Assembly (NCBI GenBank): GCA_001600635.1 | Contig: BCKL01000007.1 | Location: 210,303-274,302 of the forward strand | DNA length: 64,000 nucleotides | Reading direction: 5' to 3' | From: Leucosporidium creatinivorum | Lineage: Eukaryota > Basidiomycota > Microbotryomycetes > Leucosporidiales > Leucosporidiaceae | Part shown: piece by piece, positions 1-64,000 of the stretch | Layout of the letters: every line of letters starts with the position of its first letter | Position numbering within the stretch: position 1 is the stretch's first letter | Made by a program: the position numbers and the translations under genes | Notes under the pieces: generated by a model | The model's database searches: none | Told to the model about the DNA's origin: nothing | What the model saw: the letters and a program-made list of their open reading frames with translations, nothing else

Positions 1-1172
1 GCGGTCTCGGTGGTGGGTACTGGTCCATGGTCGTGGGAGTCGGCGGCCTTGGCGTGGATGGCTCCGAGCTGCATCGTCGCGACGCCGGCGCCGAGCATGA
101 GGAGCGAGAACCACTGAGTGATGGTGAGGCGACGACCGAGCATCGCGACGGCGCACATGGCGGTGATGAGGGTCTGTAGAGGTGTAAGAAGGTCAGCTTG
201 TTGATCCGTACAGCCCAAGAAGCGCCGATGAAGAGCTCACCTTGAGCTGGAAAGTGATCTGGAAGACGGGGACCGAGAGGTTGCGCGCCGCTACGTAGAT
301 CAGGTTGTTCTGAACGGCGAAGAGTACGGCAGGAATGCCCATCTTCCACCAGTCCGAACCGAAGATGTCCTCCCAAAGCATCGCCCTCAAGCCCATCCGC
401 CGCCGCCGAGTCCAGAGGACGGGGTCGGTGAGCATCTTGACGAGCTCGGGCGAGCCTGGTAGTCCATCCTTCTCCTGTACGACGGGCGAGAGGGGAGCGC
501 GAGGCCATTGAAACGTGCTGAGCGTCGAGTTCTCGGGGAAGCGCTTGAGCTTGCCTCCCTTGCCTCCTCCATCCATCTGCACGCTCAGCGTATCGGAGGG
601 GGCCATCGCCGAGCTACGACGACGGAGGTTGTTGCTGCTCTGCAGGCCGGGCGCCTGACCGTTGACCAGGAGGGAGGGAGGGGTCGTGTCGAAGGGGTCG
701 TCGGCGTAGACGTCCTTTTGGTGGACTTCGTCGGCGAGGGCGTACAGTTCGGGGGAGGGGAGGTTATGCCGAGGGGCGTGTAGGGTTGCGCGCTCTTTCC
801 ATGCGTCGCGAAGGGCGAGAAGAACGGAAAGGACCAGCTTTCCAATCTCTGCGAAGGGGCGGCGCGAAGGGCGAAGGGGTGAAGGGTAGGGGAAAGAGTC
901 AGCATGGGCTTCCCGCCAACTGTACAAAGAACGCATTGTCCACTCACCGGTGATGAGGACGGCGCTCGACGCCTTGTACTGCACTTGTCCCGGCTTCAAG
1001 TTGGCCTGGGAAACGTGAAGGCTGGTCGACGACGAAGGGAGTGTAAGGTCAGCTCTGGTGTGGTGGGTGAGCAGGAGCGACAGGCTTACATGATTGCGAG
1101 AGCGGTCGACTGCAAGCAGACGGCAGCCAAGCTGATGAGGCGGTAAGGGGAGGATTCGCGCACGCCAGTCAT
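1..1172 (-). CDS. Nucleotide-sugar transporter (UDP-galactose/UDP-GlcNAc type, SLC35A-like), 3' end cut by window
   Basis: A Golgi/ER antiporter that carries a nucleotide sugar into the lumen for glycosylation. The ATG at 1172 opens MTGVRESSPYRLISLAAV, a first membrane segment. After an intron comes a stretch with QVQYKASSAVLITE, typical of the SLC35A family's first helices. A long hydrophilic loop (about 90 residues, rich in S, P and R) follows, then VQNNLIYVAARNLSVPVFQI, the family's most diagnostic motif (VQNNLLYVAxxNLxxxxFQVxYQLK). After the intron near 181-242 the reading continues TLITAMCAVAMLGRRLT and AGVATMQLGAIHAKA before running off the left edge. The large loop between helices is longer than in most relatives. 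The family is clear; the substrate (UDP-Gal, UDP-GlcNAc or CMP-sugar type) cannot be told from this part. Confidence 0.85.
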
Positions 1173-1707
1173 GGTCGCCTCGAGTGAGTCCTGCTTCAGT
1201 TGAAGGCGAGTCGAGGTAGGCAGCAGCTGCTAGGACGAGGTGGATAGGTGAAGGGAGAGCAAAAGAGCTGCCCTCTGTGCCAACTGAGCCTGCCTGCAAG
1301 CGAAGTCGGGAGTAGCGAGACCAAGTCTCAGGCCGAGCTGGGAGAGGGGGCTGCCCCTGATCCTTCTCGCCTCCCGTGAGCCGCTCTGGGCAAGCAATTG
1401 AGGACTAAGCAACGAATTGCCTCGATTAGCGCGGCATTAGAAAAGGACGAATTGGGGTAAAGGGAAGAAGGGGGGCTGGACCGAGACGGGGCTGGCTTCT
1501 CCTTCCGCTCTGAGCGATGGACCATGTCTCTCCCTGAATCCGTCATGGAGCTCCCGACCGACTGCAACATTACTCTTCGACTCAAGTGCGATCACCCTCT
1601 CCCATCACAATCTCTAGAGTCTGTAGCCAAGCTTGCGAGCTCCCAGGGAGGCCGGCTCGCTCTTACTTCGCCTTTTCGCTGCTCCTCCGCTCGTCCTGCA
1701 CCTCACC
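1173..1707. other. Intergenic region between divergent transporter and HtrL/YibB genes
   Basis: 535 bp with no supported gene. It must hold the promoters of the two divergent flanking genes. Open frames here are short and lack fungal splice structure. No TATA-like element stands out. Confidence 0.5.
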
Positions 1708-3433
1708 ATGACCTCCAGCGCGGCCCAAGTTCACTTCAGATCATTATCAGGCTCCACCATGAGCCGTCGCCCATCCGTGAGCTACCGCTCGTCGCTGGAC
1801 CTCAAAGCCGACGAGGACGACGCACTGGACCACCAAGCGCTGCTGCTCAACAGCTCGGCTCGGCCTACTCGACTACCACGCACCTACCGCTGTCTCCGTA
1901 CTAGCGCTTTCCTCGGCTGGACCCTCTCCTTCCTCCTCCTCATCGTCCTCGTCGTCAGCCATTCGACCATGGCGCCCGAGATTCCTCGAGTGGACCTTCG
2001 AGGGATGGCATTAAGCGGTGGGAAAGCAGTGGTGGGAGCGAAGGAAGTGGGAGTAGCTGCTACGGTGCTCAAGGACCTACCGCAGGCGGACAAGGCGGTC
2101 GCGGCGGGCCAGAAGGAGCTGGCGTATCCTCAGCGAGCAGGAGGGCTGCAGTCCCGAGTGACTATCGTTTCGGGCTTCTACCGCATCGACAGTGGAAAGA
2201 AGCATCGTGTTAGTGGTGAGTGCTGGTTCTTCCCTGCCATCGTACTCGCCGAGGACTTGCACGAGCGAGGGCTGACCTCCCCCACTTCGGCGCTCTCGCT
2301 GCAGAATACCACGAGTGGCTCACCACCTTCCTCCACTCGGTCGAGCTTCCCATCGTCTTCTACTGTGCTCCCGAGCTCCGAGCCTACGTCAAAGGCCTCC
2401 GTGGCAGCAAGGTGATTGCCCGCCCCCTTCGCCGAACCTCCTTCTCCCCGTTAACTTTCGCTTTCTCCCACAGCCAATCACCATCATCGACGACTACGAG
2501 ACTCCCTTCTCCATGCCCCCACTGGAGGATCTCGGAGGTCGTGAATGGGCCGTAGCACAGCACAAGATCGACCCCGAGAAGCACGTCCATGTTCCCGACG
2601 TCTACGGCATCTGGACGGCCAAGCCTTGGATCGTCAAGCATGCCAAGGACCTGGATCCGTATCACTCGGAGTACTTCTTCTGGGTGCGTGTTGACCTGCT
2701 CTCACCCTCTCGTCGCTCGCAGCTGACCCTCGCCTTCCTTCCTCGCAGGTCGACGCCGGCGGCTTCCGCGAATCCAACGTCGTGCACTCGTTTACCGGTC
2801 TCGCCTCTGCGCTGGACAAGATCTACTCAACAGTACCAGACGACACTCTCATCCTTTCCGCCACGACGCTTCCCTTCGAAGCAGGCTTGGACTACGTCAA
2901 GGGCGCGAAGAAGGGCGGCGAGCTGGATCGAGGAGATAGGCTACAGGGCGGGTGGTATGGAGGGAAGAAGAGTGGTGTGGATTGGTGGGAGAGGGAGACG
3001 ATGAAGGTTACTGTGTTGCAGGCGGCTATGCAGAAGTGAGTTGTTCGGCGCTTTCTCGCTCTCCTCTCGCGAACGTCGAGCTGACTCGACCTCTCTCCGC
3101 ATCGCAGGTTCGCCGCCAAAGAACAACCCGTCTGGACCCAAGCCGCCCGTCTCAACTGGCCCAAGATCTACGTCCAAGTGCGCCTCACCCCTCCTTCCCT
3201 CCCGCCTGCTTCTCGCTGACCCTCCTCCCCCCATCTCGCAGAACATGGCCTGGCGCACCGGCCCCGACTGTGGACCCGACATGTGGTTCGCGTTCGAGCA
3301 ATTTGCTGATGGAGATGACTGTGATATCCCTGCGTGGAGTGGTCCGGACTATGCGAAGGAGCTGGAGGGCGCCGAGATGGGCTCGTCGGCGAAGGGAGGA
3401 AAGAAGGGCGGTAGAGGGCAGCAGAGGCGGTAG
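1708..3433 (+). CDS. Type II membrane protein with HtrL/YibB-family domain
   Basis: Six exons: 1708-2215, 2305-2411, 2474-2683, 2749-3035, 3108-3177, 3242-3433. The spliced length is 1374 nt, giving 457 aa, and every junction keeps frame. The N-terminus is a hydrophilic tail with one hydrophobic segment near residues 90-110 (FLGWTLSFLLLIVLVVSH), so the rest probably faces the secretory lumen. From about residue 160 the protein matches the HtrL/YibB family: VTIVSGFYRIDSGKKH, YHEWLTTFLHSVELPIVFYC, YGIWTAKPWIVKHA, SEYFFWVDAGGFRE and WRTGPDCGPDMWFAFEQF. The family is named after the enterobacterial LPS-locus gene yibB and is thought to be glycosyltransferase-like, but no reaction is established. 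The WVDAGGFR stretch resembles a nucleotide-sugar-binding acidic motif (inference). The tail is Lys/Gly/Arg-rich. The gene is divergent from the nucleotide-sugar transporter, which fits a Golgi role but does not prove one. Confidence 0.85.
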
Positions 3434-4085
3434 AGAGGTGGTGGTGGTATGTTGGTTTTGTGAGCATTTGCATGTTGTAACTCTCGTTCGCGCTAGGCGC
3501 TCTCACTTCTTACACCCGACTCGCTGAGGAGCTCGCGAATCGGCGTTAAACCGCTCTGTTGCCAGCGAAGCTCACTCTGCTTGAATCAGCTACTCGGACT
3601 GAGCGGTGCTCTAGCTTGGCTACGCCAGCGAAGCTAGACGGAGGGCCAAGCCAAAATTACTAGGCCGGCGCCGAAGCCAGCAGCCAGCCATCTCGCCCGA
3701 CGAGCCTCTCGCAATAAAGCTCCTTGCTCGCGCTCGTAGGAGAGAGTACAGCGTGCTCACCATTACCGAGCCATTTCTGACGAGGCTCATCGCTCAGCTG
3801 TAGCGTTCTCGCATCGCGGAGCTCTCGCTCGGCTCTCCCGACTTCGGCGAAGGATTGAGTAACGACGAGGTGTATAATTGCGAGGGGTTGACAGTGACGA
3901 GCACTGTCGGGTGAATAACTAAGAGAGAAAAGCGCACAGAGGAGGAACAAGTTGGAGGTGGACATGGGGGGTACGGACGATTTAAGCTGCGAGAGGGAGG
4001 GAGAGGGTCAGCCGAGCCGAGGGGCCAAGGGAGAGGGAGGCGACGAACCATTGCAGAAGGAAACCTGACCAGCAGGAATTCTCGA
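3434..4085. other. Intergenic region between convergent genes
   Basis: 652 bp between the 3' ends of two convergent genes. A 101-codon minus-strand open frame (3660-3965) begins with a short hydrophobic stretch but has no intron pattern or family match. I treat it as chance. Nothing else is recognised. Confidence 0.4.
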
Positions 4086-4952
4086 TTAAGCGTGCTGGGT
4101 GCAAGGCTGGCAAGTGCCGCTAACGCAGAGGCCCTTGGCGGGGATGCTGGGAGACCGTAGAGCGAAGGTCAGCGAGCAGCTCGGTCGAGGCGGAGGGCGA
4201 CGAAGCCGGAGACTCACCAGAAGAGGGTGTTGAGAGTTCCCTGATTGCACTTCTCTGCCAAGCCGACGCGAGTAGCCGTGGCAGGAGGGCGGCAGCGCGA
4301 GTTGGTGCAGGTGTAGCCCATAGTCGCATCGCAGGGGAAGTCGGCATCGCAGTAAGCCTCGGTGGTGGTGATGGGGCACAGGCGAGCGCACTTCTTGTTG
4401 ATGCAGGTGAGACCAGATTGGCTGTTCGAAGTGAGTACATGAGTCAGCTTCCGCCCTTCTCGGCGAAGAGCTCGAGCGCCGAACTCACCAGCAGACGCTG
4501 TTGGTGGGGTCGCAGGAGGCTCCGAACGCGGCGGTAGCAGGGCAGACAGGGAGGGGGGAGGTATCTCCACGGTCAGCGCCCACGGCCGAAGCGGTGGCTT
4601 GAGGGTCGGCCGCCTCGGTGTTGGAGATGGTGATAGCTCCGGTCACGACGTCGGGGACGGCGGTAGGGAGGGTGTTGGTGGAATCGGTGATGGTAGCACT
4701 GGCGGCAAGCGACGAGTCGAGGTCACGGCGTCCCCTACAGCGATGGAACAAAGTCAGCCCTTCGCTCCCGCTTCCCGCGTCTCGTCTCCCACTTTCGGCT
4801 GCTTTCGTCTTTCGCTCGTCCTGCAGCTCGAGGAGGTCAACTTACCATGCACGCTGCTTGCGAAGGTGAGCCCTGTTGATGTTCTGGTGGCTGTCCTTGG
4901 CGGAGACGGTGAAAGCGAGAGCAGCAGCGAGAAGGAGTGAGACAGCGCGCAT
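4086..4952 (-). CDS. Small cysteine-rich secreted protein
   Basis: Four exons on the minus strand: 4952-4846, 4734-4489, 4421-4218, 4146-4086. The spliced length is 618 nt, giving 205 aa. The N-terminus MRAVSLLLAAALAFTVSA is a clear signal peptide. A Ser/Thr-rich, cysteine-free stretch follows (about residues 25-105). The last 90 residues contain 15 cysteines in a CxxxxC-type spacing, for example SGLTCINKKCARLC, CDADFPCDATMGYTC and CVSGTCQPC. An odd cysteine number suggests that one cysteine is free or that the protein forms a dimer. There are no transmembrane segments and no GPI signal. The layout matches small secreted cysteine-rich proteins of fungi (cell-wall or effector-like). I recognise no named family, so function is unknown. 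Confidence 0.75.
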
Positions 4953-5716
4953 CTTTGGAGGAGGGGAGAGGGAGAGGGAGTTGCTGAAGAGCGGTGTAGG
5001 GGAAAGCGAGTGTGTGGACGGTGTGTTGGAGGCTGGAAGAGCAAGCAACGACCGGCGTTGAAGGCGAGGCGAGGGCTGGCTGAGGAGGCGGCTGGTCGGT
5101 GGTGGGAGGAGCAAAGAGCGTTCAAGTTGAAGAGGGAGGAGGCAGAGGGGCTCGGCGGGACTCGACTTGTAGAGAGGTACTCAGACGCTCTAAACCGGCC
5201 TCGTATAGGATGGCAAGTCTCAGCCCAAACCGAGGTACGCTCGACCTGAGACAGCCATCCCTTCTCGATTCGGCGCGCCGTCGTCCCGCCCCTCCCTTCT
5301 CGCCCCTCCTCTGCGACGGCCTGTTCGTCGGCTCAGGCAAGGCGTGCATCCAGCCATTGCAACTGGCAATAAACCTGGAGATCAATCCATTGTATCCCCG
5401 CGCTTTGCCTCCTGCTTCTGGAGCCTCCCAAGACTTCGGCTCGGCTGGCCTCTTGCGCTTAGTTTTCCAGCCTCTCTCTCTCCCAGCATCCTCCTCCAAG
5501 TCCTTTGCCGCCTCTCACACTTCTTCCGTCTTTCTCCTCCCCCCACCAGCTCCGTCGAGCAACCACGCTCTTTCCTCCCTTTCCGCGACTCAGCCTCAAT
5601 CGACTTGAGCTCGCCGAGGTACGCTCTCTCCCCCCGCTCTCCTTTGCGTCTTGCAACGAGCGAGCGAGGCTGACCCTTCTCTTGTCACAGTGTTAGCTTT
5701 GATAGCACACTCCGCT
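4953..5716. other. Intergenic region (promoters of two divergent secreted-protein genes)
   Basis: 764 bp between the cysteine-rich gene and the PIG-L gene, both reading outward. It is rich in CT/GA tracts (for example around 4970 and 5460-5600), as is common just upstream of fungal genes. No supported coding region. Confidence 0.4.
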
Positions 5717-8700
5717 ATGGTCTCCTCTTCCCGCACTTCCGCCTCGGGCTTCTCCCTCGCAACCCTCCTCGTCGCCTTCGCTTGCCAGCTCTCCCTCGTC
5801 TCTGCCGCCGTCTTCACATGTACTGGGTAGGTTGTTCTTCTTGTTCGATGTAAGATGGCATTTGATGAGTGAGGGGGAGGCTGCAGGTTGCTCTTCGCCG
5901 ACTTCGGCGATGCCTCGATCGCTTATGAACTCAGGGCTTACCTTGCGCATCTCGCCTACAGTGGAACGGTCTACGTTGTAGCACACGCCGACGATGATCT
6001 TCTCGTAGGTCTGGTGTAGTGTGGTGCAGCCTCCCCATATGCTGACCTTCCCTCGCCTGCAGTTCCAATCCCCCGACCTCCTCACCGACATGCAGAGCTC
6101 CAAGTGCGTTACCACGATCTTCCTCTCTGCCGGAGAGTCTGGTACCACTGGCGACTCCTACTACCGCGCACGGGAGAGTGGGAATGAGGCTGCCACCGCC
6201 CAAATGGCCGGCGTTGCCGATTCGTACTCCGAGCTGACCGCCATCTTTGGCGGTCAGCCGGCCCTGGTTCGTACTCTGGTCGGCGCACCACAGGTTCAGA
6301 AGGTTTGGCTCCGCTGCCCCGACGGTGACGTTCCTGGAACTGGTGAGTGACGTTCCTTTCCCCTCCTCCCGAGCGCCGAGAGCTGACTCGTCCCTTCGCC
6401 CGCCGCAGGATTCGCCGTCAACAACTACCAGACCCTACGCGCCCTATACTTTGGCTCCATATCTACCATCACCAACAACCCCGGCACCGCGACCTACACT
6501 CTTGCAACCCTCAAGCAGACCATCGCCGAGATCCTCACGGCGCGCCAGCCCGACAACGTTCGCACGCTTGACTACCTGTCGGACTACGATGGAGGAGATC
6601 ACTCGGATCATCTCACCACTGCTCGTATTGTCAAGTCGCTGGTCGGCACTTACGCTCCTAACGCTGGAATCGCTGGCGTGAGTTGCGCTCCCTCCTTCTC
6701 CTTCTCGCCCTTCACTGACATTCGGGTCATCCTTCGCAGTACATGGGCTACCCTGTCCAGGCGAGTATTTGAAGTAGCAAGCCTCCTCGCAGCTCCCGCT
6801 GACCGAGTTTGACCCTCACAGAACTTCGCCCCTACGATGGACACCGGCTCGTCCAGCTTCCTCGGCAAGACCGCCGCCTTCTTCTCCTACACTCCCTACG
6901 ACTCGGGAGAGTGCCAGTCCTACGAGTCGTGCTTGAGCAACGGCCGCGGAGAGGCCTGGTGGCTCACTCGCCAATACGTCGTCACCCCCGAGCTCGCCGA
7001 GGCCTCCTACATCGGATCGGCGCAAACGCCCGTCACTCTCCCCAACAGCACCAACATTGCTCGCATCGCCAAGCCCGCCTGCTCCTCCGAGGGATCGCTG
7101 CAGCCTTGTACCGCTGGAATCGATGGAGTCGTCGGAGGCTACCCTGGAAACTACGCCGTCGAGTGGTCGAGTAACGCCGAGACGGTCGGCGCGACCTACA
7201 CCCTTACCTGGACCACCCCCTACACCATCACCGACGTCGCCCTCTACGATCGTCCCAACCAATACGGTGAGCTTTCGTCCGCTCTCGGCGCTCGGACTTG
7301 AAGCTGACCTTCGGCTCTCTGACAGACTGGATCAAGGCTGGAACTCTCACCTTTGCCGACGGCAGCTCGGTCACCTTTGGAGCTCTTGCTAACGATGGAT
7401 CCGCCACCCTCATCAACCTGATTACGCCCGTCATCACCAACTCGGTCAAGCTTACCGTCACGGCCGTCTCGGCTTCCACTGGCAACGCCGGACTCGCCGA
7501 GTTCCAAGCGTACGGAGCCATCTGCTCTGGATGCGCCTTCAACTCGACCACTTCCGCCTCGACCCTCACTTCAACTGGTTTCGTCGCCGGCAACGGAGCC
7601 TTCTCGGACCTCGCTCTCCAGGCCACCGCTACGGCTTCTTCGTACTCGACTGGACAAGGACCCGAGAAGGTCAACAACGGACTTATCGGCGGCTACACCG
7701 ACGACGACCCTTCCAACTACATGAACGAGTGGGCTTCCAACGGCGAGCTCGTCGGCGCTTGGATCAACCTCACCTGGCCCGCCTACTACATGGTCGACTC
7801 GCTCATCTTCTACGACCGCCCCAACGATGGCGACTGGGTCACTGGAGGTCACATCGACTTTGACGACGGATCCTCGGTCAACGTTCCCGCCCTTCACGAT
7901 GACGGCTCGGCGACCATCGTCAACCTCACCCAGGCCGTCAACATCTCGTCGCTCCTCTTCACCGTCACGAGCGTCGGGCCTTGGTCGAACTCAATCGGAC
8001 TTTCCGAGATCTCTGTCTCTTACTCGCAGTGAGTCTTGTTGGCCTCGGCGCTGCTTCTCTTCTTTCTTCAGTCGCTAATCTCGACCTTTCGTAGAGCTCA
8101 AACTCCCGTCAACATCACTGCTCCTCTCTACGTCGCTACCAACACCACCATCACCGGCAGCAACTCGACTACCGCCATTCCCACGATCGACACAACTTTG
8201 GATCTCGCTCTCAACTCCACTGCTCGCGCCTCATCCTACTCGACTGGCCAAGGACCCGAGAAGGCCATCGACGGCAAGATCAACGGCTACAAGGAGAACG
8301 GCTCGGGCGACTACACCACCGAGTGGGCCTCCAACGGCGAGAAGGCGGGAGCCTGGCTCAACCTCACCTGGCCTGCTCCCATCGCCGTCACTCAGGTTGT
8401 CCTCTACGATCGTCCCAACCTTTCGGATCGCGTGCTCGGCGGTACTCTTACTTGGTCCGATGGCACTTCGAGGAAGTTTGGCGCGCTCAACGCCGACGGC
8501 TCGGCGACGACCATCAACCTGTCGAACCAGGTCAACACCTCGTCGCTCCTCGTTACCATCACCAGCGTCTCGTCGACTACCAACTCGATCGGACTCGCTG
8601 AGGTCACCGTCTTTGGTCCTGGTGCTCTGTAAGCTTCCTCTTCTGTCCCCTTCGGCGCCGAGCTCGAGCTGACTCGTTCTCTCGCTCCAAAGGGCGAACA

Positions 8701-10768
8701 ACGTCACCTCCACCTTCACCAACTCGACCACCAGGTGAGTTTCTCGAGTACACGACTCCCTCTTTCCTCGCCGAAGCTGACCTCCCCTTCTCTGATCGCA
8801 GCGCCAACGCCACGAGTACTTCGACTTCCCTCAACTCGACCGTCTCGGCTACGTCTACGCTCAACTCGACCCTCTCGGCGAATGCCACGGCTACCAGCAC
8901 CCTTTTCAACGCGACAGCCTCGGCGACTGGCCTCGCCAACTCGACGTCCTCCCTCCTCAACTCGACCATTACCGCCACCTCGCTCCTCCCCTCGGCGACT
9001 CTGAACTCGTCGAGCATCGCCAGCTCGTCCCTCGCCAACGCTACCTCAGGCATCGCCAACGCCACCTCGACCCTCGCCAACGCTACATCGACCCTCGCCA
9101 CCGCCACATCGACCCTCAACGCGACCCTCCCCGTCGCCACCGGACTGAACGGAACGGCGACCCTGTCGGCCAATGCTACGCTCCCTACCCTCTCGGCCAA
9201 CATCTCGCCGAACGCTACAGCTATTCTATCGGCCAACAGCACTCTTCCCACCCTCTCCAGCACCAACTTGACAGGCATCCCCGCCTCGGGATCTGGCTAC
9301 TCGACCATCCTGACGAGCAACACGACCTCCTCGAGCGCCTCATCGTCAGCTACTGGTTCCGCCAACGCTAGCTCGAGTGCACTTCCCTCGTCCTCGGCCA
9401 ACGCGACCTTGAGCGCCCTCCCATCGTCTTCGGTCAACGCCACCTCGAGCGCCCTCCCCTCAGCCTCGGCGAATGGTACCTCCAGCGCGGTCCCTACGAC
9501 TTCCGTGAACAGTACTAGCTCTTCCCTGGCTTCGTCAGCCGCCAAGTCGGCTTCAGCCTCGGCCAGTAGCGTCTCGAGCGTTGTGTGAGTTTTCGGTCGC
9601 TCTCTCGGACGGCGAACAGCCGCTGATCTGTCTTCTCGTTTCACACACAGCTCCAGCATCGCTTCGGCCAATTCCTCTTCGGCATCTTCTGCCGCCAGCT
9701 CAGCGTCCAAGGCCTCGTCGTCGTCCGTATTGGCCAGCATGTCCTCCGTCAGTTCGGCAGCTAGTTCAGCCTCCAGCGCGGCCTCAAGCTCGGCCTCCGT
9801 CAACGCCTCAGCCGCCAGCGCCTCTGCAGCATCGGCCTCCTCGGTGGCCAAGGCATCGGCGAGCTCCGCCTCGGTCGCTGCTCAGAGCTCCCTCTCGGCG
9901 GCGGCTCAAGCTTCGGCGAGTTCCGTGGCTCAAGCTTCGGCGAGTTCCGTGGCTCAAGCTTCGGCGAGTTCCGTGGCGGCAGCCAGCAGTGCCTCCGTGG
10001 CATCGGCTAGCAGTGCTTCTGTGGCTTCCGCTTCGTCCGCCAGGTGAGTCTTCTCTTTTCCTCAACTCCCGCCGAGCTCGGCTGACCTCCTCCCTCTTTT
10101 TCATAGCGCCGCCAAGGCCGCCTCGTCAACCTCGATGGTCGTGACCACTCGCTCTTCGTCTTCGACTCTGGCATCCTCCACCGCGGTCAAGCCCACCAGC
10201 ACTGGACTTCCCACCGCCGCAGCTCAAGCGACGGGAGTGAACATCGCCCTCTTCGGAACCGCTACGGCCTCCTCCTTCCGCACCTCATCGCCTCCCAAGG
10301 GAGTCAACGATGGAGAAGTTGGTGGTCTCTCGATGTGGGGTCTCGGCGACGCCTCTACCGAGTGGTCGACTGGCAACAAGAACTTGCCCGCGTGGGTTCA
10401 GCTCAACTTCACTAGCAACGTGAGTTTTCGACGCTCTGCTTCGACCTTCGCGGCTCGACAGCTGACCTCTTCACCTGCAGTACCTCGCCAAGACCATCTA
10501 CCTCTTCGCGCCTGTCAACACGATGAACACGATCAACGCCGGCACCCTCCTCTTCTCGGACGGAACCTCGCTCCCCGTCAAGGCGGTCTCGAGCAGTGGA
10601 ACCGCCGTCCCCCTCGGTCCTGCTGGCAAGACGTTCAGCTCTGTGCGCTTCACCATCACCGACGTGGGCATGCTCGGCAGCGCCGTCGGCCTCAGCGAAA
10701 TCAAGATCTTCAACGCTGCCGCCAAGACCTGTAGCTTCCTGCAGCCCAACTGTCTCGTCTCATTGTAG
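5717..10768 (+). CDS. Large secreted PIG-L/LmbE-type deacetylase with galactose-binding-like repeats and Ser/Ala-rich linker
   Basis: About 13 exons and roughly 1,400 aa. A signal peptide (residues 1-30, FSLATLLVAFACQLSLVSAA) is followed by a PIG-L/LmbE domain (about 38-300) that carries the metal-binding motif AHADDD (residues 44-49) and the second motif HSDH near residue 200. PIG-L enzymes remove the acetyl group from GlcNAc of GPI precursors or related glycoconjugates; this secreted version more likely acts on wall or extracellular polysaccharide (inference). Three similar domains follow, each with an EWSSN/EWASN...LTW...YDRPN core (7130-7520, 7600-8030, 8200-8630), resembling F5/8C-like galactose-binding domains often found with fungal secreted PIG-L. 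Then comes a 500-residue Asn/Ser/Thr then Ser/Ala-rich stretch with dozens of N-x-S/T sites, and a fourth, more divergent galactose-binding-like domain (10230-10740). Introns include 5827-5961, 6005-6062 and 6761-6821 (GC donor). There is no GPI signal at the C-terminus. Confidence 0.85.
9904..9978 (+). repeat. 24-bp perfect tandem repeat, three copies, in coding sequence
   Basis: Three head-to-tail copies of a 24-nt unit (CAAGCTTCGGCGAGTTCCGT plus GGCT), encoding AQASASSV three times in the Ser/Ala linker of the PIG-L protein. The copies are identical at the DNA level although the surrounding Ser/Ala codons vary, so the expansion is recent. Confidence 0.9.
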
Positions 10769-11091
10769 AGGTGAGTTTTTGATTCTCTTCTGTGTCTCTG
10801 TAGCCCTTGCTGACTCGTCTGCTCCCTCTGCAGTTCGTTTTGAGCTCGGCTCGGTCGTTCTCCTTTCCTCGCATTTAGTAGCTGTCGTTCGCACCCAACC
10901 CACTGTCCACCCCATTATGTAGCCCCCACTAGCATCTAGATACCACCTTTCTATCAATACATGGAACTCAACCACTCGTTCACTATCTACACGCCGAGAG
11001 CGGGCGAGCAGCGAGTCGACCGAGCTCTCGTTCTCGATTTGACAAGTGCGAAGGAGAGAAGTCCTGGAAGTTGGACGTGAAGTTGGACGTC
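10769..11091. other. 3' flank of the PIG-L gene
   Basis: Directly after the stop codon, 10770-10832 looks like another intron (GTGAGT...GCTGAC...CTGCAG) in the 3' untranslated region. The remainder shows no coding signal. Confidence 0.4.
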
Positions 11092-11243
11092 GGTTCAGAA
11101 GGGCTTCGCTGCCCCGACGGTGCTGTAGATGGAACTGGTGAGTGACGTTCCTCTCCCCTCCTCTCCAGCGCCGAGAGCTGACTCGTCCCTTCGCCCGCCG
11201 CAGGATTCGCCGTCGAGGACTACCTGACGCTATCACGCCATGC
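11092..11243 (+). pseudogene. Duplicated fragment of the PIG-L gene (exon-intron-exon)
   Basis: This stretch matches 6296-6440 of the PIG-L gene closely across the end of one exon, the whole 67-nt intron and the start of the next exon. Shared landmarks are GCTGCCCCGACGGTG, GGAACTGGTGAGTGACGTTC, GCGCCGAGAGCTGACTCGTC and CCGCAGGATTCGCCGTC. Because the intron is included, the copy was made at the DNA level, not through RNA. Flanking bases diverge sharply on both sides. The exon part carries an in-frame disruption relative to the parent, so it is a non-functional scrap about 400 bp downstream of the parent's stop. Confidence 0.85.
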
Positions 11244-11563
11244 AGTCGCTGCTTCGCGTAGAGCTTACTGGTGGCCATCTAGGCAGCTCGACAGCAAAAG
11301 TTGGGGACGAGGGTAGGGAGCAGATGATGAACGCCGAGGTTGCGAACGGCGAGTGGGTTAGAAGCTGCTGAGCCGAGGCGATCATGGGAGTAGGCTCTCA
11401 CCTCTGGAGTACCCTCGTATCACTGCTGTTGCGATGTAAGACCTAGCGTAGGGCCCTTCCCTGCTAGCCGCCTCTCCTGCTGCACCCGTCGACGCTCCAA
11501 TGCTCCTTCGTTCTTTCCTCCTCTCCCCGCAGCGCTCCGATGCCCTACATTCGAGCTAGCGAG

Positions 11564-12500
11564 GAGGTGAAGACTCGTTTTTAGACCTCACTACACATCT
11601 AGAGATCACCGAGAAGCCCACAGCCTCGAGAGCTGCAGGAGAGGGAGGACTTGTAGCGCGCCTCCCGTCGACGCTTGAAGGTGAGAAGCACTTGCTCGCG
11701 GCTCCTCGGTTGCGAAAGGCCGCTGTGTGAGCAGCATCCTGTAGGTGTGCACCACTAGGATGGTCTAGGTCGGAGTGAGAAAGCTATAGCGGTCTTCCCA
11801 TCGCTAAGGAGGAGCATAGGGCAGCGAGCTCCTCGGGCGCTCAATCTCAGTTCGAGCTTGCTCAGCAAAGAGCAGGCTGCGAGAGCTGTTGGGAGGCTTA
11901 AAGCGGTCGTCCCAGGATCGTGAGTGAGATTGCTCCCAAGCGCTACAAGAGCGGGAGCAACTGCTTCTGCGATCCTTCGCTGAGAGAGGTTGGAGGTCGA
12001 CGAGCACTTCACGCGAGGAAGAGTCGGGCCTTGATCCAGGTGGCAGAGCCCTTTCCAGAAGGCCTGCACTCACACGAGCGAGAGCACCATGCTTGAGGAT
12101 GCTACACGCAACGACCACTCAAGGAGGATGTGGCAGGAGAGAAAGAGAGAAGAGGGCGAGACGGACTCGATTTTGAGCTCGCCGGGCTTGGACTCTCTCT
12201 CCATTCTTCTCCTGAACGATGGGTTACAAGCAGCGGGTCGAGTACAGCAGAGCTCCATGTCACTCGTTGAACTACAACTTGACTCTGCAGCGACACAGAT
12301 CAGGCTCGAGAAGGGCGAGCCGAGCTACCTCTCTTCGCCGAACTCGGAGGGGGTGGCTCTCGCACTGCACGGCAGGCGTCAGAATTGCAGAAACGAGCTC
12401 AACGTTATTCATGATATCTATAGTGAGGAAGCGAGACCTCGATACCCCCCAGCAAGACTCGCCTTGAAGCTCGGCGAAGTTGGGAAGGGGGGTCGGGCGC
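11564..12500 (+). repeat. Dispersed repeat, copy A (inverted relative to copy B at 52.7-53.6 kb)
   Basis: About 940 bp that matches the reverse complement of 52672-53615 over nearly its full length. The central 500 bp is most alike (for example GCGCGCCTCCCGTCGACGCT, GCGGTCTTCCCATCGCTAAG, CACGCGAGGAAGAGTCGGGC, GCTACACGCAACGACCACTC). Both ends are more divergent and fade near ...AAGCTCGGCGAAGTTGG. I found no terminal inverted repeats, target-site duplication or recognisable transposase or polymerase. A short peptide, MLEDATRNDHSRRMWQE, is preserved in both copies (at 12089 here). The element is best called an unclassified, decayed interspersed repeat or a segmental duplication. Confidence 0.8.
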
Positions 12501-12729
12501 GCTGCTACCGCCCGCAAAGGCTACAGCGGGCTGCGGTGAAGCTCCGGTAGCTTTGATTGATATCTGTGCACAAGGCCAGAGCAAAACCCTGCTAAGCTGT
12601 ACCGACTCCATCCTCACAAGGTCGCCTGCTTCGACTCGCTTTCCTGGCCTCCCTTCGCCATCACTCGCTTTCGCTGCTCTCTCGACTCGCTCGCTGGACT
12701 TGACAGTTACGAAGATCGCTTACGCACCG

Positions 12730-14279
12730 ATGGCTGCTTTTGAAGGTAAGCTCCTTCCCTGCACATGCCAGCCCGCCCCACGCGCATACTTCCTGACGCA
12801 TCTCTTCCCTCGAACAGGCTCGACGCTGGCCGGCGACGCTAATGGGAGGAAGGACGAGCTTGCTACTGCTGAGAAGGAGGATACGAGCGGGGCGTCGCAG
12901 AGCCCCGAGCCGCTGTACGTCTGCGAAGCGAGCATGGGAGCTGGAGGAGCAGACTGACGCTGCGACTCCACTACAGGCCCAAGAAGACGCTGCTCTCCCT
13001 CCCCGACGAGCTGCTGAGCGCCATCGCTGGGCTCACCGAGCGCGTTGAGGATCTCAAAAACCTGCAGCTCACGGCGAGGCGCTTCGGCCTTCTCTGCAAG
13101 TCGTGGATCTGGAGGGAGGTCACCTTCGACGAAGAGTACACACATCACGACATCTTGATGGCACACCTGGTCACCACTTCACTCGCTTCCCTAGTACGTT
13201 CACTCCATTACGTCCTGCCCTCGCCCTTCTCCACGATGTCGGTCGTTCTCCTCACGACAAACTTCACCAACCTCACCGACCTCACCATATATCCCAACGA
13301 CCAGTCCCAGTCGGATGACGAGGAGGATCATGGACGTGTCCCGAGAGCTCTCACCAGTGCCCTCAAAGCGCTTCCCGCCCTACGCTCACTTAGGCTCGGC
13401 GCTTTCGACCAGCTCGAGGACACGACTTTCTCCATCGCTGCCGAGCTCCCCAATCTCATCTTCCTAAACGCCAAAGACATCACCCTTCCCCACTCCCTCT
13501 TTCACAGTGGGCCCACGCTTCGCTCGCTCGAAGTCTGTCTCAACGACGTCGCCTGCGCTGCCATTGGCGCATGCGCTGATACGCCCCACTCGCTGATTCT
13601 CCTCCGTAATTACGTAGATGGAGAGAAGTCTGCCAGCCAGGCCAAATGTCTCGATCAACTTCGCCGCCTCTTCGAGCCCATGGTAAGCCTCGAGGCGGAA
13701 GCGAGATGAAGGAAGCCGTGCTGACCCCGAGCCTTTTTCTGCAGAGCCCCAAGCACCGTACCCTTCCCCTCCAATCCCTTTGGCTCCAGCACTTCGAGCT
13801 GGTGCAAACGGACGACAGCATCACTCGATCTCACCCTGAGCTGTGGGCCTTCCTCTCGGCGTTTGAGGGGACTTCGCTCTCGACCTTGCGCTTCACGGGG
13901 TTCGAAATAGTCAAGTGTTCGGCCAACGCCGATCTTCAGCTTGGGCTCTCCCTGCCTAGCGTTCAGGCCTTGGAGTTTGCTGCGTCGTCCAGCGCATCGA
14001 AGACTCAACTGGACAACGTAAGCTTCGCGCCTCTCGTTCCTGCAGCTGCAGCAGAATCTTACACATCTCTCATCACTACAGGACTCCATGCTCTTACTTC
14101 GGTCCCTTTTGCGATGCTTTCCCAACGCCAACCATCTCGCTCTCGGAGGCTGGATCAACGCTTGCGAACCACACAAGCTGGTGTCGCTACAGTCCCTCGA
14201 GCTCGGCATCTACAGCCCCGCCTTCTACCTTCTACTCTCGACCCTCTCCGCCAAACTAGCCTTGTCGAGATCAAGCTGA
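12730..14279 (+). CDS. F-box/LRR-like protein, probably frameshifted near its 3' end
   Basis: Exons 12730-12745, 12818-12914, 12977-13682, 13745-14017 and 14082-14279; spliced 1290 nt, 429 aa. After a short variable N-terminus the F-box reads LPKKTLLSLPDELLSAIAGL with a following W near residue 75; F-boxes bind Skp1 and recruit targets to SCF ubiquitin ligases. The rest is a series of irregular leucine-rich segments (LPALRSLRLGAFDQL, LPSVQALEFAASSSA, PNANHLALGGW). It is a paralogue of the gene at 26196-27753 with introns at matching places near the 3' end. The frame closes at a TGA at 14277, but a neighbouring frame from about 14252 continues with SLVEIKLTGGWTWRKKIVRL to a stop at 14365. That looks like the natural C-terminus, so a single-base indel near 14252 (mutation or sequencing error) is likely. 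Confidence 0.75.
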
Positions 14280-15087
14280 CAGGTGGTTGGACGTGGCGCA
14301 AGAAGATTGTTCGTTTGCTGCGCGGCGAGGACGGCTTCTCTCGTGAGCTCTTGTGGACGTGCTGAGCATGCCGAAGGTGTGCTCTCTATCGGACCTGCCT
14401 CGATGCTCGCTGACCTTCACCCACCCTCGCAGGAGCTGGAGTCCCCAAGTCGAAGCTCGGCGATCGTTCGACCAAGGCGAGCTGAGCTAGGCGCTGGAGA
14501 CGGCGCAGGGTGTGCTTGAAGCTTCCGATGACTCATTCACAGCTCAATTTGTACCTCCATGTCCTTCGAGAGAGAGCTCGGGAAGCCTGAGCGTGCGGGC
14601 GAGAAGCGAACGCCGAGAGTTCTCCGTCGCCTCGATCGAGCTCCCACTGCTTCGACACTCTCGCTCTCGGTCGAAGCGGGGCACAAGCTCATGCACAACG
14701 ACGACTCGCATTGCTTGGCTTTGATCGCAAGTCGACCACCTGCACCGAACCTCGACTGTCGATTCGGCCGAGTCCAAAACATCCCTCTCACTTTCTCGCA
14801 GCTCTCCGAGACCGGCAGCAAAAAGCTTGTGTTCCGATGTTGTGTAATATTCCGAGGTGGGCAAAAGAAGCCCGAGGGTAAGTCAGTAAGCCAAAGGGGT
14901 GTAGAAAGGGGGGAAGATGAGGGGAGATGCTAGTGTGTGATAAGAAAGGTCGAAGAGAGAGAGCAAGAAGGGAACTATGAAGATGATGTGTGGGAGAAGG
15001 AGAGCAAGAAGTACAGAGAATGAAGAGAAAGAGAAAAGCAAGACGTCCGCTAACCAACTAAGCCCAAGAGAAACCAATCCCCGCCGC
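14280..15087. other. Gene-free stretch with possible glycosyltransferase-gene relic
   Basis: 808 bp between the F-box gene and the 3' end of the BTG gene. Bases 14740-14815 resemble the last exons of the fucosyltransferase-like gene ending at 23025 (shared CTCGACTGTCG, then a Ser-Gln-Leu-x-Glu stretch near the end). The match is short and may be a decayed copy. The rest shows no coding signal; 14930-15050 is purine-rich. Confidence 0.4.
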
Positions 15088-16806
15088 TCACATCGCCGAA
15101 CCCATCTCGCCCTGCCATCCGCCAAAGGGAGAGTAGCCACCGTTGACCGGCATAGGCTGGACATGGTGAAATCCCCCAGCAGCAGGGCTCGCGCCCTCCT
15201 TCCTCCCCTGCCCACCCCTCCTACGCTCCCTCCCCCTCCTCTTCGCCTCGCCAATGACCTCGCCCCTCGCGTTGCCCAACATCTTGGCTCCCGCCAACCC
15301 AAGCAAGACGCCTCCTCCAAGGACGCCGACCTTGCCTCCCGAGTGCTCAGTGAGGGTGCCGGCGAGAGCCTGCTCCCTCGTGCGCGAGCACGAGGAGGAA
15401 GAAGCGGCCGAGGTGATGGAAGTCATGGACGAGATGGACGAGCCGGCCTCGTGTCCGAGTCCTCCTTCGGCGCGGGGGACGGGGATGGGGTGACCATGCG
15501 CTGCGGCGTAGGATTGGGAACCTTGGCCTGAGCCGCCGCGAGTGCCGCGACGGCGGGGCTTGGTCGGCGAGTTGGGGAGGGAGCGGGCGCCGTGGGCGAG
15601 GGCCATCATCTTGGAGGGGGACATGGGCATGGGGACGCCGAGTTGGTGGTTCGAGGCCGAGGAGTGGGAGCGCTGGTGAGGGAACGAGTAGGGAGAGAGG
15701 GGAGGAGCGGCGCCGCCGTTGGCCGAGGTGGGGCGAACGGGAAGGGCGGGGTACTTGAACTCGCCGTCCATCATCATCATCGTGCCGCCATCTTGCTGAG
15801 CCTTCCACATGCCCGTGCCGGCCGAGGTGACGCTCGAGGAGAGCGACTCGGTCGAGGAGAAGACGCCATCGGATCCCTCATCACCCGAAGAGTCGGACGA
15901 GTGGTTCGACGACGAGCGCTGGGAGGAGAAGGACGATCCGCGCGACGAGGAGCGACGGGGGAAGAGGGGGAAGCCGGTGGGCGAGGGAGTGAGGCCGCCG
16001 TAGGACTTGGCGAGAGGGGAGGGGGAGCGCGAAGGAAGGTTGAGTGAAGAGGCGGAGGCGGGCGAGGGGGAAAAGACGTCGGCGTCGGCGGAGGGGACGG
16101 GGCGCATGGGAGTAGGGGGGATGATGAGAGGAGAAGCGAGGAGGGCCATGGGAGCAGCCGCTGCCTTGCCGAGGGGGGAGGTCGGGCGAAGGGCGGCGGC
16201 GAGCGACGACGACGACGCCGGCCTGGCTGGCGGCGGGAGGATCTGGATGGCCTTGCTGGAGCGCTTGGTGGGGGAGAGTAGAGTGGTGTCCTGTACGGCT
16301 GGAGGAGTGGACGAAGCCGAGGGGAGGCCGAGGTGGTCGAGCGTCGGGGTCGAGATGTTGACTGATGCCGAAGCGAAGCTGGCCAAGGGGAGGGCGTGGT
16401 TCCTCAGGCTCTCGGGGAGCTTGCCCCAGATCTCGATGAACTGGGAATCCCTAGCGACGTTGCCGTCGCCCCGCTCTACTCGTAGGGAGACGCAGCCCGG
16501 GTCGACCCAGAGGGTCCAACGGTCGCCCAACCAAATCTTGCCGTCTCCGGAAGCGAGAGCTCGTTCGATGTCGACCTTTGTGATACCCGATTGAGCTGCA
16601 GCGGATAAGATGGACGAGTCCAACGAGTTGGGAGAGCGGACGAGGGCGCGGTAGGCGGAACCTCGCTCGGGGTCCTGAGGATGCCAATGAGCGGCGTACC
16701 TCTGTTGGAGGGTGGACGAGAGAGAGAGGGAGAAGGATGTAGGAGTATCGGTAGGAGGGAGGAATGAAGACAAGAACGTAGTTGCTGCCTCGAGTTCTTG
16801 GTCCAT
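15088..16806 (-). CDS. BTG/Tob-domain protein with long low-complexity tail
   Basis: A single uninterrupted exon of 572 codons, unusual here where most genes have many introns. Residues 1-125 match the BTG/Tob (anti-proliferative) domain: an N-terminal helix (LEAATTFLSSFL), then RYAAHWHPQDPERGSAYRAL (family HWYPexPxKGSAYRcI), SAAAQSGI, and WTLWVDPGCVSLRVERGDG (family LTLWVDPxEVSyRIGExG). In animals this domain binds the CAF1/POP2 deadenylase of CCR4-NOT and so promotes mRNA decay; the same role here is inferred. Residues 130-572 are Ser/Pro/Gly-rich and probably disordered, with runs such as a MMMM stretch, SP/TP sites that could be phosphorylated, a short hydrophobic Gly/Leu-rich stretch (GVLGGGVLLGLAGAKML) and an Arg-rich basic patch near the end. 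Confidence 0.8.
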   Translation of the reverse strand: MDQELEAATTFLSSFLPPTDTPTSFSLSLSSTLQQRYAAHWHPQDPERGSAYRALVRSPNSLDSSILSAAAQSGITKVDIERALASGDGKIWLGDRWTLWVDPGCVSLRVERGDGNVARDSQFIEIWGKLPESLRNHALPLASFASASVNISTPTLDHLGLPSASSTPPAVQDTTLLSPTKRSSKAIQILPPPARPASSSSLAAALRPTSPLGKAAAAPMALLASPLIIPPTPMRPVPSADADVFSPSPASASSLNLPSRSPSPLAKSYGGLTPSPTGFPLFPRRSSSRGSSFSSQRSSSNHSSDSSGDEGSDGVFSSTESLSSSVTSAGTGMWKAQQDGGTMMMMDGEFKYPALPVRPTSANGGAAPPLSPYSFPHQRSHSSASNHQLGVPMPMSPSKMMALAHGARSLPNSPTKPRRRGTRGGSGQGSQSYAAAHGHPIPVPRAEGGLGHEAGSSISSMTSITSAASSSSCSRTREQALAGTLTEHSGGKVGVLGGGVLLGLAGAKMLGNARGEVIGEAKRRGRERRRGGQGRKEGASPAAGGFHHVQPMPVNGGYSPFGGWQGEMGSAM

Positions 16807-17688
16807 CCTGGGCTGGTGAGAGGGGGGAGAGCGAGTCGAGAGTCGAGAGTCGAGAGGGATGAGGTGGCAAAGCTGAGTCGTGGGCGTAATGAGGTCGTAA
16901 GAGGAGGAGAGCCGGGGTATGCGAGGTGGGATGTGTAGGAGAGTGGGTAAATCGAGATTGAAATGCGAGAGCTGTAGACCGGTACTGTTTGAGAGCAGAG
17001 AGAGAGGGGAGTGGGTCAGCCTCTGCCATCGACGACGAGGATGAGAGAGCGCAAAGTCTCACCTGCTCTGAAGCCTTTGGGGGATGCGGATGAGGTACAG
17101 AAAGTGGGAAGAGAGGAAGAAGGAGAAGAGAAGGGAGAAGCTGCTCTGGGGAGGAGAGAGAGCTCAAGAGGGGGAGCGGAGGGAGGTGAGGGAAGGAGAG
17201 AGAGAGTAGATGTTCGAAAGGGCGGGAAAGGGAGGGATCGTTCAACTTTCCAATACAGCCTACTCCCTTACACTCCCGTTCAACTAGAGCTCACTACTAC
17301 TACTACCAGCCAACTCCAGCTCACTCGCCTTCTATCGCACTGCAGCAAGTCGGCGAGCCTCTTACCTCCAGCCTCCTTCGCAGCCATCTCAGCTACAGCT
17401 TATTTCACCTCCGTAATAGCTGAGATACGCCTGTGAGAGTCTATCAGACTACCCCGAATTTCGTCGCCTACTCTACTGCAACTCCGAGTTCTCGAAACCG
17501 CGGAGAGGGGTCACTGATCTCGGCGATGCTACCAGAGAGTAGGGGGGGGGGGTTTTGAGACCTCCAAATCACACTGGTTGACTCAACTAGTACTCTACTA
17601 CAGCTGTAGACCTACACCGACGACTTTCACGCTGACAGCTCTCTCGCTTCTTTCCCTCCGGCCGGCCGCTCCCTCTGTTCGCTCTCGC
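16807..17688. other. Intergenic region between divergent BTG and fucosyltransferase-like genes
   Basis: 882 bp. It holds GA/CT-rich tracts, a run of eleven G (17542-17552), and a CTCACC...CAG-like pattern near 17061 that could be a 5'-UTR intron of the BTG gene. No coding sequence is supported; the 264-codon minus-strand frame across it is a by-product of biased composition and the overlapping gene. Confidence 0.4.
17542..17552 (+). repeat. Homopolymer run of 11 G
   Basis: Eleven consecutive G in the intergenic region upstream of the first fucosyltransferase-like gene. Such runs are prone to sequencing and replication slippage. Confidence 0.9.
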
Positions 17689-20099
17689 ATGGTCTCCGGC
17701 GGAGGAGCCATTGCGCTTCAGCCATTCTCCTTAGAAACAGAGGAAGAGGCAGAAGGTCTCCTCCCTCATCCCACTACAGCTCCCTCCGCCGCTCGAACTC
17801 GACCCTTTACCACTCGCCTCGCGCTCCTTCTCCTCCCTCTCCTCGGTCTGGGAGTCGTCTTTCTACCGCTAAGCGGTCTCGGTCTGTTCGCTTCTCCGCC
17901 AGCCCTCTTCGCTGCCACCAGCGGTAAGAAGGTCGTAGCGGCCGAGGAAAGGGAGCCAGGAGTACCGCAACGCGTCGTCGAATGGTCTGCAGAGGACCAC
18001 GAGCTGCGTAGCTACCGCTGGGAAGCACCAGCCATCCACTCAAGTCTACAGCGTCATCTCGATAATCTCACTGCTGTACGTCTCCCGCTCTCCATCTCTC
18101 ACTCGAGCTGACCCTCCTCGCGCTCCTCAGGCGGAGAACCGTACCCGCCATTGGCTCCTCACTACCCGCATCGCCTCCACCAGCGGCGTAGGTATCGGAC
18201 TAGGCAGCAGCGACCCTCCCGAGTCTATTAGGCCTGGAGCAGTGATGGCAGGCTCGGGCGCTTTCCCTTCGGCGGAGGAAGGGCCGGGGGAGTTTGAGGG
18301 AGGGTCGAGGGGCAAGTGAGTGCCTTTGAGGTTTCAGGGAGGAAGTACTGTGCTGATTGGATGCGCGCGCAGGTATTATGAGCTGGTGGAGGAGTGGCAG
18401 ACGGGCAGGCCGGTCGATAGTTGCGAGAAGGGGAACTGGGAGGAGGAGTATACGAGATTACATGCTGCGGTGGGTTGCTTCTGCTCTCGCTCTTTGCTCG
18501 AAGCTGACCTTTGACTACACTAGATGATGAACGGCACTCTCCCACCCTCTTTAATCGAGTACACCTGCGCCAAAGAGAAGTGCGGAGGCCTCGCCGACCG
18601 GTTCGTCCCTCCCTTCCCTCCCTTCCTTCCACTCTAGCTGAACCTCTTCGCCCCCCGCAGTCTCCTCGGCACAGCCTCCACCTTCCTCTACGCCCTCCTC
18701 ACCCGCCGGGCCTTCTCCATCTCCTGGACCCAACCCGTCCCCTTTGACCTCATCTTCGATTCGCCTCATATCGACTGGTCGCAGAGGTATCCGAATACGA
18801 CGACGCTGGGGAACCCGGTGTATGAGGATCCGAAAACGCTGGGGAGTAGAGTGGACGTGGATGCGATGAATTGGAGTAGCAGGAAGGTGGACGAGTTCTT
18901 TGAGGGGGTTTCGGCGTTCAAAGAGGCTTGGGTGAGGGTGAGTCGGTTTTCTTCTCACGCTCCCGCTCTTATACGAGAGCTCATTCCCCGTCATTCAAAC
19001 CCATAGCTCTCACTCAACCGCGGCACCGTCCTCCGGTCCTTCTCCTACCCCTCGATCCGCCCTCAACTCGACCAGCTCGGTCTGAAAGCTACCACCGCCT
19101 ACTCCTGCCTCCTGCCCTTCCTCATTCGACCAAAGAGATCGGCCCTCGAGTTCATCAACCAGTACACCTCGTTCTTTGCCCTGCCGAGCGTGTTCGTCGT
19201 CGGCGTGCAGATTAGGACGGGAGACTTCAGTTTGGTGAGTCGCTGCCTTTGCCCCTCGCAACCCTCGACAGGGAAGCTGACTCGGAGCTACTTGCGCGTA
19301 CAAACAGCGCCTCGACACGTTCGACTCGAACCAAACCATCTCGCGCTACTCCTCCTTCTTCACCTGCGCCGCCTCGGTCGCCGAGACTTACGCCCACCCT
19401 TCCCAAACCATCATCTACTACCTCCTCTCCGACTCGCATGCTCTCAAGGCAGAGGCATTGAGGATGTGGCCTGAGAGAGTGGTGGTTAGTGGCTTGAGTC
19501 AGAGTCATCCCGAGATTGAGACGGCCGAGAAGGGGTGGGGATGGAAGGGCGTGAAGGGGGCGGCGGATGGGATGATGGGCAGTGTGAGTGAGATGTGGAC
19601 TTTTGCTGGTGAGTCTCTTCTGATGCTGGACTGCCTGAGACAACGCGGAGGAGGGAACAAGAATTCTCGGGCTGACTCGGGCGTTTGCCTTCCCAGCGAC
19701 CGACTTCCAGATCCTCACTGCTCGTTCAGGGTTCGGCAAGATCCGTGAGTACCTTCGCCTCTCGCGGCGCGGTACATCTCTGCAGCTCACTGACCCTACC
19801 TCGTCCCTCAGCGACATGGCTTCGCGGCCGAACAGGGACTACCATCCAGATCTTCAACCCTTACCTCGAGGTGGCCTACACCAAGAGTCTCAAGAAACTG
19901 CCGCCAGAGATAGACTGTACGAGTGATGAGGCGTGAGTCTCTGTCAAGGTCGTCTCGCGGCAGAAGGGCTGACCTTTCTGCTTCGCCGAGCAGCCTGAAG
20001 AGCTTCACCGAGATGGCGCAGGGGTGGTGAGCCTCGTTTTCTCTCTGACGAGAAGGTCGGCGCTGACCCTTCTGTCATCCCTGCAGGTCGTTGGGCTAA
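17689..20099 (+). CDS. Type II membrane fucosyltransferase-like protein (copy 1 of tandem pair)
   Basis: About eleven exons. The start at 17689 gives a cytosolic tail, one hydrophobic anchor (LALLLLPLLGLGVVFLPLSGL) and a lumenal domain. The catalytic region has the layout of GT-B fucosyltransferase-like families (GT37/GT23/GT68-like): CGGLADRLLGTASTFLYALL then TRRAFSISW near the start of the domain, VGVQIRTGDFSL (equivalent of the HxRxxD sugar-nucleotide motif, with Q in place of H), YYLLSDSHALK, and TDFQILTARSGFGKIPTWLRG near the C-terminus (equivalent of the SRSGF loop). It ends in MAQGWSLG. A Golgi role in decorating glycans is inferred; donor and acceptor are not readable from sequence. 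Its neighbour at 20549 is a paralogue in the same orientation with mostly shared intron positions, so the pair arose by tandem duplication. Confidence 0.7.
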
Positions 20100-20548
20100 G
20101 ATGTTGACTAGCAACTGTTGTAACGTTAGCGCTCGCTCTCCCCACGCGACGACTTCTCGGGCTTCGCGAGAGAGGGAGAGGGCCTCTGCTCAAAGTAGTG
20201 AGCTGGGACCCCAGTTCTTGTTGTGGTGCAACTGCTCAGAGCTCGGATTCCTGCTCGACTATTCCCTTCACCGAAGGCAACGCACGACCTCAGTTTCGAA
20301 TCGCCGAAGCCGCGTCTCCTTTGTCCGAAGGACGCTTTGAATTCGACTTCCACCGCAACCGTTCTCTGAGCACAGGCTTGCTCTCTCGCCATATCTTAAT
20401 CTCGCAACACATCTGGCTTGACAACTCCTCCCTTCGCGGCAATACAAGAGCGCAGCAAAGCAGCAGCACCCCCTCCTCTCGGACGTCAACAGCAAGGGCC
20501 TCGTCTCGCTTTTCGGTAGTAGCAATTCAGCAAGAGCAGCAGCAGACC
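20100..20548. other. Spacer between the tandem fucosyltransferase-like genes
   Basis: 449 bp holding the 3' end of copy 1 and the promoter/5' UTR of copy 2. The frame of copy 2 stays open upstream for over 100 codons, but it contains no upstream ATG, so the start at 20549 is preferred. Confidence 0.5.
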
Positions 20549-23025
20549 ATGCTACCCACTCCCGTCCAATCCTCTGCACGCCCCACCAACAGGCGGTACC
20601 TCCTCCTCGCCCTCCCCTTCGCCTTCGGACTGCTGCTCGTGGCTCACCGGGGGTCGTCAAGTCCAAAGGACGTGCAGCGACTGAGGGAGTACTTGCCGGC
20701 GGGGCTTGGGGGCTATGTCTTTAGTAGTCAGGAGGGAATGGAGCTGAGTGAAGAGTGGGAGAGGGAGGAAGGGGTGCAGCAGACGCCGGTGGAGTGGACG
20801 GAGGAGGAGGAGAGGCTGAGGCAGTATAGGTGGGAGACGCCGGAGGTGGATGATACGCTTAAGAGAGTGTTGGAAGAGTTGGATGAGGTGAGACGACCTT
20901 GCACAAGCGTAGAGGGCTATCTAAGCTGACGTTGACCCTTCGCCGAGCAGGGCGAGCGCCGAACTCGAGACTGGCTTCTCGCTACCAGGCCAGCTGCTTC
21001 TCGTGGCGTAGGAATTGGACTTGGAGCTTCTTCACCTCCCGAACCGATACGACCAGCGCCACCTGCTACTGCCCATCGCGGGCTGCCTTCGCCGACCGAG
21101 GGACCAGGAGCGTTCGCTGGTGGGAGCTACGAGAAGTGAGCTTACCGATGTGCAAGTGCTCGTAGAGCGAAGCTGACCTTCTCTCTCGCTCTACAGGTAT
21201 GCCGAGCTGTTGGAGGAGTGGCAGACTGGTCGGCAGCGAGGGCACGGGAAGGCCAAATGGGAGGACGACTACACCAAGCTGCATGCCGAGGTCACTACTC
21301 TTCATCGAACATCGCGCCGCTTGGAGTAACGACTGATCTACGCCTCTCTGCAGATCATGAACGGCGAGCGCGAGCCCATGCTCCTCGAGTACGCCTGCCC
21401 GTCGACGATGCTCTGCGGTGGGCTCGGCGATCGGTGAATCGGCTTCTCCTCGTCCGCGCTACCCCTCGCTAACTCCCAGTTATTCCTACAGTATGCTCGG
21501 AATCACCTCAACCTTTCTCTACGCCATCCTCACTGGCCGCGCCTTCTCTCTCTCCTGGGAGCATCCCATGCCATTCGACGTCCTCTTCGACTCGCCCAAC
21601 ATCGACTGGTCTCAGCGATTCAAGGTCGGCTCGACACCCACTCGCAGCATCTACACCAACCGCACGCTCGCGTTGCAGAAGTATAAGCTACCAGGGACTC
21701 ACAACCCCTCGGCGCAAGCGCTGGATCGGACTTGGCCCAACTTCGCCAAGAGCCATCACGAGCCTTGGATCGTGGTGCGTTGGGCATTGGGAACTACTGA
21801 GTATCTCTTCTGACCTTTCGAGTCCACAGCTCGAGGCCATGAACCGAGGAGTCACGCTTCGCAGCTTCCGCTACCCCTCCGTCGCTCCCAATCTTGAAGC
21901 TCTCGGCTTCAAGATGGGCTCAGCCTACTCGAGCATGATCAACTACCTCCTTCGACCCAAGCCCTCATCACTCGCCTTCATCAACCAGTACACCTCGCTC
22001 TTCAGCCTGCCTTCCGTCTTCAGCATCGTGAGCTGGTGTCGGGCTCAGCCTCGGCGAAGCAGAACTGACGACCTCACACCCCTACAGGGCATTCAAATCC
22101 GCACGGGAGACCTATACATGGTAGACTCGTTCAACTCGCGTCCCTCTCTCTCGTCCTCTTCCTGACACTCTGCCTTTGCAGCGCTCGCCCGAGGCGGACT
22201 CGGTCAACACCGTCGAACGCCATCGCCACCACTTCGAATGCGCCGAGCAGGTCGCCATGACCTACGCCAAGCCATCACAGAAGCCTATCTTCTTCCTCAT
22301 CACCGATTCTGCGCACCTCCGCGAAGACGCCGTCCGAGCTTACCCCTCGTCGCTCGTTGTCTCGGGATTGGCGCAGAAGCACAACGAGCTGGGAGGGAAG
22401 GAGCAAATCAAGGCTAAGATGGAGGATGAGAAGACCAAGGAGGAGCTCTTTGATGTCGAGGAGGTGACGGAGGCGGCGGACGGCCTGATGAATACGCTCG
22501 CCGAGACCTGGTGAGTTCGGTCCCTGCTTTTCTTCCTCCTCCTTCCGCTGACTCATGTCGCTCCATAGGACGTTCGCAGGTAATTTAGTCGGGGGCTTTC
22601 CATGCCTCGCAATCGACGCTTGAGCAGCAGCTCATTGTTCGCTCTCGCAGGGACCGACTTCCAAATCCTCACTGCTCGGTCAGGCTACGGCAAGATTCGT
22701 AGGTCCCGTCGGCTCTTCCAATCGTAACGAGCGCTGACACCTACCGTGATCTACAGCAACATGGCTTCGTGGTCGTCCCGGCTCGACCATCCGCGTCGAC
22801 CGAGTGATGGAGCATGATGGCCGAGTCATTCACCCGAAGCTCGACTGTCGGCTGGATTCGGCGAGAGTCTTGCGCTGCATGGCCGGGAAGACGCATGGCT
22901 GACTCAGTTTCCCCACGTCCAGCATCCTCACTTATTCGCAACTCGCCGAGAGCTGGTGAGCCGTCGTCTTAATCGCCCCTCGCCGAGCACTGCTGACGCT
23001 TCTCACTTGCAGGTCCCTCGGCTAG
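20549..23025 (+). CDS. Type II membrane fucosyltransferase-like protein (copy 2 of tandem pair)
   Basis: About twelve exons. The ATG at 20549 is followed by a single anchor (RRYLLLALPFAFGLLLVAH) and a lumenal domain parallel to copy 1: RDWLLATRPAASRGVGIGLG, YAELLEEWQTGR, CGGLGDR + MLGITSTFLYAILTGRAF, SPNIDWSQRF, GIQIRTGDLYM, FFLITDSAHLR, and TDFQILTARSGYGKIPTWLRG. It ends AESWSLG, like copy 1 (AQGWSLG). An acidic Lys/Glu-rich insertion (about 35 residues) after VVSGLAQKH is absent from copy 1. Copy 2 has an extra intron within the TGG codon before TFAG, leaving an 11-nt exon (22569-22579) where copy 1 has continuous sequence. The splice donor of the next-to-last intron (around 22860-22917) is not canonical by eye, so the last 30 residues are uncertain. 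Confidence 0.7.
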
Positions 23026-23302
23026 ATGAAGGTATCGCCAGTAGACTCAGTCGTTATGTACATATGTTTATCTCCCCTGTGCAGACCCATACCCTCGTTA
23101 CCAACTCTGACCTTCGACCGATGAGAGCTCGGCGCTGGCGCTACACCGAGGAGCGGCTCGAGAGGGAAGAAGGAGGCTGCTCAAACGACGTTGAGAGGGT
23201 AACAGGATATATTCAAGGTCCTTCGCAGTATTGCAGCCTTCCCAAAGCTCGCGATTTGCTTGCCCGAAACTTGCGCCAAGAACGATTCGAATGACAAGCT
23301 CC

Positions 23303-24651
23303 CTACTCGGCCTCGCCGAATTTCCGCCTCACCCAAGCTCGGTACTGCCCCCTGTAAACGGACCGGGTCAGCTCAAGCACGATAGCAGAAGCGTCGGACA
23401 CGACTCACAACCACTCTGTCTCCTTGCCCTGCTCCAACTTGAGCCCTTCCTTCGCTTCCAGCTTCTGCATCTTCTCGAGGGTGTAGTCAAACTCATCCAG
23501 GAGCACGCGCTTGCACCTATCGCATTCGATGACCGCCTCATCTTCCCAGGCATCCTCATTATGCAAGCGCAGCCGCTGTTCGGCGAACCAGGAAGCCACC
23601 GGCTGACGCTCGAGCCTGGTCCAGAACTCCATGGCGAGTCTGCCGACAGCATGCGTGGATACGTCGTCGTCGTCCTCATCTACCAACACACGTCTGCTGC
23701 TGTCGCACGGCACCCGCGTCTGGTCCGAGATATTACCCTGCAGAGTAACGAGGCTCTCGCGATAGCGATCCGCCGGCGCGGTGTTGAGCAGGGTGAGAAA
23801 TGCGATCTGCAATGATCAAAGCTTCAGAACGTAATGTAGCCTCGTCACAAGGTCAGTGACCCACCAGTCGCAGCTTGTCGGTCCATGTGAGTCCGTCGGG
23901 GGAGGCGCTCGAAAGCATCCACTGAAGGTGGGAGCCGAGGTCGGTTGCCCTTGTTGCAATGAGGAGGCAGGGGAAGGCTTGAATGGCAAGATCCTCCAGC
24001 CCGAAGCGAGTGGCGTAGCTGAACGCCGCGAACGACGTCTGAAAGCCTGGCGATTGCTTCCAATCGTCGAAGAGCCTGGTGCCTCGGTATCGGAGACTGG
24101 AGGGAGAGCAGGTCAGCTCATGTTGAGAAAAGAAGGTAGCTCAACACACTAGAGCGAGGTTGCACCTGCCTCGATGGCTCGAGGGACCTGCGAGCGAAAC
24201 GAATCAGCTCGGCGATTCGGCGAAACCGAGAAGTGCGACGTACGTGATACTTGTCAATGGCGCTGACAAAGTCTCGATCATCCTCGACGTCGAGATCCCA
24301 GGCGGGGTTGACTTGTGGGTAGCAATAGCTCAAGAGGCGCTCCAAAATTGCCGCGCTTCCTCCAGGTGGATGCTCGGGCCTGTCCTGGTCGCCGCCCGTA
24401 GCTGCCTCAGACATGTCGGCGAAGACCTTAGATGATACGGCGAGGTTGGCCTTATGAACGAGGAAGCGGACGCCGCTATGCAGAGAGAAGGGGTCAGCGG
24501 AAGGGCGAGCGCAAGTAAATGCTTTACGCCGAACGTACTCCTTGGACCGAAGCTCGATGTCGGCCGAGGACGACTGGAAGTTGGGCGAAAGACGAAGAGC
24601 TGGTGCAGCTGTAGCGCTATCCTGCGAGTCGTCGTTGCCGCGTTTGGCCAT
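23303..24651 (-). CDS. BTB/POZ-domain protein
   Basis: Six exons on the minus strand from the ATG at 24651. The first exon ends SSSADIELRSKE and splices to GVRFLVHKANLAVSSKVFADM, the classic start of a BTB/POZ fold (DIEL...F.VHKxxLaxxSxvFxDM), then LERLLSYCYPQVNP (the YTG-like helix). BTB domains dimerise or bridge to Cullin-3 ligases. The next exons read LRYRGTRLFDDWKQSPGF and YATRFGLEDLAIQAF, the helical repeat typical of fungal BTB proteins. The last large exon has a Cys pair (IECDRCKRVLLDEF) and a Glu/Lys-rich helix. The frame meets a TGA directly after TEWL, but a good donor (GTGAGT), branch site and CAG acceptor allow a final exon ending RAWVRRKFGEAE at 23303, which I prefer. It is divergent from the NMN adenylyltransferase-like gene with 292 bp between starts. 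Confidence 0.75.
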
Positions 24652-24943
24652 GTCGAGTCCTTTGGAGAGCTGAGCGCGTCGGGAGCGTGAAGAAGGGTCT
24701 GTCCGAGAGCGGGAGTGGTGGGTAGAGCGAGCAGCGAGTCTGTAGAATGCTCTTTATGTTGGCGCGGAGTCGGAAGTGCCAGACGAGTCGAGCGAGTGCA
24801 GAACGGAAGGAGAAGGAGCGACGCGACTGGCTCCAGCTTTCTTGCCCTTCTACCGTTCGCTCAACTTTGCTACAACAGCCTCAGCCGCCCTGCTCAGATC
24901 TAACAAAGCACTACACAGCCTCACTCAAGCCACCGCACGCTAC

Positions 24944-25803
24944 ATGAGCTCCCCAGCGCCGTTCCGCCTGGTCTACGCCTCACACCCTCGCTGGCCTCTG
25001 CCTCGCAAGCCTGCACCTTCACCACCTCCAAGCAGACCTCTACGCATTTCAATCCTCGACTCCTCCTTCAATCCGCCCCACTCGGCCCACCTCGCCCTCG
25101 CCCAGCACAGCGGCTCAGCATTCGACGCTCGCCTGCTCGTTCTCAGCACGTCCAACGCCGATAAAGGCGCGGCTGAGCAGCAGGACGTGGACAGAAGATT
25201 GGAGATGATGGTGGAGATGGCCAAGGCGATGGAGAAGACGAGAGAAGGGAATGTCGCCGTCGCTTGCATCGCCGAACCGGCATTCGTGGACAAGTCGAGG
25301 GTGCTGAAGGAAGCGGTCGAGAGGTTGCTTAGGGATCGTGTAGATACGATGGACGGTGGGGGCCTGCCCGGGGTCAGACTGACCTTCCTCCTTGGTGAGC
25401 TCCCTCTCGGCTCAAGTTCGGCGATCGTCCGCTGACCCCCGATTTCCCGAGTATCGCAGGCTGGGACACTCTCATTCGCTTCTTCGCACCCCGATACTAT
25501 CAGCCACCCTCTCCACCCATCTCCGTGGTCCTCTCCTCGTTCTTCAATGCCGACCGGTCCTCCATCGCCTGCGCCCGGCGAGGGGACCTCTCATCGACCG
25601 AAGAGCAGGCTTTCCTCGAGTCAGAAGAGGTCAGACTTTGGGTCGAGAAGGTGGAGCTGTTTGATCTGGGCGAGGAAGCGAGGGGCGTGAGCTCGACCGA
25701 GGTGCGCAATGCAGTCAAGGAGGGGAGATGGGCCGAAGTCGAGCGACTGGTCCCGGTGGAGGGTGTCAGGGAGGTGCTGAAGCGGAAGGGGATGTATCAG
25801 TGA
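24944..25803 (+). CDS. Nicotinamide/nicotinate mononucleotide adenylyltransferase-like protein (Pof1 type)
   Basis: Two exons, 24944-25394 and 25460-25803; spliced 795 nt, 264 aa, close to the usual length of fungal Pof1-like proteins. It belongs to the HxGH nucleotidyltransferase superfamily: ISILDSSFNPPHSAHLALAQ carries the N-terminal nucleotide-binding loop, here HSAH instead of the standard HxGH, as seen in the Pof1 branch. GVSSTEVRNAVKEG near the C-terminus is the family's ISSTxIR motif that binds ATP phosphates. WDTLIRFFAPRYY matches the G-x-D-x-xxxFxxPkYY motif. The expected reaction is NMN + ATP to NAD, but the altered HxGH Gly leaves the exact substrate open. A frame open upstream of 24944 has no ATG. 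Confidence 0.8.
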
Positions 25804-26195
25804 AGTGTAATGCTCTTCAGAAGCTGCTCGTGGGTTCTCGGATGGTCCTTTGCGAGCGGAGAGGGGGCTCGGCGATGAAGCGCCTGAGCAAGGAAGGCCC
25901 GCGTGCTGCTGTAGGGACGTCGAGCGGATCTGCAAAGCTCATGCAGCACGTTGCAACACTTTGCGCTATCCAGGCATGCTGGTTGACGTTGAGAAGCTCA
26001 AAGAGCTGGCCTGCGCTCTTTGTCTCCTTCGTCTCCTTCGCTACGTCTTGCTTCGACTCGCTTGCTTATCAGGACCTACCGGTCGACGTATCTTGAGCTA
26101 GAAGGACTACCTGTGCTCTCCTACACTTACAAAGGTGAGCCGTGCGCTTCGCTGCCCCACTTGAACCTCCAGCTCATAGCATCGTCTTCTCGCAG
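25804..26195. other. Intergenic region with 5'-UTR intron of the F-box gene
   Basis: 392 bp. Bases 26134-26195 fit a short intron (GTGAGC ... CGCAG) whose acceptor lies immediately before the F-box gene's ATG, so the intron is probably in its 5' UTR. The rest shows nothing. Confidence 0.45.
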
Positions 26196-27753
26196 ATGGA
26201 CCACGACAACGACGTAGCTGCCCTCAGCGGTGGGCTACAGAGCTTGGACGTATCTTCTGAGAGCTACGGGTGCGTTCGAGCAGACCCGGGGCGACTAGTC
26301 AAAGGCAGCTGCTTCGTCGAGCCCTTCGCTGACCTGCCACTCTCCTACAGCGCCTCGGGAACGAAGCAGCGATTGCCCGACGAGCTACTCGAGATGATAG
26401 CCCAAGAAGCCGACTTCGAGGACCTGCGAAGCCTCGCCCTCACCAATAAATGGCTCAGCGAGGCCTGCAAGCCGATGCTCTGGCGCTCGGTCACCGTCGA
26501 GGGCGACTTCGAGCAGCACGAAGACAAGATGATTATACTCGCAAAAGCTGGAGCCAGCCGCCATATCCGCAGGATCAACTATACTCAGCCTCGGCCCTTC
26601 TCCAAGCTCTCGGCGTACCATCTGTCGACCTTCACCGGCGTGACGATGGCCTTCCTGAACCTACCTCCCACTCCCGACGACGAGGAATCTACTCGGGACT
26701 CCCATGCCGTTCCCAAAGCCCTCAGCGACGCTCTACGTTGTCTACCTAGGCTGCGATACCTCTCATTGGACCTCTACGGCCACTTCGCCGACACCTCCTT
26801 CTCGCTCGCCCGCCATATGCCCCAGCTAGAGGAGCTCGTCATCCCCACCTTTCCCTTCTCGGTATCGGATAGCGACCTCCCCTTCATTTATCCTTCGCCA
26901 CCAGCGCTTCGCCGGCTCGAGATCGCTTTCGATGCCTTTGCGGCGCAAGGGATCGCCGCAACTGCTGGAACGGTTCAGCAGCTGCTGGTCGGCAATAGGC
27001 TCTATCGGGACTGGGATGTTGAGCCGCTCGATTACTTTGAGGAACTCAAGCGGACGTTCCAGCGGTTGGTAGAGGTGAGGCTCGCCGTCTTTGACGACAT
27101 CTCGTCGGACTTGAGCTAATCGCCCCTCTTTTTCGACTCGACAGGGGATGGGAACCACTCCCTGGGCGCTCGAAAACCTGTGGCTTGCGGGCTTCCAGAT
27201 GGGCAGCGACCCCGACCACTTTGAGGGCCTCCTCGGTGTTCTTTCCTCGCTCCAACACTCGCCCGTCCAGAAGCTCCGGCTCTCCGGCTTCTTCACCTTC
27301 GAGTACCATGTCGCCAACCCCACCTTCTCCCTCCCCAACGTGACCCAATTGGACCTCCAGACTGACAACGAGGACGTCGAGCTCAACTTCCTCGACGAGG
27401 TGAGCTTTACCCGCTCCTCTCCCAGCCTCGGGACTGACTGAAACCCCTCTCTCACATCACAGGACACCTTCCCCTCTCTCGCCCTCTTCCTCCGCTGCTT
27501 CCCCAACCTCAAGAAGCTCACCCTCGCCAACTGGGCCTACACGATCGACCCGACCCAGCTCATCCATCTCGACGGGCCCGAGCTGGACGACTACTGGCCC
27601 CTCCTCCGCCGGCTCCTCATCCACATCCACACCAAGACCAAGATTGACAGCGTGAGGGTCAAGCAACGTCGCTGGGATGGGCCGTTCAATCACTCGTCGT
27701 TGGAGGCGATCCGAGCCGAGAATTCGTTCAACTTCAAGGTTCTGACGTGGTGA
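26196..27753 (+). CDS. F-box/LRR-like protein (intact paralogue)
   Basis: Three exons: 26196-27074, 27145-27399, 27463-27753; spliced 1425 nt, 474 aa. The F-box is at about residues 65-110 (KQRLPDELLEMIAQEADFED, then LALTNKWLSEACKPMLWRSV), the usual Skp1-binding region. About fifteen irregular leucine-rich segments follow (LPRLRYLSLDLYGHF, MPQLEELVIPTF, LPNVTQLDLQTDN, FPNLKKLTLANW). Introns near the 3' end fall at the same places as in the F-box gene at 12730, and both proteins share the layout of an HPxLW-type segment before a GFxMGS/GFEIVKC segment, so they are paralogues. It is a substrate adaptor of an SCF ubiquitin ligase by inference; no target can be named. Confidence 0.8.
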
Positions 27754-28246
27754 CGAGGTGTGAGTCGGAGCCTGAGATATCACTTGGGTCCCTCTCTGCG
27801 CTCTCTGTCACGCCTCAGCGCCTCCTCTACCTTGAGTAGCGGGCTGACCCGCCGCTCGGGGCTCGCCGTTCTCCTCGCAGGGGGCCGCTGTATGTCACTT
27901 ACGCGCTGTCGTAGTGACCCGAACAGAGCGAAATCGAGCTGTTTCAGTAACAAGTGTTTGGAAGCAATAACACTGAGAGCTGAGACTGCAAGCGGTGGCC
28001 GATGACAGCGAGAGGGTCATCGCCGAAGTCAAGATACAGGCTCGAGCTGACTCGCTGAGAGAAGGTCCTTGTCAACGAGCTATAGTGCAGAATTGCTCTC
28101 GCTGGAACCACCCCGCCTGCTGCGATACGTATACACTGCGCCGCCTCGGGCTGTTTTGCAATCCCTCCGTCCGCTCCAACCTACACCACCTCAACTACAG
28201 AAAATAACGTCGCTCCTGACTCTCCCTACTGCACACCCAGTCAATC
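27754..28246. other. Intergenic region between convergent genes
   Basis: 493 bp between the F-box and U2A' 3' ends. No supported gene, repeat or RNA. Confidence 0.4.
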
Positions 28247-29566
28247 TCAATCATCCTCCTCCATCTCCTCCCCACTCGGCAGGGTCTTGACGCTGCCGCC
28301 GCCGCCGAGCTTCTTCTTCTCGAGGTCCTTGAGATCCTTCTCCGTTGGGCTGTGGAAGGCTCATGACTCAGCAAGTGGAAGAGAAGTGAGGAGTAGGCGA
28401 GGACGTACACGAAACCTTGGGCGAGCATACGTTGCAGCCGGCGGATCTGAGAGGGGATGAGAGAGACGGGTCAGCTTCGGTCCCCGCGCCTGTCTCGACC
28501 GGTAGCGAGCTCCACCGCTACACGTCAAGCATCAGAATCATAACTCACCTCCTCGACGCTCTCAGCACCCTCAATCGCAGCCCTAACCCTCTCCTTCTCC
28601 TCCTTGCTAAGCAGCCTTCCTGCCTTTCCTGCTCCTGCCGCACCGTTCGAAACCTCGACTCCCGGCTCGAACGTCTTGGCGCCATTGGCGACGAGGGAAG
28701 GAGCGCTGGCGGCGCCGGTCGAGGCGGCCGAGGAGGCGAAGGAGGTCGCCAGGGCGGTTGGTGTGCCGTCGGGGGAGAGGAAGAGGGAGTGGGCGCGGGT
28801 GCGGTCCTGTGGTAGCAGCACGTTGTACGACGGTAGAGATAGACTGTTAGCGGAGATCCTCATGGCTAGAACCAGCAACAGCAACGACTCACCTGCTCCT
28901 TGACGCGGTCAAAGTCCAGTGAGCGAAGCTTCTTGCACTTGAATATAATCCAATCGCGGTAATGAGGCTGTTCGGTCACGGGGCATCCCTTCAAGCTCAA
29001 GGTCTCCAACCTTCTACACCTGCCGAGGATGTCGCCTACGAGGGCGAGCGAGTCTTTTGGCAGGGCGCAGTTTGTGAGGATCAAGGTGCGGAGGTTGGGC
29101 AAAGAGGTAGCGATGGTAGGGGAGATGGTGCGGATCGGGTTGGTCGAGAGGAGGAGGTGCTGCAGGCGGCGGAGGAGGGGAAAGTTGGAGAGAGAGGTGA
29201 TGCTGTTGTCGGTCAGGTCGAGCGAGTCGAGCGAGTCGCGCGTGACTCCGAGGTTCTCGATGGCGGGGATCTTGTGCCCTGTTGTATTGTAGCCGAGTGC
29301 AGAGAGCGGGCGAAAAGGAGGGGAGAGCCGAGGAGCGGTAGGCGGAGCAGGGAGGAGTGGGAAGGCTTGGGGAGTGAGCTGGGAGAGCTCTCTGTAGGGC
29401 AGCAGCAGTAGCTCACCTCTGAGGTCTAGTTCCCTATCCTTGAGCGGGTTCAAGTAGCTCGGTGTCCGCTGCAGGAGCTCAGCATCGAGACTGGCAGCAG
29501 GCGGCGAGGGGCAGCTTGTTAGCGGGTGGTTGAAAGGCTGAGGAGCAGAGAGAGAGCTCACCGCAT
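28247..29566 (-). CDS. LEA1: U2 small nuclear ribonucleoprotein A' (LEA1 homologue)
   Basis: The protein pairs with U2B'' on stem-loop IV of U2 snRNA in the spliceosome. The first exon is only five coding bases (ATG CG) before an intron; the next gives LDAELLQRTPSYLNPLKDRELDLRG, near-identical in pattern to the family start (ltaeLi...yxNPxxdRELdLRGyKIpxIENLG). Then come HKIPAIENLG, the LRRs LDSLDLTDNSITSLSNFPLL, LQHLLLSTNPIRTI, LPNLRTLILTNCALP, LETLSLKGCPVTEQPHYRDW, and the LRR cap IFKCKKLRSLDFDRVK. The C-terminal part is Ala/Ser-rich with KEEKERVRAAIEGAESVEE and IRRLQRMLAQGFV, as in other fungal U2A'. The stop is at 28247. It is divergent from the septin gene (327 bp between starts). Confident assignment. 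Confidence 0.9.
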
Positions 29567-29893
29567 GGTGTGTGTAGCCTAGTCCTGTAGTAGATCCCTT
29601 CTAATGTGTCCTGTACAGCTGCAAATGAGGCGAGAGACGGCGCGAGAGGCGGGAAGCGGGCGACGAAGCGTGTTGGCGGAGGGAGAGCTGCTGCTCGCGC
29701 TCGTTGAGTCCAACAGGTCTCTCTCCCCCCTCTCTCGTCCAACCAAGTCTCGTCTTCCTTCTCGCCTCGGTTTCTGTACCAGACCAGCCCTCGCCGCTTT
29801 CTCCCCTCCGTCGCATCTCCCTACAGCTTTAGCGGACAGCGTCGCGCTTCAGCTCGTTCCCCCTCCCACCTCTCTCTTCTACCAGCACTCGCA
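29567..29893. promoter_or_regulatory. Shared divergent promoter region of U2A' and septin genes
   Basis: 327 bp between two divergent starts. GA-rich (29630-29690) and CT-rich (29710-29880) tracts flank the middle, consistent with two core promoters. No specific factor site can be claimed. Confidence 0.4.
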
Positions 29894-31953
29894 ATGGCCG
29901 AGGAAGCTTACCAACACGGTCAGTCATGTACCCTCATAGCCCGCACGCTCCTCGCTGACTCGTCTACTCTATTCGCTGCCCTCGACCCTTCTCCGCGCAC
30001 CCGCCTACGTGCATCCTCTAGAGTCTCCCGCCGCCGCCATCTCGAGCGTAGTCAGGAAGAAGCTCCAGGGTTATGTTGGATGTACGTTATTGGAGCTAAT
30101 GACCGCCCCGCTGCTCTGTAGCTCACTCTCACTCCCTCACAGTCGCCAACCTGCCAAACCAAGTCCACCGCAAGTCGGTGCGCAAGGGTACGTCGACCGA
30201 GCTACAACTCTTGCATCTACCGAGCTAACCTTTACGCGTCTGCAGGATTCCACTTCACCACCATGGTCGTCGGTGCGCCCTCTCCCCGCTTCCCCTTGTG
30301 CTCTCAAGCACCGCACTGACCTCCGCACTTCCAACCTCCCAGGCGAGTCGGGCTTGGGCAAATCGACCCTCATCAACACCCTGTTCAACACTTCGCTCTA
30401 CGCCAAGAAGTCGGTCCCTGCTCCCCACCAGGAGAGGCCCTCGACTGTAGCCATTGAGAGCATCACCGCCGGTGCGCTTCCCAGCTTGTTGTGTCAAGAC
30501 AGAGCTCGAGGCTGACGGACTGCACTACAGACATCGAGGAGAATGGCGTACGCTTGAGGCTTACTGTCGTCGACACCCCGGGCTACGGAGACTTCATCAA
30601 CAACGAGGACGGGTGAGTTGTCCCTTCGCCGACGCCGAACCCCTTCGCGGCGAGAAGATCGCCGAAACGGCTTCGCTAGCAGCTGCTGACTTCGGGCCGG
30701 TCGCACAACAGATGGAAGCCCATTCTCGACAACATTGAGGCTCGCTTCGACGCATACCTCGAGCAGGAGAACCGCGTCAACCGTACCAAGATGGTCGACA
30801 ACCGGATCCACGCCTGCCTCTACTTCATCGAGCCTACTGGTCACTCGTGCGTCTGTGGAATCGCTTACTATAGCTGTACGTGCGCTGACCCGCTTCGCTT
30901 CTCGCTTCTTTGCCCCCCTCCGCCCTCCTCCGACCCCTCAACCCCTTCGCCGAACCCCTCTCTCCCTCACCACCAACAGCCTCAAGCCCGTGGACGTCGA
31001 ATTCATGCGCCGCCTGCACACCAAGGTCAACCTCATCCCCGTGATCGCCAAGGCCGACACGATGACGGACGACGAGGTGATGCAGTTCAAGGCGCGCATC
31101 CTGAGCGACATTGCCCACCACCGTATCGAGATCTACCAGGCGCCGAGGTATGATCAGGAGGATGAGGAGACGATTGCTGAGAATGAGGAGATTATTGTGA
31201 GTGGTTGGATCGTCGTGCGGAGGGACAAGGGGGACGAAGGCTGATCAGCTCGGCCTAACAGCGCAAGATTCCCTTCGCCATCGTCGGCTCCGACTCTGTC
31301 GTCCCCACTCCCGACGGCCGTCAAGTGCGCGGGCGCGCCTACCCCTGGGGCACGATCGAGGTCGACAATGAGGACCACTGCGATTTCGTCAAGCTGCGCC
31401 AGATGCTCATTCGCACGCACATGGAGGAGCTCAAGGAGCACACCAATGGCAGTTTGTACGAGAAGTACCGCTCGGAGAAGCTGTTGGGTATGGGAGTCAC
31501 CCAGGATCACACCGTGTTCAAGGAGGTCAAGTGAGTCTTCGAGGTGGCTTCTCTCCTTCGCCGAGCTCCGTCGCTGACGCTCTCCCTACTTCGCACCACA
31601 GCCCCGCAGCCAAGATGGCCGAGGAGCGCGCGCTGCACGAGTCCAAGCTGCAAAAGATGGAGGCCGAGATGAAGATGGTGTTCCAGCAAAAAGTCAATGA
31701 GAAGGAGGCCAAGCTCAAGCAGAGCGAGGAGGAGTTGTACGCCCGTCATCGCGAGATGAAGGAGGCGCTGGAGAAGCAGAAGTTGGACTTGGAGGAGAAG
31801 AAGAGGAGGTTGGAGAGTGGGAGGCCGTTGACGCCCGAGGGCAAGGTGAGTGGCTTGATGACTGAGGCCGAGGGCGCCGAGCCAGAGGCGCAGAGCTGAC
31901 CCGACTTCGGCGACTCACAGCAGCAGACCAAGAAGAAGAACCTCTTCCGTTAA
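29894..31953 (+). CDS. CDC3: Septin, CDC3/AspB class
   Basis: A GTP-binding subunit of the septin filaments at the bud neck or septum. Many exons: the first is a short MAEEAYQH piece, the second [19 protein letters not shown], then [16 protein letters not shown], the polybasic membrane-binding start typical of this class. The G domain has the P-loop [15 protein letters not shown], the switch II motif [13 protein letters not shown], the AKAD specificity motif ([14 protein letters not shown]), and the septin unique element with [20 protein letters not shown] and [17 protein letters not shown]. The C-terminus [20 protein letters not shown] to [12 protein letters not shown] is a long coiled coil, then KKKNLFR. 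The sequence follows the CDC3/AspB class closely over its full length, including the FKEVNPA junction before the coil. The start may be off by one base. Confidence 0.95.
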
Positions 31954-32353
31954 AGAACGCCCCATCCCTCTTCCTCATCTCAACGATCGCCCATCACATC
32001 ACATGCGGCCCTAACGAGCAATTTCCCCACCCCCGATACCCTTCTACGACAGTTTCCCTCTTCTCCCTCCCCTTACCCAAGTCATACTTTACGACCCCCT
32101 CCTCGCTACACCACCAACCCTCTTTTTCCCTTCTGTTATTCCCTTTCCGTTCGCAATTGAGCTCTGTGCCCGCCCAACGACTCGCCGGACTGAGGTGACG
32201 AGAGACAGCAGAGCTACGGCGAGCTCGCTCGTAGGAACGCGCTCGTGGGTTACTTTACATGCAGAGCTACAGCGAGATCCCTTCGGTCCCCGCGACAACG
32301 ACAGCCTCCCTCCAATCTCAGCGCTCGGCTCGCTCGATATCGTGCTCGCCTCG
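31954..32353. other. Intergenic region between convergent septin and Cys-rich genes
   Basis: 400 bp; no feature recognised beyond CT-rich sequence after the septin stop. Confidence 0.4.
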
Positions 32354-33665
32354 TCACTGCTTCCCGTCGGTCGACTTGGAGCATACACCAGAAGCGTTGG
32401 AGCGGTAGCCCTGCATGACATGGGAGAAGATCGTCAGCCTCTCGTGGCAGAGCTGAGAGCGATTCCGCCGAGCCCAGCCTCGAGCGCCGAGCTCGATGTC
32501 TTCGAAAAGGCAGACGTACCGACTTGCAGCAAGTCACCGGCTTCTCTGAAGGACTCTCATGATATCCCGACGAGCAGCGCATGTGACAGCCGGTGCCGGG
32601 GCTCGTGTAGCGAAGGGTATTGCCATCGGTGAAGGTCTCGACGCTGGGAGGGAGGGAGGGAGGGCGGGAGGCAGGACTGTCGTCAGTAAAGTACTAGACG
32701 CCGAGCAAGCAGAGAGAAAAATACTCACACATTCCTGCAGTACGACTCGGAGCCATTGGCCTTGGGTTTAGGGCAGACCTTGGCCGATGCTCCTGCCGCC
32801 GAGGCCGAGCTGGCGCAGCGGCATCCGTTGTCTGTAGCGTAGTAAAGTGACTCGCCCTATGGACACGGTAGAGTGTGATTAGATGTGGACCGTCAGCCTG
32901 CCAGCTCGCTTTTGTAGGCGACGGAAGGAAGGGCAAGCAAGCAGCGCCGAGGATGTTAGCGCCGAAGTGAAGACCTACCTGACGACAAGAGCCTGAGGTG
33001 ATGGTCCCTCCGCCGGTGAAAAGGTCTTGACAGCTGTTCACGCCGAAAGCCCATCAGCGCCTTTCTCAAGGCGCAGAGAGAAAGCATGGCGTCAAGCTCG
33101 GCTCACTAAATCGACCTCGCCCCCGGGCTCCCCGCCTTCCTCGAACAAACACCACACTTCGCCGTCCTCGTGATCTGCTCCCCAGCGCCATTGAAAGTCG
33201 AAGCAACCTGACAGATAGCCTGCCCCGCGATGGGAATGCCCTGCTTTGAGCAGGCAGTTACCGGAGCACCTGAGGCCTGCGACGGATCGGCAGGTCGAAG
33301 ACAGGTGCAGGTGGGCTTGCCGTCGCTGTTGAAGGAGGTGCCGACGACGAGAGTTGTTCCGCCTGGACTGTGGGTGCAGAAGTCCTGTAGATGAGGAGGA
33401 GGTGAGCGCTGTGGAGCACGAAACGGCGAAGGGGCGGAGCTCGGCGATTGTGAGAAGGCTGACCTGGGTGATGTAGAAGTAGGATGTTGCTTGTGGAGAG
33501 AGTCAAGGAGTGACTATTAGCTTATTTGTGAGGTCCGGACAATGGGAAGGAGGACGTACAACCGCCAACAGGAGTGGCAGGAGCCGTTAGGGTCTGAGCC
33601 AGCGCCGAGCTCGAGAGCCAGGCGAGGACTGCGCAGGAGAGTAGTGGGAAGGTAGAACAGCGCAT
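32354..33665 (-). CDS. 18-cysteine secreted protein (copy 1 of tandem pair)
   Basis: About six exons, roughly 270 aa. A signal peptide (MRCSTFPLLSCAVLAWLSSSALA) is followed by a mature chain with 18 cysteines. The order and spacing are almost the same as in its neighbour at 34275-35578: STSYFYITQDFC, KPTCTCLRP, TACSKQG, QAICQVAS, KCGVCSRKAGSPGARSIYC, GSCRQ, GCRCASS, KVCPKPKANGSESYC, TGCHMRCSSGYHESPSEKPV, TCCKS and GVCSKSTDGKQ at the end. The introns fall at equal places. An even cysteine count and a compact Gly/Ser-rich chain suggest a disulfide-rich extracellular protein. No GPI signal. I recognise no named family. Proposed roles (wall-associated protein, effector-like) are inference. The last three exons are the most alike between the two copies. 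Confidence 0.75.
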
Positions 33666-34274
33666 GATTGATGAGGTAGAGGGGAGAAGGAGAGGGGCAG
33701 GTATTCGAGAGAAGTGGGAGTGAGCTGCAGGATGCTTCCCGGTCAGCCTTGGCGAAGGGGAGCAGGATCGAGGCCTGGCGGGCCCACGGAGAGAAGGAGA
33801 AGGAGAGATCCACGAGTGGCAAGGACACAAATAGAGCAGTCTCGTGTATATCTAGCCGTATAGAGTAGCGCGCCCTCCCTTCGAATCGGCGCCAAGGCTA
33901 CCGAGCGCGCGAGCTCCGAGCCCCGAGCTCCGCCAGTCCGAGCACCGACGACCAAGCGGGAAGCCCTCGTTCCCGTAGAGTACAGTATGGCCATAGAGCG
34001 CAGAGGTAGCTCGATACTAGCAGAGCGAGATCGGTCCCGAGATGAGATCCGCCTCTTCAAAGATGGATCGGATCAGGCCGCAATTTGAGAGCCGAGCTGC
34101 AGCGCCGACTCCCCCTGCCCTCGTTTGGTCGACAGCCGACACTGACTGGTCAAGTATGTATTTGTTGCTTTACTGTACATTCTACAAGGTTTGATCGAGC
34201 CCGAGAAGCGCCTCGCAACACCCATCGAACGCCCTGCTCGACGCTCAACTGAGCGCGGCCCTCCGTCCACACCG
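33666..34274. other. Spacer between tandem Cys-rich genes
   Basis: 609 bp. It contains the promoter of copy 1 and the 3' end of copy 2. No gene or RNA is supported. Confidence 0.4.
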
Positions 34275-35578
34275 TTACTGCTTCCCATCCGTCGACTTGG
34301 AGCACACGCCCGACGAGTTGGAGCGGAATCCCTGTAGCGCGAGCACCAGGGGCATCAGTGCTCTGTGCGTATGCAGAACAGGCTGTCTGAAACCGACGCC
34401 GAGTCTGAAGCGCCGAACTCGCCCAGTCGAAGCTGAGTGGACATACCGCCTTGCAACACGTCACCGGCTTCTCCGAAGGACTCTCATGAAATCCCGACGA
34501 GCAGCGCATGTGGCAGCCCATGATAGGGCTCTGGTACTGCAAGACATCGCCATCGCTGAACTGCTCGACGCTGGAGTCGAGCGAGCGGGGGAGGGAGGAG
34601 CGTGAGTTACCGGGGAGACATACGAGTGAGAGAGAGAGTGCCCAAGCGACGCACATGTTCCTACAGTACGACTCGGAGCCGTTGGCCTTGGGCCTGCGGC
34701 ATTGCAAGGCGCCGGGACCTGCCGCCGAGGCCGAGGTCGCGCAGCTGCAGCCCGTGGTCGGGGTGTAGTAGAGTCCTTGACCCTGGAGATAGATGGAGGC
34801 ACAATGTGTGTGTCAGTCAGCTTCTTAGCGGGCTGTGCTGGAAGAGATAGAGGGGCAAAGCAGCCTTCGCCGAGGGGCGGCCGCGGTGGGCAATCCTGCT
34901 CGAAGCTCCACCGAGATCCTGGAGCCGACTTACTTGACGGCAAGTGCCCAAAGCAATGCTGCCACCACCGGTGAAGAGATCTTGGCAGCTATTGAGGTCG
35001 GAGAGAGATGGTCAGCCATCGAGGACGAAGAAGATGAGCAGACAACAGCTCGGCTCACTGAATCGACCTCGCCCCAGGGCTCCCATTCCTCCGGGAACAA
35101 AGTCCGCACCTAGCATTCCTACTGAGCTGCTTATCCGAGGCATCAAAAGTAGAGGAGACCAAGCAGATGGTCTGTCCAGCGGAAGGCTTGCCCTCGGCGG
35201 AGCACTCGGTGCCGGGGTTCGAAGGTGTGATGCAGGTGCAGGTGGGTTGCCCGTCGCTCTTGAACGTTGTACCGAGCTTGCTTCCTGGAATTGCACGGGA
35301 GCAGAGGTCCTGCGGGTGATGGAGAGGTGATAGTCAGTCGAAGCTAGCGAGGGAAGCTCGGCGAAAGCGAAACGCCTCACCTGAGTCTGGAAGAAGAAGC
35401 TGGTAGCTGCGGTAAGAGTGGGAAGGATATGTTAGACTTGTGATATCGGGAGGCGGAGGGGAGAGGATTGCTTACAACCGCCCACGGGGGTGGCAGGGGG
35501 CGAAAGCTGCGCGAGCGCCGAGCTGGCGAACCAGACGAGAGCGGCGCAGGAGAAGAGTATGGCGGTCGAAGAGTGCAT
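34275..35578 (-). CDS. 18-cysteine secreted protein (copy 2 of tandem pair)
   Basis: About six exons, about 270 aa. The ATG at 35578 starts a signal peptide (MHSSTAILFSCAALVWFASSALA) and the mature chain begins QLSPPATPVGG. All 18 mature cysteines of copy 1 are present: STSFFFQTQDLC, QPTCTCITP, TECSAEG, QTICLVSS, RCGLCSRRNGSPGARSIHC, GTCRQ, GCSCATS, QCRRPKANGSESYC, MGCHMRCSSGFHESPSEKPV, TCCKA, GVCSKSTDGKQ. Identity is highest in the ANGSESYC and HMRCSSG(Y/F)HESPSEKPVTCC blocks and low in the linker before TCTC. Gaps between cysteines are conserved within one or two residues. The two genes lie head-to-tail with no gene between them, so they arose by tandem duplication. Confidence 0.75.
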
Positions 35579-35947
35579 GGCAGGTGTGAGAGAAGGAAGA
35601 GAGAGTGTCGAGCGTCTCTTAGCACGATGGAAAGGAGGTGCAGATTGCTTCCCGGAGAGTCTTGGCTGAGTCCGAACTGGAGATCTGGAAGGCCAGAAGA
35701 GGCGAATTGAGAGACGAGAGCCCGAGGAGCTGCACTGCAGCAGCAGTGGTCGAGTCAGGTGCACTCCTCTGTAGCTCCCCGCCACCCTTCAGCCGCTCTT
35801 GAACTTCGCCGAGGCGGGAAGCTACTCCCCTCCGACTCCGAGGACAGATCACGAACGAATTGCACAGAGCGATTGAAGGGTACAACGAAGAGAAACCTAG
35901 AAGTGACCGAACCTGCAGTCTGTATCCACCCCAGCTCACCCTCCCGC
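35579..35947. other. Intergenic spacer
   Basis: 369 bp between the start of the second Cys-rich gene and the stop of the gene at 35948. No feature is supported. Confidence 0.4.
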
Positions 35948-36916
35948 TCAGCACAAGGTCATGGGCGTCCCCCTACTCTCCTCCCTCTGCTTCCTCTCCT
36001 GCGCCTCAATCGAGCTCTGAATGAACTGCTCGATCCTCGCCTGCTCCCCTGCATCCAAACTACCATCCATGCCCTGATCTCCTGCAATCCTCCTCTTATT
36101 AGCCCTGGCGACCGCATCCTGCACCATGGCCGGGACGAGCGCATCGAGTCCGTTGATGTCTTTGAAGAGGCCGTACACCTCTCCATCGAGGCTGAGGAGG
36201 TCCTCTGTGGGAGTATCGTGTGGTGGGAGACCGTTGGCTTCGAGGAGACCGAGGACGTGGGGCGTGGCGAGAGAGGGATGGATCGTAGCGAGGAAGGTGG
36301 CGAGAGTTGCTGGTGCGGTGGGTTGGGCTAGGGGATGCAGGCCAGGAGGGGAGGAGAGGGAAGGGTCGTTGAATTGGAGGGTCAGGCGGCGGCGGTTCTC
36401 GGCGTCGAGGTCGAGCGGGTGGAAGGGAGCAGGGTGGTTGTGGGTCGGTTCGTAGGGCGAGGGGGTGAGGATGAAGCCCGTTTGGCCGATGAGCTTGCCG
36501 CTTTCGAAGAGAGTCTTTTTGGTGGAGATGATGAAGGTGCAGCTGAGGGGGGCAGGAGGAGAAGGATGAAGGTGAGCCGAACAAGGGACCGTGAGCCGAG
36601 CCGAGCGGGGAGTTGCGAGAGATCAGAGAACTTACGAGGGATGGGTAGCGCAAACGAGGGTAGCATGCATCCTCGGGTCATGCTTGGTGGGCTCTACGTT
36701 GAAGCTGTGTAGCAGACGGTCAGATTGGGCCGAGCTGAGAGCTGGAGCGACTAAGAGCTCTCACCCTTGAGTCCACTGGTAAGCGCGGTACTGGGTGATG
36801 AACGACTCGGTATCGCGGAACTTGGCATCAATGTTGGGTGCAGCGCCGTAACGCTTGTTAGCCCAGTCGAGCTTGATGGCTTTGGCGTTGCCAGAGACTG
36901 GAGGCGTTGCTGCCAT
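35948..36916 (-). CDS. Unrecognised conserved-looking protein
   Basis: Three exons from the ATG at 36916. Exon 1 encodes AKAIKLDWANKRYGAAPNID and ends AYQWTQ; exon 2 FNVEPTKHDPRMHATLVCAT; exon 3 CTFIISTKKTLFESGKLIGQ followed by a Pro/His-rich linker, EDLLSLDGEVYGLFKDINGL, and an Asp/Glu/Arg-rich helix (SLDAGEQARIEQFIQSSIEA). All junctions keep frame with GTGAGA/GTAAGT donors. No signal peptide or membrane segment. I do not recognise a named domain. It is divergent from RPN13, with 207 bp between the starts. Confidence 0.65.
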
Positions 36917-37123
36917 CTCTCCAGGCGGGAAGGGCTTTGGTGCAGAGGGTGTGAGACTATCGAGGTGCAGAGGTATATATTAAGCTTTTGTGGCTGTTCT
37001 GTAGCGAGCTGTAGCCGAGTCGAGTGAAGAGCAGCGAGTGGAAAAAGGACAAGAGAGTGTCGAGCTCGTTGCAACAGGCTTAGCCTTCTCCACAACTCGT
37101 CTCGCACTTCTGCACCTCATCAA
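36917..37123. promoter_or_regulatory. Shared divergent promoter region (unknown gene / RPN13)
   Basis: 207 bp between two divergent starts. It contains TATATATTAAG (36973-36983), the only clearly AT-rich core-promoter-like element here. Nothing further can be claimed. Confidence 0.4.
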
Positions 37124-38481
37124 ATGGCCCCTCTGATTCAATTTCGCGCTGGCCGATGCTTCCGCGAGGGCACTACCAACACAGTCACCCCTGCACCAGG
37201 ACGAGGGTGCGTTGAGAGCGCGTCGTCAGCTTGAGAGCGAGCGGAGCTGACCCTGCTCCCTTACAGACTCGTCTCGATCGAGGAGGAGGACGGTCTACTT
37301 CACTTCAAGTACAAGGACTTGGAGGCCAACGCCGTCGTCGAGGACCTCATCCTCTTCCCTGGAGATGCTTCCTTCGTCAAGGTGAGCTCGCTTTCTACCT
37401 CTTGTGCAGCTCTTGAGAAGCTGCAGAAGGTCGACTAGCATCTTCAATACTCCTACTAATCACCTCCTGCTCCACAACAGGCCACTGAGCGCGTCCACGT
37501 CCTCAAGTTCTCCTCCAGCTCCGCCCGCTCCTTCTTCTGGCACCAAGACGTCGACGCTGCCAACGACGACGAGCGCGCCCGCAAGGTCAACGAGTTGATC
37601 GGTGGACAGGTCGAGGAGGAGAGCACCAGCGGTGGAGCGATGGATGTGGAAGCGTGAGCTCGTCTCTAGTCTCGGGCGGCGATGACGAGCGGCGGCGGCG
37701 GAGGATGTTGTACACAGGCAGGACGATCGCGTTGTACCGATAGCAGGGGAGCAATGTTAGCACATTGCTACTCGACCAGCTGTTCGCCCGCAGAACCTTC
37801 GCCCGCCGCTCGAGCATCGCCGAGAGCCGAGAACCTAGTCGCTGACTCCGCTTCTCTTCGATTCGAACAGCACCTCCACTGCCCCCGCTGCTTCCACCTC
37901 TACTGCCGCCGACCCCTTCAGCACCCCTGCTCCCGCACCCCGAGCTCCCGCTGCTCCTGCTGCTCCCGTCAAAGGCCTGGGATGGCAAGCTCAGATGGCC
38001 CAGCTCGCCGACATCTTAGCCAACATCCAAAGCGGCGCCTCCGGAGCTGGTTCCGACGCTCCTTGTACGTTACCCTCTCTTTCTCCACCTTACTCGCATC
38101 TCTAACGCCCCCCATCACGCAGCCTACCTCCTCCCCGACGTCCTCCCCTCCTCCGACCTCCTGAGCCTCATCTCTTCCACCCCCTCCCTCCTCCCCACCC
38201 TCCTCCCCTTCCTCCCCTCCGACATCCCCCCAACAGAGGACTCTGTCCGGCGCGCCATCACCTCCCCCGAATTCAAGAGGGCCACCGCTTCCCTTGACCG
38301 AGCGTTGAGGACGGGAGCTTTGGGACCCCTTGTAGCGGGACTGGGATTGCCGGAGAGTGGGGCGCATGGGGTGGAGAGCTTTTTGGAGGAGATTGAGAAA
38401 CAGGCGGAGGAGCAGAAGAAGAAGGAGGAGGCTGAGGGGACGAATGAGGGTGAGAGCGAGGGCAAGATGGAGACGGACTGA
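37124..38481 (+). CDS. RPN13: Proteasomal ubiquitin receptor RPN13/ADRM1
   Basis: A 19S proteasome subunit that binds ubiquitin chains and the deubiquitinase UCH37. The first exon (37124-37206) MAPLIQFRAGRCFREGTTNT, exon 2 (37267-37381) with GLVSIEEEDGLLHFKYKD and the next exon give the Pru domain (about residues 1-115), including FPGDASFVK and VHVLKFSSSSARSFFWHQDV, the core of the ubiquitin-binding face. A Ala/Pro-rich linker (about 60 residues) leads to the C-terminal DEUBAD-like domain: YLLPDVLPSSDLLSLISSTP, SLLPTLLPFLPSDIPPTEDS, VRRAITSPEFKRATASLDRA, FLEEIEKQAEEQKKKEEAEG. The full two-domain architecture is present, as in metazoan ADRM1; S. cerevisiae Rpn13 has only the Pru domain. The stop is at 38479. 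Confidence 0.9.
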
Positions 38482-38685
38482 GCTGGACGTAGTGTGACAT
38501 GCTTCAGCTCTGCACTGCGATATTTTCGAGCAGCGCTACCGGCGAGAGGGTCGTGAGGCTGCGCGAGACAGACGGGAGCTCGCCTTTTGCATCTCCGAAT
38601 CGCTTCCAAACCCGACACAGATTACAAACGACAAAGGACAACCGAGTACTAAGCGAGACCGAGCCATCTATGTGCAAGCCACGTC

Positions 38686-40367
38686 TCACCTCGCCCCCTT
38701 CCACCCCCTTGTCGTCACCGGCCTCTCCACCGGCGAACTCGGTTCCCTCTCCCTCTCCCTCTCCCTCTCCCTCGGCGACTCACCACGCGCTCCACCTCCA
38801 TCTCCACTGCTCATCCTCCTCGGCACCATCTTCAGCATCCTATCCCCCTCCTCCTTGGAGATGAACGCGCATGCCGAGGTATGAGCCAACAGCTTCTCCA
38901 CGGCGTTGCGAACGGAAGGGATCGAGTCTTGCGCGCCTTGCTGTACGTCGTTCCAGGAGGCGGCGGCGTGCTTGACGTCTACAAATGGAGCAGAAAGATT
39001 CAATTCGGGGTAGATGGGTAGGAGAGCCTGAGCAGACTCACCCATGGGAGAAAGCAAAGGAGGCTGCCATGCCGAGACAGTGAGATCTTTGAAGAAGGCG
39101 GCGACCTTGGCGAAGCAGGCTTGTAGCGAGACATGGGCATCCGCAAGTTCCCTCACTTCGATGGAGAGCTGCGACCCGGGTACTGCAGTCGACAGGCCTC
39201 TGTCAGCGGGAGCAAGAGAGCAGCTCGGCGATGGAGGATGACCATTGACAGCTCACCCCAGTCGTCCGGATCGGCCGCTTCCTCGAGCAGCAGCGTCGCT
39301 TCGAAGAGCATCTCCCCAAAGTCGTGCTCGTGTTGCGTGAGCGAGGACCAGTGCGTTTGGAGGAGACGGAGCTCGTCGATGACGGGCTTGACGTCCTGCA
39401 GCTCGGCGAAGTCGTTGAGGCCGTGGGTCGTGCGGATCTGCGCGGGTGAGGTCGGAGTCAGCTTCAATTTGCGATACATCCTGTTAGCCTGCGTCCGAGA
39501 GCGTGCAGCCCGTCTTACGCAGGTAGCGACGAAATTGAGGATTCGGCGCGAGGAGGACGAGACGGCGGCGAGGTACTTGATGAGGTAGGTCGAGTTGGTG
39601 GTGAACTGCTGGGCGATCTTTTTGACGGCTGCTCTGACTGCTCGTTGCGGTACGGTCCAGCTATGAGGGTGTGAGAGGGAGGTCAGCGAGAGTTCGACGG
39701 TCGCCTTGACATCGCCGAGACGAGCCCTGCCCGCTTTCCACAGAGGGAGATGGCGCTCCGCCATCTCCCTCGCGGGGCCATACATTCTACTGCAAGCTCA
39801 CTGCACTTACACCTTGCTGATCTTAGCCTCGATGCGGATAAGAGCCCTCGCGACCCTCTGCACCTCCGAGACCGAGCGCAGCAGCAGCATGTGCAACGCT
39901 TTGCAGTCGATTTTCTGTAGCTCTCTCCTCGAGTTCTTGCGCGCTTTCTTTAGGGAGGGCAGTTTCGTCAGCTCCGATGTACTGCTCAGCAAGACAACAG
40001 ACGGAGCTCACCTCGACGGGAGGACGAAGAGTGGCGGAGGCGGTTCCCTGCGCTCGATGAACAGGTTAGCTTCGACAAGGCGACTCCAGAGCTGTTGAAC
40101 ACTCACTGGAGAAGGTGGACGAAGCGGCTGCAAGCTGAGACTGGGCAGTGAGACGCTTGGAGGGCGAGCAGGCGGTTGGACTCCCTCGATTGTCTGCGAG
40201 CAGATTGCTTAGGTCAGCTCTTGAATCCACCCTAATAGCACCTCACAACTCGCCCCATCATCCTTGAACAGCAGCGACCGTCCTCCGAGCGGAGAGGGAG
40301 CACGCAGCGGCGGAGAGGCAGCTCGGCGGGGCAGCTGAGTCGACATGGAGCTCGGGCGCGGGTCCAT
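38686..40367 (-). CDS. Unrecognised helical protein with low-complexity tail
   Basis: About seven or eight exons from the ATG at 40367 (alternative at 40346). The N-terminus is Ser/Pro/Arg-rich (MDPRPSSMSTQLPRRAAS). Exons then give predicted helices rich in Leu, Arg and Lys: LHMLLLRSVSEVQRVARALI, WTVPQRAVRAAVKKIAQQFT, STYLIKYLAAVSSSSRRILN, ELQDVKPVIDELRLLQTHWS, EMLFEATLLLEEAADPDDW, LADAHVSLQACFAKVAAFFK and ASWNDVQQGAQDSIPSVRNA. No signal peptide. The 3' end encodes a run of Arg-Glu dipeptides from a CTCTCC repeat (38743-38772). The protein may be a coiled-coil cytosolic factor, but I do not recognise it. Ends at 38686, convergent with RPN13. Confidence 0.55.
38743..38772 (+). repeat. (CTCTCC)n simple repeat
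   Basis: About five units of CTCTCC, coding for alternating Arg and Glu on the minus strand near the C-terminus of the 38686-40367 gene. Confidence 0.85.
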
Positions 40368-40674
40368 AGCACGACTGAGGGTTTTAATACAGCTCTGTTG
40401 CTGTACTACAGTCGTCCGAAGTCCCTGGACGAAGCGGCGAGGTCGAAGGAGCGAGAGGAGCGAGGGGGTACGAGCTCGAGCGGGGCAGGAAAGGAGTCTT
40501 GTGAGCTGATGAGGTGTATAGTCGGGTGGTGAGCTGCTCTAATGTAGAACAGGCAGTGAGGAGGGCGAAGAGGACGAAATGAGGAGAAGGCAGAGGTGCA
40601 CCACCTCGCCAGCGCCGAGCTCGCTGTCTTTCTCCTTCCCAAAAGAACTCGTTGACAACACCAGGACAGCCGCG
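40368..40674. promoter_or_regulatory. Divergent promoter region
   Basis: 307 bp between divergent starts. No specific site recognised. Confidence 0.3.
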
Positions 40675-41019
40675 ATGGACTCTGGATTGAAGTGGCTCGT
40701 CTTCACAGTGATTCTGCTGCTATCCTCATTCGTTGTGTACCTCAGTGAGCCAGCACTTGCTCGCTCGAGCCAGCGCTCGCTGACCCCTCCCCCTCTGCCG
40801 TACTGATGTACTACAGTTCTGTCGACGTGTATGGGACCACCTCTGGTCAGGGCCATGAGAGGTTGGCTCAGCGCACACCACAGAGCTACCTCGACCAACA
40901 CCTGGGACCGTGGACAAGGAGCAGGATATCGAGTGCCCGCGTCGAGCGGCTTCGAGTTCGGGAGAGGAGGGACTGAGGGCTACGAGATGACTTCGCTGGG
41001 TCGGGATGATGATTACTGA
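40675..41019 (+). CDS. Small single-pass membrane protein (tentative)
   Basis: Two exons, 40675-40744 and 40817-41019, spliced 273 nt, 90 aa. Exon 1 MDSGLKWLVFTVILLLSSFV is a clean transmembrane helix or signal anchor; the intron has a GTGAGC donor, a CGCTGAC branch and a CTACAG acceptor. Exon 2 encodes a Gly/Arg-rich tail ending RDDDY. The stop (41017-41019) overlaps the first ATG of the next gene (41006). It may be a separate short gene or the 5' part of the multi-pass protein. No family recognised. Confidence 0.4.
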
Positions 41020-43608
41020 GGTGAAGGGAGCTCAAGCGGCCCTCAAGGGGCTCAAGGTGAGCTTGAAGCGAGCGACTGAGCGCTGAGCTCTGAGCTCTGC
41101 TGACCCATCTCGCGCCTCACAGGAGCCGACCGCTGCACTGGTATATCAGGCAAGGGCCAGAAATATACGCACTGCTCTCACGGTCGTTGACTGCGCTTCA
41201 TGCCACGAGCAGAAGGTGCGTTCCCCTGCTCGGCTTCCTCCTCCGCTCGCCGCGCTGACCATTCGCGTCTGCAGGTCTTCCACGTCGACGTCGAGCTCAC
41301 GAGACTATCAAGAGACATGCGCCACCTCTAGACTGCTCGTCAGGCCGCCCTCGTACCCGACGACACTTGCAATCGACCGGCAGCGGCCATCACTTCGCTC
41401 TTCGGCTTCGGCCTTCTCAGCCACCAGCATCGCCTTTCGAGTGGCGCAATTGCTCCCTTTGTTCGCTGCTTTTGTGGAAGCAGGCGCGCAAGGCTCCGCG
41501 GCTCAGCTCAAGTCGTCTGGAGTCACTCGGCGAAGGCTGAGCCCTCGCTGCTCCTCCCCTTCCGCCTTTTCAGCCCCTTCAACCATCTCAACTCGCTCAT
41601 GGAAGGACGCATCGACGTCACTGGCATTCTCCGCCTGCTGCCGAATACTAGGAATCCCTTCAATGCCGTCCGAGGCGCCCTTCGCAACGAGCTCTTCGCC
41701 GAACCGTCACGTCAGATGCGCATCGCCATCTTTTGCGCCCTCGGAGTGCTTGGCATGTAAGTGTTAGTACACTATCCGACTGCTGAGCTGACCTCTTGTA
41801 TCACAGATCCCTCCTGGCGAGCGTTGCTTGCATCGTAGTCCGAGGCGTTCGAGGCGAGCTCTGGCTTTGTAGGTCGGAGGGGTGACAGTAGCTACGTGTG
41901 CCAGGCTGACGGACTTTTGGGGTCAGATCGCTTATCTCGCAACAGCGGGGGGCTTCTCATCGTCCCCAACACCCTTCTACTATGGCTCGGCTTTCATGTC
42001 GCCTTCGTTCTGGTGAGAACGAGCTCGTCGAGGTGGAGGGTCCGTAGCAGGCGAACTAACACGGCAAATCAACAGGCCGCCTTCCCCTACGTTCTTCTGG
42101 GGAGCCTCAAGATCACGGGCAGCGTCTGTTCCATTCCCATCTGGTCGGCTTTGATCTTCGTCGCGGATTTTCTGGCTCTGGTGAGAATGTCTCGCATTCC
42201 CTCAGACACACTAGCTCGCTGACTGTGACCTTTGACAGTGGAATGTTGCCTGGGGCACCTCCGTCTCCCTCTTCCTCCAGTCGACCGAGTTCGGCGCTCC
42301 CTCGAGCCGCTCACTCGCCGCCAGTCTCCGTTTCCGCGCCCTCGTCTTCAACATCTTCTTCGTCGGTGGAGCCCTAGCAGGTCCAATCGCCATGCTCACC
42401 GTCACTGCGCGCAAGACGGTCGCCTGGAACGAGGGGGTAGCCGCGTACTCGACCTTCGACGCTCGGCTGCTCAAGCAGGCGCTGCTGTACAATGGCACAG
42501 CTCCCCTGTCCCCCAGGCGCGGGGCGCTGGCTATTTTGGACGTCATTCCGAATGCCAACAAGTCGCTTGACAAGTGAGCCCACCTCGCTCGGCTTCGTTT
42601 CTCCATCTCGCTCACCTGTTCACTCGGCTTGCAGGATGTCGCTGGCTTTCCGAGGCTTCGAAAGCCCCTACTGGATCTGTGCAACTTTTAGCTCGCTCGC
42701 AGCCATTGTGAGTCCTTCTTCCGCACCTCTCGGAGAGCAGGAGCTGATCTCGGCGCTGCGCAGGTCGCTGCCGTCGCTTGCATCGTCCAAGTCCGAAGGA
42801 TCAGGACGCAGGTATCAACGCTCCAGTCGATCAGCACGCAAGCGACTTCCTCATCTTCCTCGCCCTCCTTCTCTCCCTTCCGACCATCGCATCACAAGAG
42901 CGATTCGGAGTCTTCAACAACGCCTATGCTCTCAAAGGAGACGATTGGCAGCTCAACTCCGATGGAGCAGACGTACAGGCGAGTGGTGGTGATCTTGATT
43001 ACTCTTGCCATGTCGGGATTGGCGTACGCGGTGCTGTGTTTGGTGGGAGACTACGCGGTCGTGAGTCGGCGATGGGCTCGGCAATGCTTCCGCTGAGTGA
43101 ACGTCACACTGACGAGCTCTCCTTCACCCAGCACCACTCGCCGATCTTTGCAATGTCCTCCTCGAACCGGCTGCACCTCTACCTATACATGTACGGATGC
43201 CTTCTCTCTTGATGCCGCCGCTCGGCTGACCTCCAACGCTCCGCGCGCAGGTTCGCCTTCACCCCGCTTTCCCTGATCGTCACCCTCACAATCCTCATCC
43301 ACACCTTCTCCTCTGTCCGCTGTCCTCCCCTCCCAACCTCCTCTTCCACCCCCACCAGACCCTCCTTCTCCCCTCCTCCGAGCTCGAGTCGTCCACTCAT
43401 CTCCTCCCCGATGCCCCGCTCACCCGACGTCGCCAGCATCAACGAACCGGACTTCAGCGACATTGGATGCGAGACGGCTACGCTCTCGAGGCTGGAGTAT
43501 GCGTACGAGGGCGAGAGAGAAACGACGAGGGGGAGGATGAGTTTCGAAAGACCGCCGAGGAGGGGGAGGGGGCCGAGTTTGTTACCCGGGATGAGGATCT
43601 CGTTGTAG
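41006..43608 (+). CDS. Seven-helix membrane protein of unknown function
   Basis: About nine to ten exons. Seven hydrophobic segments follow in order: IAIFCALGVLGM with SLLASVACIVV, GGLLIVPNTLLLWLGFHVAF, VCSIPIWSALIFVADFLAL, ALVFNIFFVGGALAGPIAML, YWICATFSSLAAI with VAAVACIVQV, VVVILITLAMSGLAYAVLCL, and FTPLSLIVTLTILIHTF. Short cytosolic loops lie between, and a long Ser/Arg-rich tail follows. The arrangement resembles fungal seven-helix plasma-membrane proteins, perhaps receptor-like, but no named family motif is visible. The 5' end is uncertain: the third exon, as spliced at the CTGCAG acceptor (41274), meets a TAG at 41330-41332; splicing instead to CTCTAG (41332) removes it and keeps the frame. 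Confidence 0.6.
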
Positions 43609-43944
43609 GCTGCCGTGTAGGTAGTCAAGTGAGGTGGTGTAATATGGACGCTCGTGGAAACCTCGTAGCTCGAGAGGCAATTCGCGGGGCTGGTCCGCGC
43701 CGAGAAGCTTGAGAGGAGCATCGAGCTCGATTCCAGAGAGACGTTTGGGGTGTGCACAAGAGGGTGAGGTGAATCGTCGAGATTCGTGGGCGTGTGTAGG
43801 CGTGGGACAATTGGACTATAGTACGACAAAAAGGAGGGGTAGAGACCGCTGGGGCTCGAATGAAGGGTCGTGAAAGGGCGTTAAGGGATGGACATGGGTG
43901 GGTGAAAGAGGCGGACAATGGGAAAGAGGCTCTACATCTACGCT
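43609..43944. other. Intergenic region between convergent genes
   Basis: 336 bp; no feature recognised. Confidence 0.3.
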
Positions 43945-45423
43945 CTACGAGGAGAAGTACCATGAGATGTCGATGACGCCGCTGTAGATCAGAGGGGAGA
44001 GCGAGGTCAGCAAAAGCTCGGCGTCGGGAGGGAAAGCGGAGAAACTCACGTCGCCTGATCGGCAATCTGGTCATAAGCGCCAGTGCTCAAGTCGAGCGAG
44101 TTGTAGTTGGCGCATCCGGGGCAGGCCTTTGCAAGGAAGGAGGTCAGCGAGCCGCTCGGCGAAGGCAGGACGAGGAAGGAGACGGCTCACATCCGCGACG
44201 GTAGCAGTGACGCTCTTGCCGTTAGCAACGTTGGTGACGACAACCTTGCGTCCACAGTCGGGGGCGTTGTTGGAGCCGGTGCCGTAGCCTGTTAGGGCAG
44301 AGCGGGAGGAGGCCGGAGAGTCAGCTCGGCGCGACTCGATTCGAGCGAGGAAGATGGGCAACTCACGAGCAATAGCCAAAGCGACGATAGGGTCCGAATC
44401 AGCGTGGATCTGGCCGCAGGCTCCGTAGCCGCCCATCTGGTCTGCGGTGTCGCGAAAGAGGGAGGGCGAAGTCAGCTCGACCTCTCGCGGTCGAAAGTAG
44501 GCGCCGAGGACTTACAGTAGAAGGTACCGCGTCCGCCGGTGAAGACGTCCGAGGAAGCTCCCGATCCCGAGTCCGATGCCGAGGTAGTTGCTGCCGCCTG
44601 AGTGGTGGTGGTAGTAGGGGCGACGTATTGAGTCGTCGTCGGGGCCTTGTACTCCGATGTAGTAGGAGCGACGTAAGCCTCGGTGCTGGAAGTAGCATAG
44701 TTGGCGACGGGAGCCTTGGAGCTAGTCGAGCTCCAGCCGTCCTCAGAATCGGACTCCTCCTCGCAATCTCCCTCGCCGTCCTCCCAGTCCGAAGAAGCGC
44801 TCGAAGTCTCAGCAGCCGGTGCTGAGGTGGTAGTAGGAGCGACGTAAGAGGAGGTCTTGGTGTTGACAGCGGCGTTGTGAAGAACGATGGAGGAAGACGA
44901 GGAAGGGGAAGGCGAGGCTGCAGCCTCGGCGATGGGGGCCGAGGAGCTCTCGACCTCGCTCTCGCTCTGAGCGGCCGAGGATGCGGAAGAGCTGTCGTCC
45001 GTGGAAGCCTCGTCGGCTGTGTCCCAAGTGATGGCACCGTCTTTGCACATGGTGCCGGCTGTTGAACGTTCAAGCAAGGTCAGCTCCAGCTCGGCGTTCG
45101 CTCACCTCCTCGAGGCACAGAAACTCACCAGCCACGCTGCCCATATCGGTACAGTTACTCCCATCGCACAGCGCAAAAGTATAAGCCGTCAAACACTTGA
45201 GGGTCGCCTGCGCTCCTCCTCCTCCATCCCTCTTGATCCTCCTCCCAGCACGGGGGAGGGCCCTCGCGCCTCCGCCGACCTCGACGAACCGGGGCTTGGG
45301 GTGCGAGTAATGAGGGTGGATCTGCGCGGCGAGGTCGCGGTGACGGTGCAGGTGGGCTGGGGGTGCGAGTGAGGCCGAAGAGGCGCCGACGAGGGCGAGG
45401 AGGGTGAGGGCGGTGAGCTGCAT
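43945..45423 (-). CDS. Expansin-like (barwin/double-psi beta-barrel) secreted protein
   Basis: About seven exons. The ATG at 45423 gives a signal peptide (MQLTALTLLALVGASSA), then a His-rich propeptide ending in the dibasic GRRIKR, a likely Kex2 cleavage site. A Ser/Thr-rich linker of about 170 residues (SSYVAPTTTSAPAAETSS, EYKAPTTTQYVAPTTT) leads to a double-psi beta-barrel domain: FTGGRGTFY, YGACGQIHADSDPIVALA, YGTGSNNAPDCGRKVVVTNV, GKSVTATVADACPGC, LDLSTGAYDQIADQAT, GVIDISWYFSS. The GxCG, TVxDxCPxC and LDLSxxAF/Y elements are the family hallmarks. It belongs with fungal expansin-like or RlpA-like proteins that act on cell-wall polysaccharides without hydrolysis; the exact role is inferred. 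Confidence 0.85.
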
Positions 45424-45964
45424 TGTTGTTGGAGAGGAGAGTCCGGCTGTCCTGTTGTGTTGTCGGTGAGGGGTGAAGCGGCTGTGGTGGTACAGAAGTG
45501 AAAGTCAGCGACTGCGATGTGATGAGCGGGTGATACGGCTGAGAAGGGAGCGAGCGCGCGGAGCTGCCGTTGAGAGGGGGAGCTCACCTCTGCTGCTTGC
45601 TGATGCTGTAAGGGATGTGAGTGAGGGAACTGAGAAGCGGCTGGCGCTAAGTCGTCAAGAGAGCGAGGAAAGATGTGGGAGGAGCAAGAGAGGCCAACTC
45701 GACTTCTCACTCGAACTTCACAACCGCCGAAGCCAAATTGCTGGGCGAAGCGGTCTGACCACCCTCTTCAGGGCCCGGGGTTACGCCGCGTCGTACAGCT
45801 GTTCAGAAGCACTACATGATCCTCCCACTGCTCTCTTCACTCGCGTAAAGCTCTCCAAACTCGACTACAGCTCGCCCAAACTAGGTTCCTCGACGCGACT
45901 GGAACGCGACTCTCATGTGGGGCAAGAAACGGCGGAATGCTACAACAAATCACATTACTGCGCT
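45424..45964. other. Intergenic spacer
   Basis: 541 bp between the ThuA gene's stop and the expansin start. It holds the expansin promoter. A second GTGAGT-like pattern near 45590 may be a 5'-UTR intron. No coding gene is supported. Confidence 0.35.
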
Positions 45965-47407
45965 CTACAGCCAGAATCCAACTGCTACGGTCAATAAGCT
46001 AAGAATACTGGTGATGGCTTGGATTGAGGCCGAGGATGCTGGTGTAGAGGAGGAGGGGGAGCTCGGCGCCGAGGTGGATGGTGAGGAGGGGGAGTTGGCG
46101 ATGGCTGAGGATGCTGATGAAGATGCTGACGAGGATGCTTTGGAGGTAGCTGATGTCGATGAAGATGTGCTGGTAGTGTTGAGGAAGGAGCTGCAATCAC
46201 AGCTCGGGGTCAGCATCATCGTCGAGCTCTCCCCTCCCCTCATCGCCGAAACTCACTTGTTCGTCCCCTCCAACGCCCACCTGATCCCCTCCAACACATG
46301 CTGCTGATGCACCTCACTCTGCCACGTCTCGTTCGTATGCCCAAGACTAGTCATCCAGAGCCTTCCGGTCATCTTTCCAACAGTCGAGTCGGTGCCATTG
46401 CCCAAGTCGACGGTGGAATCGCGCAGCCAGACCGAAGGGTGAGGGGAGCCTTGGTAATGTCCTACTGTGGCGTATGTGGGGTCCGAGTAGGAGGAGGCGA
46501 GTGGAGTGAGCAGGACCGTGGCGTTTACGGAGCGAGGGTCGGTGAGGAAGTTGTAGGCTTCTTCGAAGACGGTGTATCTGTTGAACGAAAGGTCGAGGTG
46601 AGGTGAAGCTCGAGGAAGGGGATGGGAGAGAGAGAAAGATGTAGGATGCTAGCTTACTGGTCAGGAAGCATGTCGACCGTTACGTGCGATTGGACTTTGT
46701 TGAACGTCTAGCAGCGAAACGAAGGTGCAGTGGGTCAGCGCGAGTCTTGCAGGACAAAGAGAGCATCACTCACCACGTTGGAGATGGTAGGATGGTAGTC
46801 GAACCTGCATTGGAACGCCCAGTTAGCTCTCCCCTTCTCGGCTCGGTCTTGACCTCGTCGCGTTACTCCTCAGCTCACCAAGACCCCATAGCCACTCCAA
46901 ACGCCGCTGTAGACGGAGTAGAATGTCAGCTATCGTTTCCGAGTCTCTGTAGCCCAGACTCACGCATCCTAAAGAGACAAGCCGTGCCCGCATGCAATCC
47001 GACCAACGCTCCTCCCTTGCCCAGCCACTCGGTCAACGCGGCTTTCCCTTCCTCATCCAACACCTCGGGATCACTCTCCAACAATCCTTCCGAGTTGGAC
47101 AGGAAAGCAATAGCAGCAAATTGGGCGAGCGAGTCTGTACGGAAGAGGGTCTCGTCCTCTGAGAAGGTGGGAGTGTAGACGGAGCCGGCGAGGGAGGTGA
47201 GGGCTTGGATGGCGGTGGGGATGCTATGGGAGCTGAAGGGTCAGCTTGGACTGGGCGGGAGAGGTATAGAGCTACAGCGAGACGAGCGACTTACCTATCG
47301 TGTCGGAAGTCGAGAGTTTTAGAGTAGACGAGGATAGCAGGTGGAGCAGCATAGGTATAATGTGCTACAGCCAAGAGCAGCAGGCTCAAGAGCGCCAGTC
47401 GAGCCAT
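45965..47407 (-). CDS. ThuA-like (trehalose-utilisation/glutamine-amidotransferase-fold) protein, GPI-anchored
   Basis: About seven exons from the ATG at 47407. A signal peptide (MARLALLSLLLLAVAHYTYA) is followed by the ThuA-type fold: PPAILVYSKTLDFRHDSIPT, FAAIAFLSNSEGLL, LTEWLGKGGALVGLHAGTAC, TFNKVQSHVTVDMLPDQ, RYTVFEEAYNFLTDPRSVNA, HPSVWLRDS, KMTGRLWMTSLGHTNETW, and HVLEGIRWALEGTN. LGHTNETW and the R-W segment are typical. The C-terminus is a Ser/Ala/Thr-rich stalk and a hydrophobic tail (AITSILSLLTVAVGFWL), the pattern of a GPI anchor signal. The enzymatic role of fungal ThuA proteins is not established, though relatives are linked to sugar metabolism. Only 85 bp separate its start from that of the divergent hydrolase. 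Confidence 0.85.
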
Positions 47408-47492
47408 TCTATCTGCAGAGACGAGACGACCGACGAGGGAGGACAAGCCGCGACTTCGCTTCTTTTGCTTCGACTATTGCCTCGACTCGCAA

Positions 47493-48366
47493 ATGACCAC
47501 TCAAACAGGTGTCTACCAGCCTACAGAAGGTCCCACATTAGCCTACACCCTGCACCTCCCCTCTTCTTCCTCTTCCTCTTCTTCAACCTCAACCCCCACC
47601 TCGTCCTCCTACTCTCGTCTCGCTCTCATCGCACACCCTTACGGCCGTCTAGGAGGCTCACAGCAGGATCATGTAGTAGTCGCTCTAGCGAAGATGCTCA
47701 GCGAGGGGGAAGGCTACGCTGTACTGCGATATGATGCGAGGGGCAGCGGCAAGAGCGAGGGGAGCGGTAGTTGGTCGTCAGTCCTCCTTTCTAACTCTGT
47801 ACTGGAGCAGAGCTGACAAGATGATGACCTACAGATATCTCCCCGAAGCACAAGACTACCACCTCCTCCTGCACTCCCTCCTTCTCCCTCTCTCCTCCAG
47901 CGCCTCCTCCACCGAGCCCATCTCCCTCCTCCTAGCAGGCTACTCTGCCGGCTCCCTCCTCGCCTCTTACTGCCCTACGCCCTCGCTACCAACGCACCAT
48001 ATCCACACCAAACGCCTCCTCATCTCCTACCCTCTCTCCGTCTCCTGGGCCCTAACCCTCTTCCGCTCGGCGACCTTCTCGGCGGCGCTGGAGAGGGTAG
48101 TGAGGGAGGGTGAGGAGGACGTGTTGGAGGTACATGGGGATGGGGATCAGCTTACAGGGGTGGGGAGGTATAGAGAGTGGAGTGCGGAGTTAGGGGAGCT
48201 GAGCAGGAGCTCGGCGCGGCAGGGAGGAGCGGAGGGAGAGAGTTGGGAGCAGGGAAGGAGGAGCAGGTGGAAGAGTTTGGAAGTAGAGGGTGCGGACCAC
48301 TTTTGGAGGGAGAGGGAGGCGAAGGAAAGGCTGTTGAAGGAGGTGAGGGATTGGATTCGGCGATGA
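47493..48366 (+). CDS. Alpha/beta-hydrolase-fold protein
   Basis: Two exons, 47493-47776 and 47835-48366; spliced 816 nt, 271 aa. The intron uses a GTCAGT donor. The features of an alpha/beta hydrolase are visible: LIAHPYGRLGGSQQDHVVVA (oxyanion-type HPxG), YAVLRYDARGSGKSEG (strand plus DARGSGxS), ISLLLAGYSAGSLLASY with the nucleophile elbow GYSAG, a strand VLEVHGDGDQLTG carrying the acid Asp, and ADHFWRERE with the catalytic His near the end. Length is that of small dienelactone-hydrolase-like or CocE-type enzymes. Substrate unknown. It is divergent from the ThuA gene. The stop is at 48366, convergent with the HMG-box gene 167 bp further on. Confidence 0.8.
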
Positions 48367-48532
48367 GGCTCGCACTCACTCGTTTGCTCGCTCGCTGGTC
48401 GAGCCCAGGACTTGAGAGTAGAGTTCTGTTCTGGTATACTTGCAAGACTATCCTCCTCCTACGAACTACAGCTTCCACCCACTACTAAACACACACAGTC
48501 CGGCGCTCGTCACTCAGGCCGAGCGAGCCGCT

Positions 48533-50045
48533 TCAGACCCCACGACTGGCCTGAGCCTCGTCAAAGGCCTTCTTCTCCTTGTTGTACTCCTCCTTGGCCG
48601 CGGCGTATTGCTTGTTGTAGGTCTGTGGTTGAGGAGCGAGTGGGGGTTGGTGAGGTGGGAGTTGAGGGAGGGCGAGGGGGGAGGAGTAGGTTCGGTGGAG
48701 ACGAGGGCGAGCGAGGCGGTGATGGGTAGAGACGATTGGAAGTGGGAGGGAGGAGTTAGAACGCGAGGAGAGGTAGGGAAAGGGATAGAAGATGAGATTG
48801 TCAGCTCCAGCTCCAACCCCGGCCGCTCAAAAGAAGCGAATCGACTCACCTCCCTCTCCTCCTCGCTTAGCAACTTCCATGCCTCGGCGATACGCTTCGA
48901 CTGCTCCAGGATCGCAGTCTCGCCGCGCAAGACGCCGCCGTAGGGGTCGCTACGGATCTCGGAGGTGAACCTGGTGAGCCGAAGGGAGAGGGTGGGGGTC
49001 AGCTCGGCGTGCGGGCGAGTTATGAGCAGGAGGGAGCGAGGGTAGCAGAAGAAGGAGAGACCCACCGCATGTAACCCGTCAACGGCTTCTTGGGCTCCCC
49101 CTCCAACCTCAACGCCTTCTGCTTGCTCAACCCCATCTTCCTCCTCCTACTCCTAATAGCATTCTCCTCCTTGATCATATCGGGCGTCAAGCTCCTCTTC
49201 CACGCCTCCAAGATGGCCGGATACTCTGCTCGTTGCCTCTTGGCCTCTTCGACCAAGGGAGCCTTTTCCGACTCGGAGAGCGATTTGTAGAGAGGCGCTG
49301 CTTCGGCGGTGAGGAGGGTCACGGAGGGGAGCTTCGTGTCGGCGGGGAGGGCTTCCTTGCGTTCCTGTGGTAGCAGAATAGCGTCAGTCAGGTGCACAGA
49401 CGAGGGTGGTGAAAGGGAGCTCGAGCCCCCGCCCGCCCGAGCGAGAGGGAGAGACAAGGCGAACGCACCTGGATGAACTGGGCGAGGTAGACTCCCCAGG
49501 CGTTGACAGGGGCTTTAGGGGCGTGTAGGAGGGAACGAGTGCGAGGTGCTTTAGGCTTGGCGGCAGCTGTACAGTCCAACCGAGAGAGATCAGCCAGCCA
49601 TCCGCGTGAGGCGGGCGCGCTCATTGTTTGGGTCGCCGCTGAGAGAGGTGAACATACCCTTGAGCAGCTTGGCCTTCTCCCGCTCCTTCAGCTTGGCCTT
49701 CTGTACCTTCTCCTTCTCCTTCTCCTTCTCCTTCTGCTTCTTCTCTCGCTCCTTTGCCTTCTCCTTGTCGCGCTTCTCCTTGAGCTTGGCCTTCTCCTTG
49801 TCCTTCTTGTCCTGCTCCTTGTGCTTCTTCAACGCCTCTTTATCGGCTTTAGCTTGATCCTTCTCCTTGCGACCGCCTTGGCCCGAGCCAGCTGAGGAGG
49901 GGAGCTTGGGAGCGGCGAGAGAGAGCGGCGAGGTGGAGAAGGGGCGGGGGGCTGTAGCCGAGTAGTTGTAGAAGTGGGCTGCGGCTCTCGGTTGAAGGTA
50001 TTTGCTGGTAGAAGCCAAGCGGACGAGACTTGTAGGGAATCGCAT
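48533..50045 (-). CDS. Mitochondrial HMG-box protein (Abf2/mtTFA-like)
   Basis: About five exons. The ATG at 50045 starts a typical mitochondrial presequence (MRFPTSLVRLASTSKYLQP...PRPFSTSPLSLA: Arg/Ser-rich, no acids). A long Lys/Glu coiled segment follows (KADKEALKKHKEQDKKDKEK and onward), encoded partly by a CTCCTT-type repeat (49690-49745). Two HMG-like boxes follow: APVNAWGVYLAQFIQ with the next exon (PLYKSLSESEKAPLVEEAKR, YPAILEAWKRSLTP), and KKPLTGYMR, FTSEIRSDP, SKRIAEAWKLLSEEERE, TYNKQYAAAKEEYNKEKKAF. The second box is the better one. Role in packaging and maintaining mitochondrial DNA is inferred from the combination. It ends RGV at 48533. Confidence 0.75.
49690..49745 (+). repeat. 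CTCCTT-type low-complexity repeat in coding sequence
   Basis: About eight CTCCTT/CTTCTC-type units that encode alternating Lys and Glu in the HMG-box protein. Confidence 0.8.
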
Positions 50046-50525
50046 CGGAGCTGAGGGGCCGGCGAGTACGAGCGAGTGGGAGGAGAGAGACCCGTCGACT
50101 GGTCGCTCGTCCGCTCCTTGTCCTCTCGCCAATTCGCTAGATTCTCAGTAGTTGGACTTGACTACACAGCTACAGCACATCAGGTAATCCCGCGCTCTGC
50201 TCTGCTCCCCTACACCTTCGCCCTCGCCCTCTCAACGTCACCCAAGCCCCACTCTCGACTCGGGCCTCGCGCTCGTTTGCCCGTCTGGAGCAGCTTGAAC
50301 GAGCTGTAGTCGACTGTGGCGATGCAAAGACGCTCGCTTGTGCTCCTTAAATGCGGCTACATCGTCCGACCGCTCTCGTGCACGACGCGCGGAGGCTCGA
50401 ACGCGTCGTCGACGCTCGAGCTCAAAGCTCGGACCGAGTTCTGCACAACTGTAGAGCAGAGCAAGGTATTTTGAACAATCCGCTGACCTTCTCTTCCCTC
50501 CTTCCCCTTGGCCCCTCCGCAGATC
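50046..50525. other. Divergent promoter region
   Basis: 480 bp between the HMG-box start and the next gene's ATG. Bases 50467-50520 fit an intron (GTATTT...CCGCTGACC...CCGCAG) that ends six bases upstream of the ATG, so the next gene probably has a 5'-UTR intron. An upstream ATG frame (50351) does not join it in frame. Confidence 0.4.
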
Positions 50526-52421
50526 ATGCCCCTCCCCGACGAACGAAAAGGCTCGCGCGCCTCCGACCTCATCAAGCGCTTCCAGTCCCAGGTGGACAGC
50601 TCGCAGGAAGCTCCCCTCATCCCTACCAACTCGTTCGCCTCGGCGGGCAAGCCTCGCCTCTCTGCAACGACAGGGGCGCTGCCCAAGCCTCAGCTCGCTC
50701 CTTCGCCGGCGATCGTTCCAGCGGGCAAGAAGGAAGAAGAGAAGCAGCAGACGCTGGCGGAGCTGGCACAGGAGAAGGGAAGGGACTTGCAGCAGGAGTG
50801 CGATGGTGAGAAGAATGGGTCTAAGGCCGTGTTCCTACGCAGCGCCGGGCTTTCCTCCCCTCCAGCTCCCGCCGAGCCTGAGCCCGAGGCTCCCGCTCCC
50901 ACTGAGACCGAGGCCGAGGCCAAAGAGGACACCGTCGCCTTCTTCGAGGTGAACCCTCCCTCCCCCACCGTCGCCCGCCGCGAGCACCTCCCACCCATCG
51001 TCACTTCCCCCTCCATTGACGTCCCAGCCGACAACGTCCCCGGCTCGACCTCCCTCCTCTCCTCCCCGAACCTCACTCCCACCTCCAAATTGGGTCGTCA
51101 CTCGCGTAGCATCTCGGTCGAATCCCTCACACCTCACTCGCCCGCTTCGCCTGCGAGGGAGGGACTGTCGCAGCCTTCGAGCCCCGCTACCGAGTCGGGA
51201 AGGTTGAGCGCCCCGCCCGTGAGGGACGACTCGTCCCCTCCTCCTCCTCCTCCTCCGCACTTTGAGAGCCCGCCGCCCATGGACCACGCCCTTCCCTCCG
51301 AGTCTCCCACCGCGCCCGCTTCGCCTTCACCTTCACCGAAGTTGGAGCAAGATGAGGAGCCCATCGCCGAAGCTCAAGCCGGGGAGCCTGAGTCGTCCGA
51401 ACACAAGTCGGAGCAAACTCCCACCGCCTCACCCTCAAGGACTCGTCCTACACCTCGCACCCAAGGCTCCCTCTCCACCCCAACCGCCTCCTTCCTCGCC
51501 AAGACCCGTCCCCGCGTCTCCTCCACCACCGGCACTCCCTCTCCTTCCTCTTCGCCCTCTCGCCCACGCTCCATCGTCTCGAACGCCAGCGCCGCAGCCT
51601 CCTCGGTGCGCATGTCCCCCTCCTCCTCTCGCACTTCAGCAACCTCCGCCGGCCGCTCTTCCGTCGTCTCCCCCCCACTCTCAGCCACCTCCTCCCGCCG
51701 TCGAGCTTCATCGATCGGCAGCACCGCCTCCAACGGGACTTCTGCTCCAGCTCGAGCTGCAGGGGGAGGAGGAGGAGCGACCCCGAGAAAGGCGGTCCCG
51801 ACGACCGGAACGCCGAGGAGTAGGAAAGCGGCTGCTGAGGCTGCTGCTGCTGCTGCTGCTTCTGGCGTCGGGAAAAGTGCTGAGGGGGAGGAGAAGTCGA
51901 CGAGGAAGCATACCCCGTTGAAGAGCGCTACGCCTAAGGCTTCGACGTTGGTGCAGAAGAAGGGGCCGCCCGAGGCGGTGAGGTCGACGGGTGGGGGTGC
52001 GGATCGAAGTGGTGGACTGGTGAGGGAAGGGAAGCCGCTGAGGATGGCTAATAGGGGGAGGATCGGGCTCGCTGGCGCGGGGATGAACCGGAAGGCGGCG
52101 GCGGAGACGAAGGGCGAGCAGGAAGAGGGCGATCAGCAGGAGGGTGGGGAGAAGGATGATGGCGAGGGAGAGGGCGAGAAGCTGCAGGAGCGCGACGCCG
52201 AGGCCGTCAACGAGCAGGACGACATTCCTTCGATCCCTTCGGACCCAGAAGACGACGAGGAGGACGATGCCACGGCGCCCACTCCTACCCAGAAGGTCTT
52301 CAAGGGTTTCGGCTCGCGTCCGATGGGCAGGATTCCCATCCCTGTGGAGGAGGATGGGGAGGGAGGGATGAGGGCTGTCGGCGCTGAGGAGGTGGAGAGG
52401 GCGGGCGAGCGGGAGCAGTAG
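50526..52421 (+). CDS. Ser/Pro/Ala-rich disordered protein of unknown function
   Basis: A single exon of 631 codons, ATG at 50526. The first 40 residues (MPLPDERKGSRASDLIKRFQ) are the most ordered part. The rest is dominated by Ser, Pro, Thr, Ala and Glu with many SP/TP sites, a proline run (DDSSPPPPPPPHFESPPPMD), and basic SR-like stretches (SRTRPTPRTQGSLSTPTASF). An Ala run (RKAAAEAAAAAAASGVGKSA) is encoded by a GCT repeat around 51835-51870, and the C-terminal third is acidic with Glu/Gly-rich repeats, then VFKGFGSRPMGRIPIPVEED. No catalytic or membrane domain. Such proteins are often scaffold or cell-cycle-regulated factors in fungi; I cannot name this one. Confidence 0.7.
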   Translation: MPLPDERKGSRASDLIKRFQSQVDSSQEAPLIPTNSFASAGKPRLSATTGALPKPQLAPSPAIVPAGKKEEEKQQTLAELAQEKGRDLQQECDGEKNGSKAVFLRSAGLSSPPAPAEPEPEAPAPTETEAEAKEDTVAFFEVNPPSPTVARREHLPPIVTSPSIDVPADNVPGSTSLLSSPNLTPTSKLGRHSRSISVESLTPHSPASPAREGLSQPSSPATESGRLSAPPVRDDSSPPPPPPPHFESPPPMDHALPSESPTAPASPSPSPKLEQDEEPIAEAQAGEPESSEHKSEQTPTASPSRTRPTPRTQGSLSTPTASFLAKTRPRVSSTTGTPSPSSSPSRPRSIVSNASAAASSVRMSPSSSRTSATSAGRSSVVSPPLSATSSRRRASSIGSTASNGTSAPARAAGGGGGATPRKAVPTTGTPRSRKAAAEAAAAAAASGVGKSAEGEEKSTRKHTPLKSATPKASTLVQKKGPPEAVRSTGGGADRSGGLVREGKPLRMANRGRIGLAGAGMNRKAAAETKGEQEEGDQQEGGEKDDGEGEGEKLQERDAEAVNEQDDIPSIPSDPEDDEEDDATAPTPTQKVFKGFGSRPMGRIPIPVEEDGEGGMRAVGAEEVERAGEREQ

Positions 52422-52671
52422 CGCGTTGAGCGGTTTGTGAGGTGTACAGAATGTTTGACAGCTTTCGCAGGGCATTGTAGAGAAGCCAAGAGTCTTCGTT
52501 TCAATTGCGACTGATGAGACGAGCGAGCAAAGCCTTGAGAGCGAGGTCGATGATTGTTAACGGCGAAGCCTATACAGCTGAGCCGTGCGGCTTCTCTAGA
52601 GCGAGTATAGAGACAATCAAAGCTATTGCAGCTTCCTACAGCGCTCTATGCCCTTGACGGCCGCTTACAGC

Positions 52672-53615
52672 TAGCCGACCCCTTTGCCAACTTCGCCGAG
52701 CTCAATAAAGCGAGTCTTGCAGCAGAGCTTCAGGTTCTCGCTTCTTCGGTATAATGCCATTGTGCATCTGAACACCCGTCAGGGAGGTCCTTGAGGCCTG
52801 CAGCTCAGTGCGAGAGCCACCTCTTCAAGTTCGGCGAAGAGGCTGAGGTAGCTCGGCTCGCCCTTCTCGAGCTTGATCAGGGTCGCTGCAGAGTCAGGCT
52901 GTGGCTTAAAGAGTGGCATGAAGCTCTGCTGTACCTGACCGGCTAACCTCTAGCCCACCGTCCATGAGAAGACCGGAGTGTCCATGCTTGGCGAGTTGAA
53001 AATCGAGCCCGACTTGCCCTCTCCTCTCTTGCTCTCCTGCCACATCCTCCTGGAGTGGTCGTTGCGTGTAGCATCCTCGAGCATGATGCTCTCGCTCTTA
53101 TGAGTGCAGGCCTTCTGGAAAAGGCTCTGCCACTTGGATCAAGGCCCGACTCTTCCTCGCGTGAAGCTGCTCGTCGACCTCCAACCTCTCTCAGCGAAGG
53201 ATCGCAGAAGCAGTCGCTCCCGCTCTTGTAGCGCTTAGGGATCGGTCTCATTCACGATCCTGGGACGACCGCTCTAAGCCTCCCAACAGCTCTCGCAGCT
53301 TGGCTCCTCGTCGAGCAAGCTCGAACTGAGACTGAAGCGCCCGAGGAGCTCGCTGCCCTTTGCTCCTCCTTAGCGATGGGAAGACCGCTATAGCCTTCCC
53401 ACTCCAACCCCAGGTCATCCTAGTGGTGCACACCTACAGGCTGCTGCTCACACAGCAGCCTTTCGCAACCGAGGAGCCGCGAGCAAGTGCGCCTCGCCTT
53501 CAAGCGTCGACGGGAGGCGCGCTACAAGTCCTCCCCCTTCTGCAGCTCTCGAGGCTGTGGGCTTCTCGGCGGTCTCTAGGTGTGTAGTGAGGTCTACAGG
53601 TGAGTCTTAACTTCC
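52672..53615 (-). repeat. Dispersed repeat, copy B (inverted partner of 11564-12500)
   Basis: The reverse complement of this segment matches 11564-12500 over about 940 bp, with the strongest likeness in the central 500 bp. It shares the MLEDATRNDHSRRMWQE reading on its minus strand (from about 53084), and the longer frame around it is disrupted. Its outer ends fade near AAGCTCGGCGAAGTTGGC-like sequence and near GGTCTACAGGTGAGTCTTAA. No transposase or polymerase is seen. Confidence 0.8.
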
Positions 53616-54957
53616 TCGCTGGCTCGAATGTAGTGCAGCGGAGCGCTGCGGGGAGAGGAGGAAAGGGCGAGGGAGCGTTGGAGCGGCGGAGGGTGCAGCA
53701 GGGAAGCTGGGCAAGCAGGGAGGGCTGTCACTCAGCAGAAAACAGCTCAGATACCATGGAGCTGACCCTCGCCTGTCGTTGTAGTCGCAGCGTCGTCGAC
53801 TGTTCACTCCTACGCTCGGCGCCCGTTCACTCGACGAGGCAAGTCCCTCTCGCTGCGCCCGCCACTCCCTCCTGTCCACCCCGAGCGTTGGAGCTTTCAA
53901 GTACAGCCGACTGTCGGGATGAGCTTCGAGAGCTATGGGGTTTGGGAAGGCGAGGGACGAGGCTTGCTTTCGCCGAGCCATGAGCGAGTGTTCGAATTGA
54001 CGCTTCGCCCGGCGAGGCGAGGAAGCTGATGACTCCCGAGAGTCCCCGACCACGCCATCATAGCCTGTTGCTGCGTCGGGTCGCGCTCTACGCTTCGGCT
54101 GAGGGGATTGCGGAGGAGGGAAGCGGCGGGCCTTTTCTCCTTCCGCCCAATCGAGCGCTGACCTCTCAACTCTGCCGATGTTCTCACTACCACGCTGCCG
54201 ATGAGCTACAGAGGGGCATTAGCACCCGTGATCCTACTGCACAGGTGATTCAGCTGTCATTCTCTAGCTTGTCAGACGAGGAGCGCGAGGCGAAGCTGCT
54301 CGCCGACTCCGAGCAAAGGTTGGCGCTGTCACCCTAAAGGGGAGCTCTTGCGTTGCTTGGCGGTTCGTCGCGGCGTGGAGGTGGTCTGAACGCAGTATTG
54401 GGGACGCCGAGATTGCTCGAGGTGTAAGACAGAGAGCAAGGGCAGCTTGGCGGTAGAGCGACTGCTCCGCAGAGCTCGGCTCGAGGGGGGGACATGCTAC
54501 AGGCTGGAAAGCAGCCCAACAGAGCTCTGAAGGAGCTGTAAGTCGATCCAGAAGCTCTCCGTGTCCTTCTGCGAGCTGCGTGACTGGCAGACAGCGAGAA
54601 GATGGTGCTCGGCGCAGCCAAGCAGTAGGCTCGCTCGAGTGGTCCAAAGGGCTTGACCGAAGAGCCGAGGGTTGAAGTGATCTTGTAAGGACGTCGAAGC
54701 TCTCCCCTCTCACTGGCGCATGTAGCCGAGTAGACAGACCTACAATTGACCATTAGTCTCGAGGACTAACTCGGCGCTTACTCGATTCTTAATCCGCTGC
54801 TTCCCAAAACGCCCGACGTGTTCTGCGAGCTCTCTTTGCTTCCTCGTTCATCTTGCTCGCTCATTCGCCCTCGCCGACGATTCTTCTCTGTTCAAGAAAG
54901 CTGTGTTTGCTGCGTTACATGACCTGCTCGGCTCGCTTCTCCAGCGCAGGGCTCAGA

Positions 54958-55059
54958 NGAGGGGAGCAGAAGCTCGCATCGCCTCTTCGACTCGNGCGAT
55001 TCGCATGCGATGTCNANATGTAGTGCGGTACNNTTTAACGCTCTTCNAGCCNACTTGNN
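54958..55059. other. Tract with ambiguous bases
   Basis: Ten N within 102 bp (54958, 54995, 55015, 55017, 55032-55033, 55047, 55052, 55058-55059). They mark a low-quality stretch or disagreement between haplotypes. Confidence 0.9.
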
Positions 55060-55731
55060 GAAGAAACCGGGCGACCGCTTTTCGCACAGGCCCCTATCGC
55101 TCGGTGCAGTATCCGATCTCGGCGAGGGGCTTCGGCGGAGCAGGAGGGCGCTGAAGGAGGTCTGGTGAGCTCAGAGAGACGGTGAACGGATAGATGGACG
55201 CTCTCGTGGTTTAGCAGAGCTGGCCAGCTTGGGCAGGATGCGCCGTCGTCGTCGCCGAAATCGAGGGAAGAGTTCTGCTGGGCCGAAAGACTGGCAGAGG
55301 CTCTCTTTCGACCCTCTCAGCCAGCCAGACCACCCTCGTTTACCTTCCACAGTCTGCCAAGAGGCTGCTGTGGAGGTGGGAGAGGACGCAGAAGAGGGGG
55401 ACTCGCAGACGAAGGGCTCGGTCGGAGGTCGCCAGGCAGCTGTGAGGTCTCTAGGGATGCTACTGTACCCCTTTTGACTGGTACTACTCCTATGGCCCAA
55501 GCTCAATGACCAGCCATCTCTCAGCGGCTCTCGGAGGATGCGACAGGGCTACAAATTGACGCTCGGCCAGCTCGACCTCTCTTTCCTTCCTACTTTTCAC
55601 TGCTCTCTTGCTCCGGCTCGCTCATCTCAGCGCTACAGCCCCATCGTCTACCAGACTACAGCGCTTCACCTCACACTAGTGCACCTCGCCTACCACCCAC
55701 CTCACCACCTCGCACCTCGCTGTGCTCCAAG

Positions 55732-56833
55732 ATGGCCCTCTCCAAGTCGCTCGCCGCTCTCTCGTCCAAGCTTCGCTCTAAGGTCGCTCGCCAGAGTAGC
55801 AGCAAGATCACTAGTATCTCGGCACCCTACAGCCTGAGCAAGTTGATGTCGCCAGCCCTCGAACCGGTAAGCTTCGTCCTTCTCGCTCAGCCACATTCCT
55901 CGAGCGCAAAAAGTCTGACCTCGCTTCTCCTTCGGCTCACTCGCGCAGATGTACGACGACAAGCTGTTCGCTATCGAGCTCTGCAACCCTTCCGCCCCTC
56001 CTCGCCAGCCTGCCTTCCCCATCAAGCACAAGGTGCAGCTCCCCAGTCTCGACGCCGAGCAGCCGCAACCCGCAACTTCGCTCTCGGCTCAGCAGGCTCA
56101 GGTCGACAGCCCCTCTTCCACATCCGAGCTCTACGACATCTCCAGCTACTCGAACGTCGCTACCTCGGAGCACCACCTCCGCAAGGAAGTCCTCCGCTGC
56201 AGCACTCCCTCCGAGCAGCTCTTCTCGCCCTCGGCGCCCGCCTCGCCCAACACCTCTTCTCGGTCGACTCGCACTTCCTCGCCCATCTTTGACTCGGTCA
56301 CCACCTTCGAGATCGTCGACTCAACCACTCCCCTCACCATCAGCGAGGACCGGTTCACCGACCTCCCTCCTCGTATCTTCCCTCTCCGCCGCACCGCTCG
56401 CGCTGAGCTCAGGGTCGTCGCTACTTCAACCGTCAAGGAGTCTACCACCACCACCTCGGACCCCTTCGCCACCCTCTTCAGCGGCCCGTCCCCTTCGTCA
56501 TCCTCCAACTCGCTCGCCAGCCTCGCCAGCTTCGGCGACCGCCTGCCTCTCGTCAAGGACATCGAGTCGGGTCTCGCTCGCATCGGATGCGTCAACGCCC
56601 AAATCCCCACCACTATGAACACCGGCGTCGACACCCTCTTCGCTGGTCCCTCGCCCTCCAACTCGGTCAGCTCGCTCGCCGCTCTCGCCTTCGCCGACCG
56701 CACTTCGCTCAAGGGCGACATCAACATGGGAGTCGTCAGCATTGGGGAGGTCAGCAGCTACCGCTCGAGGGCACTTCCCGCTACGCCCATCGTCGAGCAC
56801 GAGGGATGCTTTGCCATCGTCGAGGAGTGGTGA
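55732..56833 (+). CDS. Unrecognised Ser/Thr-rich protein with internal repeat
   Basis: Two exons: 55732-55866 (MALSKSLAALSSKLRSKVAR to SPALEP) and from 55949 (MYDDKLFAIELCNPSAPPRQ), stop 56831. The N-terminus is basic and amphipathic, possibly a mitochondrial presequence. The middle is Ser/Thr/Pro-rich. Near the C-terminus is an internal duplication: DPFATLFSGPSPSSSSNSLA + SLASFGDRLPLVKDIESGLA and DTLFAGPSPSNSVSSLAALA + FADRTSLKGDINMGVVSIG. It ends with HEGCFAIVEEW. No named family. Confidence 0.65.
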
Positions 56834-57417
56834 GGAGAGGGAAGGAGAGTTCGGCGAGGGGTTGGAGAGGAGCTTAGTTGGGCATCAGCGTGATCTCAGT
56901 ATCTAATCGTTAGTAGAGCAGTATTCTTGTTGTCGTAGTAGTGTTATCTCAATCTATCCTAATCGCTCACATCGCAGACCGACTCGAGACAGCGAAAACG
57001 TCAAGGAGGCTCTCGACTGACTTGGGGTTTCGGCGGGTCCAAGTGATCACGCTGTCAAGAGAGAGTATATCCCTTCTCGGTCTCAAGGCGCTCTGCTGGT
57101 ACGCCGACCTCGAGTCTGAGCACCTGCGGCGGAGCTCGGCGATGGCCAAGCAGCTTTCACCAGCCGGCGGTAGCCTTTCTGACCGCCGCTTGGCTGCCGG
57201 TCAGGTGTAAAAAGCATCTAGACACCTTCATGTACCGACAGACGTCGCTGTGGCTACTCCACTGGACGTCCCAGCGAGCTCGGCCCTCGGCGCTGGTTCC
57301 CCCTTGGGCGTCTCAGCAGCTGCGTCCGCCTCAAGAGGGCGTCCCGCATCCCCGTCGAGTGACTCTTCTGCTTCAACCACAACTCTCCAAGAGCCAACAA
57401 CCTTCAAATCGCATCTC
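56834..57417. other. Region upstream of the Rab11-type gene
   Basis: 584 bp. The Rab gene's frame stays open upstream from 57417 to about 57240 (Ser/Ala/Pro-rich) but contains no ATG. It may be the tail of an upstream coding exon or 5' UTR. No other gene. Confidence 0.4.
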
Positions 57418-58576
57418 ATGTCGACTCTTGTGAGTTCTCGGCGGCGCCCCCCTCCTTTCTTTCCCCGCTCCGACTGCTCACAACAGCATCTCTCCCACAG
57501 CGCGAAAGGCAGCAGGACATGGAATACGACGCTTTGTACAAGTGAGGACAGCTGCAAGCGTGTCGGTACTCAGCAGAGCTAAATTCGGTGCTTTTGTGCA
57601 GAATTGTCGTGCTGGGCGACAGCGGCGTCGGAAAGAGGTGAGTCTGGCTGCACTGGAAGGATGTAGCGTCGTTCGAGCTAAACGGTCGCTTTCGCAGTAA
57701 TCGTGAGCTCGCCGTCCTTTCCCTCCGACGACAACTCGGCGCCAGAACTCATCCCTTCCGCCTCCCAGTGCTATCCCGCTTCACCCGCGGCCAGTTCAAC
57801 ATCGACAGCAAATCTACTATCGGAGTAGAGTTTGCTACAAAGAACGTAACAGTTCAAGGGCAGGTCATCAAGGCCCAAGTGTGGGATACAGGTGAGTCGC
57901 CGGCTGCTCGGCGAAGAGTCGAAGCACCGAGGGTGGGAGAGCAGGGGCTCCCTACGACTCGGCTATCGCCGACAGGACGATCAGACTCACTGATAGCTGT
58001 TCTTGATTCATAGCGGGCCAAGAACGCTACCGCGCCATCACAGCCGCGTGAGTTCCGATCTCGGCGATGTGATACATGCGCTATGCGGAGGCTGAACCGG
58101 CTCTTCACAGCTACTACCGAGGCGCCGTCGGAGCACTACTCGTGTACGACATCACCAAGCCCTCAACCTTTGCCTCGATCGCTCGCTGGCATCGGGAAGT
58201 CCGAGAGAACTCGGAGGCCACCCTCGTGCTCGTCGGCAACAAGACGGATCTTCGCCATCTGCGTGCAGTGCCAACGGGGGATGCAGAACTTTGGGCAAGC
58301 GGCGCTGGCGTAAAGTTCCTCGAGTGCTCGGCGTTGGACGGCGACAAGGTCGACGAGGCCTTCGAGTCGTTGATTCAGGGTAAGTAGAGTCCGTGGCTAC
58401 TCCAATACGAAAGACAGGCTACTCCAATACGAAACGCTGATAGTTCTCGCTCTACAGATGTGTTTGGCAACCTCAGCAAGAAGGCTCTGTCGGGCGAGGA
58501 TGCCACCCCTGCGCCGAGCGCTGGCGTTTCGATCCAGACCGAGGACGAGAGCAAGAACGCGGGTGGCTGCTGCTAA
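57418..58576 (+). CDS. Rab11/Ypt31-type small GTPase
   Basis: About eight exons, including 57418-57429, 57501-57541, 57602-57637, 57698-57702 (5 nt), 57769 onward. The GTPase of the late-Golgi/recycling-endosome route. It begins [20 protein letters not shown], then [11 protein letters not shown] (P-loop), [92 protein letters not shown]. It ends NAGGCC, the double-cysteine geranylgeranylation signal. The K|SNLLSR step requires a 5-nt micro-exon (TAATC) between two introns; without it the invariant Ser-Asn-Leu sequence after the P-loop would be broken. Convergent with VPS41. Confidence 0.9.
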
Positions 58577-58744
58577 GTGGTAGCAATGATGGGAAGGTCT
58601 GTAGTCAGGCTGTACTGTGTAGTGTAGGTGAATTTGTCGGCGACTCTCGAACTGAGAGAGGAGCGCCGAGACCCGAGTGAGCTCGCCCAGCTCCGTCGCA
58701 GGGAAACGGACGGTGCGAATGTACTAGTACCAACAAGACTCGCG

Positions 58745-61700
58745 CTACACTCTTACAGCCTTCCCACAATCCGGGCATCCGCCCACCCCTCCCTCTCCCT
58801 TACTCCTCCCCCGCTTCGCCTCTTTCGATCTCAAATCAGACACGAAACGCATCTTGGAGTTCATGGCCTTCGATCTTGCCGCTCCGCCTTCGACGAGACC
58901 GGCTCCGCCGTCCTCTTGCGCGAGAAGGGAGGCAGCGAGGAGGTTGTCGCGGTGAGTGATGGAGGGCGGAAGGTCGAGGGTGGGATAGAGGGAGGTGGAG
59001 GAGTAGGTGTGGTGGCAGAGGTAGTGGACCTGTGATGCGCGAAGAAGGAAGAGGGGCGACGTGTGAGCAACGAATAGCAACAGAAGCGCGAGACGAGAAC
59101 GTACGCCGAAAGGGAGGGTCGGGGGAGTGGGTTGGCCGCTCAGCTGAGGGAAGATGATCTCGCCAGTAGTCTTGTCGGTCGTCTCGCCTATTGCAAAGCA
59201 ACGTCAAGTCAGCGACGTCCCCCAACATCCTCCCAGCGAAGAGCAAGCCACTCACCAGTCCATAGCACCCCATTCGTTTGCCCATCATGCAACTGCAGCG
59301 CCAGCATCCTACAGTCGCTATACAAGATCGTCTTGCACCCCTCCATCAGCGAGATCTGCAAGTTGAAGTCCTGCAAGATCTTGATGAGCGCCATCTTGAG
59401 CCCCGGGATCTCGAGGCCGTTCCTGATGCGACGGATGAGGCGGATGGGGTCGATCTCGGCGCCGACGTTCTCGAGGAGGCCGCGGATGAAGCCTGTTGGG
59501 TGATGGAGTAGGGGAAGCATTAGCGATGGCCCGTGCTGAAGCGAAGAGAGAAGCTCGGCGCACGAGGTTTGGTCTCCGAGTATTTGAGTAGGTCCTCCCA
59601 AAGGTCGTTGTCGTTCTGCTCCTTGGCGAACTCGATAGCCTGCGAGCAGCGACGGTCGGAGGTTAGCCTCTGGAATCCTAGCGAGCGAGACGAGACAATC
59701 CTGCGCACCCTCTGAACGTCGCCCAAGCGCTCGATGATGAGGTTCAAGGCTCGCTTGTTGTCGCCCATGCGGCCGAGTAAAAAAACCATCTCCGGTACCA
59801 GGTCGCGGGCGTCGCAGATCTTGTAAGCCTGTGCCGAGCGAAGGACCGAGGTCAGCGAGTCGCCTTCGTCGGAGTACAGGGAGGACGCACTCGTTCAAGG
59901 CTGTAATAGTTGCTCGCGCGAAGGAAGTCCATGAGTTTGTTGGCGTCGTACTCGGCGTAGAGATCGACCTGCGAAACAGCAGAGAAGGGTCAGCTCAGCC
60001 GTCAACTCCGCCTCGCCGAGCATCGTGGCCGCACCTGCAGGTCGCTGTAATCAAAGGCGAGGTGTGGGTCCTTATCAAAGAGGGCGTCGAGATAGAGGAA
60101 GAGGTATCGTCGGTGGGATTGCAGTTGCGAAACGACGCGAGGTATCTGTGAAGGCGCGCAGAGGTGGATCAGCGAGAGATCTTCTCGTACAGTGGCGAGA
60201 TGAAAACGCACAGGAATGGAATGGGTATGATCGACGAGCAGGTCGATAGCTGTGCCATGCTTGGCGAGGGGTTCTGTCGACTTCTTCTCCTTGCCCGTAG
60301 CGGCAACGGCGCTCGCCTCGCGACTGCGTTGAAGTTGGATGTCCTCATCGAACTCGATGAGGAGAAGGGCTTGATCCTGCACGTCGGTGAAGAGGTTGTG
60401 CTCCCTGATGAGAGAGAAGACGCCTGGCCGGCGAAGCTTTAGGAAGTAGGGGAGCGCTTTGCCTGGCTGGCGGTTGAGGATGTAGCTGCGAGCGATGGGT
60501 CAGCTATCGGCGCAGGGAAGAGAGGAGAGAGGAAGGTGACATACAGCTCGGCCACGCTCTCCAAGAGGACCGTCGAGTTGGGCTTGCGCTCGATTTGGCT
60601 TTGGATGGCGAGGATGACGGCCGCGACGTCGTAGATGTCGTGCGGCCAGGTCTTGATGGTGCGTAGCAGGGCCTGTGAAGGGGGGTGAGGTTAGGCTCTG
60701 CGTTACTGCACCGCAGACGGTGAGACCCACGTCATGGTCGTGTCGGAGGAAATGAGCGAGGATCATCTCGTAGACCAGGCGGCTGAGTTGCGGGTCGTGT
60801 GTTGGTACGAAAGGAATGATGGTCTAGCGAAGGAGAGGACAGGTCAGTACCGAGGAATTCGAGGACTGGTCGACGTTGAAGCGCACCTTGATCTCGCCCT
60901 TGTCGGCGAAGAGGAAGACCCAGTCCTCCCACAGCTTTGCGTTGATGCCGAGGATCTTGGGACACGTCTCTGCTGCCTTGGCGTATTGACCTGTAGTAGC
61001 AGCAAGATCAGCGACGCTCCGCCCAGTACAACACTCGAAAGAGACTGACCATCATCCACGAGGAACTCGAGATACTTCTTGCCGACCTCGGTGACGTCGA
61101 AGCCACTCGCCGCTCCACTCCCACTCAAGCCCGAGTGCTCCAACGCGATGAGCGCATCCTCATACATCCTCTGCTCGATCAACCAAGCGATATGATCCGC
61201 CTCGTCCCTCGGTTTGGCCACGACGATATCCTGCGGCGAGATGACATAGAAGCTGTCGTCCGACGGCGCAGGGCACAACGAGTAGTCGCGGCACTGGAAG
61301 CGGTCGTAGTTCCGTAGGCTGATGGCGTCGGAGGAGAGCTCCTCGCCGTCCTTGGAGATGATGCGAAGCTCGGGTCGACTGCCCGCCTTCCTGCGCTGCT
61401 CGTCGCGGTTGTCGGTCGCCTCGTTGTCGTAGAGGTCCTCGGTCATGTACGCGAGGATGAGGTACGAATCCCCGTGAGGAGCGATGCCCGAGATCATGCA
61501 GTCGACCTGGAAGACGGCGGTGACTTCGACGTAGAGCTCCGTTTGATGCAGGCCGACGCCGAGTTGGCCGCGCTTGCCTTCTCGCTCCTTGACGACGGCG
61601 ACTTTTATGTAGTCGGCCCAGGCGATGAGAAGCGTGGTGTCGTTCTGCCAGTGGAGCGTGCATTTGAAGAGGTCGGCGCGGGGGGAGTCCTCGGCTCGGC

Positions 61701-62880
61701 TGATGTAGGTGATCCGTTGGCTGGAGGAGGTGTCGTATATGCGCACGCCCTACATAGTTGAGCGGGGTAAGCTGAGCTGCGTACGGAAGCTACAGGACTA
61801 CCCACAGCGTCGTTAGCCCAAGCGATGAGAGTCCCCCTCCACTCGGTCGCCCAGATCGGCCCTTCTCCCGAATGGAGCGTGACCTCCTTGTGTCCGAGCC
61901 ACCCCTTCTCGTGGAGGATGAGGTTGCCGGCCATTCCTCCCGAGACGAACTGCCGTGTAGATCGCTTGCCAAAGTTGGGCTCGAGAGCGACACAGCGCAT
62001 CGGTCGCCGAAGGTCGAAGATGTAGGCCTCGGAAGCGTTGGTGAGGGATTGGATGGCGACCTTGCCTGTTGGCATAGCAGTAATAATAAGCGAAAGCTCT
62101 CAGATACTGGAGAGCATGAAGCTCACCGTCCATGGAAGCGCTCGCGACGAACTCGCTCGCTCCGTCGATGCTCAGGTCGTTGATCATGGCGGCATGAGGT
62201 CGGAAGCGCTTGATGATGTTGCCTTGAAAGTCGAGGATGAAGATGGCTCCGTTGTGGGTTCCGAGGGCCTATTTCACAGTATCAGCGAGGTGCGCGAGAG
62301 TAGCTGAGCGCGAGAGACGACGCACGATGTACTGAGCCGAGACTGCGAGGGCGCTGGCGCTATCCTTGACGAGGATCTCTGTAGTACCTCCTCCTAGTCG
62401 GCTGTACTTGAGCGTCGGCTCCTCCTCCTCCTCTTCGTCGTCGCTCCCACTGTCCTCCTCATCATCGCTGTCCTGCTCGCTGGCGCTGCCTTCTGCTGCC
62501 TCTCCCGGTTCCGGTGGCGGTGTCTCTGGCTCGCCGAGATCTACCAATCCTGAAGGGCTCTGCGGACTGCTCTCCTCGACGACCTGATCGCTGCTGCTGT
62601 CGCTCGAGTCCTCCTGCTCCTCCTCGTCCGCGTCCTGAGCTTCTGGCTGCTCGTCTTCCTCCTCCTTTGACTCGTCGTCGAGCGGTACATGCTTTCCCTG
62701 AGTTGAACCCTTCTCGTTAACGTGGTGTAAGCCTGAAGTGGATGGAATTGGAGGGATGTTGCCGAGTGCTGGCAGTGAGGTCGAGGTAGGCGGGGAGTGA
62801 GGTGCGGTTGAAGTCGAGGCGATGGGTTGTACTGGTTCAGCTGATAGCGAGTGAATTGATCCTGCTGGCGATGCTGCCAT
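58745..62880 (-). CDS. VPS41: VPS41, HOPS-complex subunit
   Basis: About 15 exons. HOPS tethers late endosomes, AP-3 vesicles and vacuoles for fusion. The first 200 residues are disordered and acidic, including runs of Asp/Glu (EEEDEQPEAQDADEEEQEDS, DSDDEEDSGSDDEEEEEEP), longer than in many relatives. Then the beta-propeller: LKYSRLGGGTTEILVKDSAS, ALGTHNGAIFILDFQGNIIK, AMINDLSIDGASEFVASASM, RPMRCVALEPNFGKRSTRQF, GEGPIWATEWRGTLIAWAND, GVRIYDTSSSQRITYI, ELYVEVTAVFQVDCMISGIA. The CHCR alpha-solenoid follows (GKKYLEFLVDD, LKALLRTIKTWPHDIYDVAA, LINKLMDFLRASNYYSLERV-like). The C-terminus has Cys/His-rich zinc-binding elements (VHYLCHHTYS and GGCPDCGKAV), the RING-like end of VPS41. Divergent from the HyuB gene. 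Confidence 0.9.
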
Positions 62881-63144
62881 TCCGCTGCTGTTCTGTAGCA
62901 GGTTAGCGACAGCCGAGAGTCGAGTTCGAGCAAGCGAGTGGGGTGAGTTAGAGCGACGACCGCGAATTCCGTCTTGTCCTCTGCTAAATCGCTCGTCCTT
63001 CGCTTCTCAACACAGTAAAGCACTGCAACAAGAGCAGCTGGACCGCACAGCTCTCGTCACCAACCTACAGCTTCCCCTTGCAACCACCTGACGCGCTTCC
63101 GCCCCCGCTTTCTCAGCGCTCTCCGCGCCTTGCACTCGTTCAGG
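62881..63144. promoter_or_regulatory. Divergent promoter region (VPS41 / HyuB gene)
   Basis: 264 bp between divergent starts. A branch-site-like CCTGACG about 40 bp upstream of a CAG at 63141-63143 hints at a 5'-UTR intron of the HyuB gene. Confidence 0.35.
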
Positions 63145-64000
63145 ATGGCACTCAACACCTCGGATGCAGCCCAGTCGGCCCAGTCAGCCGATCCCATCCT
63201 CCTCTCCCTCTTCGCCAACAGGTTCATGAGCATGTACGCCCTCCAGTGTCCTCCAGTCGGCATCTGAGCTAATCTCCGCGATCCGTGGCTCGTCTGCAGT
63301 GCGGAAGCGATGGGGAGGAGCTTGCAGCAGACTGCTATCTCGACCAACATCAAGGGTGAGTCTGGCCTGCTTGATCGTGATGAACCCGACTGACCCATGC
63401 TCGCTGCCGACGATTAGAGCGCCTCGACTTCTCCTGCGCCCTCTTCTCGCCTACAGGAGATCTCATCGCCAATGCGCCTCATCTACCCGTCCATCTCGGA
63501 TCTATGAGGTGAGTGGAGAGCCCTGACCTCGGTTTCGGCGCTGACCTCTCGCCTCTCGGTTCGCAGCTTCGCCGTCCGCTTCCAGATCGAGAAGCTCAAG
63601 GAAGACATTCACGAGGGAGACGTGCTGCTCACCAACCACCCTGTCGCCGGTGGATCACATCTGCCCGACATCACCTGTACGTTTCGAGCGAGCGCCGAGA
63701 GGGGTTGACCTACCCTCGGAGCTCTACTCTGCTGGTCAGCTGTAAAGAGAGCGCTGACAGGTCTCTCGCACTCGCAGGCATCACTCCCGTCTTCCGAGAC
63801 GGCAGAATTGTCTTCTTCACTGCTTCTCGAGGTCACCACGCCGGTGAGTTCATCGCTCGGCTCTCTCCTCGCTCGTTCTCCTGCCTTGCAGCGGCTTCCG
63901 CCGGACCACTGAACTAACCATCAATCTTAACAGACATCGGAGGAATTCTGGCTGGCTCCATGCCCCCAACATCCAAGACCCTCTTCGAAGAAGGCGCCTC
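63145..64000 (+). CDS. Hydantoinase B/oxoprolinase (HyuB)-domain protein, 5' part
   Basis: Starts at 63145 ([20 protein letters not shown]) and runs off the right edge. Exons joined with GTACGC, GTGAGT donors give [127 protein letters not shown]. These match the HyuB half of 5-oxoprolinase (ATP-dependent opening of 5-oxoproline or hydantoins), including NAPHxPVHLGSM, [14 protein letters not shown] and SRGHHADIGG. The HyuA half that precedes HyuB in typical fungal oxoprolinases is not upstream: only 264 bp separate this start from VPS41. So it appears to be a stand-alone HyuB. Confidence 0.85.

Follow-up and report, generated by a model that had tools for sequence, protein, structure and literature searches.

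What is the pair of long inverted repeats that occupies two ORF-poor places of this DNA: a single duplication or part of a larger family, and, if the latter, a family of what kind? In the window, by which we mean the whole 64,000-nucleotide stretch that was analysed (C7:210303-274302), the two copies were joined by one BLASTN alignment, 11455-12559 on the plus strand against 53724-52614 on the minus strand, with 947 of 1,123 columns identical (84.3%), 30 gaps, and an E value of 0.0. The sequence-only reading had placed the pair at 11564-12500 and the reverse complement of 52672-53615 and had described its centre as highly similar; the pair is real, the alignment extends slightly past both intervals, and the central part is the most alike. 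Similarity between the two copies stops at the alignment ends, beyond which the flanks are unrelated, and long ORFs are scarce at both places in the ORF list of the window. Self-comparison of the window at E values up to 1e-5 found no third copy within the 64 kb. The window also contains a direct repeat of about 145 bp (6293-6437 and 11092-11232, 87.6% identical), which matches part of a 172-aa ORF at 10763-11278, and a neighbouring direct repeat of about 1.4 kb (32352-33753 and 34273-35666, 64.6% identical), perhaps a gene duplication.

The genome as a whole (27.7 Mb in 63 contigs, a single genome being searched) holds at least 50 dispersed copies of the family, 13 of which lie on C7, the contig of the window. 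A protein search with one ORF of the window gave 8 matches at E ≤ 0.001, those with names coming from Rhodosporidiobolus, Sporobolomyces, Rhodotorula, and a Microbotryomycetes species, so a red-yeast-like fungus of the Microbotryomycetes is the likely source. Four similarity searches with different query copies, each scoring the best 40 of 50 to 51 candidates, returned copies that mostly diverge from the queries by 11 to 16%. A pattern search of the whole genome for a 24-nt core block, allowing up to 3 mismatches, gave 49 matches, 43 exact and 6 with one mismatch; there were zero matches with 2 or 3 mismatches, and a reversed-pattern control gave 0. The 24-mer had been picked for its conservation in the first 39 copies, and copies beyond 3 mismatches escape this search. 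Among the 11 copies outside the first 39, six found by similarity also carry the 24-mer and five were found by the pattern alone; the 50th copy, L004, was found by the similarity searches and has a 1-nt deletion in the block. All 50 copies were read and anchored on the 24-mer, which lies at 12015-12038 on the plus strand in copy 1 (C7:222317-222340) and at 53135-53158 on the minus strand in copy 2 (C7:263437-263460). Since the copies are mutually related, counts over the 50 are not independent. By contig (n = 50) they number 15 on C3, 13 on C7, 8 on C6, 4 on C5, 3 on C1, and 2 on C2, with single copies on C8, C9, C14, C15, and C30; most of the 63 contigs have one copy or none. The proposal of a dispersed repeat family, made from the window alone, is thus borne out, and the alternative named with it, two copies only with matching flanks, is not what the genome contains, given the family size and the differing flanks of the pair. 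We rejected a two-copy segmental duplication because 49 places carry the 24-nt block with at most one mismatch. A second module, block B, occurs at 27 genome places, 25 of them beside a core; block B matches with no 24-mer match nearby lie at C6:359843-360116 and C9:736864-737135. A scan of IMG/VR with the 24-mer gave 0 matches.

Copy positions are counted from the 24-mer along strand T, the strand opposite to that of the first alignment, which is plus for copy 2 and minus for copy 1. The core common to the copies is about 0.55 kb long in an alignment of 39 copies and spans -170 to +415 from the anchor in copy 1 (11623-12208, minus strand); the C7 copies have longer stretches in common than this core. 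Its rates of change are uneven. Parsimony steps per column in 25-column windows range from 0.44 to 6.44 within the core and reach 7.76 at its edge, a contrast of more than tenfold among core windows and of about fivefold between some adjacent ones, and the 24-mer has 6 steps in total against a mean of 3.1 per column. The core behaves as non-coding DNA, with 82 of the 101 distinct gap runs in the 50 copies not being multiples of 3, no codon periodicity found among 10 C7 copies, and a longest ATG ORF per copy of 48 aa in the median and 111 aa at most, and a protein-coding repeat was rejected on these grounds. A known Rfam RNA was rejected as well, since nothing reached a gathering score in the window or in 6 further loci: Rfam 15 gave 0 matches in the window at curated scores, the 6 matches in 11400-12700 at E values up to 5 all fell far below gathering scores, and the 6 further loci gave 0 matches at E values up to 1. 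A tRNA was rejected, none being detected in the window, and Pol III signals, inspected by eye, seemed inconsistent.

Two hairpins in the core, H1 and H2, are kept in most copies despite sequence changes, as judged from single-copy folds. H2 lies at 53200-53260 on the plus strand in copy 2 and at 11915-11974 on the minus strand in copy 1 (folds and 47-copy alignment), and H1 lies at 53416-53476 on the plus strand in copy 2 and at 11702-11762 on the minus strand in copy 1 (folds and 46-copy alignment). Of the 50 copies, 47 are included in alignment A2 and 39 in A3, the flank patterns having failed for 3 and 11, respectively, and a model search raised the H1 set to 46. In H2 (47 of 50 copies), 90.6% of cells are paired and 8 cells are changed on both sides, a number reached by 5 of 500 shuffles, while the remaining four of its five measures were reached by 14 to 48 of 500. 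H1 (46 of 50 copies) has a covariation score of 0.137, which was reached by 3 of 500 shuffles and is 0.136 after a one-column slide; its outer stem is 66% paired, and two of its measures were reached by 168 and 219 of 500 shuffles. Arm-swap z values are -3.2 for H2 and -1.8 for H1 on T and -2.3 and -1.7 on the other strand; one usable null window reached -2.5, the null series being unusable from column 254 onward owing to N letters. Windowed alifold z values, computed on 26 of the 39 A1 rows, go down to -5.1 on T and to -3.95 on the opposite strand, with two T-strand windows of positive z, and RNAalifold on the non-T strand gave a covariation term of only -0.62. No clear structure was found for block B in 21 chosen copies. 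Two hairpins with modest covariation suggest, but do not prove, RNA structure in the core.

Downstream of the core, splice-type motifs recur on T. Allowing at most 1 mismatch, the 5′ splice site AGGTGAGT is found at +430 to +492 in 39 of the 50 copies, compared with 52 of 1,134 control windows (56 of 1,166 in an earlier control), and many of its variants are of donor type (AGGTAAGT, AGGTGAGC, AGGTACGT, and AGGCGAGT). The remaining sites are each present in under half of the copies: GCTGAC at +590 to +670 in 18 of 50 (58 of 875 controls), a further GCTGA-type motif in 17 of 50 (73 of 1,264 controls), and a donor-type GGC[AG]AGT or GGT[AG]AGT at +680 to +760 in 22 of 50 (21 of 875 controls). Many copies also carry a GCTCGGCGC motif at a near-fixed place, about +656 to +690. 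GCTGACC occurs 62 times over the whole window where 13.4 are expected, an enrichment that fits a branch-point motif. The most over-represented 8-mers of the window among those seen at least 25 times are TCGGCGAA, ATCGCCGA, and TCGCCGAA, seen 27 to 33 times against 2.8 to 3.6 expected, and TCGGCGA is seen 100 times against 19.5 expected; these are possibly promoter or other genome-wide motifs.

Copy 2 (locus L005), whose part matching copy 1 by BLASTN is 52614-53724 on the plus strand, its probable transcript strand, gives a candidate exon and intron model on that strand. The unit would run from a 5′ boundary motif to a second branch-point motif (52830-54163), limits that are suggested by recurrent homology boundaries. 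A first 5′ splice site, AG/GTGAGT, is present at 53598-53605; the putative intron 1 (53600-53784) has the branch-point motif AGCTGACC at 53760 and the 3′ end TGTAG; the putative exon 2 of 54 nt (53785-53838), placed by motif position, carries the GCTCGGCGC motif; and the putative intron 2 (53839-54211) is of the GC-AG type, with the donor GCAAGT, block B inside it, the branch-point motif GCTGACC at 54157, and the candidate acceptor CTACAG. N letters stand downstream of copy 2 at about 54958-55060. The second part, a short second exon with the conserved second intron, is found in about half of the copies. Copy 1 (locus L001), which is placed at 11455-12559 by the alignment, the genome copies, and segment comparison and whose transcript strand would be minus, is among the 11 of 50 copies that have no strict match to the 5′ splice site: GT is missing at the corresponding place, 11573-11580 on the minus strand (AAACGAGT). 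By segment comparison, copy 1 ends at about +584, inside the region of intron 1, and the genome search for block B gave no match there.

With splice signals on one strand, a non-coding core of uneven rates, and modest hairpin covariation, the family seems to be more than an inert repeat. On balance, we lean toward reading its roughly 50 dispersed copies as non-coding RNA genes that are spliced, partly structured, and spread and homogenised within chromosomes. The full unit, about 1.3 kb long, would open with an upstream region in which short motifs keep constant positions, followed by the core as a conserved, hairpin-bearing first exon. Next would come the 5′ splice site and a short intron 1, then an exon 2 about 54 nt long, and finally intron 2, which is conserved and has a GC-AG donor. 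Its copies would be transcribed and spliced, the RNA would be functional, and selection would act on single copies and hold the core blocks unchanged; a local regulatory role for this RNA is a guess.

The upstream end of the unit bears both on this reading and on a different explanation. With 1 mismatch allowed, TTCGGCGA occurs between -320 and -275 in 30 of the 50 copies against 90 of 1,559 controls (52830-52837 on the plus strand, at the 5′ boundary of copy 2; the copy 1 equivalent is 12335-12342 on the minus strand), and it is over-represented across the whole window too. CCGGGAAGTCAGGGCAG, with up to 3 mismatches, stands at -257 to -268 in 20 of 50 copies and had no further match on T within the 144,528 bases of fetched loci. 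Two more motifs, near -190 and -291, are present in 21 of 50 copies each, with one outlying position each and with 16 and 12 off-place matches in the fetched loci, respectively; a fourth upstream word that was tried occurred in 0 of 50. The upstream motifs, which are restricted to about 20 copies, may be promoter motifs. Homology ends at about -257 to -336 in 63 of 604 between-contig pairs and in 27 of 138 within-contig pairs, most others ending sooner, and the flank before TTCGGCGAGCGCTGG looks unrelated by eye in 19 to 20 copies, which come from 8 contigs. At the other end the boundary is variable, at about +584, +640, +918, and +1010 to +1030, as truncation would give, and by eye the ORFs around six copies are unlike one another. 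These homology limits, and the unlike ORFs, favour a non-autonomous mobile element that has a single fixed end, near -295, and moves mostly within a chromosome, in which the conserved parts would be needs of the moving machinery and any transcript would be the element's own. We hold such an element to be possible though rather unlikely, because the copies largely remain on their own contig, those of C7 and C3 moved together with adjoining genes, and decayed copies are missing among the pattern matches, a search that covers up to 3 mismatches in the 24-mer. Inspection by eye of 32 printed rows, 9 of them with both ends, recognised no target-site duplication, Helitron-type end, terminal inverted repeat, A-rich tail, or CTRR hairpin end, and neither transposase nor reverse transcriptase was found by Pfam in 12 ORFs or by eye in the ORFs of six loci. 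The lack of transposase, polymerase, and target duplication reported from the window alone therefore stands within these 12 ORFs, six loci, and 9 two-ended copies. A Helitron had been considered since many copies end in CTGA, and it was rejected, the flanking bases not being constant; with such variable flanking bases and the window-wide enrichment of GCTGACC, a branch point fits the CTGA ends better.

Returning to the reading as RNA genes, the copies are sorted largely by contig. A quick tree of the 50 cores needs 11 contig-label changes, where the minimum is 10 and the shuffled mean is 30.4, and 0 of 200 shuffles were as low. The copies of C7, C6, and C1 each lie on one side of a branch (SH-aLRT 89, 93, and 99, respectively); those of C3 need 4 label changes and those of C5 and C2 two each and so are not single clades. 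Divergence grows with distance along the contig (r values of 0.64 for C7, 0.58 for ten C3 copies, and 0.65 for C6; Mantel p ≤ 0.001), and copies are spaced somewhat more evenly than random (P values of 0.031 for C7, 0.059 for C3, and 0.014 for C6). Sorting by chromosome would follow if copies multiply by DNA-level duplication inside one chromosome and ectopic gene conversion partly homogenises them.

Individual pairs of copies are mosaic. L003 and L007 are 97% alike over -299 to +918, a 1.2-kb tract between unrelated flanks, and the upstream flank of L003 matches L004; L004 and L005 are 0.99 to 1.00 identical over +1200 to +1950 and 0.90 to 0.93 in the core; and L010 and L011 are 1.00 identical in intron 1 and 0.96 in the core. 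The mosaics of the first two pairs would be the trace expected from ectopic gene conversion, and conversion explains part of the sameness, given that non-core stretches outdo the core in some C7 pairs. In L014/L015 and L030/L032, the cores are 93 to 95% alike, the adjoining few hundred bases on one side are 79% alike, and the sequences are unrelated beyond; these two pairs, like the pair in the window, lack the matching flanks of a simple segmental duplication, and some pairs on C7 and on C3 have partly matching flanks. Inverted unit duplicates 10 to 12 kb apart occur at C3:99.0/109.3 kb and C5:1183.4/1195.6 kb (L052, L054, L072, and L029), with cores 98 to 100% alike, and are recent. Together with the 1.2-kb tract shared by L003 and L007, they make it seem that copies recombine with one another. 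The L003/L007 and L004/L005 mosaics would also suit old, functionless segmental duplications whose likeness is kept by gene conversion alone, an account that we consider highly improbable: the more than tenfold variation of core rates by window is beyond what conversion alone makes, and the contig clades all share the 24-mer, with conversion between them looking rare.

Neighbouring genes have been duplicated along with some of the copies. Beside copy 1 lies part of an F-box-like gene (12960-13691, plus strand, recognised through paralogues), which is divergent from the putative transcript of copy 1 and matches PF12937 at an E value of 2.5e-4 with 21.2 bits, below the cut-off of 24.3; this gene part was co-duplicated with some C7 copies. 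With adjacent exon rows merged, 4 of the 9 F-box-like genes on C7 and 5 of the 8 on C3 have a copy within 2.5 kb, against random means of 0.64 and 0.43, respectively. The C3 protein had no match in Pfam and is linked by weak likeness to two C7 proteins. Copy 2 has an orphan gene, here called gene X (55732-56833, plus strand), about 2.2 kb beyond its core and on its strand; the 294-aa ORF of gene X had no homologue at E ≤ 0.001 in a protein search. Matches to gene X, 9 rows in total, fall at 7 places, every one of them on C7, where the gene was co-duplicated with the repeat: five strong full-length places, the one in the window included, lie near same-strand copies, and a sixth does so partly. 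These associations are what would be seen if the repeat were a conserved 5′ leader or promoter of protein-coding families (gene X and the F-box-like genes) and not a gene of its own. This is improbable in our view, as the gene X match at 499 kb on C7 has no family copy near it, gene X was unmatched at E values below 0.5 in six further-read loci on other contigs, and the F-box-like neighbours are oriented differently, all 4 on C7 being divergent and 4 of the 5 on C3 co-directional upstream (the fifth downstream). Because of this difference in orientation, no single gene order accompanies the repeat. Nor did the ORFs of the six further loci, inspected by eye, support the idea of a portable 5′ leader capturing the genes downstream of it.

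The contig clades, the growth of divergence with distance, and a spacing somewhat more even than random would also fit a chromosome-labelling system, in which RNA genes spaced roughly evenly along certain chromosomes, in chromosome-sorted versions, produce local transcripts that aid the self-recognition of chromosomes or chromosome regions, for example in homologous pairing or domain-wide silencing. We regard both the labelling system and these uses of it as very unlikely. The gene X and F-box-like families cluster by contig too, which makes the contig clades less telling, as they may be the ordinary outcome in this genome; moreover, the copies of C3, C5, and C2 do not form single clades, and contigs with one copy or none predominate.

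If transcribed, the roughly 50 dispersed copies would form a set of long, spliced fungal RNA genes outside every Rfam family, whose core blocks are intact in nearly all copies and yet whose versions are split by chromosome. The family offers a test of what maintains such copies, be it selection, conversion, or mobility, and its contig clades and mosaics give a means of measuring how fast and how far ectopic recombination acts within fungal chromosomes. Among the top-listed matches in the open-access literature, we found no report of a comparable repeat family.

Several known systems resemble the family in part. SINEs, MITEs, and Helitrons are non-autonomous transposable elements, and like them the repeat is dispersed, about 1.3 kb long, and protein-less, and one of its ends recurs in a minority of pairs; unlike them, it displays none of the known terminal structures by eye and has no decayed copies among the pattern matches. 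Neurospora and other fungi have dispersed 5S rRNA genes, which share with the present family tens of copies that are scattered and not in tandem, whereas the units here are much longer and their versions sort by contig; with no Rfam match in the window and 6 further loci, the repeat is not 5S rRNA. The GC-rich family of Plasmodium falciparum, RUF6, consists of short RNAs that are made by RNA polymerase III and are tied to var genes. As described in one report (PMC6974570), it is a multicopy non-coding RNA family that lies beside members of variable gene families, and in this description it is like the present repeat, a multicopy non-coding family adjoining gene-family members; however, the units here are about 1.3 kb long, bear splice signals, and only some of them lie beside a gene family. 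Mesosynteny, the shuffling of gene order within fungal chromosomes, is restricted to filamentous Ascomycetes according to PMC3219968. As described there, it would scatter duplicates over one chromosome in mixed orientation, and the repeat and the F-box-like genes are scattered in this way too, although the single genome examined here looks closest to the Microbotryomycetes. By analogy, the GC-rich RNAs of P. falciparum and mesosynteny would thus be parallels of the family described here, not its relatives.
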